55,247 nucleotides of DNA from an archaeon (GTDB taxonomy: Archaea > Nanobdellota > Nanobdellia > Pacearchaeales > UBA284): assembly GCA_030612665.1 (NCBI GenBank), contig JAUWNL010000003.1, positions 1 to 55,247 on the forward strand, given 5' to 3'. The notes under the pieces are model-generated. The model was given only the letters and a program-made list of their open reading frames with translations. It was not told the DNA's origin and did not search any database. This document shows, in pieces, positions 1-55,247 of the stretch (within the stretch, counting starts at the first letter, position 1; each line of letters begins with the position of its first letter). The translations under genes were made by a program, and so were the position numbers.

Positions 1-121
1 TTTGATCTTTGATAAATGGAATGACAACTGTCCAAATAATTGCTGCTGCTGCAATCACTATAACAATCAACATAACTGTAGCAATCAAGGGCGCGATTCC
101 TTTCTTGTTTTCTATTTTCAT
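1..121 (-). CDS. Pilin-like protein with class III signal peptide, partial
   Basis: The first 40 codons of a gene that runs off the left edge. It is not in the ORF track because it has no stop inside the window. It starts MKIENKKG followed by IAPLIATVMLIVIVIAAAAI, the archaeal prepilin layout: short basic leader, glycine, then a hydrophobic helix. Prepilin peptidase would cut after KKG. The next gene on the same strand has nearly the same N-terminus (KKGISPIIATVLLIVIAIAL), so the two look like paralogues in one run. A GAGGTAA stretch precedes the start and may be a ribosome binding site. The mature part and function cannot be seen. Confidence 0.75.
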   Translation of the reverse strand, partial: MKIENKKGIAPLIATVMLIVIVIAAAAIIWTVVIPFIKDQ

Positions 122-166
122 TTATTTTTTTACCTCTTTTACTCTTTTATTTTATTATTATTTTGA

Positions 167-637
167 TTATGATGGTGAGGGACATGAAACAACAATTACT
201 TTGTTTTCACAAATATATTCTTCCTGAGCTCCTCCTTCAGTTATGCCAAGCAAGATTGGAATAATTTTTATTCTATCTGGAGCCCAACATGTTGTAATTG
301 ATATTGGGTTAGGGTAAGTTTCTCCAGAACGTAAATCAATAGTCACATCCTGTAATTTTGTTGTTCCTGTATTTGTTATTTCAAATATTTGTATTTTATG
401 AACATGAACATTTCCATTATTTTCTATTTGTAGTTGTGTTCCAATAAAATTTATTTCTAGTTGAATATTAGGACAGGCATTTTCAATTGGAACTCCAAAT
501 TTTTCGATTCTCTCACCTTGAAAACTTCTAACCCATAAAAAGATAATTAAGAATAAAGCAATAGCAATGACAATGAGCAATACTGTTGCTATAATCGGTG
601 AAATACCTTTTTTATTCTTCATTTCCATAATACTCAT
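167..637 (-). CDS. Archaeal type IV pilin-like protein
   Basis: A 156-residue protein with class III signal peptide MKNKKG followed by ISPIIATVLLIVIAIAL, then a beta-rich extracellular domain with few cysteines. This is the layout of archaeal pilins of the DUF1628/Arch_pilin type, which assemble into surface filaments or stay anchored by the N-terminal helix. Three in-frame ATGs lie within 15 bases. A TATA-like TTTAAATA at about 652-660 would suit a leaderless start at the second ATG (about 628). It heads a run of four prepilin-like genes. No assembly ATPase or prepilin peptidase is in the window, so filament formation is inferred. Confidence 0.75.
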   Translation of the reverse strand: MSIMEMKNKKGISPIIATVLLIVIAIALFLIIFLWVRSFQGERIEKFGVPIENACPNIQLEINFIGTQLQIENNGNVHVHKIQIFEITNTGTTKLQDVTIDLRSGETYPNPISITTCWAPDRIKIIPILLGITEGGAQEEYICENKVIVVSCPSPS

Positions 638-684
638 AAATATCTAATCTAATTTAAATAGATTTCTATGTGGTTGGAACTGTC

Positions 685-1161
685 TCACTTTGTTCCACTA
701 AACTCACACCCCACTATTTCCTGAACAATCTTGGCTTCAGGACAAAATTTAGTATAATGTTCTTCATAGTCAAATTTAAATGGAATCACTTCAATTTTTA
801 CTACATCAGCTTCATAAGAAATTGTTTTAGATTTTTCTTCATTAATTTCTAATTCTCCAGACTCTGGAACATCTTCCTCACAAATCACCCAACCATCTTT
901 ATCATATAATTTTACTTTTGCAGAACAAGTAAACCTGCCAGTATTTTTTATTGTGATTGTCATTTTATCGTCTTGACAACTATAATCTATAATAGCCACA
1001 CTAATTCCATCACAAGGCTCTTCTGGAAGAGGAGCTTCAGCATAAAATTTGAGATAAGCATAAACCCCTCCAGCCATTGCAAGCGCAAGCGTAATTAACA
1101 AGACATATGATATTAATTCACTAATCCCTTTTTTGTTTTTCATTCCCAGCTTTATTTTCAT
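685..1161 (-). CDS. Pilin-like secreted protein
   Basis: A 158-residue protein. A short basic leader ending NKKG is followed by ISELISYVLLITLALAMAGGVYAY, a class III signal peptide with a glutamate at mature position 3. The rest is an acidic domain with five cysteines and a beta-sandwich look (phrases such as MTITIKNTGRF). Its ATG overlaps the stop of the upstream pilin-like gene by four bases (ATGA), so the two are probably translated together. That overlap favours the long start over the internal ATG 18 bases later. The family is judged from the N-terminus only. Confidence 0.7.
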   Translation of the reverse strand: MKIKLGMKNKKGISELISYVLLITLALAMAGGVYAYLKFYAEAPLPEEPCDGISVAIIDYSCQDDKMTITIKNTGRFTCSAKVKLYDKDGWVICEEDVPESGELEINEEKSKTISYEADVVKIEVIPFKFDYEEHYTKFCPEAKIVQEIVGCEFSGTK

Positions 1162-1532
1162 TTTTCACATACATAAAATTCATTTTCTTTTTCTCGCGTC
1201 ATCCTAAAACTAAAAGTTTGATAATCTCCAGATGTATTATAATTATATTCAATTTCAACATCATATTCATCTTCAAATTTTCCTGTTAAACTTTTTAATT
1301 CATCAATAAATGTTTGGCTAAGAGGATTTGGTTGTTCTGTCTCTGTTATAAATTCTTTATGAAGTTGTTGAGCTTCATAATAATAATTTTCGCACACAAG
1401 ATTAAATTGTTCAAGCGCAGTATTTTTTGTTTCAGATGTATTGAACAAAACTGTAGCACTCAACAATAAAGCTCCTATGACCACAGCCATGATAAGGAAA
1501 AACTGTCCTTTTTTACCTCTTTTTCTTTTCAT
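1158..1532 (-). CDS. Pilin-like small secreted protein
   Basis: A 124-residue protein starting KRKRGKKG then QFFLIMAVVIGALLLSATVLF, a typical archaeal prepilin signal in which cleavage after KKG leaves Q at mature position 1. The rest is a polar domain with two cysteines. It is the first gene of a unit that continues with an ATGA overlap into the next pilin-like gene. Its start lies only about 25 bases from the 3' end of the SRP RNA gene on the same strand, so transcripts may read through. Function beyond a filament or surface subunit is unknown. Confidence 0.65.
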   Translation of the reverse strand: MKRKRGKKGQFFLIMAVVIGALLLSATVLFNTSETKNTALEQFNLVCENYYYEAQQLHKEFITETEQPNPLSQTFIDELKSLTGKFEDEYDVEIEYNYNTSGDYQTFSFRMTREKENEFYVCEK

Positions 1533-1557
1533 CTTTTACTTTATTCTTATTTTAAGT

Positions 1558-1818
1558 GAGCAGGCCCAGAAATTGCTTAATACCAAACTAAGAAGTTTAC
1601 CCAACTTCTTCTTGATTTTGCAACCCCACAAGCATCTAAACTCTAATTTAGGGCTGCTTCCTTCCGGAACTGACCCGCTTCCTTAAAGCAAGATCAAGCA
1701 GGACAAAATTTCATTGTTGAAATCAGGACTTTTTAGTTAATATATCACTCATCCTGTCAGGTCTGCCATAAAGCCCGTTTGCAAATGGCGCAGGGCTAAC
1801 ACGCCAACCCGCCTGCTC
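1558..1818 (-). ncRNA. ffs: Signal recognition particle (7S) RNA
   Basis: On the minus strand this stretch carries the helix 8 signature GGTCAGTTCCGGAAGGAAGC, almost identical to the SRP54-binding hairpin with its GGAA tetraloop. The 5' end GAGCAGGC pairs with the 3' end GCCTGCTC to close the long rod, which fixes a length of about 261 nt. The 5' part holds TGTTAGCCC, matching the UGUNR turn of the Alu domain. The RNA scaffolds SRP54 and SRP19 and docks signal-bearing ribosomes to the Sec translocon. This explains a 418-base gap with no protein gene. End points could be off by a few bases. Confidence 0.93.
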
Positions 1819-1911
1819 GAATAAATCAAGAAATAGTGTTTTTTAAAGCTTGTTATTTGCTTATTTAGAATTTTAAGAAATTATTACTTAACAAAAATTT
1901 ATAATATAAAA

Positions 1912-1926
1912 AGAAAGATTTATAAG
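1912..1926 (+). promoter_or_regulatory. TATA/BRE promoter element
   Basis: GAAAGATTTATAAG combines a purine-rich BRE-like stretch with a TATA box about 30 bases before the ATG at 1950. This spacing suggests leaderless transcription of the hypothetical gene. It was read by eye. Confidence 0.5.
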
Positions 1927-1949
1927 TATCAATAGAAAAAGTTGTTAAT

Positions 1950-2684
1950 ATGACAAAAATAATAAAATATATAGTAGGATTCCCATTAAATATAAAACCC
2001 CGATCAAGAATATTTGAAAATTTTAAGAAAATCTATCAATTTAAAAAAGAGAAGGTTGATGTTTGGGCATATAGCGGCCCCTTCACAAGAGAAGATTTTG
2101 ATGCATTACACAGTATATTAACCTCTGAACAATATTTTAATTTAAAAAATATTACTCTAAGGAACAGGTCAAAGATATTGTCTTTAGTAAAAGAGAGTAT
2201 ATTCGGTAATCTTCAATTAACTAACAAATACCACAAAGAACAACTAAAAAGTCTGCCAGAAACTTCTGAAAATTTCTTGCCAACATTGGAAGAATTACTT
2301 GATCATAAAGACTCCCCTTTATGTTGGGATGATGCTCAAAGATACTTATTAGAACAAGCTAAAAAAAGTGGGTTGCATGTTCCAATTTCATTTTCTTATT
2401 ATTATGAAAATATGTTTGAAGATTTGACATATAATAAAAAAGTTTTAGTATTTATAAATAATATTTTAGAGGGAAAAGTTACTTTAAGAAAAACAGGTCA
2501 ATATAATGATCCAAGAGCAGGATATTTTGAAGAAGGAAAAATAAAAATTAATGTTTTAGGACAAGAAAAAAGAGCAGATTGGAATTCATGGCAAGGTAAT
2601 TCTTTAAGATGGATAGTTGATCCTAAAATAAGAAAGGGAATTCTAAAGGAAAAAGAAGAAGGAATTATATTCATAAGATTATGA
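1950..2684 (+). CDS. Hypothetical protein
   Basis: I do not recognise this 244-residue protein. It looks soluble, with no signal peptide or membrane helix, and is rich in charged and aromatic residues. The C-terminal part has a beta-rich stretch with Trp and Asn (ADWNSWQGNSLRW). The start fits a TATA box about 30 bases upstream. It is transcribed away from the SRP RNA gene and converges with the next minus-strand gene. It is likely a real gene because it is long, uninterrupted and has a promoter, but no function can be given. Confidence 0.6.
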   Translation: MTKIIKYIVGFPLNIKPRSRIFENFKKIYQFKKEKVDVWAYSGPFTREDFDALHSILTSEQYFNLKNITLRNRSKILSLVKESIFGNLQLTNKYHKEQLKSLPETSENFLPTLEELLDHKDSPLCWDDAQRYLLEQAKKSGLHVPISFSYYYENMFEDLTYNKKVLVFINNILEGKVTLRKTGQYNDPRAGYFEEGKIKINVLGQEKRADWNSWQGNSLRWIVDPKIRKGILKEKEEGIIFIRL

Positions 2685-2757
2685 AAATATTCTTGAAACT
2701 ATTATTAGATAATTTTTTTACTAAATCCATCAATCAATATTTTCACAGAACTCTTTT

Positions 2758-3474
2758 TCACCATGTTGCATGATCAATTCTTATATTAAATTCTACAAGC
2801 TCATCATTGACTAGAACTGGACAAGCATATTCATTATCAAAACTATTACAATATTCTTTATTTTCATTTATAGGATCTTCAACAAGAACACTATATTGTC
2901 CATTTGGCAAACCTATTTCATAATATCCCTCTTGATTTGATATGACAGTTACAATTGGTTCTTGTTTTATAATTTTACATTCAAATGGATTTTCAAGTTT
3001 TTCACAAAAAGTATATCTAATTAATTTATTATCTTTTTCAGGACAGGACATATACCATCCTTCACTCCTAGAACCAATTAACTCACAGGTTATTTCGCAA
3101 TCACAGCTTTCACCAGATATTTCTTCACTGTCTTCATACCAAACAGATGTTCCAAGATAATACCCTTCTTTAATATCATCTTTACCTATTAATTCATAAA
3201 TTTTTACTGTAGTTGAAAGTTTATTTATTAAACATTCGAGGCCTGCTGGAGGCATACAATTTCCTTGATATAAGGTAACATGTCCTTTGATTCCTTTTTC
3301 TATCTGTGTACTTTTACAATCTTCTGGACAGTTTTCATAATTTTCTCCTTCCTCGCAAACATGGTCTCCACAATAAGGCTCTTTTTCTTCTTTAACCACA
3401 AAGAGAAAGAGTATTGCTATTACGAATAAAAAAATTATCAAAGAAGTAATAAGAATAACTTTATAATTTCCCAT
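2758..3474 (-). CDS. Membrane-anchored protein with Cys-rich motif and carboxypeptidase-regulatory-like domain
   Basis: A 238-residue protein with one N-terminal membrane helix (about residues 5-27) and the rest probably outside the cell. Directly after the helix lies CGDHVCEEGENYENCPEDC, a calcium- or disulfide-type motif that recurs in the surface protein at 47254-49050. A beta-domain follows; its last part (NQEGYYEIGLPNGQYSVLVED) resembles carboxypeptidase regulatory-like or transthyretin-like Ig folds of surface proteins. About sixteen cysteines suggest disulfides. It is a monocistronic gene or the end of a small unit. A surface-exposed role is inferred; no enzymatic motif is seen. Confidence 0.65.
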   Translation of the reverse strand: MGNYKVILITSLIIFLFVIAILFLFVVKEEKEPYCGDHVCEEGENYENCPEDCKSTQIEKGIKGHVTLYQGNCMPPAGLECLINKLSTTVKIYELIGKDDIKEGYYLGTSVWYEDSEEISGESCDCEITCELIGSRSEGWYMSCPEKDNKLIRYTFCEKLENPFECKIIKQEPIVTVISNQEGYYEIGLPNGQYSVLVEDPINENKEYCNSFDNEYACPVLVNDELVEFNIRIDHATW

Positions 3475-3496
3475 ATTTTTTTGAGTTGTCTTGTAT

Positions 3497-3673
3497 TTAA
3501 TTAAGTTTCCCTTCCAATCTTTTTATCTTCATAATCCAATCTCTATCTTCTGGCCTTTTTATTACTTTTGCTTCTTTATTCTTTATTTCTATCACAAAGG
3601 TCCTATAATACGATTTATTATTATCAAAGAATTCAAAAGTTATTTTATAATGTTCGCTCTTTTCTTCACTCAT
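3497..3673 (-). CDS. Small hypothetical protein (58 aa)
   Basis: Not listed in the ORF track. An ATG at 3673 opens 58 codons ending at TAA (3497-3499). The product starts MSEEKSEHYKITFEFFDNN and is charged, with an alternating beta-like first half (SYYRTFVIEIKNKEAKVI) and a short basic C-terminal helix. It contains no cysteine and no membrane segment. It reads in the same direction as the genes around it, and the plus-strand ORF over it is a Phe-rich shadow. Composition is protein-like, but there is no family match I can name, so it is a likely but unproven gene. Confidence 0.5.
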   Translation of the reverse strand: MSEEKSEHYKITFEFFDNNKSYYRTFVIEIKNKEAKVIKRPEDRDWIMKIKRLEGKLN

Positions 3674-3718
3674 TTTTCTATCTGTCTATCTGTTTTATTT
3701 TTATTTTTATTTTCAAAG

Positions 3719-3729
3719 TGCGGGAGACA
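3719..3729. repeat. 11-bp copy of the tRNA-Leu 3' end
   Basis: TGCGGGAGACA here is identical to 4545-4555, which is the 3' end of the tRNA-Leu gene (acceptor strand plus four more bases). The toxin-antitoxin pair lies between the two copies. It could be an old attachment-site remnant or chance. Confidence 0.35.
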
Positions 3730-3740
3730 CGCAGAAAATT

Positions 3741-3761
3741 ATCTTAGCATATCGCTAAGAT
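3741..3761 (-). terminator. Hairpin downstream of the toxin gene
   Basis: ATCTTAGC and GCTAAGAT form a perfect 8-bp inverted repeat with a 5-base loop, about 65 bases after the MazF-like stop codon. T-rich sequence follows on the plus side and a short AATTTTC on the minus side. A terminator or transcript-end stabiliser is plausible; direction is uncertain. Confidence 0.35.
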
Positions 3762-3826
3762 TTAGCTTTTTTAATCTTTTTAATTTTATCATTCTAATGA
3801 GTCCTAATATTTATAATTTTTCTTTT

Positions 3827-4186
3827 TTAATTTAAATCTAAACTTATTTTAATTGCTAAATCTACTTTCTTCAAAATATAAGGATCCAAAGAACCAATTT
3901 TTTTTATCAATCTTGTTCTATCAATTGTTCTGATTTGGTTTAATAGAATAGTTGAATCTTTGTTTAATTTAGAATCTTTCTTAAGAATAAAAACATTTGT
4001 AGGAAACTCCTTTTCATAAACTTTTGAGGTAATTGCAGCAACTATTGTTATTGGAGAATGTTTATTAGATATATCATTTTGAATTATTAATACAGGCCTA
4101 ATCCCCCCCTGTTCACTTCCTTTTATTGGTTCTAAATTTGCAAGAAAAATTTCTCCTCTTTTTGGAATCATATTTACCATTCCCAT
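3827..4186 (-). CDS. MazF/PemK-family toxin (mRNA interferase)
   Basis: A 119-residue SH3-like barrel protein. The N-terminus IPKRGEIFLANLEPIKGSEQ and the following IRPVLIIQND match the conserved MazF/PemK start, including the RG that precedes the active site. The middle has ITIVAAITSK and the C-terminal part has STILLNQIRTIDRTRL, both typical of the family. Such toxins cut RNA at short motifs and are held in check by a co-encoded antitoxin. The antitoxin gene lies upstream and overlaps by 13 bases. MIPKRG (start near 4171) is an equally good start and would remove the overlap. The target sequence cannot be read from this. Confidence 0.88.
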   Translation of the reverse strand: MGMVNMIPKRGEIFLANLEPIKGSEQGGIRPVLIIQNDISNKHSPITIVAAITSKVYEKEFPTNVFILKKDSKLNKDSTILLNQIRTIDRTRLIKKIGSLDPYILKKVDLAIKISLDLN

Positions 4187-4404
4187 TCATCTAAATTTTC
4201 TATTGCTTCAAACTCTTTTGCAATCTTTAAATTTTCTTTTGCCATCTCTTTACAACCTTCTATTAAAAGTTGCTTTTGTTCTCTCCTATTTTTTTCAGCA
4301 ATTTTCATTAGATCTAAAATTACTTCTTCATAAGTTTCTTTATTAGTCTTCATTTTATCTAAAGCATTCTTAACATTTTCATTAAGCTGTATGGTGGTTA
4401 TCAT
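4174..4404 (-). CDS. Putative antitoxin partner of the MazF-like toxin
   Basis: A 76-residue protein whose N-terminus MITTIQLNENVKNALDKMK looks like a ribbon-helix-helix DNA-binding half, followed by a long charged helix and an acidic tail (EAIENLDEWEW) suited to wrapping the toxin. It is the first gene of the pair. Directly before its start lies a perfect 10-bp inverted repeat, the expected place for self-repression. The tail sequence overlaps the toxin start. Family assignment rests on size, position and N-terminus. Confidence 0.75.
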   Translation of the reverse strand: MITTIQLNENVKNALDKMKTNKETYEEVILDLMKIAEKNRREQKQLLIEGCKEMAKENLKIAKEFEAIENLDEWEW

Positions 4405-4406
4405 TT

Positions 4407-4427
4407 AACTATAGAATTTCTATAGTT
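4407..4427. promoter_or_regulatory. Palindromic operator of the toxin-antitoxin pair
   Basis: Two perfect 10-base arms, AACTATAGAA and TTCTATAGTT, are separated by one base. The site lies between the antitoxin ATG (4404) and a minus-strand TATA-like TATTTATAAAC just upstream. Its place over the transcription start fits binding by the antitoxin to repress its own promoter. Confidence 0.65.
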
Positions 4428-4544
4428 TATAAATATTTTGTTTTTAAGTCTTAAGGGTTTATTTTCATGGTTTTATTATTGTTCTTATATTTTTATACGC
4501 CCTATGGAGGGTGTACATCCCATGAAAATGCTAGAAAGATAGTA

Positions 4545-4628
4545 TGCGGGAGACAGGGTTCGAACCTGCGTAGGCACTAAGCCACAGGATCTTAAGTCCT
4601 GTTCGTTTGACCACTCCGACACTCCCGC
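4545..4628 (-). tRNA. tRNA-Leu (UAA)
   Basis: An 84-nt tRNA with acceptor strands GCGGGAG and CTCCCGC, a T loop TTCGAAC, and an anticodon loop CTTAAGA giving UAA. The long variable arm (GGCTTAGTGCC) is the class II form expected for leucine. No intron is present and CCA is not encoded. Confidence 0.96.
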
Positions 4629-4671
4629 ATACGAGAAAAAGAGAAAAGAAAGTATAAAAATTTAACTCTTG

Positions 4672-6090
4672 CTAACCCTTAACAACGCCAATTGGCTTTA
4701 ATCTAACAACAAGATTTCCGATTCCTGCTTCATGACTAACTCTAACAACTTCTTCTATGTCTTTGTAAACCTGGGGAGCTTCTTCTGCAAGTCCTCTCCA
4801 ACTCCCAGTCTCAATATCAATTCCTTTTTTTTCTAATTCCTGCTTTATTTTTTCTCCACTGATAGTTTTTCTTGCCCGAGTTCTTGACATTAATCTTCCT
4901 GCACCGTGTGCAGTGCTGCTAAATGATACTTCTTCTGCTTTTTTTGTTCCTATTAAGACATAAGATGCAGTCCCCATATTTCCTGGAATAAGAACAGGCT
5001 GGCCAACTTTTCTATAATCACTTGGAACTTCTGGATGGCCAGGGCCAAAAGAACGAGTTGCTCCTTTTCTCATAATTAAAACCTGTTTTTCTTTTCCGTC
5101 AATAATATGTTTTTCAAATTTAGCAATATTATGACAAATGTCATAAACAACATCTATTTTTAGGTTAGGAAAATAATGTTTTAGATCCTGTCTAACCCAA
5201 TGAGTTATAAGCTGTTTATTTGCAAAAGCAAAATTAGCAGCAGCGGCCATAGCTGACAGATATTTCTTTCCAAGCTCACTTTTTATTGGAGCATTTACTA
5301 ATTCTCTGTCTTGTTTTGGCCATCCATATTTATTCTCCATTTCTTTAATATAATCACTTGCTACCTGATGCCCTAACCCTCTTGAGCCACAGTGAATCAT
5401 AATTGTAATTTGTCCTTTTTCTAAACCAAAAATTTTAGCAATTTTTTCATCAAAAATTTCATCGACAACCTGAATTTCTAAAAAATGATTTCCAGCCCCA
5501 AGGCTTCCTAATTGAGATTTGCCTCTTGATTTTGCTCTTTCTGAAACTGCAGAAGAATCTGCTCCCTTAATACAACCTTGTTCTTCTGTATGAAGATAAT
5601 CTTGGTTAATACCATAACCTTTTTTAACAGCCCATTGAGCTCCTTCTTTTAAAACATCATTTAGTTCTTGTTTACTAAGTTTTAATTTGCTTCCTTTTCC
5701 TACTCCTGAAGGAATTGTTCTAAACAAAGAATGAATAATTTCTTTTTTGCCTTTTTTTTCTATATCTTCAAGTTTTAAATTTGTTTTTAGTAAACGAACA
5801 GAGCAATTAATGTCATAGCCAATTTCGCCTGGAGAAATTACTCCCTTATTTATATCAAATGCAGAAACTCCCCCTATACATGCCCCATATCCTTGGTGAG
5901 CGTCCGCGCATACTACTATATTTTTCAAAACTCCTGGCAAAGAAGCCATATTCATAGACTGTTTAATTGTATCATCTTGTTTTATCTTTTCTAGTAATTT
6001 TTTAGATGCAAAAATTATAACTGGAACTTTCATATCCCCAAATTTTTCTATTTTCCAAGTTACATCATTTATTTTTTTAATTTCAACCAT
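4672..6090 (-). CDS. rtcB: tRNA-splicing ligase RtcB
   Basis: RtcB joins tRNA exon halves carrying 2',3'-cyclic phosphate and 5'-OH ends, using GTP and Mn2+ through a guanylyl-histidine intermediate. Metal-site motifs are clear: CADAHQGYG, GYDINCSVRLL with its conserved Cys, SLGAGNHFLEIQ, HCGSRGLGHQ, and near the end STAHGAGRLMSR, which carries the nucleotide-accepting His. The length of about 472 residues is normal for archaea and no intein interrupts it. I start at MVEIKKINDVTWKIEKFG because the longer ORF would overlap archease and adds an unlikely leader. Archease, its activator, lies 16 bases upstream in the same unit. Confidence 0.95.
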   Translation of the reverse strand: MVEIKKINDVTWKIEKFGDMKVPVIIFASKKLLEKIKQDDTIKQSMNMASLPGVLKNIVVCADAHQGYGACIGGVSAFDINKGVISPGEIGYDINCSVRLLKTNLKLEDIEKKGKKEIIHSLFRTIPSGVGKGSKLKLSKQELNDVLKEGAQWAVKKGYGINQDYLHTEEQGCIKGADSSAVSERAKSRGKSQLGSLGAGNHFLEIQVVDEIFDEKIAKIFGLEKGQITIMIHCGSRGLGHQVASDYIKEMENKYGWPKQDRELVNAPIKSELGKKYLSAMAAAANFAFANKQLITHWVRQDLKHYFPNLKIDVVYDICHNIAKFEKHIIDGKEKQVLIMRKGATRSFGPGHPEVPSDYRKVGQPVLIPGNMGTASYVLIGTKKAEEVSFSSTAHGAGRLMSRTRARKTISGEKIKQELEKKGIDIETGSWRGLAEEAPQVYKDIEEVVRVSHEAGIGNLVVRLKPIGVVKG

Positions 6091-6106
6091 TTTTTCTTTT
6101 CTTAAT

Positions 6107-6526
6107 TTAAACATCCACAACAACTTGGCATATAAATTTATCTTTTTGTTTTTTCACAAACATTTCATTATATGTTATAGCTTTAACATCTAGTTCAGTT
6201 TTATAATTTTTAGCATTGTCTCCTAAAGCTTCCACGTTTAACTCATAATCTCCATTTTTCTTATTTATTTTTAGATTTTTAATTTTTCCAAGCAAAAAAT
6301 CTTTAGAATCTAATAAAAAAATAAATTCTTCTAAAAAATTATAAAGCAAATTCTCTAAATCTTTTCCCTTAATTTTTATTTGTTTTTTAATTAAGGGTTT
6401 TATTTTCTCTTTGCACATAATATTGATAAGCGCATAACTTGCATTTTCAAAAGCTTTTTCTAATGTTTTGCCGAATGCCTGAAACTTAACATCAGCAGTA
6501 TGTTCTAAAAATTTATATTTTCTCAT
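6107..6526 (-). CDS. Archease, RtcB cofactor
   Basis: Archease speeds up RtcB guanylylation and helps multiple-turnover ligation. The start MRKYKFLEHTADVKFQAFGK is the family signature, with the metal-binding Asp in HTADV. The protein ends FICQVVVDV, where a terminal Asp near the C-terminus also helps bind metal. The length of about 139 residues is typical. The longer ORF start (6601) would run into the previous gene, so the internal ATG is chosen. Direct linkage to rtcB is a common and functional arrangement. Confidence 0.93.
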   Translation of the reverse strand: MRKYKFLEHTADVKFQAFGKTLEKAFENASYALINIMCKEKIKPLIKKQIKIKGKDLENLLYNFLEEFIFLLDSKDFLLGKIKNLKINKKNGDYELNVEALGDNAKNYKTELDVKAITYNEMFVKKQKDKFICQVVVDV

Positions 6527-6533
6527 TTTATTT

Positions 6534-6935
6534 CTATTCCCAGATATATAATGTAAATTTTTTATAATTTTCAGATGATGCAATAATGATTGAAGAAGCA
6601 AAAATTTCTTTGTTTAATGGTTTTTCCATTCCTCCCTCACAACTCTTTGGAGTTACGAGATCCTCAATTGAGAATGCATAATCATAATCTAGAATTATAT
6701 TTCCACAATCTAAGTCATCACAATTTAGATTTAAGATTTCTTGTCTGATTACATTATCTTTTTCTATCTTTAAGACAAGATCATTTGCCCTTTGTTGCAT
6801 GTTTGTTTCCTTTACTTCTGCTTTATTCATTATAATCATTACAAACCCAATAAGTATGATTATGGCCATGCAAGCTTCTACAACACGAAGCCATCCTCTT
6901 TTATTTTTGCTTTTACCAAACACGTAAGATAACAT
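6534..6935 (-). CDS. Prepilin-like protein
   Basis: A 133-residue protein with a basic leader NKRG followed by WLRVVEACMAIIILIGFVMIIM, a class III signal peptide with glutamate near mature position 6. This resembles the pilin Glu5 that neutralises the neighbouring subunit's N-terminus during assembly. The remainder is a small domain with four cysteines (CDDLDC close together). Its start overlaps the stop of the upstream pilin-like gene by 23 bases, and archease follows 7 bases downstream, so a surface-filament unit appears to run into the RtcB unit. Confidence 0.6.
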   Translation of the reverse strand: MLSYVFGKSKNKRGWLRVVEACMAIIILIGFVMIIMNKAEVKETNMQQRANDLVLKIEKDNVIRQEILNLNCDDLDCGNIILDYDYAFSIEDLVTPKSCEGGMEKPLNKEIFASSIIIASSENYKKFTLYIWE

Positions 6936-7446
6936 TTTCTGTTGTTATTCCACCATTTTTTAATAATTTAATTTCAATTTCCTTTGCATTTATTGAGACT
7001 TGTTCTGGAGGTTTTTCACTATTTGTCGTAGGTTTTTCATCAATAATTATTTGAAAATCCTTCTCTGAGTCAAATGTATCAATAGCATCATAATCATAAA
7101 TATTTATTTTCATTGGAAAAGTGTAATGTTCCTCACTAAATTCACATTCAGATACTATATTTGCCATATCCGTCTCATTCGTATAAACTTTATAATAAAG
7201 TAATTCTTCTTTAACAATTACCTTGCCACTATAACAACCCATACTTGTTTTAGTATAAAATACTAAATTATATTGCGATTTTGTACGTTCTTTAAATTCT
7301 TCTTCAAGAGCATTGAGTTGAACTTGAGAAGGTTCTTCTGAAATAAAAGTTGGTCTTGCTAAAATCATCACCATCACAATCCCCGCTAAAAAAATTACAA
7401 TTGAGAGAATTGCTTCAATATGGGTTATGCCTCTTTTATTCCTCAT
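6913..7446 (-). CDS. Prepilin-like protein
   Basis: A 177-residue protein starting MRNKRG then ITHIEAILSIVIFLAGIVMVMIL. Cleavage after KRG would place Glu at mature position 5, exactly as in type IV pilins and pseudopilins. The mature domain (about 150 residues) is beta-rich with two cysteines. It heads the unit formed with the overlapping gene at 6534-6935. Different subunits with the same signal suggest minor pilins of one filament. Assembly machinery is not in the window. Confidence 0.65.
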   Translation of the reverse strand: MRNKRGITHIEAILSIVIFLAGIVMVMILARPTFISEEPSQVQLNALEEEFKERTKSQYNLVFYTKTSMGCYSGKVIVKEELLYYKVYTNETDMANIVSECEFSEEHYTFPMKINIYDYDAIDTFDSEKDFQIIIDEKPTTNSEKPPEQVSINAKEIEIKLLKNGGITTENVILRVW

Positions 7447-7576
7447 GTTTTTAATATGATTTTTATTCTTTTAATGTTTTTGTTTTCTCTTTCTAGTTTC
7501 TTTTCATCTTTAAAAAAGCTTTTAAACCTTAAAAATTTAATGAATTGATTTTTAAAGGTTCTTAAAAATTTAACAG

Positions 7577-7590
7577 AAATTTTTATAAAC
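7577..7590 (+). promoter_or_regulatory. TATA/BRE promoter element
   Basis: GAAATTTTTATAAAC ends about 20-25 bases before the signal peptidase ATG at 7611 and fits an archaeal BRE/TATA pair driving a nearly leaderless transcript. Confidence 0.5.
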
Positions 7591-7610
7591 TTTTAAAACT
7601 TACTGGGTTT

Positions 7611-8219
7611 ATGAGTGACAGAAGAAAGGTAAAAAAGGTTATAAAAAAAACATGGAATTTTCTATGGAAGAGCAATAGTATTTGGAGTTGGTTAATTGAC
7701 CTGGTACTTATATTTTTAATTGTTAAGTTTATCTTTTTTCCATTATTTGGATTGATTTTCGCTACTTCCTTACCTTTTGTCATAGTTGAGAGTGATAGTA
7801 TGCATCATCACGGAAATTTTGATGAATGGTATAATCAATTTGGTTCTTGGTATGAAAATAATGGCCTTACAAAACAAGAAATTATTGAATGGCCTTATGG
7901 AAATGGACTTGATAAAGGAGACATAATAATTGTTCTGGGAAAAGAACCAGGAGAGTATGAGGTGGGAGATATAATTATCTTTAAGACGAAAGTTCAAACT
8001 ACTCCCATCATTCACAGGCTTGTTGATGTTGAACAAGAAGAAAATGAATTTATTTTTTCAACAAAAGGCGACAATAATCAAAGACAGTTAGTTTATTTTG
8101 GATTTAACATTGAAAAAGACATTAAACAAGAAAATGTTCTTGGCAGAGCTGGTTTAAGAATTCCATATCTTGGATGGGTTAAACTAGTTTTTGTGGAATT
8201 GTTTAAAGGATTCTCTTAA
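7611..8219 (+). CDS. Signal peptidase I (Sec11 type)
   Basis: A 202-residue membrane-anchored peptidase that removes Sec signal peptides outside the membrane. An N-terminal helix (about residues 26-50) is followed by VIVESDSM with catalytic Ser63, then IIHRLVDV with His135 in place of the bacterial Lys (the archaeal/ER Sec11 arrangement), and TKGDNN with Asp154. Between the Ser and His boxes lies an insertion of about 35 residues that is rich in Trp, Tyr and Asn (FDEWYNQFGSWYENNG). Typical Sec11 proteins are shorter there, and its role is unknown. It is transcribed alone, divergent from the pilin-like pair. Confidence 0.9.
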   Translation: MSDRRKVKKVIKKTWNFLWKSNSIWSWLIDLVLIFLIVKFIFFPLFGLIFATSLPFVIVESDSMHHHGNFDEWYNQFGSWYENNGLTKQEIIEWPYGNGLDKGDIIIVLGKEPGEYEVGDIIIFKTKVQTTPIIHRLVDVEQEENEFIFSTKGDNNQRQLVYFGFNIEKDIKQENVLGRAGLRIPYLGWVKLVFVELFKGFS

Positions 8220-8381
8220 ATTCTTTCTAATTTAATAATATTTTTTCTTATATCTTCTTATATATTTTCAAAAAACACAAACTATTTAAACGACTAAAAG
8301 TTACAACAACCTAATTTATAATCATTAAAAAAGAGCTAGAAAATAATAATCTAAAAAATACTAAAGCATTAAAAAAGAAAA

Positions 8382-8690
8382 ATGAAATTTTGTCCTAAAT
8401 GTGGTTCGATTCTCATTCAAAAGAAAAAGAGATTTGCATGTCCAAAGTGTGGTTATGTATCTAAAGACAAAATCAAGCTAATGAGTTCTGAAAAAATAGT
8501 GAGCAATAGTAAGATAGCAGTGCTTCATGAAAAAGATTCAAATGTTTGGCCAATAGTTTCAGTAACATGTTCAAAATGCGGCAATGATCAAGCTTTTTTC
8601 TGGACTGCCCAGATGAGGGCAGCAGATGAAGCAGAAACAAGATTCTTTCGCTGCACCAAATGTAAACATACCTGGCGAGAATACTCTTAA
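8382..8690 (+). CDS. tfs: Transcription elongation factor TFS
   Basis: A 102-residue relative of TFIIS/RPB9 that rescues stalled RNA polymerase by stimulating transcript cleavage. It has two zinc ribbons: Cys4, 7, 20 and 23 (CPKCG...CPKCGY) and Cys63, 66, 91 and 94 (CSKCG...CTKCKHTW). The catalytic acidic pair Asp82-Glu83 sits in RAADEAETRFF at the tip of the second ribbon, so the protein should be active. The length is normal. A TATA-like CTATTTAAACG lies about 95 bases upstream. It is single, between signal peptidase and tRNA-Lys. Confidence 0.95.
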   Translation: MKFCPKCGSILIQKKKRFACPKCGYVSKDKIKLMSSEKIVSNSKIAVLHEKDSNVWPIVSVTCSKCGNDQAFFWTAQMRAADEAETRFFRCTKCKHTWREYS

Positions 8691-8772
8691 CAATACTTTT
8701 GATTTTTTTTGATTAATTGGATTAATTGGGAAATGCAAAGTTTATAAATTAGTTTTCTTTTTCAATTCCATT

Positions 8773-8844
8773 GGGCCCGTAGCTCAATGGTAGAGCACTT
8801 GGCTCTTAACCAAGGTGTTGCGGGTTCGAAACCCGTCGGGCCCA
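8773..8844 (+). tRNA. tRNA-Lys (CUU)
   Basis: A 72-nt cloverleaf with GGGCCCG/CGGGCCC acceptor strands, anticodon stem CTTGG/CCAAG with loop CTCTTAA (CUU), and T arm GCGGG TTCGAAA CCCGT. There is no intron, and CCA is not encoded. The ORF-track entry starting at 8787 begins inside this tRNA. Confidence 0.96.
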
Positions 8845-8882
8845 TTCCTTATTTTATTCCATTCCTTATCCCATATTTCAAA

Positions 8883-9236
8883 ATGAATGAAGAAAAAAGA
8901 AATAAAATTCTCAATTTAATTGATAAAGCTAGAAAAGAACACGCATTAATTATTGTCGAAGGTAAAAAAGACGAAGCAGCTTTAAAAAAACTTGATCTGA
9001 TTAATATCTTCATTCTCAAGAAAGGAAATCTTCCAGATGCAATTGAGAACATAATTAATAAAAAAATAAAGAAGTGTGTTATTCTTACTGATTTTGATTG
9101 TGAAGGCAGAAAACTCTATATGATCCTTAAACGAGAACTTGTAAAAAATGGTATCAGAATCGATGATAAACTAAGAATAATTTTAATGAAAGAAAAATTA
9201 AGTCATATTGAAGGAATTGATACCTTCTTATCTTAA
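8883..9236 (+). CDS. Small Toprim-domain protein
   Basis: A 117-residue protein made almost entirely of a Toprim fold: ALIIVEGKKDEAAL with the catalytic-type Glu26, and ILTDFDCEGRKL with the DxD pair Asp70 and Asp72. Toprim domains bind Mg2+ and act in topoisomerases, primases and RNase M5. This stand-alone archaeal group (related to UPF0292 and RNase M5) has no proven role. I start at MNEEKRNKIL because the longer ORF runs back through tRNA-Lys. The gene lies 38 bases after that tRNA, and its stop abuts the convergent CBS gene with no gap. Confidence 0.82.
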   Translation: MNEEKRNKILNLIDKARKEHALIIVEGKKDEAALKKLDLINIFILKKGNLPDAIENIINKKIKKCVILTDFDCEGRKLYMILKRELVKNGIRIDDKLRIILMKEKLSHIEGIDTFLS

Positions 9237-9803
9237 TTAATATTTCAAGTTTTCTTTACAATTCTCACATACAAACATATCTCTAAATTTATATAACAAG
9301 TCAAAAGCCCCACACTCATCACAAGCACCTTCCCTCATCCATTTTTCTCCACCAGTCCCTCTTATCCTTTTCCATTTCTGCTCTTCTTCTTTAATCTGCC
9401 AATGCTCTAACGCAATGTCAAGCAAGGTTGGTTGAATCTTTAATATGTCTTTTAATGTAACCATTCCAATAACTTTTCCATCAACAAGAACAGGCAACCA
9501 TCTAGCTTTGCTCTTTTTCATCTTGAGCATGGCTTGATATATATCTTTTGAAGGAGGTATAGTTGCTGGTTTTTTTGTCATTACGTTACTAGCTGTAGTC
9601 TTCTCTAAATCTTTTTTCTTGACTAACGCTCGAAGAATGTCCTTTTCAGTGATCAAGCCAACAAAATGTTGATTTTCTTTGACAATAAGCGATCCAACTT
9701 TATGATTAACCATTTCCCTAGAACACTTAGAAAGATTATGGATAGGTTTGACTGAGATAAAATTCCTGGTCATAATATCTCCAACTTTAATTCCAGTTTT
9801 CAT
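9237..9803 (-). CDS. CBS-pair protein with C-terminal zinc ribbon
   Basis: A 188-residue protein with two CBS repeats: VGDIMTRNFISVKPIHNLSKC...LITEKDILRAL and ASNVMTKKPATIPPSKDIYQA...GMVTLKDILK. The CBS pair usually binds adenosine nucleotides and acts as an energy sensor. The last 30 residues form a zinc ribbon (CDECGAFDLLYKFRDMFVCENC), a combination seen in archaeal regulators. The stop codon touches the Toprim gene stop end to end. The ligand and partner are not known. Confidence 0.85.
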   Translation of the reverse strand: MKTGIKVGDIMTRNFISVKPIHNLSKCSREMVNHKVGSLIVKENQHFVGLITEKDILRALVKKKDLEKTTASNVMTKKPATIPPSKDIYQAMLKMKKSKARWLPVLVDGKVIGMVTLKDILKIQPTLLDIALEHWQIKEEEQKWKRIRGTGGEKWMREGACDECGAFDLLYKFRDMFVCENCKENLKY

Positions 9804-9832
9804 TTCCTTAGCCTCAATCTTGATAAATGCAA

Positions 9833-9846
9833 GAAATATTTAAACT
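9833..9846 (-). promoter_or_regulatory. TATA box of the CBS gene
   Basis: On the minus strand AGTTTAAATATTTC is a strong archaeal TATA box about 30-40 bases before the CBS start codon, which suggests a leaderless transcript. Confidence 0.55.
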
Positions 9847-10024
9847 TTGTCATTTCAGGCCTTTTAATCTATTTATTTTGATGTAGTTACAATCTAGATT
9901 ATTCTTTAGAAAGCTTTTTAAATATCCAAATATGATTTGATATACATAATATAGATAATATACACCATATCCATAATATCTATAGAATATACATCCGGCG
10001 AGGGAAATAAATAAACAAATAAAT

Positions 10025-11677
10025 ATGGCACAAGACAAACAACCCATTTTCATACTTCCTGAAAATGTTCAGAGAATGATGGGCAAAGATGCTCAGAGAA
10101 ATAATATTCTTGCAGCAAGAATTGTAGCTGAAACTGTCAAAACCACTCTTGGTCCTAAAGGGATGGACAAGATGTTAGTTGATTCTATGAATGATATTAC
10201 TGTCACAAATGACGGTGTCACAATACTCAATGAAATAGAAATTGAACATCCAGCAGCAAAGATGATAGTTGAAATTGCCAAGACTCAAGAAGATGAAGTG
10301 GGAGATGGAACAACTACAGCAGTTATTTTTGCAGGCAAGCTGCTTGAAAATGCTGAAAAACTTCTTGATGAGAAGATTCATCCAACTGTCATAGCCCGTG
10401 GTTATAGACTTGCTTCTGAAGAAGCCCAGAAAATATCAAAAGAATTAGCAATTAGAATTACCCCAGAACAAAAAGATCTCCTTAAGCAAATAGTAATAAC
10501 TGCAATGACTGGAAAAGGTGCAGAAGCAGCAAAAGAAAAATTGAGTGAGATTATAGTTAATGCAGTCAGGCAGGTTTTAAAATCAGGCCCAGAAGGAATA
10601 AAAGTTGACAGAGCTAGCATAAAATTAGAAAAAAAGAAAGGAGAGGGAATTGAAGATACTCAACTTATATCTGGAATAGTTCTTAACAAAGAACGTGTTA
10701 ATTCAGATATGCCAGAACAAGTTATTAATGCTAAAATTGCATTACTTGATACAGCTCTAGAACTAAAGAATCCTGAAACAGATACAAAAATCCAAATCAC
10801 AAGCCCAGAACAAATTCAGGCTTTCATAGATCAAGAAGATAAAGCACTTAGGGATATGGTTGATAAAATCAAGAAAGCTGGAGCAACAGTTGTATTATGC
10901 CAAAAAGGAATTGATGATGTTGCCCAATATTATTTTGCCAAGGAAAAAATCTTTGCAGTAAGAAGAGTAAATAAAAGTGATATGGAACTTCTGGTCAAAG
11001 CCACAGGTGGAAAAATAGTCTCAAATTTAAATGAACTCAAACCTGAAGAGCTTGGTTATGCCTCCAAAGTCGAAGAAAAAACAGAATCTGAGGATGAAGG
11101 GATGATTTATGTAACAGGATGTAAAAATCCAAAGGCTCTCACAATTCTTATAAGAGGAGGAACAGAACATGTTATCGACGAGCTTGAAAGAGCTATTAAA
11201 GATGGTATTGGTGACGTGAGTATTGCCCTTGAAAAAGGATTTGTTGTTGCAGGTGGAGGGGCTTTTGAAATGGAATTAGCCAAACGTTTAAAAAAATTCT
11301 CTCATAGTATAAAGGGTAGAGAACAACTTGCTATAAATCTTTTTGCAGAATCACTCGAAGTTATTCCAAGAACCTTAGCAGAAAATTCTGGACTTGATCC
11401 AATTGATATTCTTACTGAACTCAAGGCACATCATGATAAAGATGAAAAAACAATAGGCTTAGACCTTAGCACCTCATCATTATCAACTTCAAAAGGGGGA
11501 GAAATTTGTAATACCCTTGAAAGAGGAATTATTGAGCCACTTGAAATAAAAGTTCAGGCAATCAAAAGCGCAAGTGAAGTTACAATGATGATTCTAAGAA
11601 TCGATGATGTCATAGCAAGCGGCAAAGGACCACAAGGCCCATCACAAGGCATGCCTCCTGGAATGTCTCCGTACTAA
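10025..11677 (+). CDS. thsA: Thermosome subunit (group II chaperonin)
   Basis: A 550-residue ATP-driven folding chaperonin subunit that forms a double ring in the cytoplasm with a built-in lid. N-terminal equatorial motifs are [32 protein letters not shown] and GDGTTTAV; the apical part follows, then the second equatorial half with [12 protein letters not shown]. The C-terminus ends in a Gly/Pro/Met tail ([11 protein letters not shown]) that lines the chamber. Only one subunit gene is in the window. A TATA-like CTTTTTAAATAT at about 9914-9925 would leave a leader near 80-90 bases. The AT-rich leader has several ATATAC/ATAATAT repeats. Confidence 0.96.
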
Positions 11678-11697
11678 ATATAAATACTCAACCCAAA

Positions 11698-12114
11698 ATG
11701 GCAATAACAGTAGATAGTGGATGGATGAGAATTATTCCAGAAAAGATGTATAAAGAGCTTTTTTCTAAATATTCTAAACTTGAAAAAGATAAAGGTAGCA
11801 TTTATGTTAAAAACAATAAGACTGGAGAAGAATACTCTATTGAAATGTCTCATGAGGAATTTCATCAACATGAACTAAAGATGATGCAATGGTATCATGA
11901 TATGTTTCCCATTATTAAAAAAGAATTTAGTGAAGCAGGACTCATTTTTCATCCAAAACCAAATAATAGAACCTCTGAAGCATCATACTTTAAGGAAAAA
12001 TGGGGAGAATTTGTTATATGCTTGAGAAATGCTACAAAAGAAAAAAGAAAAAAAATTGATGGATTGGCCAAAAAACTTGAAGAAAAACATGATATCAAGA
12101 TAGACATTACTTAA
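11698..12114 (+). CDS. Hypothetical protein downstream of the thermosome
   Basis: A 138-residue soluble protein I cannot assign. It lies 20 bases after the thermosome stop in the same direction and is probably co-transcribed. It is mostly helical and charged, with a His-rich patch (MSHEEFHQHELKMMQWYHDMF) that could bind a metal, and a basic C-terminal helix. There are no membrane segments and one cysteine. The pairing suggests a role related to protein quality, but nothing in the sequence proves it. Confidence 0.6.
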   Translation: MAITVDSGWMRIIPEKMYKELFSKYSKLEKDKGSIYVKNNKTGEEYSIEMSHEEFHQHELKMMQWYHDMFPIIKKEFSEAGLIFHPKPNNRTSEASYFKEKWGEFVICLRNATKEKRKKIDGLAKKLEEKHDIKIDIT

Positions 12115-12154
12115 ATACTAAACTTTAAATATTTCCTTCTTTTCATTTTTTCAT

Positions 12155-12225
12155 GCGCTAGTAGTCTAGTGGTAAGACGCGACGTTGCCAACGTTGTGAC
12201 CTGGGTTCGAATCCCGGCTGGCGCA
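12155..12225 (+). tRNA. tRNA-Gly (GCC)
   Basis: A 71-nt cloverleaf with GCGCTAG/CTGGCGC acceptor strands, an anticodon loop TTGCCAA (GCC) on a CGACG/CGTTG stem with one T-G pair, and the T loop TTCGAAT. There is no intron and no encoded CCA. Confidence 0.95.
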
Positions 12226-12237
12226 TTGCATTAAAAA

Positions 12238-12996
12238 ATGTATGAAATGTTTAAATTTAAGAAAGGAAACCCAGAGAATTTGAAAGGAAAATTCTCTATA
12301 TTTTTTAGAGAGATAAGTAGAGATAAACTTTTTGCTATAATTGGTTCTACTGAAGACTCAGACCTTTCTAAATTTTTATCTAAATATACATATTTTGAAC
12401 CATCACAGGAGCCTATTACAGAAGATGAAAAAATTAAAGGATATATTGTTTATTCTAAAATACCAATCCAGATGAAAGATGAGCAAGAATTAGAAGAATT
12501 TGAAGATATAGAAAGAATCTATTTAGGGGAATTATTCTTAGAAGATGCAAGCAATATATCAGAAATATTAAAATCTGCATTTATGGTTTATTATTCTCAT
12601 TATTATTCTCAGATTAGAGGCAATAATTCTAAAATCCAGAAATTTATTAGAGATATAAAATACACGGGAAATTTCTATACAGATTTTGAACCTGATAAAT
12701 TAAAGAAAAACATGCGATCAAAACTTTCACATATCTTAGATTCTATTCAGTTTAATAGAGGAAGGGATTTAGAAAAAGGATTATTTGACCTCAAAATGTT
12801 CTTGAGAGAATTTCCAAATCAAGAAATTGTAACGAAGATGATAAAAGTGGCTAAAAGCAGCAGTGTGAAAAAACTTGATTTCCTCGATCTTTTGATAAAT
12901 GAAATAGCTGCTATTCGTGGTGAAAATTATGAGGAAGCAGGAGAAATAAAGAAAAAGATAAAAAAACTTGAGAGAAAGATTTCAAAAGATATTTAA
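12238..12996 (+). CDS. Hypothetical protein with a UVR-like C-terminal helix pair
   Basis: A 252-residue soluble protein of unknown function beginning 12 bases after tRNA-Gly. The first two thirds are mixed alpha/beta with many acidic residues. The last 35 residues (LLINEIAAIRGENYEEAGEI then KKKIKKLERKI) resemble the UVR motif of UvrB/UvrC and some chaperone adaptors, a helical hairpin that mediates protein contacts. No catalytic motif is visible. The match is by eye and short, so the adaptor idea is weak. The first two ATGs lie nine bases apart. Confidence 0.55.
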   Translation: MYEMFKFKKGNPENLKGKFSIFFREISRDKLFAIIGSTEDSDLSKFLSKYTYFEPSQEPITEDEKIKGYIVYSKIPIQMKDEQELEEFEDIERIYLGELFLEDASNISEILKSAFMVYYSHYYSQIRGNNSKIQKFIRDIKYTGNFYTDFEPDKLKKNMRSKLSHILDSIQFNRGRDLEKGLFDLKMFLREFPNQEIVTKMIKVAKSSSVKKLDFLDLLINEIAAIRGENYEEAGEIKKKIKKLERKISKDI

Positions 12997-13039
12997 ATTA
13001 AATCTGACTTGGTTATTTATAAATATATAAAGAGAAAAA

Positions 13040-13540
13040 ATGGCAGAAGAAGATAAGATTTATGAAACAAAACTTAAGCATGCGGGATTATTTGATTTCA
13101 AAGAATTATATAAATTCTTCTATGAGTGGTTCACTTCTTATCAATATGTTGTTGCTGAAAAGAAATATGAAGAAAAAATTGTTCCAGAAGGAAAGGATAT
13201 TGAAGTAGAATGGGAATGTCTAAGAAAGATTAGTGATTATTTCAGGTTTAAGGTTAAAATCACTTTCAGAATCACTGGAATGGTTTCAGTTGAAGTTCAA
13301 AAAGGCAATGTGAAGATTAAACTTAATAAAGCGCAAGTTGAAGTTAAAGCTGCAGGTTATCTTGAAAAAGATTATGAAAATAGATGGGAAAGAACTCCTG
13401 TTGCTAAGATTATGAGGGGAATCTATGATAAATATATTATCAGGAGCAGAATCGAGCAATACGAAGATAAACTTGCCACAGAAGTTGATGAAGCAATAGC
13501 CCAAGTCAAAGCTTTCTTAGCTCTTGAATCTAGAAGATAA
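13040..13540 (+). CDS. Conserved-looking hypothetical protein
   Basis: A 166-residue protein with no signal peptide or membrane helix. It starts with aromatic helices (LFDFKELYKFFYEWFTSYQY), followed by a strongly alternating beta segment (FRFKVKITFRITGMVSVEVQ, then KGNVKIKLNKAQVEVKAAG) and a charged C-terminal helix. The amphipathic strands suggest a beta-sheet that could sit at a membrane or assemble with itself. I do not recognise the family. A TATA-like TATTTATAAATA lies about 25 bases upstream, so it has its own promoter. Confidence 0.6.
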   Translation: MAEEDKIYETKLKHAGLFDFKELYKFFYEWFTSYQYVVAEKKYEEKIVPEGKDIEVEWECLRKISDYFRFKVKITFRITGMVSVEVQKGNVKIKLNKAQVEVKAAGYLEKDYENRWERTPVAKIMRGIYDKYIIRSRIEQYEDKLATEVDEAIAQVKAFLALESRR

Positions 13541-13553
13541 ACATTTTATTTTG

Positions 13554-14180
13554 TTAGAATTTATTTCTAAGATGTAATACAGTTTTTTCAAGGGTTTTTT
13601 CATCACGATATTTTTTCCAATTCCAATTAGAAGATTTTGTGTGAGAAGCCACCATTTTTCTAAAATATTGTAGAGGCCGGTGAAAATTTTGCTCTGATAA
13701 CAGCTGAGTTCCTTCTAGATTTTCAACATATAAATAAGATCTATTTGTCTCACATAATTCTCTTGCTTTTTCAAAACCTTCAACTCTTTCAACTCGATAG
13801 AAATGTCCCTTATTTCCTAATCTCCCCATCATATCTATTGCCCAATCATTAGTTATATCTATTCCTGGAACGACATGTAAATGAGCATGATCAATTGATT
13901 TTCCTGATTCAGTCTCTCCTAATCTTGGTCCATGTTCAAATATTAAAGAAGGTTTTTTATATGCCTCAGATATCACTTTTTTTACATCATTTATCAATTC
14001 ATTCATTTCACTACGATCTTTTGGAGGTATCATTCCGAATCCAAGATAATGTTCTTTGGACACAATTAATAAATATCCTTCAATTCCTAGGGATCCTAAA
14101 GTTGGAATAACAAAGAAATTTGGAGTTTCACAAAGTAATCTTTCTTCATATAGCGCAGCTCCGAGTTCACAACAGGTCAT
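13554..14180 (-). CDS. HIT-family (histidine triad) protein
   Basis: A 208-residue nucleotide-binding protein. The triad SIDHAHLHVVP (His98, His100, His102) is intact; the central His forms the nucleotidyl intermediate when HIT enzymes hydrolyse or transfer nucleoside monophosphates. The upstream part (GYLLIVSKEHYLGFGMIP) matches the HIT fold. A C-terminal extension of about 95 residues (LEGTQLLSEQNFHRPLQYFR) is longer than in small Hint proteins and may fix substrate choice. The substrate is unknown. It converges with the previous gene, 13 bases apart. Confidence 0.85.
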   Translation of the reverse strand: MTCCELGAALYEERLLCETPNFFVIPTLGSLGIEGYLLIVSKEHYLGFGMIPPKDRSEMNELINDVKKVISEAYKKPSLIFEHGPRLGETESGKSIDHAHLHVVPGIDITNDWAIDMMGRLGNKGHFYRVERVEGFEKARELCETNRSYLYVENLEGTQLLSEQNFHRPLQYFRKMVASHTKSSNWNWKKYRDEKTLEKTVLHLRNKF

Positions 14181-14227
14181 CAGAAAGAGATATAAACATC
14201 ATTTAAAAAATTTATGCAATTAAGAAA

Positions 14228-14932
14228 TTAATAAGTCTCGAATCTGATTTCTACTTTTTCAAAATAAGGATTAAGAATTTTCTTGAATTCTTCAAGCTGT
14301 TCTTTCTTGAAAGTCTCTTTCTTGTTATATCTTTTATCAAGACAATCCTTAGCGCGGAATTGTTGAATATAGAAAGATTTAGCTCCTTTCAATTCTTTTC
14401 CAATTTCAATTAAATTTTCTTTTGTTATTAATCCTGGGACAACCGTAGTTCTAAATTCATGCTCTGGGAATTTTTTTATTATCTCGATACTTTCTTTTAT
14501 ATTATTAATATTAATCTTTTCCCTAATTACATTATCATATTGCTCTAGCGAAGCTTTAATATCCATAGCAATATAATCAATAAGATTTTTTTTGATTAAT
14601 TCTTGCAACATCCCAGGATTTGTTCCATTTGTGTCAAGCTTGATTTTATAACCAATTTCTTTTATTTTCATTAGAAATTCTGGAAGTTCTGGACTTAATG
14701 TTGGCTCACCGCCAGTAATACAGACTCCATCAAGAAAATCTTTTCTTTCATACAAAAAAGATATTATCTCTTGTTCTGTATAAGTCTTTAATTTTTTTGC
14801 TTCTTCTGGCAAAACTAGCGAAGGGTTATGACAATAAGGACATTTAAAGTTACAACCAAAAAGAAAGATAGTTGCAGCTATCTTACCTGGATAATCCAAA
14901 AGAGTCATTTCCTGAAGTCCTTTAATTAACAT
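14228..14932 (-). CDS. nrdG: Anaerobic ribonucleotide reductase activating enzyme (radical SAM)
   Basis: A 234-residue radical SAM enzyme that makes the glycyl radical on NrdD. The start GLQEMTLLDYPGKIAATIFL is typical of the archaeal NrdG group. The cluster-binding CNFKCPYC (Cys27, 31, 34) and the SAM-binding GVCITGGEP are intact. The length is longer than E. coli NrdG (154 residues) and fits the NrdG2-type group found in archaea. Its target NrdD lies about 1.4 kb upstream on the same strand, separated by a secreted protein and a small membrane protein. It needs anaerobic conditions. Confidence 0.9.
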   Translation of the reverse strand: MLIKGLQEMTLLDYPGKIAATIFLFGCNFKCPYCHNPSLVLPEEAKKLKTYTEQEIISFLYERKDFLDGVCITGGEPTLSPELPEFLMKIKEIGYKIKLDTNGTNPGMLQELIKKNLIDYIAMDIKASLEQYDNVIREKININNIKESIEIIKKFPEHEFRTTVVPGLITKENLIEIGKELKGAKSFYIQQFRAKDCLDKRYNKKETFKKEQLEEFKKILNPYFEKVEIRFETY

Positions 14933-15018
14933 TTTTTATTTCTCCTTTCCTTTTTCTTCCCCTTATTCTTAGCCTGCTTTTTATAAACAATCCTAATGAT
15001 AGAAATATTTAAACATTT

Positions 15019-15819
15019 TTATTCTACAGGAACTACGCTTCTTTCTGGAGGATTTCCTTTGTAAAGCATTGATTTTTCTCTTATCAAAGTTATTTTTATC
15101 TCCTCATTTCTTTCATCTAATGGAATAAAAAAATAATATCCTACAGGATCTATATCAATCCATCCTTTCTCAGTTTCTATACAGATCCAAACATGATCTC
15201 CTATTTCTTTTTCATTTTCTATGATTTTTCCAAATTTCATGTAACAAGGGATTCCATAATAATTCAATAATGCAAAATAAGCTGGAGCAAGGTCATTGCA
15301 ATCTCCCTCAGAATCATTAATAAGATTTTCTATACCTGAAGAGCCAAGAGTTATTTTTCCCCTGTGGATTTTATTTGAAATATGCGAGTACATTCTTTCT
15401 AATTTCTCTGAAACTTGCAAATTTTCATGGGAATATTCTTCATTTAATTTAATCAATAATTCTTTAAGGGGTTTATGATGTTCATCTAACTTATCTAAAG
15501 GAATTTCATCAATTTTTTTGATAATTTGCATATTCCATATTGTATTAAGCAAGGTAAAGCCCTGAGATCCAGCTGCTTCATACTTTGTTAATGGTCTAAA
15601 TTTAAGTTGGCGCTCTCGTTTATCTACTGATTGCAAAAAATCTATTTCTTCTCTGGAGAAATCTTTATTTGTCAAATTTAGATAATTCTCATTTATTCCA
15701 CCATAATGCTCATTAAATCTTTTTGTTTTAGAATTATAGATTCTATGTCCAGAATCATTTGGAGGACAAGAAAGACCAAGTAATAATATTAATGGAATTA
15801 AGAAATTTTTAAAACCCAT
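15019..15819 (-). CDS. Secreted transglutaminase-like cysteine peptidase, possible lipoprotein
   Basis: A 266-residue protein exported by an N-terminal signal (MGFKNFLIPLILLLGLSC). Cys18 could be lipidated, although the site GLSC is an imperfect lipobox. The C-terminal half is a transglutaminase-like domain with a full Cys-His-Asp triad: EGDCNDLAPAYFALL (Cys174), GDHVWICIE (His209) and WIDIDPV (Asp222 or Asp224). Members usually act as peptidases or amidases on surface or cell-envelope substrates. It sits between nrdG and nrdD without obvious functional connection. The substrate is unknown. Confidence 0.8.
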   Translation of the reverse strand: MGFKNFLIPLILLLGLSCPPNDSGHRIYNSKTKRFNEHYGGINENYLNLTNKDFSREEIDFLQSVDKRERQLKFRPLTKYEAAGSQGFTLLNTIWNMQIIKKIDEIPLDKLDEHHKPLKELLIKLNEEYSHENLQVSEKLERMYSHISNKIHRGKITLGSSGIENLINDSEGDCNDLAPAYFALLNYYGIPCYMKFGKIIENEKEIGDHVWICIETEKGWIDIDPVGYYFFIPLDERNEEIKITLIREKSMLYKGNPPERSVVPVE

Positions 15820-15871
15820 ATTTAATCATACAGATTTCTTTTTTTAAGTTTTTATATGATAAAATATATTC

Positions 15872-15961
15872 TTATTCTTCTAGTTCAACAGTTATTGGCT
15901 CTGCATTCTTTATGTATTCTGGTTCAGGAACTTTATTTCCAACATCCTTGCATGTATGCAT
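15872..15961 (-). CDS. Short ORF or gene remnant (29 codons)
   Basis: The 195-base gap between the transglutaminase-like gene and the DUF5652 gene holds one short minus-strand ORF starting MHTCKDVGNKVPEPEYIKNA and ending in ELEE. The composition is protein-like. The same DNA also has an overlapping 20-codon ORF in another frame. It may be a microprotein or the 3' tail of a decayed gene. No family is recognised. Confidence 0.25.
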   Translation of the reverse strand: MHTCKDVGNKVPEPEYIKNAEPITVELEE

Positions 15962-16014
15962 CAAGATAACATTTCAAAGATGTTGCCCTTACCATCTTAT
16001 GATTATCTTTTCTA

Positions 16015-16245
16015 TTATCTTTTCTTTTTCTTCTTTTTACTTCCACATTTTGAGAAGATAAAGATATAAAGAATTTCAAGGATTGCAAGAGTGTTTACAA
16101 CAAGCAAGACAATAAACCAGACAATGTGTTTTCTCCTTGCTGCTTTCCACAATGCTACTCCTTTCCATGGAGCAGTCCATATAGTAACTAGAAGAATGAA
16201 CCACACCCCCCATGACGCAACAATCTGGTTAATTTGTTCTAACAT
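16015..16245 (-). CDS. Small membrane protein, DUF5652-like
   Basis: A 76-residue protein with two membrane helices. The sequence TAPWKGVALWKAARRKHIVW followed by FIVLLVVNTLAILEILYIFIF matches my memory of the DUF5652 pattern, which is common in DPANN archaea and CPR bacteria. It ends in a short poly-lysine tail (CGSKKKKKKR). Function is unknown. It lies 46 bases downstream of nrdD on the same strand and may share its transcript. The family name is from memory and would need a profile search. Confidence 0.75.
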   Translation of the reverse strand: MLEQINQIVASWGVWFILLVTIWTAPWKGVALWKAARRKHIVWFIVLLVVNTLAILEILYIFIFSKCGSKKKKKKR

Positions 16246-16291
16246 TTTCTGTTCTTTTTTCTCTCTTTTTTATTTTACTTTCTATTTTTAT

Positions 16292-18397
16292 TTATTCTTT
16301 TAAGTTAACTTTCTTTAGATTATAAGTTTTTCTTTCTTGATATTCTTCCTTTTTTCCTTTATTCCAATCATGAACAGGCCTAAGATAACCAACAACACGG
16401 CTATAGACTTCAGCAGGCTTTTTACATGTTGGACATTTATGTTTTTCTCCTTTAATATATCCGTGGTCAGGACAAATTGAGAATGTTGGAGTTAAAGTGA
16501 TATAGGGGATTTTAGAACTATTACAAATTTTTTTTACTAATAGTTTTGCATGTTTTCCTTCTATTCTTTCACCGAGAAAACTATGGAAAACTGATCCACC
16601 TGTGTATAAAGTTTGCAGTGGTTCCTGATGTTTTAGAGCAGAAAAAAGATCATTAGTATAACCAACTGGCAGGTTTGTAGAATTTGTGTAATAAGGCTCT
16701 TTTTTTCCTGCAGTTATTATTTCAGGATATGTTTTTTTATCTATTTTAGCAAGCCTATATGACGTGCCTTCTGCAGGAGTAGCCTCAAGATTATAAATAT
16801 GCCCAGTATGTTCTTGGAATTCTTTTAACCTTTCCCTCATAAAATTAAGAGTCTCAACAGCAAATTTTTGTCCTTCTTTTGTTGCAATCCCATTATTTTT
16901 TCCAAAGAGATTTAAACAAGCTTCATTCATTCCAACAAGCCCAATTGTTGAAAAATGATTGTTAAGGTTTCCAAGATATCTTTTTGTATAAGGCAGCAAC
17001 CATTTCTGTATATTCTTATCAACAACTTTTCTCTTTATCTCAAGAGAACGCATAGCAAGGTACATTAATTGTTCAAGTCTTTCATAAAATCTCTCTTTGG
17101 TTTTGCTTAAATATGCAATTCTAGGCAGGTTCATAGTGACGACCCCAACACTGCCAGTACTTTCACCAGAACCAAAAAGGCCTCCAGTAACATTTCGCAT
17201 TAATTCTTTCATATTCAATTGAAGACGACAACACATTGACCTTACATCTCCAGGATTTAAATCACTATTAATAAAATTCTGAAAATAAGGCAGGCCATAT
17301 TTAGCTGTCATTTCAAATAATTTGTCAGCTATCTCACTATCCCAATTAAAATCTTTGGTTATATTATAAGTTGGAATAGGAAAAGTAAAAACACGGCCTT
17401 TTGCGTCTCCCTCTGTCATTACTTCAATAAAAGCTTTGTTAATAACATCCATTTCATTTTGATAATCTCCATAAGTACTCTTTTGTAGTTTGCCACCGAT
17501 TGTTACATGTTGATCTTTCAAGTCATCTGGAACAGTTAGATCAAGAGTTAAATTAGAAAATGGACTTTGCCCCCCCCAACGACTTGATACATTCATATTA
17601 AAAACAAATTCTTGGATTGCCTGCTTAACTTCCTTGTAGCTAAGATTATCTGCCCTGACAAAAGGCGCAAGATAAGTATCAAAACTACTGAAAGCTTGGG
17701 CACCAGCCCATTCATTTTGGAGAGTGCCTATAAAATTAATCATTTGTCCTACTGCAGTCCTGAGGTGCTTTGGAGGAAGACATTCAACTTTCCCAGGAAC
17801 TCCGTTAAATCCTTCATGAAGAAGCTGTCGAAGACTCCAGCCAGAACAATAGCCACAAATACTTCCACTCATATCATGAATATGTATATCCCCATCAAAA
17901 TGAGCTTTGGCAATTTCAGGAGGATAAACCTGGTTCATTCCATAGTAAGCCATTACTGTTCCTGCTGCATGCCATAACAATCCAGAATAACTATATGTAG
18001 CATTAGCATTTTCATAAACACGCCAGTCTTCTTTGGCAATATAATCTCTAATAATCTGCTGAGAATCAATAAGTAATTTTCTTGTGTCTCTCAACTTTGT
18101 ATGTTCCTCACGATAAAGAATGAATGCTTTAGCTGTTTTAGCATGACCCCCTTCAATAAGAACCTTTTCAACATAATCCTGGATTTCTTCAACAGTAGGG
18201 GCTCTTTTCTTATATTTTTCCTTCAGAATTGTGGTTATTTCATCAGCAATTTGTTCAGAGGTTTTTCTATCCTGACCACCAACAGCACGAACTGCTTTCC
18301 AGATAGCATCAGTAATTTTTTCTTTATCAAATTCAACTAACCTCCCATCTCTTTTTCTTATCCTAAAAATACTTTCTTTTTCTTTCCTCTTTTTCAT
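16292..18397 (-). CDS. nrdD: Anaerobic (class III) ribonucleoside-triphosphate reductase
   Basis: About 701 residues from the chosen start MKKRKEKESIFRIRKRDGR. NrdD makes deoxynucleotides from NTPs under anaerobic conditions using a glycyl radical. An N-terminal ATP-cone (IRKRDGRLVEFDKEKI...VEEIQDYVEKVL) gives allosteric control. The thiyl cysteine lies in MCCRLQLN, the C-terminal zinc site is CPDHGY...KCPTCK, and the radical glycine is in RVVGYLRPVHDW. The longer ORF adds a membrane-like stretch of 33 residues that is probably non-coding. Its activase NrdG is nearby. No class I or II reductase is in the window. Confidence 0.95.
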   Translation of the reverse strand: MKKRKEKESIFRIRKRDGRLVEFDKEKITDAIWKAVRAVGGQDRKTSEQIADEITTILKEKYKKRAPTVEEIQDYVEKVLIEGGHAKTAKAFILYREEHTKLRDTRKLLIDSQQIIRDYIAKEDWRVYENANATYSYSGLLWHAAGTVMAYYGMNQVYPPEIAKAHFDGDIHIHDMSGSICGYCSGWSLRQLLHEGFNGVPGKVECLPPKHLRTAVGQMINFIGTLQNEWAGAQAFSSFDTYLAPFVRADNLSYKEVKQAIQEFVFNMNVSSRWGGQSPFSNLTLDLTVPDDLKDQHVTIGGKLQKSTYGDYQNEMDVINKAFIEVMTEGDAKGRVFTFPIPTYNITKDFNWDSEIADKLFEMTAKYGLPYFQNFINSDLNPGDVRSMCCRLQLNMKELMRNVTGGLFGSGESTGSVGVVTMNLPRIAYLSKTKERFYERLEQLMYLAMRSLEIKRKVVDKNIQKWLLPYTKRYLGNLNNHFSTIGLVGMNEACLNLFGKNNGIATKEGQKFAVETLNFMRERLKEFQEHTGHIYNLEATPAEGTSYRLAKIDKKTYPEIITAGKKEPYYTNSTNLPVGYTNDLFSALKHQEPLQTLYTGGSVFHSFLGERIEGKHAKLLVKKICNSSKIPYITLTPTFSICPDHGYIKGEKHKCPTCKKPAEVYSRVVGYLRPVHDWNKGKKEEYQERKTYNLKKVNLKE

Positions 18398-18673
18398 CTT
18401 CTTTCTTTTCTTCCTTTCCTTACTTCTTTTACCTCTTTTATAAATTGTAGATAATAATAAAAAACAATAATAAATAATAACAACAGTAATAATCATAATA
18501 ATTGTAATAATAATAAAGATATACTCGACGATTTAGTTTTTAAATATAGTTGTTTTATATAATAATATTCCACCTTTTGTTCACGACTTTTGAGTTAAAT
18601 CAAAACTTCTTTTTCTATTTAAAAATCTTTTGAGAAAACTTTAAAAGGTGAAAATAAACCAAATTAAACCAAA

Positions 18674-19474
<801 letters not shown>

Positions 19475-19479
19475 CTTTT

Positions 19480-22149
19480 TTACCTTTTTCTTAGTTTATT
19501 AAGTCTCTTTTCTTTTATAATTTTTACTACTTCAAAAATAATTATCCCTGAAACTGCAAGTGGAATAACAATCATCCAATCTCTTATAGTGAGGGGAACA
19601 ACTCCAAATAAGGTTCCAAGAGGAGAATAAATAAGGATTATCTGGAGCATAATAGCAATAATAACCGCTCCTGTAAGATATTTATTTGAAAAAATTCCTA
19701 TTTTATGCAATGGTTTATTTGAACGGCAAGTAAATATAAAGAACATCTCAAAAATAATTCCTGTTGTTAATACGAGGGTCCTTATTTTTTCTATATTATA
19801 AGCAGATTGTAATCCTAAATGAAAGATGACAAGTTCTGCAATAAAAGCAAGTAATGCAGCAAACACCAAGAACAGAGTTATCCCCTGAAGCATTGATTTC
19901 TCTTTAATAGGTTTTTTATTCAAAACACTCTCCCCTTTTTCCACACTTAAAGCAAGAGCAGGGAGACTATCAGTCACTAGATTAGTCCATAAAATCTGCA
20001 GAGGTAATAAAGGCAAAGGTAGTCTCATGATAATAGAATAAAGAACAATCATCAATTCAGAAAAATTAACTCCAAGAAGAAACTTTGTTGATTTTTTTAT
20101 ATTATCATAAACAATTCTTCCTTCCTTGACACCTTTCACAATTGAAGCAAAATTATCATCAATAAGAATAATATTTGAAGTTTCTCTTGCAACATCACTT
20201 CCACGGATTCCCATTGCAATCCCTATGTCTGCTGCTTTGAGAGCAGGAGCATCATTTACTCCATCACCAGTCACAGCAACTATCTCTTTTTTTTCTTTCA
20301 AGATATTTATTATTCTTAATTTATGTTCTGGGCTAATTCTTGCAAAGATTGTAATATCATCAATCCTTGATTTAAGTTCAGAATCACTCATTCTTTCGAG
20401 CTCATCAACGTTAATTGCCTCCCCCATCAAACCAATTTTATTAGCTACAGCTTTAGCAGTCAACAATGAATCTCCAGTAATTATTTTTATTACTATGCCA
20501 GCATTTTCAGCTGCTTTAATAGCCCCCCTGACTTCTGGTCTTGGAGGATCCATCATTCCTTCAAACCCTATGAAAACCAGGTTTTGTTCAGCATCTTTTT
20601 GTTTAATCTTGCTTGCTTTCATGTTTAATTCTTTAAATGCAAATCCAAGAACTCGCAATCCAGAAGAAGCCATCTCTTCATAAACATGAATAATCTCTTT
20701 TTTTCTTGCTTGAGTTAATTGTTGAATCTTACCAAAAACAATTTCCTTAGAACATCTTTCAATCAACACGTCTGGAGCACCTTTAACATAACTTATTATT
20801 TTTCCATCTTGTTGCCTGCGTCTTATAATTGACATTAATTTTCTTGAAGAACTAAATGCGAATTCTTTAATTCTTAATTCTTCTGCAGTTAATTCTCTTT
20901 TATCAAATCCATAATCTAATGCTGCCCTAAGAAGAGCTTTTTCTGTTGGATCTCCAAAAAATATTTTTTTATCATCAATTTCTTCAATCCTCGCATTATT
21001 ACAAAGACAATTTGTTTTAAACAAAATCTCAAGGCTTTTTTCTTTATCTCTTTCTTTATCTTTCTCTCTCTTCACTTTTTCTAATTCAATCAATTTATTA
21101 TCATAAAATAAATCTGTAACTGTCATCTTTTCACTTGTTATAGTTCCTGTTTTATCACTACAAATCACAGTAACTCTACCAAGAGTTTCAGCAGAAGGAA
21201 GTGTTCTAATCAAACTTTTTTGTTTAAACATTCTTTGAACAGCTATTGCCAAACAAATAGTGATTACTGCTGGAAGACCTTCTGGAACAGCAGCAACAGC
21301 AAGACTTATTGAAGTCAATAAAACATCAAATTTATCCATTCCAAGGAAGAATCCAATTAATCCAATTAATACTGAAATAAAAATAATAAATAATCCAACT
21401 TTTTTTGCAAAGCTGTCTATTCTTTTTTGCAAAGGGGTTTTTTCCTGCTTAACTTTTTGCACCATAAAAGCAATTTTTCCAAATTCAGTATTCATTCCTG
21501 TAGAGAAGACAACAGCCTTAGCAGAACCCAACACAATACTTGTTCCAGAATAAACAATATTCTCTCTATCAACGAGAGGAACATCAATCTGCATTTTTTT
21601 TGTGAATTTTACTGCTGCTACACTTTCTCCAGTTAATATGGCTTCATTGACTTGTAATCCCTGGACTTCAATGAGCCTTGCATCAGCAACTATCTTATCT
21701 CCTTCTTGCAAAATAAGAATGTCCCCAGGAACAACTTCAGATGCATGAATTTCATAAAATACATTATTACGTAGAATTTTGGCTTTAGGAACCAACATTT
21801 TTCTTAATTCCCTAATTGAATTTTCTGCTTTATAATTTTGAAAAAAACCTATAGAAGCATTTACAATAACAATAGCCATAATTACATAGAAATCTATCCA
21901 GTGATTAAGTAATGCAGAAATTCCCGCAGCAATCACCAATAAAAAAATAAAAAAAGAATTAAATTGAGAAAGAAGAATCAACAAGGGCCTTATTCTCCCT
22001 TTTCTTTTTATCTCGTTTTTACCAAATCTCTCTAATCTTAATTTAGCTTCTTTATTCCCTAATCCTTTCTTGTTGCTTTTTAATTCTTTAATAACAGCAT
22101 CACAAGAAAGCGCATGCCAAGCTATCCCACCTTCAACCTCTTTTTCCAT
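19480..22149 (-). CDS. P-type cation ATPase, Ca2+-type (P2A-like)
   Basis: An 889-residue membrane pump. Actuator motif LTGES (172-176), TM4 motif PEGLPA (289-294), phosphorylation site DKTGT (Asp332), nucleotide-domain KGAPD and hinge GDGVNDAPAL are all intact. The late membrane segment LWTNLVTDSLPALAL resembles Ca2+-ATPases of the SERCA/PMR1 class, and TM4 PEGL also fits Ca2+. About ten membrane helices are expected. It would export Ca2+ (or Mn2+) with ATP. It is divergent from lgt by 33 bases, and the GGDEF gene follows within 5 bases. Ion choice is inferred from family motifs. Confidence 0.9.
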   Translation of the reverse strand: MEKEVEGGIAWHALSCDAVIKELKSNKKGLGNKEAKLRLERFGKNEIKRKGRIRPLLILLSQFNSFFIFLLVIAAGISALLNHWIDFYVIMAIVIVNASIGFFQNYKAENSIRELRKMLVPKAKILRNNVFYEIHASEVVPGDILILQEGDKIVADARLIEVQGLQVNEAILTGESVAAVKFTKKMQIDVPLVDRENIVYSGTSIVLGSAKAVVFSTGMNTEFGKIAFMVQKVKQEKTPLQKRIDSFAKKVGLFIIFISVLIGLIGFFLGMDKFDVLLTSISLAVAAVPEGLPAVITICLAIAVQRMFKQKSLIRTLPSAETLGRVTVICSDKTGTITSEKMTVTDLFYDNKLIELEKVKREKDKERDKEKSLEILFKTNCLCNNARIEEIDDKKIFFGDPTEKALLRAALDYGFDKRELTAEELRIKEFAFSSSRKLMSIIRRRQQDGKIISYVKGAPDVLIERCSKEIVFGKIQQLTQARKKEIIHVYEEMASSGLRVLGFAFKELNMKASKIKQKDAEQNLVFIGFEGMMDPPRPEVRGAIKAAENAGIVIKIITGDSLLTAKAVANKIGLMGEAINVDELERMSDSELKSRIDDITIFARISPEHKLRIINILKEKKEIVAVTGDGVNDAPALKAADIGIAMGIRGSDVARETSNIILIDDNFASIVKGVKEGRIVYDNIKKSTKFLLGVNFSELMIVLYSIIMRLPLPLLPLQILWTNLVTDSLPALALSVEKGESVLNKKPIKEKSMLQGITLFLVFAALLAFIAELVIFHLGLQSAYNIEKIRTLVLTTGIIFEMFFIFTCRSNKPLHKIGIFSNKYLTGAVIIAIMLQIILIYSPLGTLFGVVPLTIRDWMIVIPLAVSGIIIFEVVKIIKEKRLNKLRKR

Positions 22150-22182
22150 AAATCATTTAAACTATTATTGATTATAAACTTT

Positions 22183-23034
22183 ATGATAAATTTCACCAAC
22201 ATCAACATTCTTTTTGAAATAGGGTCATTTAAAGTTCATGCTTGGGGGTTAATGTTTGTCATAGCCTTTATTATTTCCTTTTTATTAATTCTAAGAGAAG
22301 CTAAAAAACAAAAAATTGATTCTAGACATATCTATAATATTGGATTATACATTTTACTTGGATCATTGATTGGTGCAAGACTTTTTTATGTCATAGAACA
22401 CTTGCCTTTCTTTTTACAAGATCCCCTCAAAATTCTTTTAGTCTGGCAAGGTGGCTTGACAAGTTATGGTTCTCTACTTGCAATTTTTTTCGTTTGGTTA
22501 TACATAAGGAAACAAAAAGATCTCAGTTTTTCAAAAATCCTTGACATAATGGCTCCATATATTGTTCTTGCATTTGCAATAACAAGAATTGGTTGTTTCC
22601 TTCGAGGATGTTGCGGAGGTATTGCAACAGACTTGCCATGGGCAGTTAATGGAAAACATCCAACACAACTCTATGAATCAATCTACAGCATGATTATTGT
22701 TTTCATTCTTCTAAGACTCAAAAAAATAAAAAAAGCAGGAAAGAAAACAAGATTCAAAATTCTTCTCAATAAAAAAGGCGCAATGTTTTTATATTTCCTC
22801 GGCATGTATTCTTTCTTCAGATTCTTCAATGACTTTCTCCGTGTTTATGAAACATTCTTTTTTGGTTTTGCATTAAGCCAGTGGATAGCTCTTGGAATCT
22901 TTGTTTCTTCTATGGTTTTGCTTATAAAAACTCGCTCTAGTTTTGCTATTTGGAAAATTAAGGATTCAGTAAAATTTGTAAAAAAAATTAGAGCTGAGAG
23001 TGAAAAAAGACTTTTAAGACGGAAAATAGAATAA
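22183..23034 (+). CDS. lgt: Prolipoprotein diacylglyceryl transferase (Lgt)
   Basis: A 283-residue protein with about seven membrane helices. Lgt adds diacylglycerol to the lipobox cysteine of exported lipoproteins. Family marks are ARLFYVIEH, GGLTSYGSLLA, ITRIGCFLRGCCGG and KHPTQLYESIY. The GCF/GCC version belongs to a subgroup known in bacteria, and Tyr replaces the usual His in the GG(M/L) loop. I start at MINFTNINILF because the longer ORF runs through the ATPase start. In archaea Lgt is uncommon. Lipobox proteins in this window (28228, 41603) could be its substrates. No lspA is seen here. Confidence 0.87.
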   Translation: MINFTNINILFEIGSFKVHAWGLMFVIAFIISFLLILREAKKQKIDSRHIYNIGLYILLGSLIGARLFYVIEHLPFFLQDPLKILLVWQGGLTSYGSLLAIFFVWLYIRKQKDLSFSKILDIMAPYIVLAFAITRIGCFLRGCCGGIATDLPWAVNGKHPTQLYESIYSMIIVFILLRLKKIKKAGKKTRFKILLNKKGAMFLYFLGMYSFFRFFNDFLRVYETFFFGFALSQWIALGIFVSSMVLLIKTRSSFAIWKIKDSVKFVKKIRAESEKRLLRRKIE

Positions 23035-23100
23035 GAGACATAAGTATATTTATTGGTAATTTATATGGAATAGTTAAGCCAGCTCACCCCAAAAAATAAT

Positions 23101-23892
23101 TTATTTCAAAATAGTGCTTTTTCTTACATGGCTTTTGTTATTAACTCTTAATACAGAAAAATAGTGTCCGTTATGTTCTGGTTCAAATTTATAATTATAA
23201 TCTCCAGGAGATTGGTTTTCATCAACAATTTCTCCTACTTTAACTCCAAGAAGACTATAAATAGAAAGATTAACTTGCGCATTACTTTTCAATGTGTAAT
23301 CTAATTCAATTTTTTTTGAAGGATTAACACCTGTTTTAAAATTATAAAGTATTTTTTCAAGACCTTTTTTTTCTTCAGTTCCTACACTTGTAGATATTTT
23401 AGCATAAAGATAATCTGCTTTCCACAAACTATCTACATTACCTGTAGCTAATGATTTTATTTGTGTTTCAAGACCAAATATATCTTGCCACGTCCAAGAT
23501 TTTTGTCCTGTTATATCATATTCAATAATATTTGGTACTGAATCTCCTAAAAATGATTTTTCTATACCTTGCCATGGAGGTGTTCCATCAATATAACCTT
23601 TCATTAAAAGAGAATCATCAACAAATCCAGAGATATTATTTAGAGCACAAATCCTTACATTCGTAATAATCTGGTTAGTTGTTTCAGCAGGAGTAGGATC
23701 TCTTAGAGAAACTCTCAGTTCTTTATTATCTTTGTCACAAAAAGAATATTGGCTGTCAGCAACAAATGTATTTTCTGGATTTATCCATTTATTTCCAGGA
23801 TTCGAAGTTACTCCGTCAGCTGGCAATTCTAATAATAATGGTTTAGCAAGACTAGCTAAAAAGAATAATGTAACAGCAAGTTTTTTAAACAT
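23101..23892 (-). CDS. Secreted protein with C-terminal FlgD/T9SS-like sorting-type domain
   Basis: A 263-residue exported protein with an N-terminal signal (MFKKLAVTLFFLASLAKPLLL). The last 75 residues follow the pattern of the bacterial FlgD-Ig or type A sorting domain: PSKKIELDYTL, then VNLSIYSLLGVKVGEI, SPGDYNYKFEPEHNGHYFSV and RKSTILK. Such domains end Bacteroidota and candidate-phylum surface proteins. The middle region is unrecognised, with DNA coding features similar to its neighbours. In an archaeon this suggests gene transfer. It is a single gene, convergent with lgt. Confidence 0.65.
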   Translation of the reverse strand: MFKKLAVTLFFLASLAKPLLLELPADGVTSNPGNKWINPENTFVADSQYSFCDKDNKELRVSLRDPTPAETTNQIITNVRICALNNISGFVDDSLLMKGYIDGTPPWQGIEKSFLGDSVPNIIEYDITGQKSWTWQDIFGLETQIKSLATGNVDSLWKADYLYAKISTSVGTEEKKGLEKILYNFKTGVNPSKKIELDYTLKSNAQVNLSIYSLLGVKVGEIVDENQSPGDYNYKFEPEHNGHYFSVLRVNNKSHVRKSTILK

Positions 23893-23930
23893 TTTACTTA
23901 AATTTTAAACCTCTGATGGATTTATAAAGT

Positions 23931-25148
23931 TTATGCAAGTTCACCCCAACCAATAAGTCTCCAATGTCCATTATAATTTCTAGCTATACCAAATCTGTCT
24001 TCTAAGAAAGGAACAATCGGGATCTTCAGAAAAAGTTCAGTAACTTTCTCGCGTGCAGATGTGACTTGCCCGACACTAATAGAAGTATTTACACTTAACA
24101 TTAAAGTTTCATTGCTCTTAATCTTTTCAACAGCTAATTTTTCTTTTGTACCAACAATTTCCTTGAATAAATTAACTTTAAGTTTAATCTTATTAGTTAT
24201 TTCAGGAAGGGTTCCACCAAGAGAAGCGACACAACCAGATAATGAATCAGCTTTAGTCAGCAAAGGGTCAAGACTTGTTTGAATAGCAAGGCTTCCAGAA
24301 GGTAAAGCCTCATCAAGATTGTTTTTCCCTGAACGCAAGGCAATAATTTTTGTCTTGATTGTTTCATATTCTGTTTTATTCTGTTTTTTCAGAGATTTCC
24401 CAGGTTTAATTTCAATCTCTTGTCCAACAACAAGCTTTCCTTTCTTGAGAGTTCCACCAAGAATTCCTCCCCTAAGCTGTTCAGGTTTTGTTCCAGGTTT
24501 GTTAACATCAAAACTTCTAGCCACAAGGAATAAAGGCTTGCTCTTGACATCTCTTTCAGGCACCTCAAGTTCATTAATAACTTCAAGAATAGCAGAAATA
24601 TTAACTGCTTGCTGTCCACAAACAGGAATTATCTCAGCATTTTTAGCAATAGTTCCTTTGATAAATTCCTTAATCTTCTTATACTGTGCGAGTGCTTGTT
24701 CTTTAGTAACAAGATCAAGTTTATTTTGAATAATAATAATTTGTTTTATCTCCTTACTTTCCAAGGCTAGCAGATGTTCTTTGGTTTGTGGTTGTGGAAA
24801 ATCCTCATTAGCTGCAATAACCAACATGGCAGCATCAATTATAGCAGCTCCTCCGAGCATTGTTGCCATCAACATCTCATGTCCAGGAGCATCAATGAAA
24901 CTAATATATCTCACCTCTTCAGTCTTACCACCACATTCACATTCTTCTTTGATTGTATACATCCCACATTTTTCACACTTCCTAATAACTGCATCAGCAT
25001 ACCCCAACTTGATTGTAATTCCTCTTTTCAGCTCTTCAGAATGTTTATCACTCCAAACTCCAGTCAGTTGATAGAGTAAAGTTGTCTTGCCATGATCTAT
25101 ATGTCCTACAAGACCAATATTCAATACAGGTTGTTTTGTTATCATCAA
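23931..25148 (-). CDS. eif2g: Translation initiation factor aIF2 subunit gamma
   Basis: A 405-residue GTPase that carries initiator Met-tRNA to the small ribosomal subunit. G1 is GHIDHGKTT, G3 is DAPGHE and G4 is NKLD. The Cys4 zinc knuckle (CEKCGMYTIKEECECGG) sits in the G domain as usual for aIF2-gamma. Two beta-barrel domains complete it. The start is either of the first two Met codons. Neighbouring genes S6e and aIF5B on the same strand form a translation cluster common in archaea. Confidence 0.96.
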   Translation of the reverse strand: MMITKQPVLNIGLVGHIDHGKTTLLYQLTGVWSDKHSEELKRGITIKLGYADAVIRKCEKCGMYTIKEECECGGKTEEVRYISFIDAPGHEMLMATMLGGAAIIDAAMLVIAANEDFPQPQTKEHLLALESKEIKQIIIIQNKLDLVTKEQALAQYKKIKEFIKGTIAKNAEIIPVCGQQAVNISAILEVINELEVPERDVKSKPLFLVARSFDVNKPGTKPEQLRGGILGGTLKKGKLVVGQEIEIKPGKSLKKQNKTEYETIKTKIIALRSGKNNLDEALPSGSLAIQTSLDPLLTKADSLSGCVASLGGTLPEITNKIKLKVNLFKEIVGTKEKLAVEKIKSNETLMLSVNTSISVGQVTSAREKVTELFLKIPIVPFLEDRFGIARNYNGHWRLIGWGELA

Positions 25149-25205
25149 AACAGAAAAGAAAACACTCTTTTAAATATTTCTCAATCTAACTTAATTTAAT
25201 TTTCC

Positions 25206-25388
25206 CTATTCACATGCATGTATACGCATCCCTTGAAGTGAGAATTTCTTTCTTTCATTTATCTTATTTTCATCACAAATTAATTTTTCTAAGTTTTCAT
25301 TTCCATAAACTTCAAAATTATCTTCATAACTATCCCCATACATCTCTACATATATCTTTAGAAGAGTATATATTCCTTTTACTGGCAT
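25206..25388 (-). CDS. Small hypothetical protein (60 aa)
   Basis: A 60-residue acidic ORF between S6e and aIF2-gamma on their strand. It begins MPVKGIYTLLKIYVEMYGDS and is followed by Glu/Asn-rich sequence (YEDNFEVYGNENLEK) and a basic tail. A TATA-like TATATTTAAAG-type stretch lies upstream of the start. No family is recognised. The plus-strand ORF at 25214-25405 is its shadow. It may be a genuine small gene because it has better residue balance than the shadow. Confidence 0.42.
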   Translation of the reverse strand: MPVKGIYTLLKIYVEMYGDSYEDNFEVYGNENLEKLICDENKINERKKFSLQGMRIHACE

Positions 25389-25549
25389 TTTATTTTCTTA
25401 GTTAAATCTTTAGTAGATGTCTTTTTTAGAGAAAGATTATATTTAAAGATTTATAGTAATAGAAATATATTCTTATAATATATACAAAAAAGAATAATAA
25501 TAAAAAATAAAATAAATGAAGATAATAATAAAAATAAAATAAAAAAAGT

Positions 25550-26074
25550 TTATTTCCCTTCTTCAGTTGATTTTTCGTCTCCTTTTTCTGCTGGTTCTTC
25601 TTTTTTCTCTTTAGCAGGTTCCTCTTCTTTTGTTTCTTTCTCTTTAGTTTCTTCTTCAGTTTTCTCTTCAGGTTTTTCTTCCTTACCAAAAACTTCTTCA
25701 AGAGGCTTAGTTCCTTGTTTAATCACAGATAAATTTATTTGAATAATACCTTCATCAATTGTGTTAGCATGAACACTCTTTCTAAGTTTGAGCCCTTTAA
25801 CAGGCTTTCTCAACTTTTTCTTTTTTTTCACCTTTCTCAATCCCTTGCCTCTAGTCAAAAGCACTCGTTTCAAGCCCATGCCTTCAACATCAGCAAGAGC
25901 AGGAAAACCTTGCTTGTCACTTGCGCCAGTGATCTTAAATTCATAACCATCCAGCCTAGAATCAAAATCTTTTCCAGCAACACTCTCTCCAACCTTCTTT
26001 CCATTAAAGACAGGAGCTTCTATCTCAAGCTTGTGTGTCTTTCCTTTCTGCGATATATTTAATTTAAATACCAT
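25550..26074 (-). CDS. rps6e: Ribosomal protein S6e with acidic-basic tail
   Basis: A 174-residue small-subunit protein. The first 125 residues are a normal S6e: MVFKLNISQKGKTHKLEIEA, GYEFKITGASDKQGFP and RVLLTRGKGLRKVKKKKKLR. The remaining 45 residues are a Glu/Lys repeat tail (KEEKPEEKTEEETKEKETKE). Archaeal S6e usually ends near residue 125, so the extension is unusual; it may bind ribosome or other factors, or be disordered only. It follows the aIF5B gene and an unknown small gene on the same strand. Confidence 0.95.
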   Translation of the reverse strand: MVFKLNISQKGKTHKLEIEAPVFNGKKVGESVAGKDFDSRLDGYEFKITGASDKQGFPALADVEGMGLKRVLLTRGKGLRKVKKKKKLRKPVKGLKLRKSVHANTIDEGIIQINLSVIKQGTKPLEEVFGKEEKPEEKTEEETKEKETKEEEPAKEKKEEPAEKGDEKSTEEGK

Positions 26075-26090
26075 CTTAATATTTTATCTT

Positions 26091-26351
26091 TCAAATTTCA
26101 CTTACTAAAGGAACTTCTAAATTATTTACGTTTATTATCCCCTCCAAGTTTTTTAAAAATTCTGTTACTCTTCTTTTTAAAAAAAAACCATTCCTGAAAG
26201 AAGGTTTTTTTATAATTTTTTTAATTTCTGATGAATGTGGCTCAAAAGTAAACTGGTCATTTGGTAACTCATTTATGCGCCCATATCTTTCTAATATCTT
26301 TAGTATCATTGTTCTATAATGTGAATCAGTTGTTGTGATTAGATATTCCAT
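26091..26351 (-). CDS. Small hypothetical protein next to aIF5B
   Basis: An 86-residue protein starting MEYLITTTDSHYRTMILKIL, the better of two starts because the longer one overlaps the aIF5B stop. It is mixed alpha/beta with a basic middle (FFLKRRVTEFLKNLEG). No known family is recognised. It begins right at the aIF5B stop and is followed by S6e 17 bases later, so it is likely transcribed with these translation genes, which suggests a ribosome-related role by position only. Confidence 0.5.
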   Translation of the reverse strand: MEYLITTTDSHYRTMILKILERYGRINELPNDQFTFEPHSSEIKKIIKKPSFRNGFFLKRRVTEFLKNLEGIINVNNLEVPLVSEI

Positions 26352-26353
26352 TT

Positions 26354-28081
26354 TTATATCCCCCAAGTTGCCTTAATTTTCCTTTTTATTTGAGCAATTT
26401 CTTGAAGTAATGAAATTTCTTCTTTGCTTAAATACTTTTTGTTTTCCCTGAGAATTCTAAACTCATCTTCATTTATATTAGAATAAAGGAAATCATCTTC
26501 TTTAACTTGTCTACCAAACGTGACTTTAGGAAGAGAAATAGCTAATTCTTTTCCTTGCCCTGCTTTATCAATATTCTTGCTTTCATGTTGCATTCCCTTA
26601 ACCTTGGCTATCTCATTCCCATCAGAATTCATTAACCTAACTCCACTTTTCAAGGTTCCAATCTCAATTCGAACACCAAAAACAGCAGGTTTGCTCTGTC
26701 TGAAACAACAATTTCTAAGGATCTTGAGCTTGCAAGGCATTGTAACTTTTTCAAGTTTCTTTCTTTCAATTTCAATGGCTTTCTTTTCTCGCCATTTAGC
26801 AAGTTCTTCAATAATATGATAAATAATCTCACTTTCAATGACATGAATCCTTTCATCACCAATTTCTTCTTCAATTGTGACATTAAAAGCAACAATAACA
26901 GCATTTAATGGCTGAGTTTCTAGATTTGCAATTGCAGAAACAACATTCCCCCGAGTGACATTGCCTATTCCAGCTTTACTGATTTTAATTCCATTTTTCC
27001 TAAGCAAGTCAATAAGTGCCTCAAGCGAGCCAAGACCTTCAGCCTTGACAATAATTCCTTTTTTATCCAGCTTAATTGATTCAGAAATTTCTTTTTGAAG
27101 TTCTTGTTTTAACTCATCAATATCTCCAGTCTTGACAGCAAAAGGCATCCCAGGAACTAGGCCTTCTGTTGTAGGCAGCTGAAGTCTTATCCCAGCTGCA
27201 GCAATAACCTCCTCGCGTAATTCATAACCTCTACCAAAAGGTAATGCCTCAAACAAAGACCTCATCTTTATTACAACAGGCTCTTCAAAACCAGCAACAA
27301 TAATTTCATCTTCCTTTTTCAACCTCCCATCATAAAGAATTGCTTCAATACAAGTAAACCCCTTCTCCTTTTTTATCTCAAGTATTGTGCCTTTTCCTTG
27401 CTCCCCAATATTTAATTTCCCTTTAAGGAATCTTTGAGCAAGTCCAGCAAGCATGACCATTAATTCAGGCAATCCCTCACAGGTTTTTCCAGAACAAGGA
27501 ATAAGCGCGAGTTGTTTGCTAAAATTTCCAATTCTATAAAAAATCTCAGAATCAAAACCAAGAGCATTAAACGAGCCCAGAATATTATAAAACTTTTTTT
27601 CAAAATCTTTTTTAGTGAATTCATTTTGACTTTCAATATTCTCGCGAAGATCCTCATGAATTTTCTTCCAACCAGCAATCCTATCAACTTTATTAAGAGC
27701 AACAATAAAAGGAATTTTATTCATTCGAAGCACTTCAATACTCTCACGAGTCTGCTCCATAATTCCTTCATTAATATCAACCACAAGAACAGCAAGGTCA
27801 GCAAGTGCTCCACCACGTTTCCGGAGATTTGTAAAAGCAGCATGTCCTGGAGTATCAATAAAAAGAAAACCAGGAATCTCTAAATCTATTCCAAACTTTT
27901 CAAGCAATGAGCCGCATTTCTCTTTAATATGATCTGAAGGAACTTGAGTAAAACTAATCTTTTGAGTAATAGCGCCAGCTTCTTTACCCGCAACACAGGT
28001 GCCCCTAATACTATCTAAGATAGTTGTCTTGCCATGGTCAACATGGCCTGCTACAGTCACGATTGGTTGTCTAATTTTCAT
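26354..28081 (-). CDS. infB: Translation initiation factor aIF5B
   Basis: A 575-residue GTPase that promotes ribosomal subunit joining. G1 is GHVDHGKTT, switch region KISFTQVP, G3 DTPGH and G4 NKVD. The four-domain layout is complete, ending in the long helix and C-terminal domain (DEFRILRENKKYLSKEE). No intein interrupts the G domain, which is frequent in other archaea. It is first in the small translation cluster and convergent with nothing upstream; the next gene at 28228 is divergent. Confidence 0.95.
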   Translation of the reverse strand: MKIRQPIVTVAGHVDHGKTTILDSIRGTCVAGKEAGAITQKISFTQVPSDHIKEKCGSLLEKFGIDLEIPGFLFIDTPGHAAFTNLRKRGGALADLAVLVVDINEGIMEQTRESIEVLRMNKIPFIVALNKVDRIAGWKKIHEDLRENIESQNEFTKKDFEKKFYNILGSFNALGFDSEIFYRIGNFSKQLALIPCSGKTCEGLPELMVMLAGLAQRFLKGKLNIGEQGKGTILEIKKEKGFTCIEAILYDGRLKKEDEIIVAGFEEPVVIKMRSLFEALPFGRGYELREEVIAAAGIRLQLPTTEGLVPGMPFAVKTGDIDELKQELQKEISESIKLDKKGIIVKAEGLGSLEALIDLLRKNGIKISKAGIGNVTRGNVVSAIANLETQPLNAVIVAFNVTIEEEIGDERIHVIESEIIYHIIEELAKWREKKAIEIERKKLEKVTMPCKLKILRNCCFRQSKPAVFGVRIEIGTLKSGVRLMNSDGNEIAKVKGMQHESKNIDKAGQGKELAISLPKVTFGRQVKEDDFLYSNINEDEFRILRENKKYLSKEEISLLQEIAQIKRKIKATWGI

Positions 28082-28227
28082 GCAAACTTAAAAGAAAATT
28101 AACTTTTAAATCTTACTTCTTTTTATGCCTTGTAGAAAGAGAATAAGAACACAAGATAAAGATAAATTTAGTTAACAAACAGAGCCCTCTTAGAAAGATT
28201 TAAGAATTAGAAAATTATATACTTTTT

Positions 28228-28548
28228 ATGAAAGTGATAACCTTTATGGTATTAATAGCATTCTTTCTGATGTTTTTATTTTTTATAAACGGATGTGTCA
28301 AAGACAACATTGAATGGGAAAAAACAGACAACTTATGGCGAGCAACAAATATGACCTGTTTAGAAGAAAAGCACATAGATTATCTTTGTATTGATAACTG
28401 TTATGAAGAAACAACAGATATATGGCAATTTTGTCAAGATAAAGGAACTATAAAACAAACAAACACTGGAATAGACGTCCTTTGTTTTCCCCAAAGTTGT
28501 ATTCCCCAGATTATCGAAGAAGAATGTACCGTGGTTTGTCCACTTTAA
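28228..28548 (+). CDS. Small putative lipoprotein
   Basis: A 106-residue protein starting MKVITFMVLIAFFLMFLFFINGC. The hydrophobic helix ends at a cysteine in a lipobox-like INGC, the expected Lgt substrate site. The mature part (about 84 residues) holds nine further cysteines (for example YLCIDNCYEET and CTVVCPL), likely forming disulfides. No family is recognised. It is monocistronic and divergent from aIF5B. Together with lgt it supports a working lipoprotein route. Confidence 0.6.
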   Translation: MKVITFMVLIAFFLMFLFFINGCVKDNIEWEKTDNLWRATNMTCLEEKHIDYLCIDNCYEETTDIWQFCQDKGTIKQTNTGIDVLCFPQSCIPQIIEEECTVVCPL

Positions 28549-28560
28549 ATCTTATTTAAA

Positions 28561-29385
28561 TTACCTAAAAACAATTCCAGCATAACCAACAGCAGTATTA
28601 TAATCCCCAGAAATATCTCCACTTGTATAATAATCAATGAGTTTGGCTTGCCATTTTTTGATTTTAGCTATTTCACTTAAAATTGTTATTCCATATATCC
28701 CACAAACAGTTGATTTTTCAGCTAAACTGTAGAAACCTTTAGAATCATTCTTTGAAATTTCAAGAATCATATTATTATCTAATCTAAACAGGTTTTCCTT
28801 AACATCCTTACTAAATGGAATAAATCCATATGAAGCACCATAATGAGTAAAATCAGATGAAACAATAATTGCTTCGTTAACAATAATCTCAGAAAGAATC
28901 CCAGCAATTTTCTTACAATCTTCATAACTTAATCCACCCAAGATAATAGAAACAATTTCAAATTTTTTCTGGCTAAGTTGTAAAAAAGGAAGCTGAACTT
29001 CAATACTATGTTCAGATTGATGAGCCTTTTCATTGACCTCAACAACAATCCTCTCTTTTTCCAGCTTTTTCATAATTCTCTCACTAAGACTTTTATTACA
29101 TTTGACAATTCCTAAAGGTGTTTCAAAATTCTCAAGACTAAAACATACTTTCGAGCCAATCCCAGAATGATTAACTCCCAAAATAATAAAATCTTTTTTA
29201 TTAGGAATCAAGCTAAATGTCTTGCCAGCAAGTTTCCCAGAAAACATGTATCCAGCATGTGGAACAATCGCAGCATGAACATTCTCCCTTTTACCAGAAC
29301 CAAGAAACTTCTCAACTTGTTTCTTTAATTCATCCTTGTCCGCAGGATAAAATTGACCTGCAACAATTGGTTTTCTCATAGTCAT
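28561..29385 (-). CDS. MEMO1 family protein (AmmeMemoRadiSam system protein B)
   Basis: A 274-residue protein of the MEMO family. Marks are RKPIVAGQFYPADKDELKKQ at the start, VPHAGYMFSG, GVNHSG, HQSEHSIEVQLPFLQ, and SSDFTHYG. The His/Asp/Cys residues are those that bind metal in family members. In many archaea it is encoded with AMMECR1 and a radical SAM enzyme; those two are not adjacent here. The biochemical role is not settled. The start may be the third codon Met. It is followed by an unknown gene pair. Confidence 0.9.
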   Translation of the reverse strand: MTMRKPIVAGQFYPADKDELKKQVEKFLGSGKRENVHAAIVPHAGYMFSGKLAGKTFSLIPNKKDFIILGVNHSGIGSKVCFSLENFETPLGIVKCNKSLSERIMKKLEKERIVVEVNEKAHQSEHSIEVQLPFLQLSQKKFEIVSIILGGLSYEDCKKIAGILSEIIVNEAIIVSSDFTHYGASYGFIPFSKDVKENLFRLDNNMILEISKNDSKGFYSLAEKSTVCGIYGITILSEIAKIKKWQAKLIDYYTSGDISGDYNTAVGYAGIVFR

Positions 29386-29407
29386 GCAAAATTAAAAGAA
29401 AAAGCAA

Positions 29408-29860
29408 TTAAAAACATTCCTGTTTATCTGCATCAAGAAATAATTGATTCATTCTCCGGCCGAAATTCCAATCTAACATTGCTAAATACATCTTATCTTC
29501 GGGGATATATTTTTCATATGGTAATCCAGACATCTTAGCAATTTCTTCCGATACAAAAAGTCCTGAAGTCAATTGAACTGGTTCTAAGAAACGGTCTATA
29601 AAACTTATTTTTCCATTAATTGGATGAATGAATACTTCTCCTCCAATTTTATTAATATACTCCCCCAAATGGTCATTATTAGAAAGAAGATGATATTTTA
29701 ATGGAATCCCAATTTGGAATAAACGTGGAGCATCTTTCCATTCTTTTTTAGGAAAAACAGTTATTGGACAATAGCATAAACTATCTCTTTCAATGATTTC
29801 TCTAAAAAGTGATTCAATTCTCGAAAAATCTTTTCTTAAATATATCTCAGATTCTTTCAT
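29408..29860 (-). CDS. Hypothetical protein, second gene of a pair
   Basis: A 150-residue soluble protein with no signal sequence, beginning MKESEIYLRKDFSRIESLFR. It has a CYCP motif, a mixed alpha/beta content and a C-terminal WNFGRRMNQLFLDAD. Its start overlaps the stop of the upstream gene by four bases (ATGA), so the two are translated together. No family is recognised. The 22-base gap to the MEMO gene suggests a shared transcript. Confidence 0.55.
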   Translation of the reverse strand: MKESEIYLRKDFSRIESLFREIIERDSLCYCPITVFPKKEWKDAPRLFQIGIPLKYHLLSNNDHLGEYINKIGGEVFIHPINGKISFIDRFLEPVQLTSGLFVSEEIAKMSGLPYEKYIPEDKMYLAMLDWNFGRRMNQLFLDADKQECF

Positions 29861-30228
29861 TTTTTTCTCAATCTTTTTTCAACTTTAGTAACATAATTTT
29901 CTGATCCATTAAGCCCAGTATCTTCTGTATCTGGAAAATAACCTTCTCTTTTGAATTCAGCTTCTCTGAAATCAGGAAAATCTTCTAATAGTTTATAATA
30001 AATCTTATACATTTTGTCTTCAATTCTAGCTTTTTCTAGTGTTTCTTGATCAGTTTTTCCTAGACTAGCCACATGAATAATATATGCCATTAAATTACCA
30101 ACAATATGATGATAATGTGTGAATTTATCTGAAACTCCAAATCTTTTTGGAAATTCATTTATCATCTCACGCCAGTGCAGCTCTTTCTGTTTAAATTCCT
30201 CAATAATCTTTTCTAATCCAGTTACCAT
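29857..30228 (-). CDS. Hypothetical protein, first gene of a pair
   Basis: A 123-residue helical protein, starting MVTGLEKIIEEFKQKELHWR. It contains a His cluster (FTHYHHIVGNLMAYIIHVASL) within helices that could bind metal, and ends in a basic tail. It is coupled to the next gene by an ATGA overlap. The fold may be an all-helical His-containing bundle, but I cannot name the family. The gene begins about 30 bases from the 3' relic of a second cca gene. Confidence 0.55.
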   Translation of the reverse strand: MVTGLEKIIEEFKQKELHWREMINEFPKRFGVSDKFTHYHHIVGNLMAYIIHVASLGKTDQETLEKARIEDKMYKIYYKLLEDFPDFREAEFKREGYFPDTEDTGLNGSENYVTKVEKRLRKK

Positions 30229-30258
30229 AGAAATTGTCCTAAGAATGATTTTATAAAC

Positions 30259-30315
30259 TTATTGTTTTACTTCAATCTTCTTAATTCCCATCTCCTTCAA
30301 CTGGGCTTTCTTAAA
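30259..30315 (-). pseudogene. Relic of the 3' end of a second cca gene
   Basis: Downstream of the ATPase gene, in another frame, the minus strand encodes FKKAQLKEMGIKKIEVKQ and a stop. The intact cca gene at 31725 ends IPKSQLKEMGIKEIKEVK. About 12 of 17 aligned residues are identical, while many codons differ, so this is an old, diverged copy, not a recent duplication. It overlaps the ATPase stop codon. A matching 5' relic lies at 33937-33981, in the right order and orientation for one interrupted gene. Confidence 0.72.
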
Positions 30316-31522
30316 GCAATAACCATTTCCAAACTGGTCGCACAATCAACTTTTTGCCCCCAACCAAGAACTCATCTTCTTGATTAAAAGTCAAAATTAA
30401 ACCCTCACTTAAACTAAACCTCTTTAAAGCATTTACTAATCCTTCTATTTCCCTGTCTTTATTTTCTTCAGTTAAATCAAAACAAACTTGAATTGCCCCA
30501 GTAATTTTATCTTTTTCTTTGACTACAAAATCACATTCATTTTTTTCCTGAAAATAAAAAATATTTTTGAATCTTCTTCTCAAGCCTAAGAAAACAGCAT
30601 TTTCTAGCATCTTTCCTTTATCCTTTGAGAAAGAAGCAGAATTTGCATAAGAGAAGCCATTATCAATTGAATAGACTTTTTTTGGATTTACTTGTTGCTG
30701 CTTGTATGAATAACTAAATCTTGGGATTGTGAATATTAAATAAGAATTCTCGAAATGAGATATATAATCAATAACACTCTGAACTGACTTGATTTTAAAC
30801 ATCTTCTTTATAGAATTATAAGAGAATTCTTTTCCTACATTGCTAATGAGATAAACTGCAATTTTGTTAAGTACATCTGTATTTTTTATGCCAAACCTGA
30901 CAGCAACATCTTTCATAACTACATCTGAAAGCAGCTCATGATTAATAGCAGGATCATCTTTTTTCAGATATTCTGGAAAACCTCCTTTGTTCAAATATTC
31001 CTCGAAAGATTCTGCTGACGGCCTCTTCTTTTTCATATCCAAAAATTCCCTATATGAAAATGGAAATAATTCTAACTGTAGGTGCCTGCCAGTCAGTTTT
31101 GTTCCGAGCTCAGTGCTTAACAGAGAGGCATTAGAACCTGTTATCAAGACTTTTTCCTTTTTGTCAATCAAATATCTTATGAATTTCTCCCATTTTTTAA
31201 TGTTCTGGATTTCATCAAAAAAATATATTCCTCCTTCACCATATAACTCTTTCATTATCTGCTCGGCTTTGTTAAAATCAGAAAGCTCAAAATCCCCCAA
31301 TCTGGGGTCTTCAAGATTGAGATAGCAGCCTCTTTTCTGTTTTTTTAAAATCTGGTGGAGAAAAGTGCTTTTTCCACATCTCCTTATTCCTGTAATCAAA
31401 AGAGCAAAGGAGTCCCTAATTTTAATGTCTTTTATTTTCTCTCTCAAAATGCCAAGATCTAATCTGTTTAAAGACTCTCTTTGCGCAAGTATTACTTCTT
31501 TAAGCATGTCACGTGTTATCAT
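30311..31522 (-). CDS. AAA-family ATPase with DUF4143 domain
   Basis: A 403-residue protein. An N-terminal AAA_14 domain has Walker A GIRRCGKST (45-53) and Walker B GIYFFDEIQNI, with sensor-like ITGSNASLL. The C-terminal DUF4143 part ends in the usual NECDFVVKE and VRPVWKWLL. The biochemical role is unknown; the family is patchy in prokaryotes and often mobile. A TATA-like AGATTTATATATC on the minus strand sits about 20-25 bases before the start, so it has its own leaderless promoter. Its stop lies exactly against the 3' relic of a second cca gene, which marks it as part of an inserted block. Confidence 0.9.
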   Translation of the reverse strand: MITRDMLKEVILAQRESLNRLDLGILREKIKDIKIRDSFALLITGIRRCGKSTFLHQILKKQKRGCYLNLEDPRLGDFELSDFNKAEQIMKELYGEGGIYFFDEIQNIKKWEKFIRYLIDKKEKVLITGSNASLLSTELGTKLTGRHLQLELFPFSYREFLDMKKKRPSAESFEEYLNKGGFPEYLKKDDPAINHELLSDVVMKDVAVRFGIKNTDVLNKIAVYLISNVGKEFSYNSIKKMFKIKSVQSVIDYISHFENSYLIFTIPRFSYSYKQQQVNPKKVYSIDNGFSYANSASFSKDKGKMLENAVFLGLRRRFKNIFYFQEKNECDFVVKEKDKITGAIQVCFDLTEENKDREIEGLVNALKRFSLSEGLILTFNQEDEFLVGGKKLIVRPVWKWLLL

Positions 31523-31724
31523 AGGATTATAGTGTTCATAAGATATATAAATCTTTCTATTAGCAGTAGAAACTATTTTCTATTTAGAATAGAAACTTTA
31601 ATCTCCAGAGAAAATTTAGAGCTGAAGTGATTGAAGTGACAGAGTTGTAAGAGAAGTTCGCGCCATTTTCCAACAGCTTATAAGAAAGTCAATTAAATCA
31701 ATCTTCTTCTTTCTCTCACCTATC

Positions 31725-32984
31725 TTACTTCACTTCTTTTATCTCCTTTATCCCCATTTCTTTGAGCTGACTTTTGGGAATTCTCCTAATGAGTTTTTTC
31801 ATATCAAAAATCTTTCTCTGTGCTTTAGCATATAATCTCTTGTTCTTTACAAAGGTTTTTTTCCATGTTTTTTTGAATTTCTTAATATGTTTTTCAGGGA
31901 TATTCAATGGAGGCCCAGCAATAACATAATTTTTTTCTGGTTCTTTGTAAATAAAATAAAATTTTGCTTCTAGATTTTTCTCAGAAAATCCAAAAATACT
32001 TCTTATAACTTTAAAACCATTTTTTTTAAGAATAAATTGCAGATATTCATAGAATTTCCTTGTTTTGCTACCAGCAACATCAACTTTCTTTTTTAATGTA
32101 GTAACTTGAATTGTCACAAATTTTGCTTTGTTTCTCTTTGTTTCTTTCTTTAATGCTTCAATGTTTATTTCATGTTTAAAAAAATATGATTCTGAAGATC
32201 TTTTCAAGTATTTTTTGGCGACTTTAATAAATTTTTCAAGTGTCTTAAAACTAAGAGCAGCTGCAGCATTCCTATCTTTCTGAACAGGATCAATAAGAAT
32301 GATTGGTGAATGAAGTTTTGCTTTGTTTAATGAATGCATTACTTGTGCTTTGCTTGAATAATATTTCTTAGGATCAATAACTATTTTTTCTTTTCCATTC
32401 CATTTTGTCATTGCTCTTAGGAACTTCATGAATGAGCCATAATAACAAACAAGAACTTCAAGAACATAACCACTAAATCCGCGGATGTAGGATTCAGCTC
32501 CATAACAATCAGCACTATAGCTAAATGCCTTGGCAAGCCTAATTTCATCAGCAAGTTTCTTATTCTTTTTTATCTTACTTAGAATATAAGTGACATGAAG
32601 AGGCGAGACATCAGTAATATTTACTGCTTCTTCTGCTTTCTTGATTTTAAGTATTGGAACTAATTCAATTGTAATTTTATTGATTTTGACTTGAAAATAA
32701 TCCCTAGAACCATGAAGTCTTATTGCCTTGATTTTATGTTTTTTTAAAATCTTGCTTAGAAAATCAGCAAGTTTATGGCTCTGCTTAGCCATCTTATAAG
32801 GAAACATGACAAAAACATCCACATCATAACCTTTATCTCTCTTGACAAGAGTTTTCTTGGCATAACTTCCTCCAATAAAAAGTTCTATTCCTCTGCCTTT
32901 AATCTTCATAACTCTGTTTAGAGCTTCTTTTATCTCATCAAGATCTTTTTTCTCAGGCCTTATTTTTTCAAATACTTTTTTCAT
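31725..32984 (-). CDS. cca: CCA-adding enzyme, class I (archaeal)
   Basis: A 419-residue tRNA nucleotidyltransferase that builds or repairs the CCA 3' end. Catalytic motif GGSYAKKTLVKRDKGYDVDV (Gly39-Ser40, Asp54, Asp56) and the third acid in TIELVPIL are intact, and YIRGFSGYVLEVLV fits the archaeal enzyme. No tRNA gene in this window encodes CCA, so it should be essential. It starts 2 bases after the HepT stop, making MntA-HepT-cca one operon. The genome segment also holds relics of the two ends of a second cca on either side of the block. Confidence 0.95.
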   Translation of the reverse strand: MKKVFEKIRPEKKDLDEIKEALNRVMKIKGRGIELFIGGSYAKKTLVKRDKGYDVDVFVMFPYKMAKQSHKLADFLSKILKKHKIKAIRLHGSRDYFQVKINKITIELVPILKIKKAEEAVNITDVSPLHVTYILSKIKKNKKLADEIRLAKAFSYSADCYGAESYIRGFSGYVLEVLVCYYGSFMKFLRAMTKWNGKEKIVIDPKKYYSSKAQVMHSLNKAKLHSPIILIDPVQKDRNAAAALSFKTLEKFIKVAKKYLKRSSESYFFKHEINIEALKKETKRNKAKFVTIQVTTLKKKVDVAGSKTRKFYEYLQFILKKNGFKVIRSIFGFSEKNLEAKFYFIYKEPEKNYVIAGPPLNIPEKHIKKFKKTWKKTFVKNKRLYAKAQRKIFDMKKLIRRIPKSQLKEMGIKEIKEVK

Positions 32985-32986
32985 AC

Positions 32987-33400
32987 TTATTTCAACCCCT
33001 TTTTAATTATATAAATTAATTCCTTTATATCTTTTTCTAATTCTTCTGTAATTGAATGGAAAACAATTTCATCATCTATACTGCCATACTCATGAGCAAT
33101 TATATTTCTCATACTCTTTGCGTCTTTAAGTTTTTCTGTAAGTTCAGACGAAATTATTTTATTTTGTAAAAGAATATCAAATGCATGTAAATCACTTTCT
33201 GGAAGAGATAACCTTCTTTCTTTAATAAATAAAAATGTTAAATCAATTACTGCTTCTATAATTATTTCAGCATATCTCTCACATGCAGCTTTTGCCTTTA
33301 AATCGTGAATATATTCTTTTAGATTAATTGGTCTTATTTCATTAAGTTCAGATAAATATTTTTCTATATCTTTAATTTTATCTTTAATTCTTTCGTTCAT
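32987..33400 (-). CDS. hepT: HepT-like HEPN toxin RNase
   Basis: A 137-residue all-helical HEPN protein from start MNERIKDKIKDIEKYL. The catalytic motif RNIIAHEY (Arg98, His103, Tyr105) is an exact Rx4HxY, the HepT signature. In studied pairs the Tyr is modified by AMP from MntA, which silences RNase activity. A long-start version (33424) would overlap mntA more. The stop is 2 bases before cca. HEPN/MNT pairs are common mobile toxin-antitoxin units. The target RNA is inferred from family reports, not visible here. Confidence 0.88.
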   Translation of the reverse strand: MNERIKDKIKDIEKYLSELNEIRPINLKEYIHDLKAKAACERYAEIIIEAVIDLTFLFIKERRLSLPESDLHAFDILLQNKIISSELTEKLKDAKSMRNIIAHEYGSIDDEIVFHSITEELEKDIKELIYIIKKGLK

Positions 33401-33890
33401 ATAAAACTTTCCCCTTATTATCAATTTCTTTTTTTATTTTATCTGGAAGAATATTATAAACCTGTATTTCTATTTTTTTGTTTACTTTTCTTAAAATATC
33501 TAATCTAAATTGCATAGCTTCTTTTTTTGTAATTTGAAAAAATTCTACTGCAAGGTCTATATCAGAAGATAAAGTTAACTGGCGTTCTACTATTGACCCA
33601 AACAAAATAATTCTTTTTATTCTTTTGAAATATTTGCTTTCTAGAATAACTTCTTTTGCTTCGGAAATCATCTCTTTGATTATTGCTCCATGTTTGAGTT
33701 GAAAATCCTTAACAAATGGTGCAAGTGCATTAATTGCTTCAAACTTTTTTCTTATATCTCGAGAAAGCCTTGTTTTTTCTGAAGCTTTCAAACTCACTCC
33801 AAGCAATTGCTTCTCAATAATCTTTAACTCTCTCTTTCCAAATATTTTCCTTAGATTTTCGTCCTTTTTAACAACACTTAATAAATTCAT
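33384..33890 (-). CDS. mntA: MntA-like nucleotidyltransferase antitoxin with N-terminal extension
   Basis: A 168-residue protein. Residues 90-168 are a minimal nucleotidyltransferase: LFGSIVERQLTLSSDIDLAV is an exact GSx10DxD with Ser99, Asp110 and Asp112. In the known system MntA transfers AMP to HepT and so switches it off. The first 85 residues, mostly helical and charged (SLKASEKTRLSRDIRKKFEA), are absent from short MntA proteins and resemble a small DNA-binding or helical domain. It is the first gene of the operon. The 5' cca relic and a TATA-like TTTAAATATA lie upstream. Confidence 0.85.
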   Translation of the reverse strand: MNLLSVVKKDENLRKIFGKRELKIIEKQLLGVSLKASEKTRLSRDIRKKFEAINALAPFVKDFQLKHGAIIKEMISEAKEVILESKYFKRIKRIILFGSIVERQLTLSSDIDLAVEFFQITKKEAMQFRLDILRKVNKKIEIQVYNILPDKIKKEIDNKGKVLYERKN

Positions 33891-33934
33891 TTTATTATCT
33901 CCATTGTGATAATAGTTATCAGCATAGCGATATA

Positions 33935-33946
33935 TTTAAATCTTTC
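33935..33946 (-). promoter_or_regulatory. TATA box of the mntA-hepT-cca operon
   Basis: On the minus strand TTTAAATATATC lies about 45 bases before the mntA ATG and overlaps the end of the cca 5' relic. The relic therefore seems to have supplied part of the promoter. Confidence 0.45.
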
Positions 33947-33981
33947 TTTTCTGGCCTTATTTTTTCTAATACTTTTTTCAT
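33937..33981 (-). pseudogene. Relic of the 5' end of a second cca gene
   Basis: The minus strand encodes MKKVLEKIRPEKKDL from an ATG at 33981, against MKKVFEKIRPEKKDL in the intact cca. Fourteen of fifteen residues agree, but several codons differ silently, so the copy diverged under selection before it broke. After codon 15 the reading becomes unrelated and stops. The reading frame also extends upstream to another ATG (MRKETE). With the 3' relic at 30259-30315 it frames the block 30316-33936. Confidence 0.78.
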
Positions 33982-34111
33982 TTCAGTTTCTTTTCTCATA
34001 TAACCTCAAAAGAATTGAAATTTAAAAAAGCTTGGTTATTCTCTTAATTATACTAACGAGTATATTGCCAAAAAATATTTAAGATAAGAATTTCTTTTAT
34101 TTTATATTAAA

Positions 34112-34897
34112 ATGACAAACTTTCATTTTGGTCCTGCTGGTCTCGGTGGTGTTAAAGAAGCAATTGGAAATCTTGAAAGATACAAGAAATTAGGTCTTGA
34201 TGCCTGTGAAATTGCTTTTACTTATCAAGTTTATATAAAGAAAAATTCTGATGCCAAAAAGATTGGCAAGGCTGCACAGAGGTTAGGAATAAAGCTTAGT
34301 ATTCATGCTCCTTATTATATTAACCTCGCAAGTAAAGAAAAGAAAAAGATTGAGGCAAGCAAAAGAAGAATTCTTGATTGTTGTGAGAAAGCTCATTGGC
34401 TTGGAGCAGATTATGTTGTGTTTCATGCAGCTTATTATAGTGGCAGGAATGAACAAGAAATTTATGAAATTGTCAAGAAAGAAATAATTGATATGCAGAA
34501 AATTATTAAACAGCGAAATTGGAAAGTGAAACTTTGTCCTGAAACAACTGGCAAGAAAAGCCAGTTTGGCTCGCTTGATGAATTGCTTAGACTTGCCAAA
34601 GAAACAGGATGCTTTTTTTGTGTTGATTTTGCTCATCTTCTTGCACGTGATGGAAAGATTAATTATGATTCAGTTTTTGGAAAGCTAAAAAATCTTGTGC
34701 ATATTCATTCTCATTTTTCTGGAATAGTTTATGGCAAGAAAGGTGAACAGAGACATGTTGTTACTGATAGTGAGAAACTTTTGCAATTGCTGAGATTTGC
34801 CAAGAAAAATCATGTCAAAGACATTACAATTATTAATGAAAGTCCTGATCCTGTTGGAGATTCAATTAAGGGCCTGAAGATGGCTTCTAAACTGTAA
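34112..34897 (+). CDS. Endonuclease IV-like (AP endonuclease family 2) protein
   Basis: A 261-residue TIM-barrel protein. Metal-ligand motifs follow the Nfo pattern: LSIHAPYYINLAS, VFHAAYY, CPETTGKKSQFG, CVDFAHLLARDG and VHIHSHFSG. Endonuclease IV cuts DNA at abasic sites using zinc. The length is close to bacterial Nfo (about 280). The HSHFSG and INESPDP segments also occur in related xylose-isomerase-like barrels, so a repair role is likely but not certain. It is divergent from the mntA operon by about 130 bases. Confidence 0.82.
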   Translation: MTNFHFGPAGLGGVKEAIGNLERYKKLGLDACEIAFTYQVYIKKNSDAKKIGKAAQRLGIKLSIHAPYYINLASKEKKKIEASKRRILDCCEKAHWLGADYVVFHAAYYSGRNEQEIYEIVKKEIIDMQKIIKQRNWKVKLCPETTGKKSQFGSLDELLRLAKETGCFFCVDFAHLLARDGKINYDSVFGKLKNLVHIHSHFSGIVYGKKGEQRHVVTDSEKLLQLLRFAKKNHVKDITIINESPDPVGDSIKGLKMASKL

Positions 34898-34996
34898 TTT
34901 TTCTTTATTTTCCTTTTCCGACGCTATTTTTACAAGTTTTTCTTGATATTATTAGTTACCACTTGTGTTGGGTAACAAATAACCGAACAATAGAAA

Positions 34997-35006
34997 GCTT
35001 TATAAG
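34997..35006 (+). promoter_or_regulatory. TATA box of the S-layer-like gene
   Basis: GCTTTATAAG preceded by purine-rich GAAA lies about 110 bases before the ATG at 35113. It would give a leader near 80 bases that contains one short upstream ORF. Confidence 0.45.
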
Positions 35007-35045
35007 GCATTATCACTTGAAAATAGCAACACATTTTTAGTTTAC

Positions 35046-35084
35046 ATGAACTCCATGCAGGCTAAAAAAATTATAAAAAATTAA
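35046..35084 (+). other. Upstream ORF in the leader of the S-layer-like gene
   Basis: ATG at 35046 opens 12 codons (MNSMQAKKIIKN) and a TAA, 28 bases before the main start. It may be chance, or could affect translation of the surface protein. Confidence 0.2.
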
Positions 35085-35112
35085 ATTAAACTAAAAAACA
35101 AAAAAACAAAAA

Positions 35113-36480
35113 ATGAAAAGCAAACTTGGTTTGTTTTTTGTCTTATTCACCGCTTTAGTAGCAGTATTTGCTGGCGCTATAACTGTATCAGCTCTTGAAC
35201 AAGTTGATATAAAAGAAATGACAGTTTATGTTGATGGTGAACTTACTTGGTATGGCTATTGTACATACAATGGCATAAGAATCGCTCCAAACCATGAACT
35301 TCCATATATTGATGGCGGACGTGGCTGGGAATGTGAAAGTATCCAGTATAGTATTCCATCAATTGAACGTGATGAAGTACTTCCTGTAAAGGTTGTATTC
35401 ACACCACAAGAAAGTCATGACGAAGTTGTTGTTAAGAGTTGGATAAATGGTTATAGAGAAGACATAGAAGATGAAACTGCAAGATTTGATATGTTTAAGG
35501 ATTACACCTACAACAAGTATCTTTATTTGGATATTCCTTCAGATATAGATGCTAAGGAACGTTACACTCTTTATGTAGAAATACATGATAGTGAAGTTTT
35601 CGAAGGTGTTTTCAAAGCACAAATTGATCTTCAGGTTCAAAAAATCTCAAATGTTCTTGATATAAAGTCTGTTGAATTTTATGCTGGTCGTGATATTTGC
35701 GGCTGTTATAAAGAACAGATAAGCAAGGGAATTTGTGGAGAATGCTATGTTGATTTCGAAGCTGGTTCAACCTTATATGCTGATGTTGTTGTAAAAAACA
35801 TGGGCAGTCAAACTCAAAAGGATGTTTACATCACAATGAGTGTAGCTGGCGAATGTATTGAAAGAACAGTTTATTTAGGAGATCTTAATGCAGGTGAGAC
35901 TGAAAAAGTCACACTTTACATTATATTGCCTGATCAAGCTGGAACTTATGAAATAGAAGTTGAAACTTTCAATGATGATGTTAGTGCAAAGATTGAACAA
36001 ACTCTTACTGTAGCTGAAAGTGAAGCAGATGTTAGCATTATACTTGAACAAACAAGAAATAATGTTGTACAAGGCGGAAGTGCTGTTTACAGTGTTTATG
36101 TTGCAAACACAGGTTCAGCTGAAACTTTCATAGTTTCAGTAGAAGGAACAAGTGGTTGGGCAACTGCTCAGGTTAACCCTGTAACTTTCACTCTTGGTGA
36201 AGGTCAGAGTAAACTTGTTAACATATATTTGAATGTAAACGAAGAAGCTCTTGCTGCTGAACATCAATTCACAGTTAAGGTATCTTACGGTGGAGAAGTA
36301 AAAAGCTATAATTTCAGTGCAAATGTTACTGAAACTCCAGGACTTGAACTTAAGTACTTACTTTTAATAATTGGTATAGTACTTGCAGTTGCTATTTTAG
36401 TATTGTTAATCTTACTTTTAACTAGTAAGAATGGCAAGTCTAGGATAGAAAAGCCTGAAGAAGAATATAGCTATTACTAA
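35113..36480 (+). CDS. S-layer-like surface protein
   Basis: A 455-residue protein with a signal peptide (MKSKLGLFFVLFTALVAVFAGAI), a beta-rich ectodomain and a C-terminal membrane helix (LLLIIGIVLAVAILVLLILLL) with a short basic and acidic tail. Residues 190-320 and 310-400 resemble CARDB/NEW3-type Ig modules (VVKNMGSQTQKDVYI; VANTGSAETFIVSV). This layout is common for DPANN putative S-layer proteins. Cysteine pairs (CGCYKEQ and CGECY) are present. It is followed by very long T tracts, as for a highly expressed gene with strong termination. Function as a coat or adhesion protein is inferred. Confidence 0.75.
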   Translation: MKSKLGLFFVLFTALVAVFAGAITVSALEQVDIKEMTVYVDGELTWYGYCTYNGIRIAPNHELPYIDGGRGWECESIQYSIPSIERDEVLPVKVVFTPQESHDEVVVKSWINGYREDIEDETARFDMFKDYTYNKYLYLDIPSDIDAKERYTLYVEIHDSEVFEGVFKAQIDLQVQKISNVLDIKSVEFYAGRDICGCYKEQISKGICGECYVDFEAGSTLYADVVVKNMGSQTQKDVYITMSVAGECIERTVYLGDLNAGETEKVTLYIILPDQAGTYEIEVETFNDDVSAKIEQTLTVAESEADVSIILEQTRNNVVQGGSAVYSVYVANTGSAETFIVSVEGTSGWATAQVNPVTFTLGEGQSKLVNIYLNVNEEALAAEHQFTVKVSYGGEVKSYNFSANVTETPGLELKYLLLIIGIVLAVAILVLLILLLTSKNGKSRIEKPEEEYSYY

Positions 36481-36510
36481 CAAGACAAGAACAACAAACA
36501 AAACAACCAG

Positions 36511-36590
36511 TTATTTTTTTCTTTTTTTTCTTTTTTAAATTTTTTTTCTTTTTTTCTTTATTTTTTATTTTCTTTATTTTTTTTATCATG
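36511..36590 (+). terminator. Poly-T termination region
   Basis: After the S-layer-like gene the plus strand has many successive T runs of 5-10 bases over about 80 bases. Archaeal RNA polymerase ends transcripts at such U-rich stretches without a hairpin. This is the strongest such region in the window. Confidence 0.65.
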
Positions 36591-36694
36591 ATTTTTCTAT
36601 AATCTCCCATATTTTCTCTTTATTTGAAAACAAAAGTATATTTTCTCTTATAATATTTAATTTATAATAATCTTTATATATGATTTTTTGTTAT

Positions 36695-36729
36695 TTTTGC
36701 TATTGATTTTGCTATCGATTTACTATCGA
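36695..36729. repeat. Tandem repeat before the large surface protein gene
   Basis: TTTTGCTATTGA, TTTTGCTATCGA and TTTACTATCGA follow one another directly, about 30-60 bases before the ATG at 36758 and just after a TATA-like TTTATATATG. The position over the likely transcription start suits a repressor or activator site. Confidence 0.4.
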
Positions 36730-36757
36730 TATAGTGATAAAAAAGATAATAAGAAAA

Positions 36758-39088
36758 ATGACAAAAATACCAAAGAAATTTTTATTGGCGTCTGTGTTTC
36801 TATTGTTATTAATCCCAATTATTCCCCTCGTAGCAGCTGATTTTTCTATAGAAACAGAAATGACTACTAATTCTGTATGCCCAACCCATACAATTCTTAT
36901 ACAAGATATAGTAACTAGTACTGTGAATGCTCCATACAGTGTGACAATCACAGGTCCTGCTGCGTCATTCACAACTGCAGTGCCTCCAGGTTTTTATCTT
37001 GAAGCAGGCCAGAGCCAAACTGTTTTCTTATATATAACACCTCCAAGTAGCACCATGCCTAACACATATGAATTAATTGTTACTATTGAAAGCCAAGGCA
37101 CAAGCAAACAAGTAACTCATGATATTATTGTTGAAAATTGTCATAGTACGTCATTAACAGCCTCACCAAAGACAATTGAGATTTGTTCATGTGATGAAAC
37201 TGACGTTATTCTTACTCTTGAGAATCAGGGAGAGTATCTTGAAGAATATGAATTATCTGCTGAAGGTTTTGCAAGCAGCTGGATAACTCTATCTTCTGAT
37301 GAAATTGACTTGCTGCCTGATAGCAGCATAGATCTTACTGCACATATCCAAGTTCCTTGTGGAAAAGCAGGAGATTATGAAATCACTTTTAATGTTGAAT
37401 CAAAAAATTCTATAGCAGAAGCATCTGACAATGTTCTTATCAAAGTTTATCCTTGTTATGATTTTATTATTAGTACAGAAAAAACTCTTTATGAAGTATG
37501 TGAGAAAAATGATATAATAATTCCTGTTTCAATTAAAAATCTTGGAACTCAAGATAACACTTATAAAATAAATTTTGATGGTCCAAATTGGGCAAGTATT
37601 GATATGAAAGAAATCTCAATCAACAAAGGAGAATCAGACTCATTCAATATAAATGTAGCCCCACCATTAAGAACAACAGGTCAGTTCACACTCGAATTAG
37701 AAATAATGTCAATAAATGGCAAAGTCATAAAAAAAGAAGAAATCACAATTGATTCAATAAAATGTTATGATTTTTCTATAAGTATTGAAGAAGAACAAGA
37801 AATAATTTGTAATGGTCTTAGCACTACTTACGCTATTGATCTTAAAAACTATGGCAAGTTTGATGCAACATACTCCATAGTTCTTGAAGGACCTTCATGG
37901 GCAACTCTCAGCCAAGATGAAATTTTCTTAAATCCTAATGAAAAGAAATCACTAACACTTACTGTTGCACCCCCAGAAAATACTTTTGCTCAATCTTATG
38001 AAATAAAAATAAAAGCAACAGACCAAGAAACAAAGCTTAGTGGAGAAGATTCTTTGAGTGTTACAACAGCTACACAAAAACAATGTTATCAACCTTTCAT
38101 TACAACTGAAAAAGAAATCTTTGAAGTAGCACGAGACAATACTGCTACAGCATTATTTATAATTGAAAACAAAGGAACTCAAGAAGGAATTTATGATATT
38201 GTCGTTACTGGCACAGCCACACAATTCTCCCAGATAAATCCTGGAACTATTACAATAAAACCAGCAAAAGCTGAAAATCTTTATCTTTATATTGCTCCAT
38301 CTCCAGATGTGGATCTTGGAACTTACACTGCTACTATAACAGCAAGACTCAAAGATTCGACAATTCTCGCAACAAAAACAATCACAATTAATGTTATTGA
38401 AGGAAAAGAAACAGAACCAACAGTAACACCAGCTCTTGATCTCGGAAAAATATGGGGCAATATTATAAATTTCTTCAAAGGCATTTTCACATTTGAAAAA
38501 GAACCAGAAGATGAAGTTATAATAATTGGCGAAGGCGAAGCTGAAGCTGAAGCTGAAGCAGAAAGTGAAAGCGAGGCAGAAGCTGAAGCAGAAGGAGAAT
38601 CAGAAGGCGAGGGTGAACCAGTTACTGGAACTGCTCCTTATCTTGTTAAAGACATTCCAAACATTAAAATAGGAATTAATGAAGCTTATACTCTTGACCT
38701 TAATGAATATTTTGGAGACCCAGATGATGATGCTTTATTTTATACTGCAGTCAAGCCTATCAACATAACTCTTCAAATGGTTCAAAACGTTGTAACAATA
38801 AAACCAGAGAATGGTTTTGAAGGTGAAAGAATAATTATCTTTTATGCAAGTGATGGAGTAGATACAGTAACAAGCAATGACATTACAATAACTGTTGGTC
38901 AAGCAACTGAAAAAGAAGTTGCAATAGATTTTGCAAGAATCCTAAGTGATTATAAATATTATTTTATTGGCGCTGCAATTATTATTCTCATTATCATAAT
39001 TCTTTTAAGCGGACTTGGAGAGAAAATTGTTGATTTCTTTGAAGAAGAAGTTGAAGAAAAACCAAAGAATAACAATAAGAAAAAATAA
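36758..39088 (+). CDS. Large surface protein with repeated NEW3-like domains and acidic linker
   Basis: A 776-residue protein from ATG 36758. The signal peptide (KFLLASVFLLLLIPIIPLVAA) precedes five or so Ig-like repeats of about 100 residues, each with phrases such as GPNWASIDM, GPSWATLSQ and a cysteine near its start. A linker of Gly/Glu/Ala/Ser follows, then a cadherin-like tail domain (LNEYFGDPDDDALFY) and a membrane helix (YYFIGAAIIILIIIILLSGL) with an acidic/basic cytoplasmic end. The GTG start 24 bases upstream is less likely. It is a probable S-layer or adhesin protein, related in layout to the neighbour before it. Confidence 0.75.
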   Translation: MTKIPKKFLLASVFLLLLIPIIPLVAADFSIETEMTTNSVCPTHTILIQDIVTSTVNAPYSVTITGPAASFTTAVPPGFYLEAGQSQTVFLYITPPSSTMPNTYELIVTIESQGTSKQVTHDIIVENCHSTSLTASPKTIEICSCDETDVILTLENQGEYLEEYELSAEGFASSWITLSSDEIDLLPDSSIDLTAHIQVPCGKAGDYEITFNVESKNSIAEASDNVLIKVYPCYDFIISTEKTLYEVCEKNDIIIPVSIKNLGTQDNTYKINFDGPNWASIDMKEISINKGESDSFNINVAPPLRTTGQFTLELEIMSINGKVIKKEEITIDSIKCYDFSISIEEEQEIICNGLSTTYAIDLKNYGKFDATYSIVLEGPSWATLSQDEIFLNPNEKKSLTLTVAPPENTFAQSYEIKIKATDQETKLSGEDSLSVTTATQKQCYQPFITTEKEIFEVARDNTATALFIIENKGTQEGIYDIVVTGTATQFSQINPGTITIKPAKAENLYLYIAPSPDVDLGTYTATITARLKDSTILATKTITINVIEGKETEPTVTPALDLGKIWGNIINFFKGIFTFEKEPEDEVIIIGEGEAEAEAEAESESEAEAEAEGESEGEGEPVTGTAPYLVKDIPNIKIGINEAYTLDLNEYFGDPDDDALFYTAVKPINITLQMVQNVVTIKPENGFEGERIIIFYASDGVDTVTSNDITITVGQATEKEVAIDFARILSDYKYYFIGAAIIILIIIILLSGLGEKIVDFFEEEVEEKPKNNNKKK
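38530..38622 (+). repeat. Low-complexity Gly/Glu/Ala/Ser linker repeat
   Basis: Repeats of GAAGCT/GAAGCA-type codons encode an acidic EAEAEAESESEAEAEAEGES linker before the final domain. A similar linker is present in the surface protein at 47254-49050. These look like slippage-prone tracts that may vary in length. Confidence 0.7.
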
Positions 39089-39100
39089 GTTTCTAGTATT

Positions 39101-41494
39101 CTAAACCTTCAAACTAATTATTCTACTGATACCTTCATGCATTGTGGCTCCATAAAGAGTATCTGCTTGGCTCATTGTTGCATCATTATGGCTGATTATT
39201 ATATATTGAGATTGTTTTATATGGCTTCTTAATAATGAAGAAAGCTTTTCACTGTTGTGTTTATCAAGAGCTGCATCAATCTCATCGAGAATATAAAAAC
39301 AATAAGGCTTGAATTCTTGAATAGCGAAAATAAAGGAGATAGCTACAATAACTTTTTCCCCTCCTGATAACGATGAGGCATCAACTTCTTTACCCTTTCC
39401 AATTTTCACGATTATGTCAACTCCACCAGAAAAAGGATCTTGTTTGTTTTCAAGTTCTAACAAGGCTTTGCCTTTATCACTAAGCTTTATAAAATTATTG
39501 CCAAACCCTTCATTAAGTCTATTGAAAGTTTCCATAAAAGAACTTTTCTTTTTTTTGTCTACTTCATCAATAATCTTTAGGATTTCATCTTTCTCTTCCT
39601 TGAGCTTGTTAACTTTTTCTAGAATTTCATCATATTCTGCCTTGACCTTATCATAAACCTCCAGGGCCCTGAGGTTGACTGAACCAATTTCATCAATTTC
39701 TTTTATAGCTCTTCTGAGTTTATTTTCAAAATCAAATCTAGTTCTTCCTTTACTGATTTCTTTTATTTTTTCTTCTATATCCTTATACTCTTGAAACTCG
39801 CTTGTGAAAGCCTCTTGTTCAGCATCTATCTTAGCTTTTTCAATCCTTAAGTTATTAACTTCATTTTCTATAATCTTTGCATTACTTTCCTTAGCAACAA
39901 CATTTTTTTCATGTTCCTTGAGTTGCTCCCCCAGTTTGCTTTTCTTTTCAAGGAGTTTTTGAAATTCCCCTGTAAGACGTTTGCCTACTTTTTCTTTATC
40001 AAATACTTGCTTTTCTTTAATTCCTTTTTCTTTGAGCATTTTTTCCACAGAAGATTTAATTTCCTGTTTTTCTTTAGTGCTTTTCTTTATAATATTTCTA
40101 ATTTTATCAATATCTTTTTTTGCAAGACTTATTTCAAGATCAATATCTCGCCTTTGAGGAATTTTTTCCATATCTATTGTTTCAAGAACTTTGTCAAGCC
40201 TTTCTATATCTATTTTTCCGATTTTTTCAAGCTTTTTACAGTCTTTATCTATTTCTTTGATAATTTCCTGAACTTTTGGGGTGAGATTATAAATATCTTT
40301 TTCATCAATAAGTTTCTGGAGCTCTTGACGATATCTCTCCATTTTCCCAATAAAATCAGAAATTAATGAAAAGTTAGTGGCTGCCTGCTTAATCTTTTCA
40401 ACTATTTTTTTAATCTCAGCCTTATAGTCAATAACCTCATACCCTTCACCCCTCTCGCTTTCAAGTTTTTCAATTTCTTTGAGTATAGAGGTAATTTCAT
40501 TATTCAAACCTATCATCCTTTTTTCTATGTTGCTGTATTGTTCTTTATAATGTTCAAGCTTAATATTAACAACTGCACTTTCTGATTTAAGATCAGAAAT
40601 TTGATTGAACAATGATTCTTGTTCAACTCCAGACGTGCTCTTTATATTTTCATCAATCTCATTTACTTGTTTTTTTATCTTATTAATTTCTTCTTGAATA
40701 ATATTGACTTTATTATTTTGTTTTCCAATAATTTTTTCCTTCTCTCCAATTTTCTTGTTGAATCTAGCTCCCAAATTTTCTTTTTCCCCCATTTTCTTGA
40801 AAATAAGGCAAGCCTTATATCTTCGAATAGCTTTCTTAAGATTTTTATATTTCAATGCCTGTGCTCTTTCTTTATCAAGATTTCTTAAGTAGGCTGTTCT
40901 CTGATTGAGAATGATTTCAACTTCCTTGAGCTTGTTCTCAGTCTTTTCTAATTCTCTAAGACTTCTCTTCTTACGTTCTTCATAGATACTAATTCCTGCA
41001 ATATCTTCGATAATCCCACGTCTTTCTTCAGAATGCATTTTAACAAATTGGTCAATTTCTGCCTGAAGAATTATGTTGAAACCATAAGGGTCAATTCCCG
41101 CCTGTGCCAAAAGCTCTAGGACTTCTTGCCTGGTTTTAGTTTGATTATTTATTTTATAGATGCTTGAACCAGTTTTCTTTACAATTCTGGATATTGCAAC
41201 TTCTTTTTCTGGCAACGAAAAAGTATTGTCAGAATTATCAAAAACCATAGTTACTTTAGCTTGTTGTGCAGCTTTCCCTTCTTTACCTCCATGAAAAATC
41301 AAGTTAGAGGCTCTCAAAGCCCTCATACTCTTAACCCTTAATCTTCCAAGAACAAAACAAATAGCGTCAGCTAAGTTACTCTTGCCTGCTCCATTAGGTC
41401 CAACCACAACATTCAAACCTTTTTCAAGCAAAAGATCAGTTGGATGAGCAAATGACTTGAAACCTTGAAGTGTTAATTTTTTTATATGTGGCAT
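39101..41494 (-). CDS. smc: Short SMC-family ATPase lacking a clear hinge
   Basis: A 797-residue SMC-like chromosome protein. Head motifs are complete: Walker A GPNGAGKSN, the QAEIDQFVKM region, signature LSGGEK and Walker B FYILDEIDAAL. Two coiled-coil arms lie between. Normal archaeal and bacterial SMC have about 1170 residues with a globular hinge of about 150 between the arms. Here the middle (residues about 340-440) is charged helix without the Gly-rich hinge features, and no CxxC hook as in Rad50 is visible. It may dimerise by coils alone. The gene is complete. Confidence 0.88.
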   Translation of the reverse strand: MPHIKKLTLQGFKSFAHPTDLLLEKGLNVVVGPNGAGKSNLADAICFVLGRLRVKSMRALRASNLIFHGGKEGKAAQQAKVTMVFDNSDNTFSLPEKEVAISRIVKKTGSSIYKINNQTKTRQEVLELLAQAGIDPYGFNIILQAEIDQFVKMHSEERRGIIEDIAGISIYEERKKRSLRELEKTENKLKEVEIILNQRTAYLRNLDKERAQALKYKNLKKAIRRYKACLIFKKMGEKENLGARFNKKIGEKEKIIGKQNNKVNIIQEEINKIKKQVNEIDENIKSTSGVEQESLFNQISDLKSESAVVNIKLEHYKEQYSNIEKRMIGLNNEITSILKEIEKLESERGEGYEVIDYKAEIKKIVEKIKQAATNFSLISDFIGKMERYRQELQKLIDEKDIYNLTPKVQEIIKEIDKDCKKLEKIGKIDIERLDKVLETIDMEKIPQRRDIDLEISLAKKDIDKIRNIIKKSTKEKQEIKSSVEKMLKEKGIKEKQVFDKEKVGKRLTGEFQKLLEKKSKLGEQLKEHEKNVVAKESNAKIIENEVNNLRIEKAKIDAEQEAFTSEFQEYKDIEEKIKEISKGRTRFDFENKLRRAIKEIDEIGSVNLRALEVYDKVKAEYDEILEKVNKLKEEKDEILKIIDEVDKKKKSSFMETFNRLNEGFGNNFIKLSDKGKALLELENKQDPFSGGVDIIVKIGKGKEVDASSLSGGEKVIVAISFIFAIQEFKPYCFYILDEIDAALDKHNSEKLSSLLRSHIKQSQYIIISHNDATMSQADTLYGATMHEGISRIISLKV

Positions 41495-41602
41495 TTTTTC
41501 CTCCTTTTTTATTCCTTTATACTTCTTCGAGGCAAAACCATTATTTAAAATTTATTATGGTGGAAAAGAAAGATATTTATAACATTTTACTTGAATACAT
41601 CT

Positions 41603-43189
41603 ATGAAAAAGTGGGGGATCTTTGGAATTTTGATATTAGTATTCCTTACAATTATTTTTATTAGCGGCTGTATTGAAGAAGATATTGAGAATATTCCTGA
41701 ATCTGAATTGCAAGAAATATGTGCAGGAGAATCCTGGCCTTCTGATGGTTGTAATGTTATAGAGGATTTACAAGGGAGACAATTATGTGAAAAATGTAAG
41801 GAGTTGTTAGGTTATGTAAAAACCGATGGTGAAGGCCCAGAAGGAGGAGTAGCATCTAATTCTCAATTTAGTCTTATTGAAGGTGACAGTGAAAGTTGGA
41901 TGGTAGTAGAATCAATAATTGGAGTATATGTACCAAGCCCAACATGGTTTAGATTTGATTATCTAAATGAAGGGCCATCTTTAAGATGCAAACAATTTGC
42001 AAACTTAGAAAATGCTCAAAATAATGTTAAGCCATTAGGTGAAGCAGTTGTAGATTATGTTGGAACAACAACTGAACCTTATTTATTTGAATTTGGTGAA
42101 CGAGGTACAACTTTTGTTAATTTAGTTGTTGGTGTTTTAAACTTTCCTCCAAATAATTATGCTATTTATCAGGGTGAAGCAGAAGAAGTACAAGAAGATG
42201 GTTATCCTATACCAAAAGAAGGCCTTGAAGCAGAGGCGATTTTTAGTGCTGATAATATAGTTCAGGTTACTTCTTTTACAGGAGAAGGATTATCTGCTGA
42301 TCCGGACTTTAGTCCAGATGGAAGACAGATAGCTTTTAGTAGACTTACTAAAACAGGTGAGGATAAAAATGGAAATATGTATATTATAAATATCGATGGA
42401 ACAGGGCTCACTAAAATCGGACATGAATATCTTTATGATCCTTCTTGGAGTCCTATTGATAATAGAATATTATGTTATGGAGGAGAAGATAGTGATTTAT
42501 ATATAATTGATTTAAATGTAGATAAAACAAATGCAGTTCCTTTTGGCATGAAAAACTCACATTTAGCAATATGGAGTCCTGATGCAACAAAGATTGCTTA
42601 TGCAGTTTATGATAATAGTAATGCACCTGTCCCATCAAGTGATCCAACTTGTGATGGAACAGGAGTTTTAGGTTCAATTTGGATTATGAATTCTGATGGA
42701 ACTGGAAAAACTCAATTAACAACTGAAGAAGAGGGTTATTGCAGTGGTCCATCTTTTAGTCCAGATGGCTCAAAAATTGTTTATAACAAAGGATTCATTC
42801 ATGGCAGTACACCTTTTTTAATTCACAGACCAGCACATGAAATTTGGGTAATGAACAGTGACGGCTCAAACAAGCATGCAATCTATAAACCAGAAGCTAG
42901 CATACATTATATGTATCAAAATGCTTGGAGTAAAAATAATGAAATTATGTTTCCAAGAATTTGGTGGAAAAGAAGACCTCAAATATGGAGTATAAACTCT
43001 GATGGAACTAATCCTCAATGTTTGATTAAAGTTCCAGAACTTTCTCAACCAGAAGATGCTGCTCATGAATTTATGTATGGCGATGTTGCCTGGGATAAAA
43101 CTGGAACTAAAATAGTATCAACACAAGAAATAAATCCAGGACCAGATATTTATGAGGATTGCAATATTGTTATATTTTCTTTAGAATGA
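41603..43189 (+). CDS. TolB-like beta-propeller lipoprotein
   Basis: A 528-residue protein from ATG 41603. The signal MKKWGIFGILILVFLTIIFISGC ends in a good lipobox (ISGC), so the protein is likely lipid-anchored by Lgt. After a unique region of about 200 residues (cysteines near the start) come PD40/TolB-like blades: DPDFSPDGRQIAFSR, DPSWSPIDNRIL, IWSPDATKIAYAV, SFSPDGSKIVYNK and INIDGTG/MNSDGTG. Such propellers bind partners in the envelope. It is translated together with its paralogue downstream through an ATGA overlap. Confidence 0.82.
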   Translation: MKKWGIFGILILVFLTIIFISGCIEEDIENIPESELQEICAGESWPSDGCNVIEDLQGRQLCEKCKELLGYVKTDGEGPEGGVASNSQFSLIEGDSESWMVVESIIGVYVPSPTWFRFDYLNEGPSLRCKQFANLENAQNNVKPLGEAVVDYVGTTTEPYLFEFGERGTTFVNLVVGVLNFPPNNYAIYQGEAEEVQEDGYPIPKEGLEAEAIFSADNIVQVTSFTGEGLSADPDFSPDGRQIAFSRLTKTGEDKNGNMYIINIDGTGLTKIGHEYLYDPSWSPIDNRILCYGGEDSDLYIIDLNVDKTNAVPFGMKNSHLAIWSPDATKIAYAVYDNSNAPVPSSDPTCDGTGVLGSIWIMNSDGTGKTQLTTEEEGYCSGPSFSPDGSKIVYNKGFIHGSTPFLIHRPAHEIWVMNSDGSNKHAIYKPEASIHYMYQNAWSKNNEIMFPRIWWKRRPQIWSINSDGTNPQCLIKVPELSQPEDAAHEFMYGDVAWDKTGTKIVSTQEINPGPDIYEDCNIVIFSLE

Positions 43190-44163
43190 AATCAAAATAT
43201 ATTGTGATTGGAATAATAATTTTAGTGATAATAGTTGGGGTTATTTTTATTATTAATCCTTTTAAACAAGAAGCAGAAACAGGAGATGGGGGAAATGGAC
43301 AAACATCTGAATCTGTTGAACCTCTTGAAGTAACCCAGCTCACTTCTTTTGAAAATGCTATTGACCCAGATTGGAGCCCTGATGGAAGCCAAATTGTTTT
43401 TTGTCGTATGCAGGGGCAGACTCAAACTCTATACTTAATCAATGCTGATGGAACTGGACTCACAGAAATTGGCCTGGGGTTTGACCCATCCTGGAGTCCT
43501 GTAGAAGATAACATAGCATACGAATTGAACAATCAGATTTACACTATGAACTCTGATGGGAAGGACAATTCTCCATTGACAACTGAGCCAAGCAATTCCC
43601 AGCCTGCTTGGAATCCAGATGGAACTAAAATTGCATATACTCATTATGAATCTGGAAAACCATCAATTTGGATAATGAATTCTAATGGAACAGAAAAAAC
43701 TCAACTTACTACAGAAGAGGATGAGCCATGTTCCTGGCAGTCTTTTAGTTATGATGGCTCAAAAATCGTTTATATTAAAGGACAAGTATGGTATCCTAGT
43801 TCTGAAAGATTTCCAAAAGTGCCAAATGAGATTTGGATTATGAATAATGATGGCTCAAACAAACATCAGATATATGCTCCAAGTGATACTTATCAGTGGA
43901 TATTCCAACGAGCATGGAATAAAAATGAGGAGATTATATTTGGAACATCTCCCCTCCAAGAAATAAAAATTCCAGAAATTGGGATTATAAATAGTGATGG
44001 TAGTAATCTTAGATTTATACTTAATCCTCCAATGGATTCTTTAGGTATGCCTGAATGTATTTATGGTGATACTGTTTGGGATAATTTTGGGACTAAAATA
44101 GCACTCACTAAAAAAATGATAGATGGACCAATCAACATCGCTACTGTTTCTTGGGAAGAATAA
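43186..44163 (+). CDS. TolB-like beta-propeller protein, membrane-anchored
   Basis: A 325-residue protein starting MKSKYIVIGIIILVIIVGVI. A single N-terminal helix anchors it; no cysteine follows, so it is not lipid-modified. Six blades share wording with the upstream gene, including DPDWSPDGSQIVFCR, DPSWSPVEDNIAY, AWNPDGTKIAYT and IWIMNSNGTEKTQLT. The two are clearly tandem duplicates. Start codon overlaps the preceding stop. The partner or cargo is unknown. Confidence 0.82.
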   Translation: MKSKYIVIGIIILVIIVGVIFIINPFKQEAETGDGGNGQTSESVEPLEVTQLTSFENAIDPDWSPDGSQIVFCRMQGQTQTLYLINADGTGLTEIGLGFDPSWSPVEDNIAYELNNQIYTMNSDGKDNSPLTTEPSNSQPAWNPDGTKIAYTHYESGKPSIWIMNSNGTEKTQLTTEEDEPCSWQSFSYDGSKIVYIKGQVWYPSSERFPKVPNEIWIMNNDGSNKHQIYAPSDTYQWIFQRAWNKNEEIIFGTSPLQEIKIPEIGIINSDGSNLRFILNPPMDSLGMPECIYGDTVWDNFGTKIALTKKMIDGPINIATVSWEE

Positions 44164-44176
44164 ATTAAAATATAAA

Positions 44177-44389
44177 ATGAAAAGAATATTAAAAAAAATT
44201 AATAAACCCCAAAAAATCTTCTTTGCAATCCTTATAGCTTTTGCAGTTATTTCTTTTTGGAGGGGAGTTTGGGGTTTAATGGATTTATATTTATTTCCAA
44301 ATGATTATGAACTAAGTCTTTGGATATCAGTAATGCTTGGTATTGGGATTCTTATCCTCAGTGGATACTCACTTAGAAAATTGATTTAG
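44177..44389 (+). CDS. Small membrane protein (70 aa)
   Basis: A 70-residue protein starting MKRILKKINKPQKIFFAILI with two membrane helices, the first carrying FWRGVWGLMDLYLFP and the second GIGILILSGYSLRKLI. I have the impression of similar small proteins in DPANN and CPR genomes but cannot name a family. It follows the propeller gene by 13 bases and may be co-expressed. The ORF-track start (44123) would overlap the propeller gene and is rejected. Confidence 0.6.
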   Translation: MKRILKKINKPQKIFFAILIAFAVISFWRGVWGLMDLYLFPNDYELSLWISVMLGIGILILSGYSLRKLI

Positions 44390-44499
44390 AAAATTAATAT
44401 CCTCTCTTTTAATGTTTTTTTATATGTTTAAAATTATTTAAAATTTATTATGCTGAATTAAACGATACTCTTTTATACTTCTTGTCCCTATTTTTTATT

Positions 44500-45054
44500 A
44501 TGACTTTAATAGATCTTTTGAGAAAGCATTCTCTTGTTATTGGTATAATCGCCATGATTCTTTTGGTTATAGGCACAATTGTCGAAGGCGGCTCATTGCT
44601 TCAGAAATTGCTTTTTGTGATTGGTGCACCAGTATTAGGATTTACTGCTTATTTAAATAAACAAAAAATGTTTATAACACTTCAAATAATTGTATCAATC
44701 GGCGCAATTCTTGCATTTTTTGGTGACATCTATACGATTTTAAGATATACTATTTTAGTTGGTAGTGCAATATTTGCGATTGGCTATTTAATAAAAATAA
44801 ATTATTATAAAAAAGATTTATGGTGGCCATTGGGAGGTTTAGGTCTTTTAAGCATAGCAGTAGGATTTGCAACAAATGCAATTGCTTTCCCAATATTGTT
44901 TAATTCTCTACTCGCTGCGGGTGGAATTTTAGTGGCTATTTATTCTGCAATTGGATTTTTCCATTTTAAGGTTAGAATCGCAGCCATTTGGCTTATATTA
45001 AATATAATATTTAGTATAAACCCCCTAAGAATCGTTTTTTCTCAAATTTTATGA
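44500..45054 (+). CDS. Multi-spanning membrane protein
   Basis: A 184-residue protein from ATG 44500, with about six predicted helices (SLVIGIIAMILLVIGTI; LLFVIGAPVLGFTAY; ITLQIIVSIGAILAFF; ILVGSAIFAIGYLI; LGLLSIAVGFAT; AAIWLILNIIF). No transport signature is visible and few charged residues lie in the helices. I do not recognise the family. The TTG ORF start is less likely than the ATG. It converges with the RNase HII gene. Confidence 0.6.
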   Translation: MTLIDLLRKHSLVIGIIAMILLVIGTIVEGGSLLQKLLFVIGAPVLGFTAYLNKQKMFITLQIIVSIGAILAFFGDIYTILRYTILVGSAIFAIGYLIKINYYKKDLWWPLGGLGLLSIAVGFATNAIAFPILFNSLLAAGGILVAIYSAIGFFHFKVRIAAIWLILNIIFSINPLRIVFSQIL

Positions 45055-45079
45055 TAGAAAATCAGAAATATATCAGAAA

Positions 45080-45775
45080 TCAGAAATCCTTGAGCCTTTT
45101 TTGCGTTTTTTTATTGACATGGTTCTTCCATGTCTGCCATGTCTTACGTACTATTCCAAGTTCAGCAAATTCATCACCTTGTTCTCTGAGAAATTTCTTA
45201 CAAAGCGGATCAGCAGGATAACCAGAACCACACTCAATTCCATATTTTATTTTTATTTTTTCAATCTCTGCATCTCTCGTTACTTTACCAAGAATCGATG
45301 CAGCACTGACAATAGCATGATTTACATCAGCCTTATGTTCACATCTCATGTTTATTTTCACATTTTTATTTTCAATAATGTGTTTCATCAAATAATCTTT
45401 CCATGATTCTCTATTAACAGAAGGGCAATCAATAATAATCTCTACTTCCTTTAGTTTTAGTTCATCGACTTTTTTCATAAGCAGATTGATAATTTCAGCT
45501 GCTTTTATGGCTTCAACTTTATTAAGATTAATTCCAGAATTTAATTGATGGTCTATTTCTTGTGCAGGGATTTTAATAATATAATGTGCAGAAATAAATT
45601 TCTTTATTCTTTTAGCAAGTAACTCGCGTCTTCTTGGAGTAATCATTTTTGAATCCTTAGCTCCTAGTTCCTTGAGGATTTTAATTTGTTTTTCATCTGC
45701 AAGGATTCCTGCAAGTACCATTGGTCCAATTACTGGACCACGTCCAGAATCATCAATTCCAATGAAGTATTTCAT
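45080..45775 (-). CDS. rnhB: Ribonuclease HII
   Basis: A 231-residue nuclease that removes RNA and single ribonucleotides from DNA. Motifs: GIDDSGRGPVIGP near the start, DSKMITPRRRE, IIDCPSVNRE, and ADVNHAIVSAASILGKVTRD with GSGYPADP. The second residue of the catalytic pair is Asp9 where most have Glu (DDSGRG against DEAGRG), a change that keeps an acid. The length is usual for archaea. Its start overlaps by 4 bases with the stop of a possible nuclease gene upstream, so the two are coupled. Confidence 0.93.
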   Translation of the reverse strand: MKYFIGIDDSGRGPVIGPMVLAGILADEKQIKILKELGAKDSKMITPRRRELLAKRIKKFISAHYIIKIPAQEIDHQLNSGINLNKVEAIKAAEIINLLMKKVDELKLKEVEIIIDCPSVNRESWKDYLMKHIIENKNVKINMRCEHKADVNHAIVSAASILGKVTRDAEIEKIKIKYGIECGSGYPADPLCKKFLREQGDEFAELGIVRKTWQTWKNHVNKKTQKRLKDF

Positions 45776-46419
45776 TTTTCAAAAAATCCTCCATGAGTAT
45801 ATTTTCTATTTATGACTGAAAGTACTTTAAATTCATTAGTATATTTGTTTTTTCTTATATTTCCTTTCATTATTTTATAATCTTCTGTTTTTAATTCAAG
45901 ATTTTCCAAAGCTTTTTTTGGATTTTCTAAAAGCAAATTTACATCTTTCCTTTTAAATGCCATATAATCTAACCACAAACTTTTTGGTCTATAGATCCCA
46001 TTTTTTCCGCACATCTCTTGTATTATATCAAAAGAAAGAATGATTAAAGAGTCAATATTATCTAATAATTCTTTTTTAAGTTCTTCAATATTAAATCTAT
46101 CGGCAATAGGTTTAACTTTATGAGAGAAAAAAGCATAATATACTTCAGGATCTTTGAAAAAAAAATCCAATTGGCTATATCTCCCCTCTGCAAGATTTTT
46201 ATGTAATAAATATTGTCTTTCAAGAATTAGAAATCTATCTTTATAATGGCCTCCTTTTACTTCTACACATCTATGCTTATCAAAATCAGTTATGTCTATC
46301 TCTCCAACTTCTCGATTATTTCCTAAATGTGTTCTTTTTCCCTTGAATAAACCTTGGAATAATTCTTCAAAAGTTTCTCCAATTATTATTTTTCCAAGTT
46401 CAACTCCAATAGTGGTCAT
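45772..46419 (-). CDS. Hypothetical protein with PD-(D/E)XK-like motif
   Basis: A 215-residue protein. Near its N-terminus VGEIDITDFDKHRCVEVKGG has the spacing of a PD-(D/E)XK nuclease core: Asp42, then Glu53-x-Lys55 with hydrophobic strand residues between, and acids in the first helix (GETFEELF). The rest is unrecognised, with a helical C-terminal half. The ATGA overlap with rnhB suggests a joint job in nucleic-acid processing. The fold is inferred from a short motif and would need structure prediction. Confidence 0.55.
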   Translation of the reverse strand: MTTIGVELGKIIIGETFEELFQGLFKGKRTHLGNNREVGEIDITDFDKHRCVEVKGGHYKDRFLILERQYLLHKNLAEGRYSQLDFFFKDPEVYYAFFSHKVKPIADRFNIEELKKELLDNIDSLIILSFDIIQEMCGKNGIYRPKSLWLDYMAFKRKDVNLLLENPKKALENLELKTEDYKIMKGNIRKNKYTNEFKVLSVINRKYTHGGFFEK

Positions 46420-46434
46420 TTTTCCTTAGCCAAA

Positions 46435-46510
46435 TAGCGAGGGCGGGATTTGAACCACGCGACCTCAGGGTTATGGGCCCTGCGAGCACTCCAGGCTGCT
46501 CCACCTCGCT
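46435..46510 (-). tRNA. Initiator tRNA-Met (CAU)
   Basis: A 76-nt tRNA with AGCGAGG/CCTCGCT acceptor strands. The A1-U72 pair and three G-C pairs at the base of the anticodon loop (GGG/CCC) are archaeal and eukaryotic initiator marks. Anticodon loop CCCATAA gives CAU, with C at position 33 instead of the usual U. No encoded CCA and no intron. Confidence 0.92.
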
Positions 46511-46562
46511 ATCACTATTTTAAATAAAAAGATTTTTTAAACCTTGCTATACTCTATTTAGC

Positions 46563-46811
46563 ATGTCAGGACCAGGACAAGGAAAATATCCTATTAAAGC
46601 AAAAGTTTATTTGCATGAAAAAGGAAAGAGCCGAGCTCGTATTACTCATATAGATATTGAAAGTCCTGAGATTGCGAGAATCATAGGAAAAGAGGCTACT
46701 TATTGTGCAGGCAAGTCAGGAGGTTGTTTTATTGGCTTGAAAAAAGAAATGATTAAAAGAGCTGAAAACATTATCAAGAAAAGAAAAAAGGCAGAAAAAA
46801 ATGAGACATAA
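46563..46811 (+). CDS. Small basic hypothetical protein (82 aa)
   Basis: An 82-residue protein starting MSGPGQGKYPIKAKVYLHEK. It has a beta-rich first half (SRARITHIDIE), a Gly/Cys turn (EATYCAGKSGGCFIGLKK) and a basic C-terminal helix (KRAENIIKKRKK). This composition resembles small RNA-binding or ribosome-associated proteins, but I cannot assign a family. It starts close to the initiator tRNA gene and overlaps the next gene by 11 bases. Confidence 0.55.
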   Translation: MSGPGQGKYPIKAKVYLHEKGKSRARITHIDIESPEIARIIGKEATYCAGKSGGCFIGLKKEMIKRAENIIKKRKKAEKNET

Positions 46812-47031
46812 AATTAATTTTATAAGATATGAAGGATTCATACTTGTTGGTTTTATTATAGCTATGGGCGCTATGATAAAGATAACTGGAGTTTATGATT
46901 TTTCTTCTAATTGGTTTTGGTTCCTCGTTGGAATAGGACTTGTTATTGAGGGAACAATTTCATTCATCAAACAACGCCGTTTTGATAGAAAGTTTAAGAT
47001 AATTGAGAGAAAAGGAATCAAGGAATATTAA
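46801..47031 (+). CDS. Small membrane protein (76 aa)
   Basis: A 76-residue protein with two membrane helices (FILVGFIIAMGAMIKI and FWFLVGIGLVIEGTISFI) and a basic tail. It overlaps the previous gene by 11 bases, and probably shares its transcript. No family is recognised. Confidence 0.5.
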   Translation: MRHKINFIRYEGFILVGFIIAMGAMIKITGVYDFSSNWFWFLVGIGLVIEGTISFIKQRRFDRKFKIIERKGIKEY

Positions 47032-47117
47032 CAAAATAGATTAACAAAACATATTAATAAAACATATTGACATCTTAATCCCAAAGTTTAAAAATTAAAA
47101 ATCATCTATTCCTGTAT

Positions 47118-47199
47118 GCCGGGATGGCCCAACGGTAAGGCGCAAGGTTGCTAACCTTGTTTCCGCAAGGATATCTGGGTTCGATTCCCAGTCCCGGCG
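47118..47199 (+). tRNA. tRNA-Ser (GCU)
   Basis: An 82-nt class II tRNA with acceptor strands GCCGGGA/TCCCGGC and discriminator G. Anticodon loop TTGCTAA (GCU) sits on the CAAGG/CCTTG stem, and the long variable arm is TTTCCGCAAGGATA. No intron, no encoded CCA. Confidence 0.95.
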
Positions 47200-47253
47200 T
47201 TTTAGAATTCTTAATAAACATTAATAATTAAAAAAGAAAAGATTTTTATTATT

Positions 47254-49050
47254 CTACCTGAAACCATAATGTTTCTTATGTACTGAAAAGTTGATTTCAA
47301 AGGGAAACTTAATCTTTTTTCTGAAGATAAATCCAAGAATTCCTGTTGCTACAATTACAGCTCCAACAATTATCCAAGCCCAGACTGGCAAGCCTAGCCA
47401 CCATTTGTTTCCTATCCAATCAAACTTAATTTTTTCTTCAATCCATTCTTTAACATCATTATATGCTCTTTCAAACCACTGGAAAACTATGAACTTAGAA
47501 GATTTTTCACACGAGTTATTTATACATTCAAAACCTAAAGCACATCCACAATCTTGGCAACAGGTTGTTGAATTTTCATCAGGGTCACAAATACCATCAC
47601 CACATCCTGGTCCTGTTCCTACAGTTTCTCCAGTTATCCTTTTATCAGAGACAATTACAAAATCACTGAACCCAGGACTTTCAGCTTCAAAGAAAGCGTA
47701 ATTTATTTCATCTTGACTTAAGTCTTCTGTATCAAGTTCTTCCCAGCCTTCCTTGTATCTGTTGAGATTAGTCGTATCCCTGTGATGATCATAGAAGAAT
47801 GATTTAGCAATAGAAAATTCTATATTAACACTTGTCAAATCCTCGTCACTAATTCCAGTTGGTTCTATCTGGAAATATTTGTAAACCTTATTATCCTCAG
47901 AATATTTTGTTACACCAGCAGTCGTAATACTAATAACTTGTTTTACTTTCAAACAAGTATTACTCAAAGCTTTATTTGGAATAATTGTAATTTTTCTTAT
48001 TCCAATTTCCTCATTATCAACTTCATAATCTATTGTTGCTCCAGCTTCGAGAATATCCCAACATTTTTCTTCTGTTCTTGGTTCTGGCTCTCCTTCTCCC
48101 TCGCCCTCGCCTTCGGCTTCACCCTCACTTTCTGCCTCACCTTCTGCTGGTGGTTCTTCGAGGACAGTGTAATTTGCAGTCACCCGATGAAAATTTCCTG
48201 CTCTATCAGTTGCTGTGAAGGTTGCAGTTTTTTGTCCAGCACTGTTTGTATTACATCCAGTTCCAGAACAAGTTATTTCATTATCAAGATTATCTGTAGC
48301 AGTGCAATTACAGTTTATGGATTGATCTATATCATATTCAGAATCATTTGCAACCCCCGTACTGGTTATTACTGGATCAGTCCAGTCTATGGTTAAAGTT
48401 CTTGTTTCACTTGAATTTATTCTTTTGAGAGTATCATTACAGGTAATATTCCAAGTATGGTGCCCTTCAGGAAGATTTGTCTGAAAAAAATTATTTTGAG
48501 AACCATTTAATAAAGGAATTTGTGTGGATGTTAGATTAGTTATATTTTTTTGTTCTGTTACATTCCAAGTCAAATAGCAAGTATGTAATAGAACATCTGA
48601 GGGAGTGTAATCAAATGAAATATTTGTTGAAGGTGTATTTAAATTATTTATAGGATCATTTAAATTAATTACAGGAAAAGTGTTATCAACTATGACATTT
48701 GTGCTTATATCTGAAGCTTCAGTATATTCATCAAGAAGTGCTGCTCTCCCAATTGCATTAAATGTATAAGTACCATCACTTAATTGGATAGAATTATTAT
48801 CACAAATAAAAGTCTTGTCTGTACTACTTGCAGTATCATTAAAACAAATAAGAGTCCATTCAGGATTGTTGCTGTAAAAAGATACATTATCAGCAATTCC
48901 AGTAATTGTTGTATTAAAAGTATAAGTTCCATTTATTACATCCTCATCTGCAGGAGCATTTAAGGTAATTCCACTAATCTCTGCAATTGCAAAACATGCC
49001 AGAAGAATTATGATAATTGTTGATGAAAAAATTAAATATTTCTTGTTCAT
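47254..49050 (-). CDS. Surface protein with Ig-like domains, acidic linker and PGF-pre-PGF-like region
   Basis: A 598-residue protein. Signal peptide MNKKYLIFSSTIIIILLACF precedes Ig-like repeats with many N-glycosylation sites (NGT, NVT). A linker EGEAEGEGEGEGEPEP follows, then a domain ending GWEELDTEDLSQDEINYAFF...ESPGFSDFVIV, which fits the archaeal PGF-pre-PGF pattern. Near the end lies CGDGICDPDENSTTCCQDC, like the motif in the protein at 2758-3474, then a membrane helix (VWAWIIVGAVIVATGILGFIF) and basic tail. It is an adhesin or S-layer-type protein by layout. Confidence 0.78.
   Translation of the reverse strand: MNKKYLIFSSTIIIILLACFAIAEISGITLNAPADEDVINGTYTFNTTITGIADNVSFYSNNPEWTLICFNDTASSTDKTFICDNNSIQLSDGTYTFNAIGRAALLDEYTEASDISTNVIVDNTFPVINLNDPINNLNTPSTNISFDYTPSDVLLHTCYLTWNVTEQKNITNLTSTQIPLLNGSQNNFFQTNLPEGHHTWNITCNDTLKRINSSETRTLTIDWTDPVITSTGVANDSEYDIDQSINCNCTATDNLDNEITCSGTGCNTNSAGQKTATFTATDRAGNFHRVTANYTVLEEPPAEGEAESEGEAEGEGEGEGEPEPRTEEKCWDILEAGATIDYEVDNEEIGIRKITIIPNKALSNTCLKVKQVISITTAGVTKYSEDNKVYKYFQIEPTGISDEDLTSVNIEFSIAKSFFYDHHRDTTNLNRYKEGWEELDTEDLSQDEINYAFFEAESPGFSDFVIVSDKRITGETVGTGPGCGDGICDPDENSTTCCQDCGCALGFECINNSCEKSSKFIVFQWFERAYNDVKEWIEEKIKFDWIGNKWWLGLPVWAWIIVGAVIVATGILGFIFRKKIKFPFEINFSVHKKHYGFR
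48094..48156 (-). repeat. Low-complexity Glu/Gly linker
   Basis: Codon repeats encode EGEAESEGEAEGEGEGEGEP inside the surface protein. It mirrors the linker in the gene at 36758-39088 although the proteins differ elsewhere. It may be length-variable. Confidence 0.65.
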
Positions 49051-49106
49051 TTTCCTCTTTTGTTTCCTCTTTTATCTTGCTCTTTATAAAAAATTAAGGG
49101 AAAAAT

Positions 49107-49120
49107 AGTTTAAATATATT
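49107..49120 (+). promoter_or_regulatory. TATA box before the Tyr-rich microprotein
   Basis: GTTTAAATATATTT is a strong TATA box, about 60 bases before the small ORF at 49170. It lies in the otherwise gene-free stretch of about 280 bases. Confidence 0.5.
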
Positions 49121-49169
49121 TCGTTGGTACAATGCAAATATAAAACATAAAGAAATAAAAGAGGTAAAG

Positions 49170-49244
49170 ATGTTAAAAGAATATTATGGTTATGATTATG
49201 GAAATTATGATTATAGAAACAAAGATAATCAAAATAAATACTAA
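49170..49244 (+). CDS. Tyrosine-rich microprotein (24 aa)
   Basis: Too short for the ORF track. ATG at 49170 is preceded by GAGGTAAAG, a good ribosome binding site, and by a strong TATA box. The peptide is MLKE followed by YYGYDYGNYDYRNKDNQNKY, with eight tyrosines in 24 residues. Such compositions mark self-associating, prion-like or Mn/redox-active peptides, but no function is known. It may also be a leader peptide for the coiled-coil gene that starts 90 bases downstream. Reality rests on the SD and promoter. Confidence 0.4.
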   Translation: MLKEYYGYDYGNYDYRNKDNQNKY

Positions 49245-49333
49245 ATAAATACTAAAAATCTAGATTTATCTAAGATTATAAGATTAAAAACATTGGTTAA
49301 TTAAAAATCCTTATAATAAACAACAGGTAAACA

Positions 49334-50521
49334 ATGGGATTTATTGATTTTTTAAAAAAATTAATAGAAAAGAATAGAACTAAAGAGTCTGAAAGAGAAA
49401 CAGAAAAAGTGGCTTTTGATGAGATTGGAGATTGGGTTGAAAACAAAGGAAAAGAAATTAAAGATAAAGAAAAAGAGGTTTTTGTTTTGATACAGGAAAA
49501 AATTAATTTTTTTATTAATGAACTTAAGGAAAAAGCAGATATTTTAGAGAGTGTTGATGTTGATTCAATAAAGACTAAAGATAAAATTAAATCCATAGTA
49601 AATGAAGGAAGGGAAAAATACCTTGAAAAAATAAAAGATTTCTCAGAGAGTTTAAGTATATTGAAAAAAAACAACCTTGAGGAATTTATTTTGGATGTAA
49701 ACAAACTTTATTACAATTTTAGTAAGAGTTCACGTATGAGTTATGAAAGAACCACTATTTTAATTGGAAAGGAAATAGGTAATATAAAAGAGAGAGTAAC
49801 TGGTTTTTCTAAATATTTAACAAAGACATTTGATAAAAATAAAGATATTATTAATTCTTCTAAAATAATCTCTTTTATTAAATTAAAATTAAAGCATGTT
49901 ATTGAAATGGAGAGGATTCTTAAGGAAATTGATGAATCAATAACCTCTTTAGATAAAAAAATAACTGAAAAAAAACAAGAAAATAAGGAAATTATTGAAG
50001 AAATTGAAAAGATTAAAAAAGAGAAAAGTTATATTGAAAATTTAAAAAAACAAGAAAAAATTAAATTATTGGAGGGGGCGTTAGAAAAAGATATTTTCAG
50101 TTTAAGGCAACTTATTGATTTTAAAGCACTGGCTAATTTTTTCCATATTTTTGAAGAACAAATGAATATTGTAAAATCTCATAAAGAAGATTTTCAAACA
50201 AACTTTCAGGGAGATGGTGGGGCAAGCATTCTAATCCTGCTTGACGAAGCTAAATTAAATAATGAAGCAATCTTAGCCAAGATAAAACAAATTAATGACA
50301 AAAAAGACGAAATAATCAAAAATAAAGCAACAATTAAGAAAGATGAAATTGAAGATTTATTAGCTGAAATAAAAAAGATAAAATTAGAAATTGAAAAGTT
50401 AAATAACGAAAAGGCAAAAAAGCTAAAAAGAGGCGAAAGGCTTAAAATAAGCAGAGAAAAAATAATAAACTCAATAAAACAGGGGCTGGCTAAAATAAAT
50501 GTGATTATACTAGATGTTTAG
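49334..50521 (+). CDS. Coiled-coil protein of unknown function
   Basis: A 395-residue soluble protein made mostly of charged helices with heptad-like spacing, for example ITEKKQENKEIIEEIEKIKK and KKIKLEIEKLNNEKAKKLKR. The N-terminus MGFIDFLKKLIEKNR is amphipathic and could touch a membrane. A short low-charge stretch (GDGGASILILLDEA, about residue 300) breaks the coil. No ATPase motif is present, so SbcC or SMC labels would be wrong. A structural or membrane-shaping role is possible but not shown. Confidence 0.6.
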   Translation: MGFIDFLKKLIEKNRTKESERETEKVAFDEIGDWVENKGKEIKDKEKEVFVLIQEKINFFINELKEKADILESVDVDSIKTKDKIKSIVNEGREKYLEKIKDFSESLSILKKNNLEEFILDVNKLYYNFSKSSRMSYERTTILIGKEIGNIKERVTGFSKYLTKTFDKNKDIINSSKIISFIKLKLKHVIEMERILKEIDESITSLDKKITEKKQENKEIIEEIEKIKKEKSYIENLKKQEKIKLLEGALEKDIFSLRQLIDFKALANFFHIFEEQMNIVKSHKEDFQTNFQGDGGASILILLDEAKLNNEAILAKIKQINDKKDEIIKNKATIKKDEIEDLLAEIKKIKLEIEKLNNEKAKKLKRGERLKISREKIINSIKQGLAKINVIILDV

Positions 50522-50703
50522 TATATAAAATCACTGAGAAAAAATTTAACTCAATGCAAATATTTTTATATCAAATCCCTCTTCTAAAATATATCTTTTG
50601 AAATATATAAATTACAGATTATAAGTTATAATATAAAGTATAATATAAAATATAAATTATAAAAAAAGAGGTAAGAGAGATAATAGAAACAAGAGAGGTG
50701 TGA

Positions 50704-52500
50704 ATGGTGATTGATATATCTACTATAGCTAGTTTTTTTTCAGGAATTCTTTCAGCTCTAGGTACAGCTTTTTCTTCATTTTCTTCTGGAGTTTCATCTC
50801 TACAAATTTTACTTTCCCAGCTTCCTGAGAGCCAGGCTGTATTGATTAGTATAGGATTAATTATTATTGTTGCCGCTTTCTTTGCCTTGGTTATGAAATC
50901 TCTTAGACAAGAAATGATTCCCGCATATATTATTGCCGGCCTGATAATCGGCCCTCTTGTTCTTGGTTTGGTGAAAAATACAATTTTGATTTCAGTTTTT
51001 GCTGAGATTGGAATAGCTTTCTTGTTGTTTGTTGCTGGACTTGAAATTAGTATTTCAAAATTAAAGGAAACTTCTCTTGGTTCTGTACTTGCTGGATGTT
51101 TTCAAATTGCAATAATTGGCGCAGCAACTTTCTTTATTTCTCAGGCTCTAGGCTTTTCTTTGATTACAGGGATTTATCTTGCCTTAATTTTATCATTTAG
51201 CTCAACTATCCTTGTTATCAAATTACTTGCAGATAAATATGAAGTTAATACCTTACATGGCAGAATAATCATTTCAATTCTTTTGATACAAGATATTGTT
51301 GCAATCTTTGCTCTTGCTTTACTTTCAAAGGAATTTTCTTCATACTTTATTTTTATTGCTCTAACAAAACTGGTTTTAATGTTATCATTTGCTTTTATTT
51401 TAAACAAAACTGTTCTTAAGCCTTTATTCAAATTTTCCTCAAAATCCCCAGAATTATTATTTATTGTTGCTATAGCTTTCTTATTTTTATTTGCTGCTTT
51501 CTCATACTTATTAGGCTTTTCAATTATTATTGGTTCTTTTATTGCAGGTCTTGCTCTAGCTAATTTACATTATAAAACAGAGATAGAATCAAAAATCAGA
51601 CCTCTTCGTGATTTCTTTGCAATCATATTTTTCGTGTCACTTGGAATGTTGCTTACTTCATTTAATATTATACCTATTATTATTCCATTCCTCATTTTCC
51701 TTGCTCTTGTTTTAATTGCCAAACCATTGATTATTGCATTTTTTGTAAGAATCGTAGGCTACAAAAGAAGAACAAGTGCTTTGACAGGATTTGGTCTTGC
51801 TCAAATATCCGAATTTTCATTGATTCTTGCATTCCAAGGTCTTCTTTTAGGAATGTTAACACAAGAAATATTTACAATTGTTGTCCTTATTGCTATAGTC
51901 AGTATGGGTTTAACTCCTTATTTTATCAAAGGAAGCATGACACTCTATTCAAAGACAATCGGGTCATTATGGCTCTTAGACAAACTGCCAACTTTCAGAG
52001 AGAAAACAAGATACAAGGGAGAAAAAAAGAAAACTGTCCTATTGATTGGTTGCCACAGGATGGGTTCTATATTTTTGAAAAAACTTAAGAAATACCATCA
52101 CAAAATCCTTGCTGTAGATTTTAATCCTGAAATTATTAAATCTCTTGAAAATAAGAATATCTCGGCGATTTATGGAGACATCTCAAATACAGAAATTTTA
52201 AATCACTTACCACTTAAAAGACTTAGGGTTGTTATTTCAACTATTCCAAGAAAAGAAGATAATCTTCTTATAATAGGTTATTTCAAAAAATTTTGGCCAA
52301 GAATTTTTATTGTAGTGACTGCACAGAATATTGATGGGGCTCTTGAAATGTACAAAGAAAAAGCTGACTATGTTATGTTGCCACTGATTACGACCGCTGA
52401 AATGAGCGTAAATATGATTAAGAAATTAAATAAATGGCAATTTAGGAAATTAAAAAAAGATCATATAAAATATCTAAGAGAACTGAAGAAAGAGATCTAA
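50704..52500 (+). CDS. Kef-type cation/proton antiporter with TrkA-N domain
   Basis: A 598-residue CPA2-family protein. After a serine-rich N-terminal segment come 11-13 membrane helices with YIIAGLIIGPLVLG, FAEIGIAFLLFVAGLEIS and FGLAQISEFSLIL, all typical of KefB/KefC-like exchangers. From about residue 440 a soluble Rossmann domain (VLLIGCHRMGSIFLKKLKK...ILAVDFNPEII) binds NAD(H) or other nucleotide and gates transport; the GxGxxG is altered to GCHRMG. GAGGTG just before the start is the ribosome site. It probably moves K+ or Na+ against H+. Confidence 0.9.
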   Translation: MVIDISTIASFFSGILSALGTAFSSFSSGVSSLQILLSQLPESQAVLISIGLIIIVAAFFALVMKSLRQEMIPAYIIAGLIIGPLVLGLVKNTILISVFAEIGIAFLLFVAGLEISISKLKETSLGSVLAGCFQIAIIGAATFFISQALGFSLITGIYLALILSFSSTILVIKLLADKYEVNTLHGRIIISILLIQDIVAIFALALLSKEFSSYFIFIALTKLVLMLSFAFILNKTVLKPLFKFSSKSPELLFIVAIAFLFLFAAFSYLLGFSIIIGSFIAGLALANLHYKTEIESKIRPLRDFFAIIFFVSLGMLLTSFNIIPIIIPFLIFLALVLIAKPLIIAFFVRIVGYKRRTSALTGFGLAQISEFSLILAFQGLLLGMLTQEIFTIVVLIAIVSMGLTPYFIKGSMTLYSKTIGSLWLLDKLPTFREKTRYKGEKKKTVLLIGCHRMGSIFLKKLKKYHHKILAVDFNPEIIKSLENKNISAIYGDISNTEILNHLPLKRLRVVISTIPRKEDNLLIIGYFKKFWPRIFIVVTAQNIDGALEMYKEKADYVMLPLITTAEMSVNMIKKLNKWQFRKLKKDHIKYLRELKKEI

Positions 52501-52565
52501 AGAAAGAGATTTAATTGATAATCTAGCTGATTATCTATCTGATTATTATTTATTAGTTGATGATA

Positions 52566-54056
52566 TTAGTTGATGACAATTGCCTTTGAATCTTTAAAGA
52601 TTTTTTCTGCGTAATTCAATTTTCTTTTATTTTCTGAATAAATTGTAGCAATTATATCATTCTTTTTTACAAAATCTCCGACTTGCTTATGAAGATAAAT
52701 GCCTGCTCTTTTGTCTGCAGGACATCCAGCGACTCTTGCAACAAAATTTATTTTTTTATTATTCATTTCTTCTATCTTGCCATGTTCTTCTGCAATAATT
52801 ATTTTTTTGAAATTAGCTAACCTTAATTTTTCATTTAAATCTCCAAAGTTTCCGTGCTGTGCCTTTATAATCTCCTTGAATTTTTCAAGAGCTTGCCCTG
52901 AATTAAGGATATATGAAGCAAGCCTTTTACCATGACCTTTTTTTGTTTTTCCAGCAAGTTCAAAGATTAGCCCAGCAAGAACAATTGCTTTAGCCTCGAG
53001 ATCTAAAGGTCTTGATTTTTCTCTTACAAGAACTGCAAGGATATCTCTCATTTCAAGAACAGGGCCTATTCCTTTTCCTATTGGTTGATTTCCATCTGTT
53101 AATGCTATCATGATTTTTAGTCCAAGAAGGGTTGATATTTTATGGAATTTTTTTGCAAGTTTTTTTGCTTGTCCAAAATTTACTTTTGCTCCTTTTCCAA
53201 AAGGAATATCAAGTAAAAAATGAGTTGCACCAACTGAAACTTTTTTTGCAAGAATCGAAGCAATGAGTTGTGCCTGAGGGTCAATACCCATTATCCTCTC
53301 TACTTGTATTATTTTATCATCTGTAGGTGCCAAGCCAAGAGAACCACCCCAGACGAGACATGCATTATTCTTATTTACTATTTTTTTAATCTCTTCAAGT
53401 GAAAATTCTACATTGCATAAAGTTTCAATAACATCTGCAGTTCCAGCAGCACTTGTTATAGCTCTCGATGATGTTTTGGGCATCACGAGTCCTGTGGCAG
53501 CACAAATCGCAATAACAATCGGAGTAGTCCTATTTCCTGCTATTCCTCCAATACTATGTTTGTCTATAATCATCTTTTTATTTAAATCAAGAATTTTTCC
53601 AATCTTGACCATCGCATTGGTTAGTGCAATTGTCTCATTATCATTCATTCCATAGACATACATTCCAGAAATAAAATAAGCAATTTCAGTTTCAGTTAGA
53701 GAATTTTTATATATATCCTTCATTATAGAAAAAATTTCAGTATAACTGAGTTTTTTTCCTTGCAGCTTTTTCAAAATAAAATTAGTACTTAAAGGTTTTA
53801 ATGCTGGTTCAATATCTACTAAAGAATCTTCTCTTAATCTGAGTTTCTTGAAAATTTCATAAGAAACAACAATTTCATCTTCTTTAAGAATGCCTGTTGC
53901 AATATCAACAATTGAAATTATTTCTTGATGATCTTTTTTCTTTCTTATAGCTACTCTTTCTCCAGAATGAACATCTAGTTTTTGAGAAACTTTTTGATGA
54001 ATAATTGCTACAGGACGACCTGCCAAAAATTTTAAAGATTTTACTTTTAGTAACAT
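52566..54056 (-). CDS. deoA: AMP phosphorylase
   Basis: A 496-residue enzyme of the thymidine phosphorylase family that splits AMP (and CMP, UMP) with phosphate to ribose-1,5-bisphosphate and base. Family marks are KHSIGGIAGNRTTPIVIAIC, MPKTSSRAITSAAGTADVIE and WGGSLGLAPTDDK, and the archaeal N-terminal domain of about 85 residues that separates it from bacterial thymidine phosphorylase. It feeds the AMP salvage path with R15P isomerase and type III RuBisCO, neither in the window. A GAGGTAAAAGAGGGAG stretch upstream could serve as ribosome site. Confidence 0.93.
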   Translation of the reverse strand: MLLKVKSLKFLAGRPVAIIHQKVSQKLDVHSGERVAIRKKKDHQEIISIVDIATGILKEDEIVVSYEIFKKLRLREDSLVDIEPALKPLSTNFILKKLQGKKLSYTEIFSIMKDIYKNSLTETEIAYFISGMYVYGMNDNETIALTNAMVKIGKILDLNKKMIIDKHSIGGIAGNRTTPIVIAICAATGLVMPKTSSRAITSAAGTADVIETLCNVEFSLEEIKKIVNKNNACLVWGGSLGLAPTDDKIIQVERIMGIDPQAQLIASILAKKVSVGATHFLLDIPFGKGAKVNFGQAKKLAKKFHKISTLLGLKIMIALTDGNQPIGKGIGPVLEMRDILAVLVREKSRPLDLEAKAIVLAGLIFELAGKTKKGHGKRLASYILNSGQALEKFKEIIKAQHGNFGDLNEKLRLANFKKIIIAEEHGKIEEMNNKKINFVARVAGCPADKRAGIYLHKQVGDFVKKNDIIATIYSENKRKLNYAEKIFKDSKAIVIN

Positions 54057-54101
54057 AACAATAATCTCCCTCTTTTACCTCTTTTTTAATTTTTCAAAAT
54101 T

Positions 54102-55109
54102 CTATTTTCTTTTTTTATAAATTTGTATAAATATTAAAATATATTCTATAATAATAGGGCCTACAACTAATCCAACTGGTCCAATCAATGCAAGTCCTCC
54201 CAGCATGCCGACGAGGGCTATTGCAGGATTTATTTTTCCTTTTTTTCCTACAATATGTGGCCTTATAACATCATCAATTAATCCAACAATGATTAATCCA
54301 TAAACCATCAATAAGATACCATTTACAACATCTCCTGATGCAATCATCATCAATCCAACAGGAATCCAAACAAGCCATGCACCAACAAAAGGCAAGATTG
54401 AAAGGAATACAGCAAGTACAGTGAAGAATAAAGGAGATGGAGCACCAAATAAATAAAAGGAGATTCCTGCAGTAATACCTTGGATAATCCCTATGATAAT
54501 TTGTCCGAAGATTGTTGCATTTGCAATGTCTGCAGATCTTTTTAAGAATCTGTCTTTTATCTTTTTTTCAAAAGGAAATAAACTATAAAGATTTTTGATA
54601 ATTTTTTTACCATCTCTCAAAAAGTAGAAAGTCACAAAAAAAGTAACAAAGATTTGTAAGAATAATTTTGGAGCATCAGTAATCACAGTTCCAGCACTAT
54701 TCATGAAACTATTAATTGCTTCTGTTGCTGTTTGTTGGATTGAAATTGTTAATTGCCTGCTTAATTCCGGAGCATCTATAAATATTCTAGATAGAAGATT
54801 ATTTATTATATTAAATATATCAATTTTTTGAATTGAAAGATAAAGATTAAAAGCTTCTTTTATTGCGATTTGTGCTATAAACCATAACATGACTGCCACA
54901 GCTGCAATAAAAACAAACGTTATGATCCCTGCACTTAAATTAGGTTTTTTTATTAGCTTGACTAATCTTTTATGAATTGGGTGTAACATGTATGCGAAAA
55001 CTGCAGCAAATAAAATTGCCCCTATAAAAGGTTTGATCAGAAAAAAGGTTAATACAATTAAAGCGAGAAATATAGTTATTGCTAAAATTTTCTTCACATC
55101 TTTTTCCAT
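54102..55109 (-). CDS. AI-2E family (PerM/UPF0118) membrane protein
   Basis: A 335-residue membrane protein with about eight helices. The pattern FLIKPFIGAILFAAVFAYML, FFVTFYFLRDGKKIIKNLYS and VGAWLVWIPVGLMM, then GLIDDVIRPHIVGKKGKINP, is the family signature. Members include exporters of AI-2 and a proposed Na+/H+ exchanger; the archaeal substrate is not known. It lies 45 bases upstream of the AMP phosphorylase on the same strand, probably one transcript. Confidence 0.88.
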   Translation of the reverse strand: MEKDVKKILAITIFLALIVLTFFLIKPFIGAILFAAVFAYMLHPIHKRLVKLIKKPNLSAGIITFVFIAAVAVMLWFIAQIAIKEAFNLYLSIQKIDIFNIINNLLSRIFIDAPELSRQLTISIQQTATEAINSFMNSAGTVITDAPKLFLQIFVTFFVTFYFLRDGKKIIKNLYSLFPFEKKIKDRFLKRSADIANATIFGQIIIGIIQGITAGISFYLFGAPSPLFFTVLAVFLSILPFVGAWLVWIPVGLMMIASGDVVNGILLMVYGLIIVGLIDDVIRPHIVGKKGKINPAIALVGMLGGLALIGPVGLVVGPIIIEYILIFIQIYKKRK

Positions 55110-55203
55110 AATACAACAAGCTTTTTATATCTTATAAACTTTTTTAAATAAATCAAAAAAGAGAGAAAATATAAAAACAATATAAAACCAATATAAAAAC
55201 AAA

Positions 55204-55217
55204 GATTTAAATATATC
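55204..55217 (+). promoter_or_regulatory. TATA box at the right edge
   Basis: GATTTAAATATATC is a strong archaeal TATA box on the plus strand, about 30 bases before an ATG at 55244. It likely drives the gene that begins at the edge of the window. Confidence 0.5.
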
Positions 55218-55243
55218 TGTTACTATCAAGAAGTAGTATTAAA

Positions 55244-55247
55244 ATGG
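55244..55247 (+). CDS. Start of a truncated gene
   Basis: ATGG at the last four bases follows a TATA box at leaderless distance. Only the start codon and one base are seen, so nothing can be said about the product. Confidence 0.3.

Follow-up and report, generated by a model that had tools for sequence, protein, structure and literature searches.

Mobile ORFs (mORFs) of fungal mitochondria bring foreign carboxy-terminal ends into the genes in which they insert, as described for Allomyces macrogynus atp6 and for Glomus atp6, atp9, cox2 and nad3, and the two copies of the Glomus atp6 end share 63.5% identity at the DNA level and 91% at the protein level (PMC3630166). These elements are the closest known analogue of the archaeal locus described here. 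In both, a lone mobile gene lies at the 3′ end of a host gene, a foreign end is in frame and the native end is found downstream; the host end is duplicated at many of the loci that we surveyed, and the outer copy is the native one at the EF-1beta gene. However, the fungal elements encode LAGLIDADG or GIY-YIG homing endonucleases and reside in organelles, whereas the cassettes considered here encode AAA_14-DUF4143 ATPases or toxin-antitoxin (TA) pairs, lie in archaeal chromosomes in either orientation, occupy 5′ ends too and form arrays. No homing endonuclease family was found in these cassettes. Integrase-driven islands, of which e14 in icd is one, also restore the 3′ ends of their target genes. 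Further examples are SGI1 in trmE and the dusA islands (PMC8409611), as well as Tn5253 in rbgA (PMC8571831). The likeness lies in an element-borne end that keeps the gene whole, a displaced copy at the far border and the possibility of tandem arrays, but the present cassettes measure only 0.9-1.4 kb, are without an integrase and are found at many different host genes; the stretches that repeated ends enclose in the window, L175 and L182 contain ATPase or TA genes only and no integrase. Integron cassettes are also small, carry one function each and are arrayed with a recurring recombination sequence. The arrays reported below share this layout, but what separates their members is the end of a neighbouring host gene instead of an attC hairpin, and the array locus L175 showed no IntI.

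The window, by which we mean the whole stretch of 55,247 nucleotides that was analysed, is the entire contig C4 of genome G000 (assembly of 667 kb, 83.6% complete). It carries the only cca (tRNA nucleotidyltransferase) gene of that genome, an open frame of 419 aa on the minus strand at 31725-32984, 2 nt after hepT. The archaeal CCA-adding enzyme model TIGR03671 matches residues 2-402 with 269.7 bits (curated cut-off 281), and Pfam tRNA_NucTransf2 and CAA_C match above their cut-offs. Two short cca ends noticed in a preliminary description of this DNA, which had been made from the letters alone, proved to be real. The displaced 5′ end comprises 15 codons at 33937-33981 on the minus strand and reads MKKVLEKIRPEKKDL, while the displaced 3′ end, at 30259-30315 on the same strand, reads FKKAQLKEMGIKKIEVKQ followed by a stop codon. 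In a six-frame scan of the window, in which scores no better than random would have spoken against the relics, the 5′ relic scored 70 (shuffled maximum 28 +/- 2.8 on average) and the 3′ relic 48 (24 +/- 3.0), each being the second-best site for its end after the cca gene itself; a chance origin of these matches is thereby ruled out. Their translations, as well as their proper order and orientation around the block, are as claimed, and the borders are indeed sharp, with the stop codon of the ATPase gene falling within the 3′ relic and the 5′ relic directly adjoining the MntA promoter region.

When we compared the relics with the intact gene at the DNA level, we found 90% identity over 42 nt at the 5′ end and about 63% at the 3′ end, where the best nucleotide E value was 0.17. 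The 3′ pair is therefore invisible to a DNA-repeat search alone and detectable only as protein, and we read the 3′ relic as coding on the strength of QLKEMGIK, a signature by which the cca C-termini of this family are recognized. The silent codon differences reported earlier between the two versions of cca were borne out: the 5′ copies differ by 4 synonymous and 2 nonsynonymous changes (pS 0.55, pN 0.05), and the 3′ copies, over 14 codons, by 7.5 synonymous and 7.5 nonsynonymous changes, with pS saturated and pN at 0.21. Upstream of the 5′ relic the frame continues to about 33999, giving MRKETE-MKKVLEKIRP, a longer N-terminus as in relatives; the intact cca is without it because hepT stops 2 nt before the cca ATG. 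A de Bruijn misjoin at the relics is unlikely, the longest exact word common to relic and gene being about 14 nt.

The intact cca clusters with the cca genes of four members of its own family (G001, G002, G005 and G009) with a support of 0.975, and thus looks native to that family; the foreign source proposed for it in the preliminary description has no support in this tree. A cca scan of the genome collection returned four distant Nanoarchaeota-type loci only, and no relatives of the cca or of the ATPase were found in the viral contigs searched. The uninterrupted gene that had been expected at this position in relatives lies elsewhere: in family members, cca follows homologues of the genes at 54102-55109 and 52566-54056 and faces the homologue of 50704-52500. 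In the window the genes from 50704 to 55109 remain together and cca is absent between them, and a search of the ancestral site (52501-52565, between 50704-52500 and 52566-54056) found no recognisable cca relic. This site has closed up, cca having moved or been lost there in the lineage of the window. The gene is now found between Memo and nfo, in a region that is itself rearranged; since this is not the ancestral site, the relics are not simply the marks of an overwritten native locus. In the other family members checked, nfo is preceded by DNA ligase, a pair that is split here (window 33982-34111; ligase at G000:C19:5291-7054). Between Memo and the 3′ relic (29408-30228) there are two small genes of unknown family; for one of them, of 123 aa, only 4 of 132 relatives have homologues, and these are weak. 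Elsewhere in the window, a diverged 470-nt tandem repeat (62%) lies in coding sequence at 42674-43144 and 43663-44130.

Upstream of cca on the minus strand lies a TA pair. The MntA-like adenylyltransferase antitoxin (33384-33890) has an N-terminal extension and an intact GSX10DXD motif; it matches Pfam Polbeta above the cut-off (E 4.9e-14) and NCBIfam MntA_antitoxin with 42 bits, against a cut-off of 60. The HepT HEPN RNase toxin (32987-33412) has an intact RX4HXY motif (RNIIAHEY) and, with 99 bits against a cut-off of 60 for NCBIfam HepT_toxin, qualifies as a type VII HepT. The pair thus resembles type VII HEPN-MNT systems in that both proteins carry the catalytic motifs, and differs from them in its position, 2 nt upstream of cca. 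HEPN toxins have been linked to tRNA and mRNA cleavage (PMC11586414); a cut by HepT at the 3′ ends of tRNAs, with repair by cca, is no more than a lead. Judged by DNA similarity to other copies (76% to genome G017), the cassette spans 33002-33946 on the minus strand and extends to the 5′ relic. Its DNA-level relatives are spread over many genomes and never lie within 5 kb of a cca, and MntA-HepT is therefore mobile on its own. A second MntA-HepT copy in G000 (G000:C20:2911-3800) has a HepT that is 69% identical and contains an in-frame TGA.

Downstream of cca, the minus strand encodes an AAA_14-DUF4143 ATPase at 30311-31522 (Pfam AAA_14 124 bits, DUF4143 76 bits; PADLOC PDC-S01, E 6e-111). The E, ExD and QxC positions of its DUF4143 domain are conserved; a profile search against the PDB gave no match, and a single-sequence fold was set aside for its mean pLDDT of 40. 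To our knowledge, AAA_14-DUF4143 ATPases, although a widespread family, have been listed only as phage-defence candidates, and in the open-access literature we found no account of their mobility or of gene-end insertion. Similarity to other copies (71-75% in DNA) bounds the cassette at 30317-31602 on the minus strand, including an upstream operator-like element. Indeed, the paired palindromes TTTCTATT...AATAGAAA precede the ATPase start (31540-31602) and are found likewise upstream of other ATPases, so that they are likely an operator retained with the cassette. The closest homologues of the ATPase, 71-79% identical in protein, belong to other families whose cca is near 45% identical, and the ATPase must therefore have been acquired separately; it lies beside cca in none of the other genomes searched. 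The ATPase cassette, too, is therefore mobile on its own.

We then compared the 900 nt upstream with the 900 nt downstream of each ATPase locus for direct repeats at E<1e-10. Such repeats were found at 13 of the 71 ATPase loci of the order and at 13 of 54 in a second, phylum-wide set in which some ATPases are only 22-32% identical, that is, at 26 of 125 loci when both sets are pooled, versus none of 343 ordinary genes (171 from G005 and 172 from other loci); swapped flanks gave 1 in 284. The difference between the ATPase loci and the controls is significant (Fisher 3e-11). The window locus stands outside the 26, the DNA of its 3′ copies being too diverged. Five of the 26 are doubtful, namely L156 and L178, which stop at the repeat and may reflect assembly artefacts, L224, with paralogous-looking genes, and L210 and L211, with a distant copy, but the contrast with the controls survives their removal. 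About 80% of the ATPase loci have no detectable repeat; these may be decayed old insertions or may have been entered by other routes.

The repeats are coding ends of 28 to over 160 nt. The host gene was readable at 23 of 38 repeat loci (with cca entered by hand), the duplicated part being the 3′ end in 17 and the 5′ end in 3, and host genes include EF-1beta (L182), a heavy-metal P-type ATPase (L160), a TrmB regulator (L155) and an Lhr helicase (L175). No tRNA gene was found as a duplicated target at the repeats, a single tRNA-Ser occurring elsewhere in L209. A DNA transposon was rejected as the agent given this range of lengths, the coding nature of the ends and the lack of common boundary ends by eye. 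The pooled pN/pS between copies was 0.36, and most copy pairs therefore diverged as working sequence; silent and replacement changes numbered 4 and 0 in the helicase, 19 and 10 in L177, and 4 and 2 at the cca 5′ end. In G000 itself, three DUF4143 ATPases stand in tandem (G000:C16:29378-33364), one of them lying between copies of a 31-nt repeat, which falls at the 3′ end of an open frame of 790 aa.

Repeats were also found at three of 45 MntA-HepT modules at E<1e-10: in the window, in L272, where a 78-nt 5′ gene end is duplicated as in cca, and in L268, where the 3′ end is. Since most MntA-HepT copies are without repeats, the 5′ event at cca leans on the window and L272. At L175 (G071:C28:12200-21500), one Lhr-type helicase end occurs four times between positions 1372 and 6990, separated in turn by an ATPase, an AbiE-like (AbiEii-like) TA pair and an ATPase, an organization that amounts to a cassette array punctuated by the end of a host gene. 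In a comparison with G053, the sister genome of G071, the gene copy of the helicase is native-like almost as far as the stop, beyond which it is the outermost copy that is G053-like, although the signal is noisier than at EF-1beta and the order of the copies agrees with the prediction only in part.

The clearest view of the insertion comes from L182, where an ATPase cassette lies at the EF-1beta gene of G071. In the sister genome G053, EF-1beta is without the ATPase and adjoins a homologue of the gene that lies downstream of the relic in G071, so that an empty site is preserved. Within the last 48 nt of EF-1beta the gene and relic copies differ at four sites; G053 agrees with the gene copy at the one upstream site (1/1) and with the relic at all the downstream ones (3/3), a polarity test that covers four sites in one gene. 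The foreign letters on the G071 gene end are all silent. Native and foreign letters thus change places across a breakpoint in this one case, a pattern that matches what would be predicted from a single crossover between the resident end and a cassette-borne end.

We hypothesize, with a probability of roughly 0.7, that a native cca acquired two cassettes independently, its 5′ end recombining with MntA-HepT and its 3′ end with the ATPase. Each cassette would arrive joined to its own version of the target gene end, and one crossover inside that end would integrate it, leaving the gene whole but with an end that is swapped and silently different. The resident end would come to lie beyond the cassette as a relic, and the two relics would then be the displaced ends of cca. 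The comparisons above establish the relics, show that the two kinds of cassette move separately and show that gene ends are repeatedly duplicated around each kind in other genomes, and from them we infer that the cca ends arose as at EF-1beta, by the same single-crossover step. Candidates for the joining activity are the recombination machinery of the host, a recombinase supplied in trans and the ATPase.

In the preliminary description, one block of MntA-HepT, a complete cca and the ATPase had instead replaced the middle of a native cca, had left both of its ends and had provided a substitute for it. The relics do bracket the whole block in the correct order and orientation, both ends diverged as coding sequence and a single event would suffice. 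However, what stands of that account is that the segments are displaced ends of a cca that diverged as coding sequence and that a working gene remained after insertion, and not that one block with its own cca destroyed the native one. No MntA-HepT-cca-ATPase block was found in any other genome searched, where both cassettes occur separately and away from cca; the intact cca is vertical within its family; each cassette alone yields gene-end duplications elsewhere; and the two relics diverged very unequally (90% versus about 63%). We therefore consider the one-block origin unlikely. Exact repeats of 53 nt in L246 and 42 nt in L152 would fit a plain duplication of the target, either a long target-site or a tandem one, in which the host end is copied at insertion and the outer copy drifts as junk, but many pairs differ mainly by silent changes, which is unexpected for a drifting copy, the repeat length is variable, and at the far end of EF-1beta it is the outer copy that is native and the gene copy that is not. 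Such a duplication is thus a highly improbable source of the cca relics. Scarcely credible, in our view, is that they are leftovers of the rearrangement that relocated cca rather than of cassette insertion: even though cca, Memo, ligase-nfo and their neighbours are all rearranged with respect to relatives, this leaves unexplained why the duplications coincide precisely with the borders of the cassettes and why the same pattern surrounds the same cassettes elsewhere.

If two cassettes did recombine into the ends of a native cca, the gene is likely co-transcribed behind the TA genes, and loss of that cassette would therefore cost the start of an essential gene. As a tentative proposal, DUF4143 ATPases and small TA pairs of Nanoarchaeota-type genomes may make up a cassette system that lacks an integrase and is directed at the ends of ordinary and often essential genes, in which recoded ends would make insertion harmless but loss not, and in which arrays would be punctuated by host ends. 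It is conceivable, though doubtful, that this system is nature's equivalent of a gene drive with a recoded rescue, for which the ATPase perhaps provides the power. The loci give the DUF4143 ATPases a testable behaviour, gene-end insertion with replacement of the end. Such a behaviour would make clear how small defence and toxin genes come to reside harmlessly beside essential genes, why gene 3′ ends can be mosaic in Nanoarchaeota-type genomes, and how a TA pair that serves as the promoter of an essential gene can thereby protect itself from loss.
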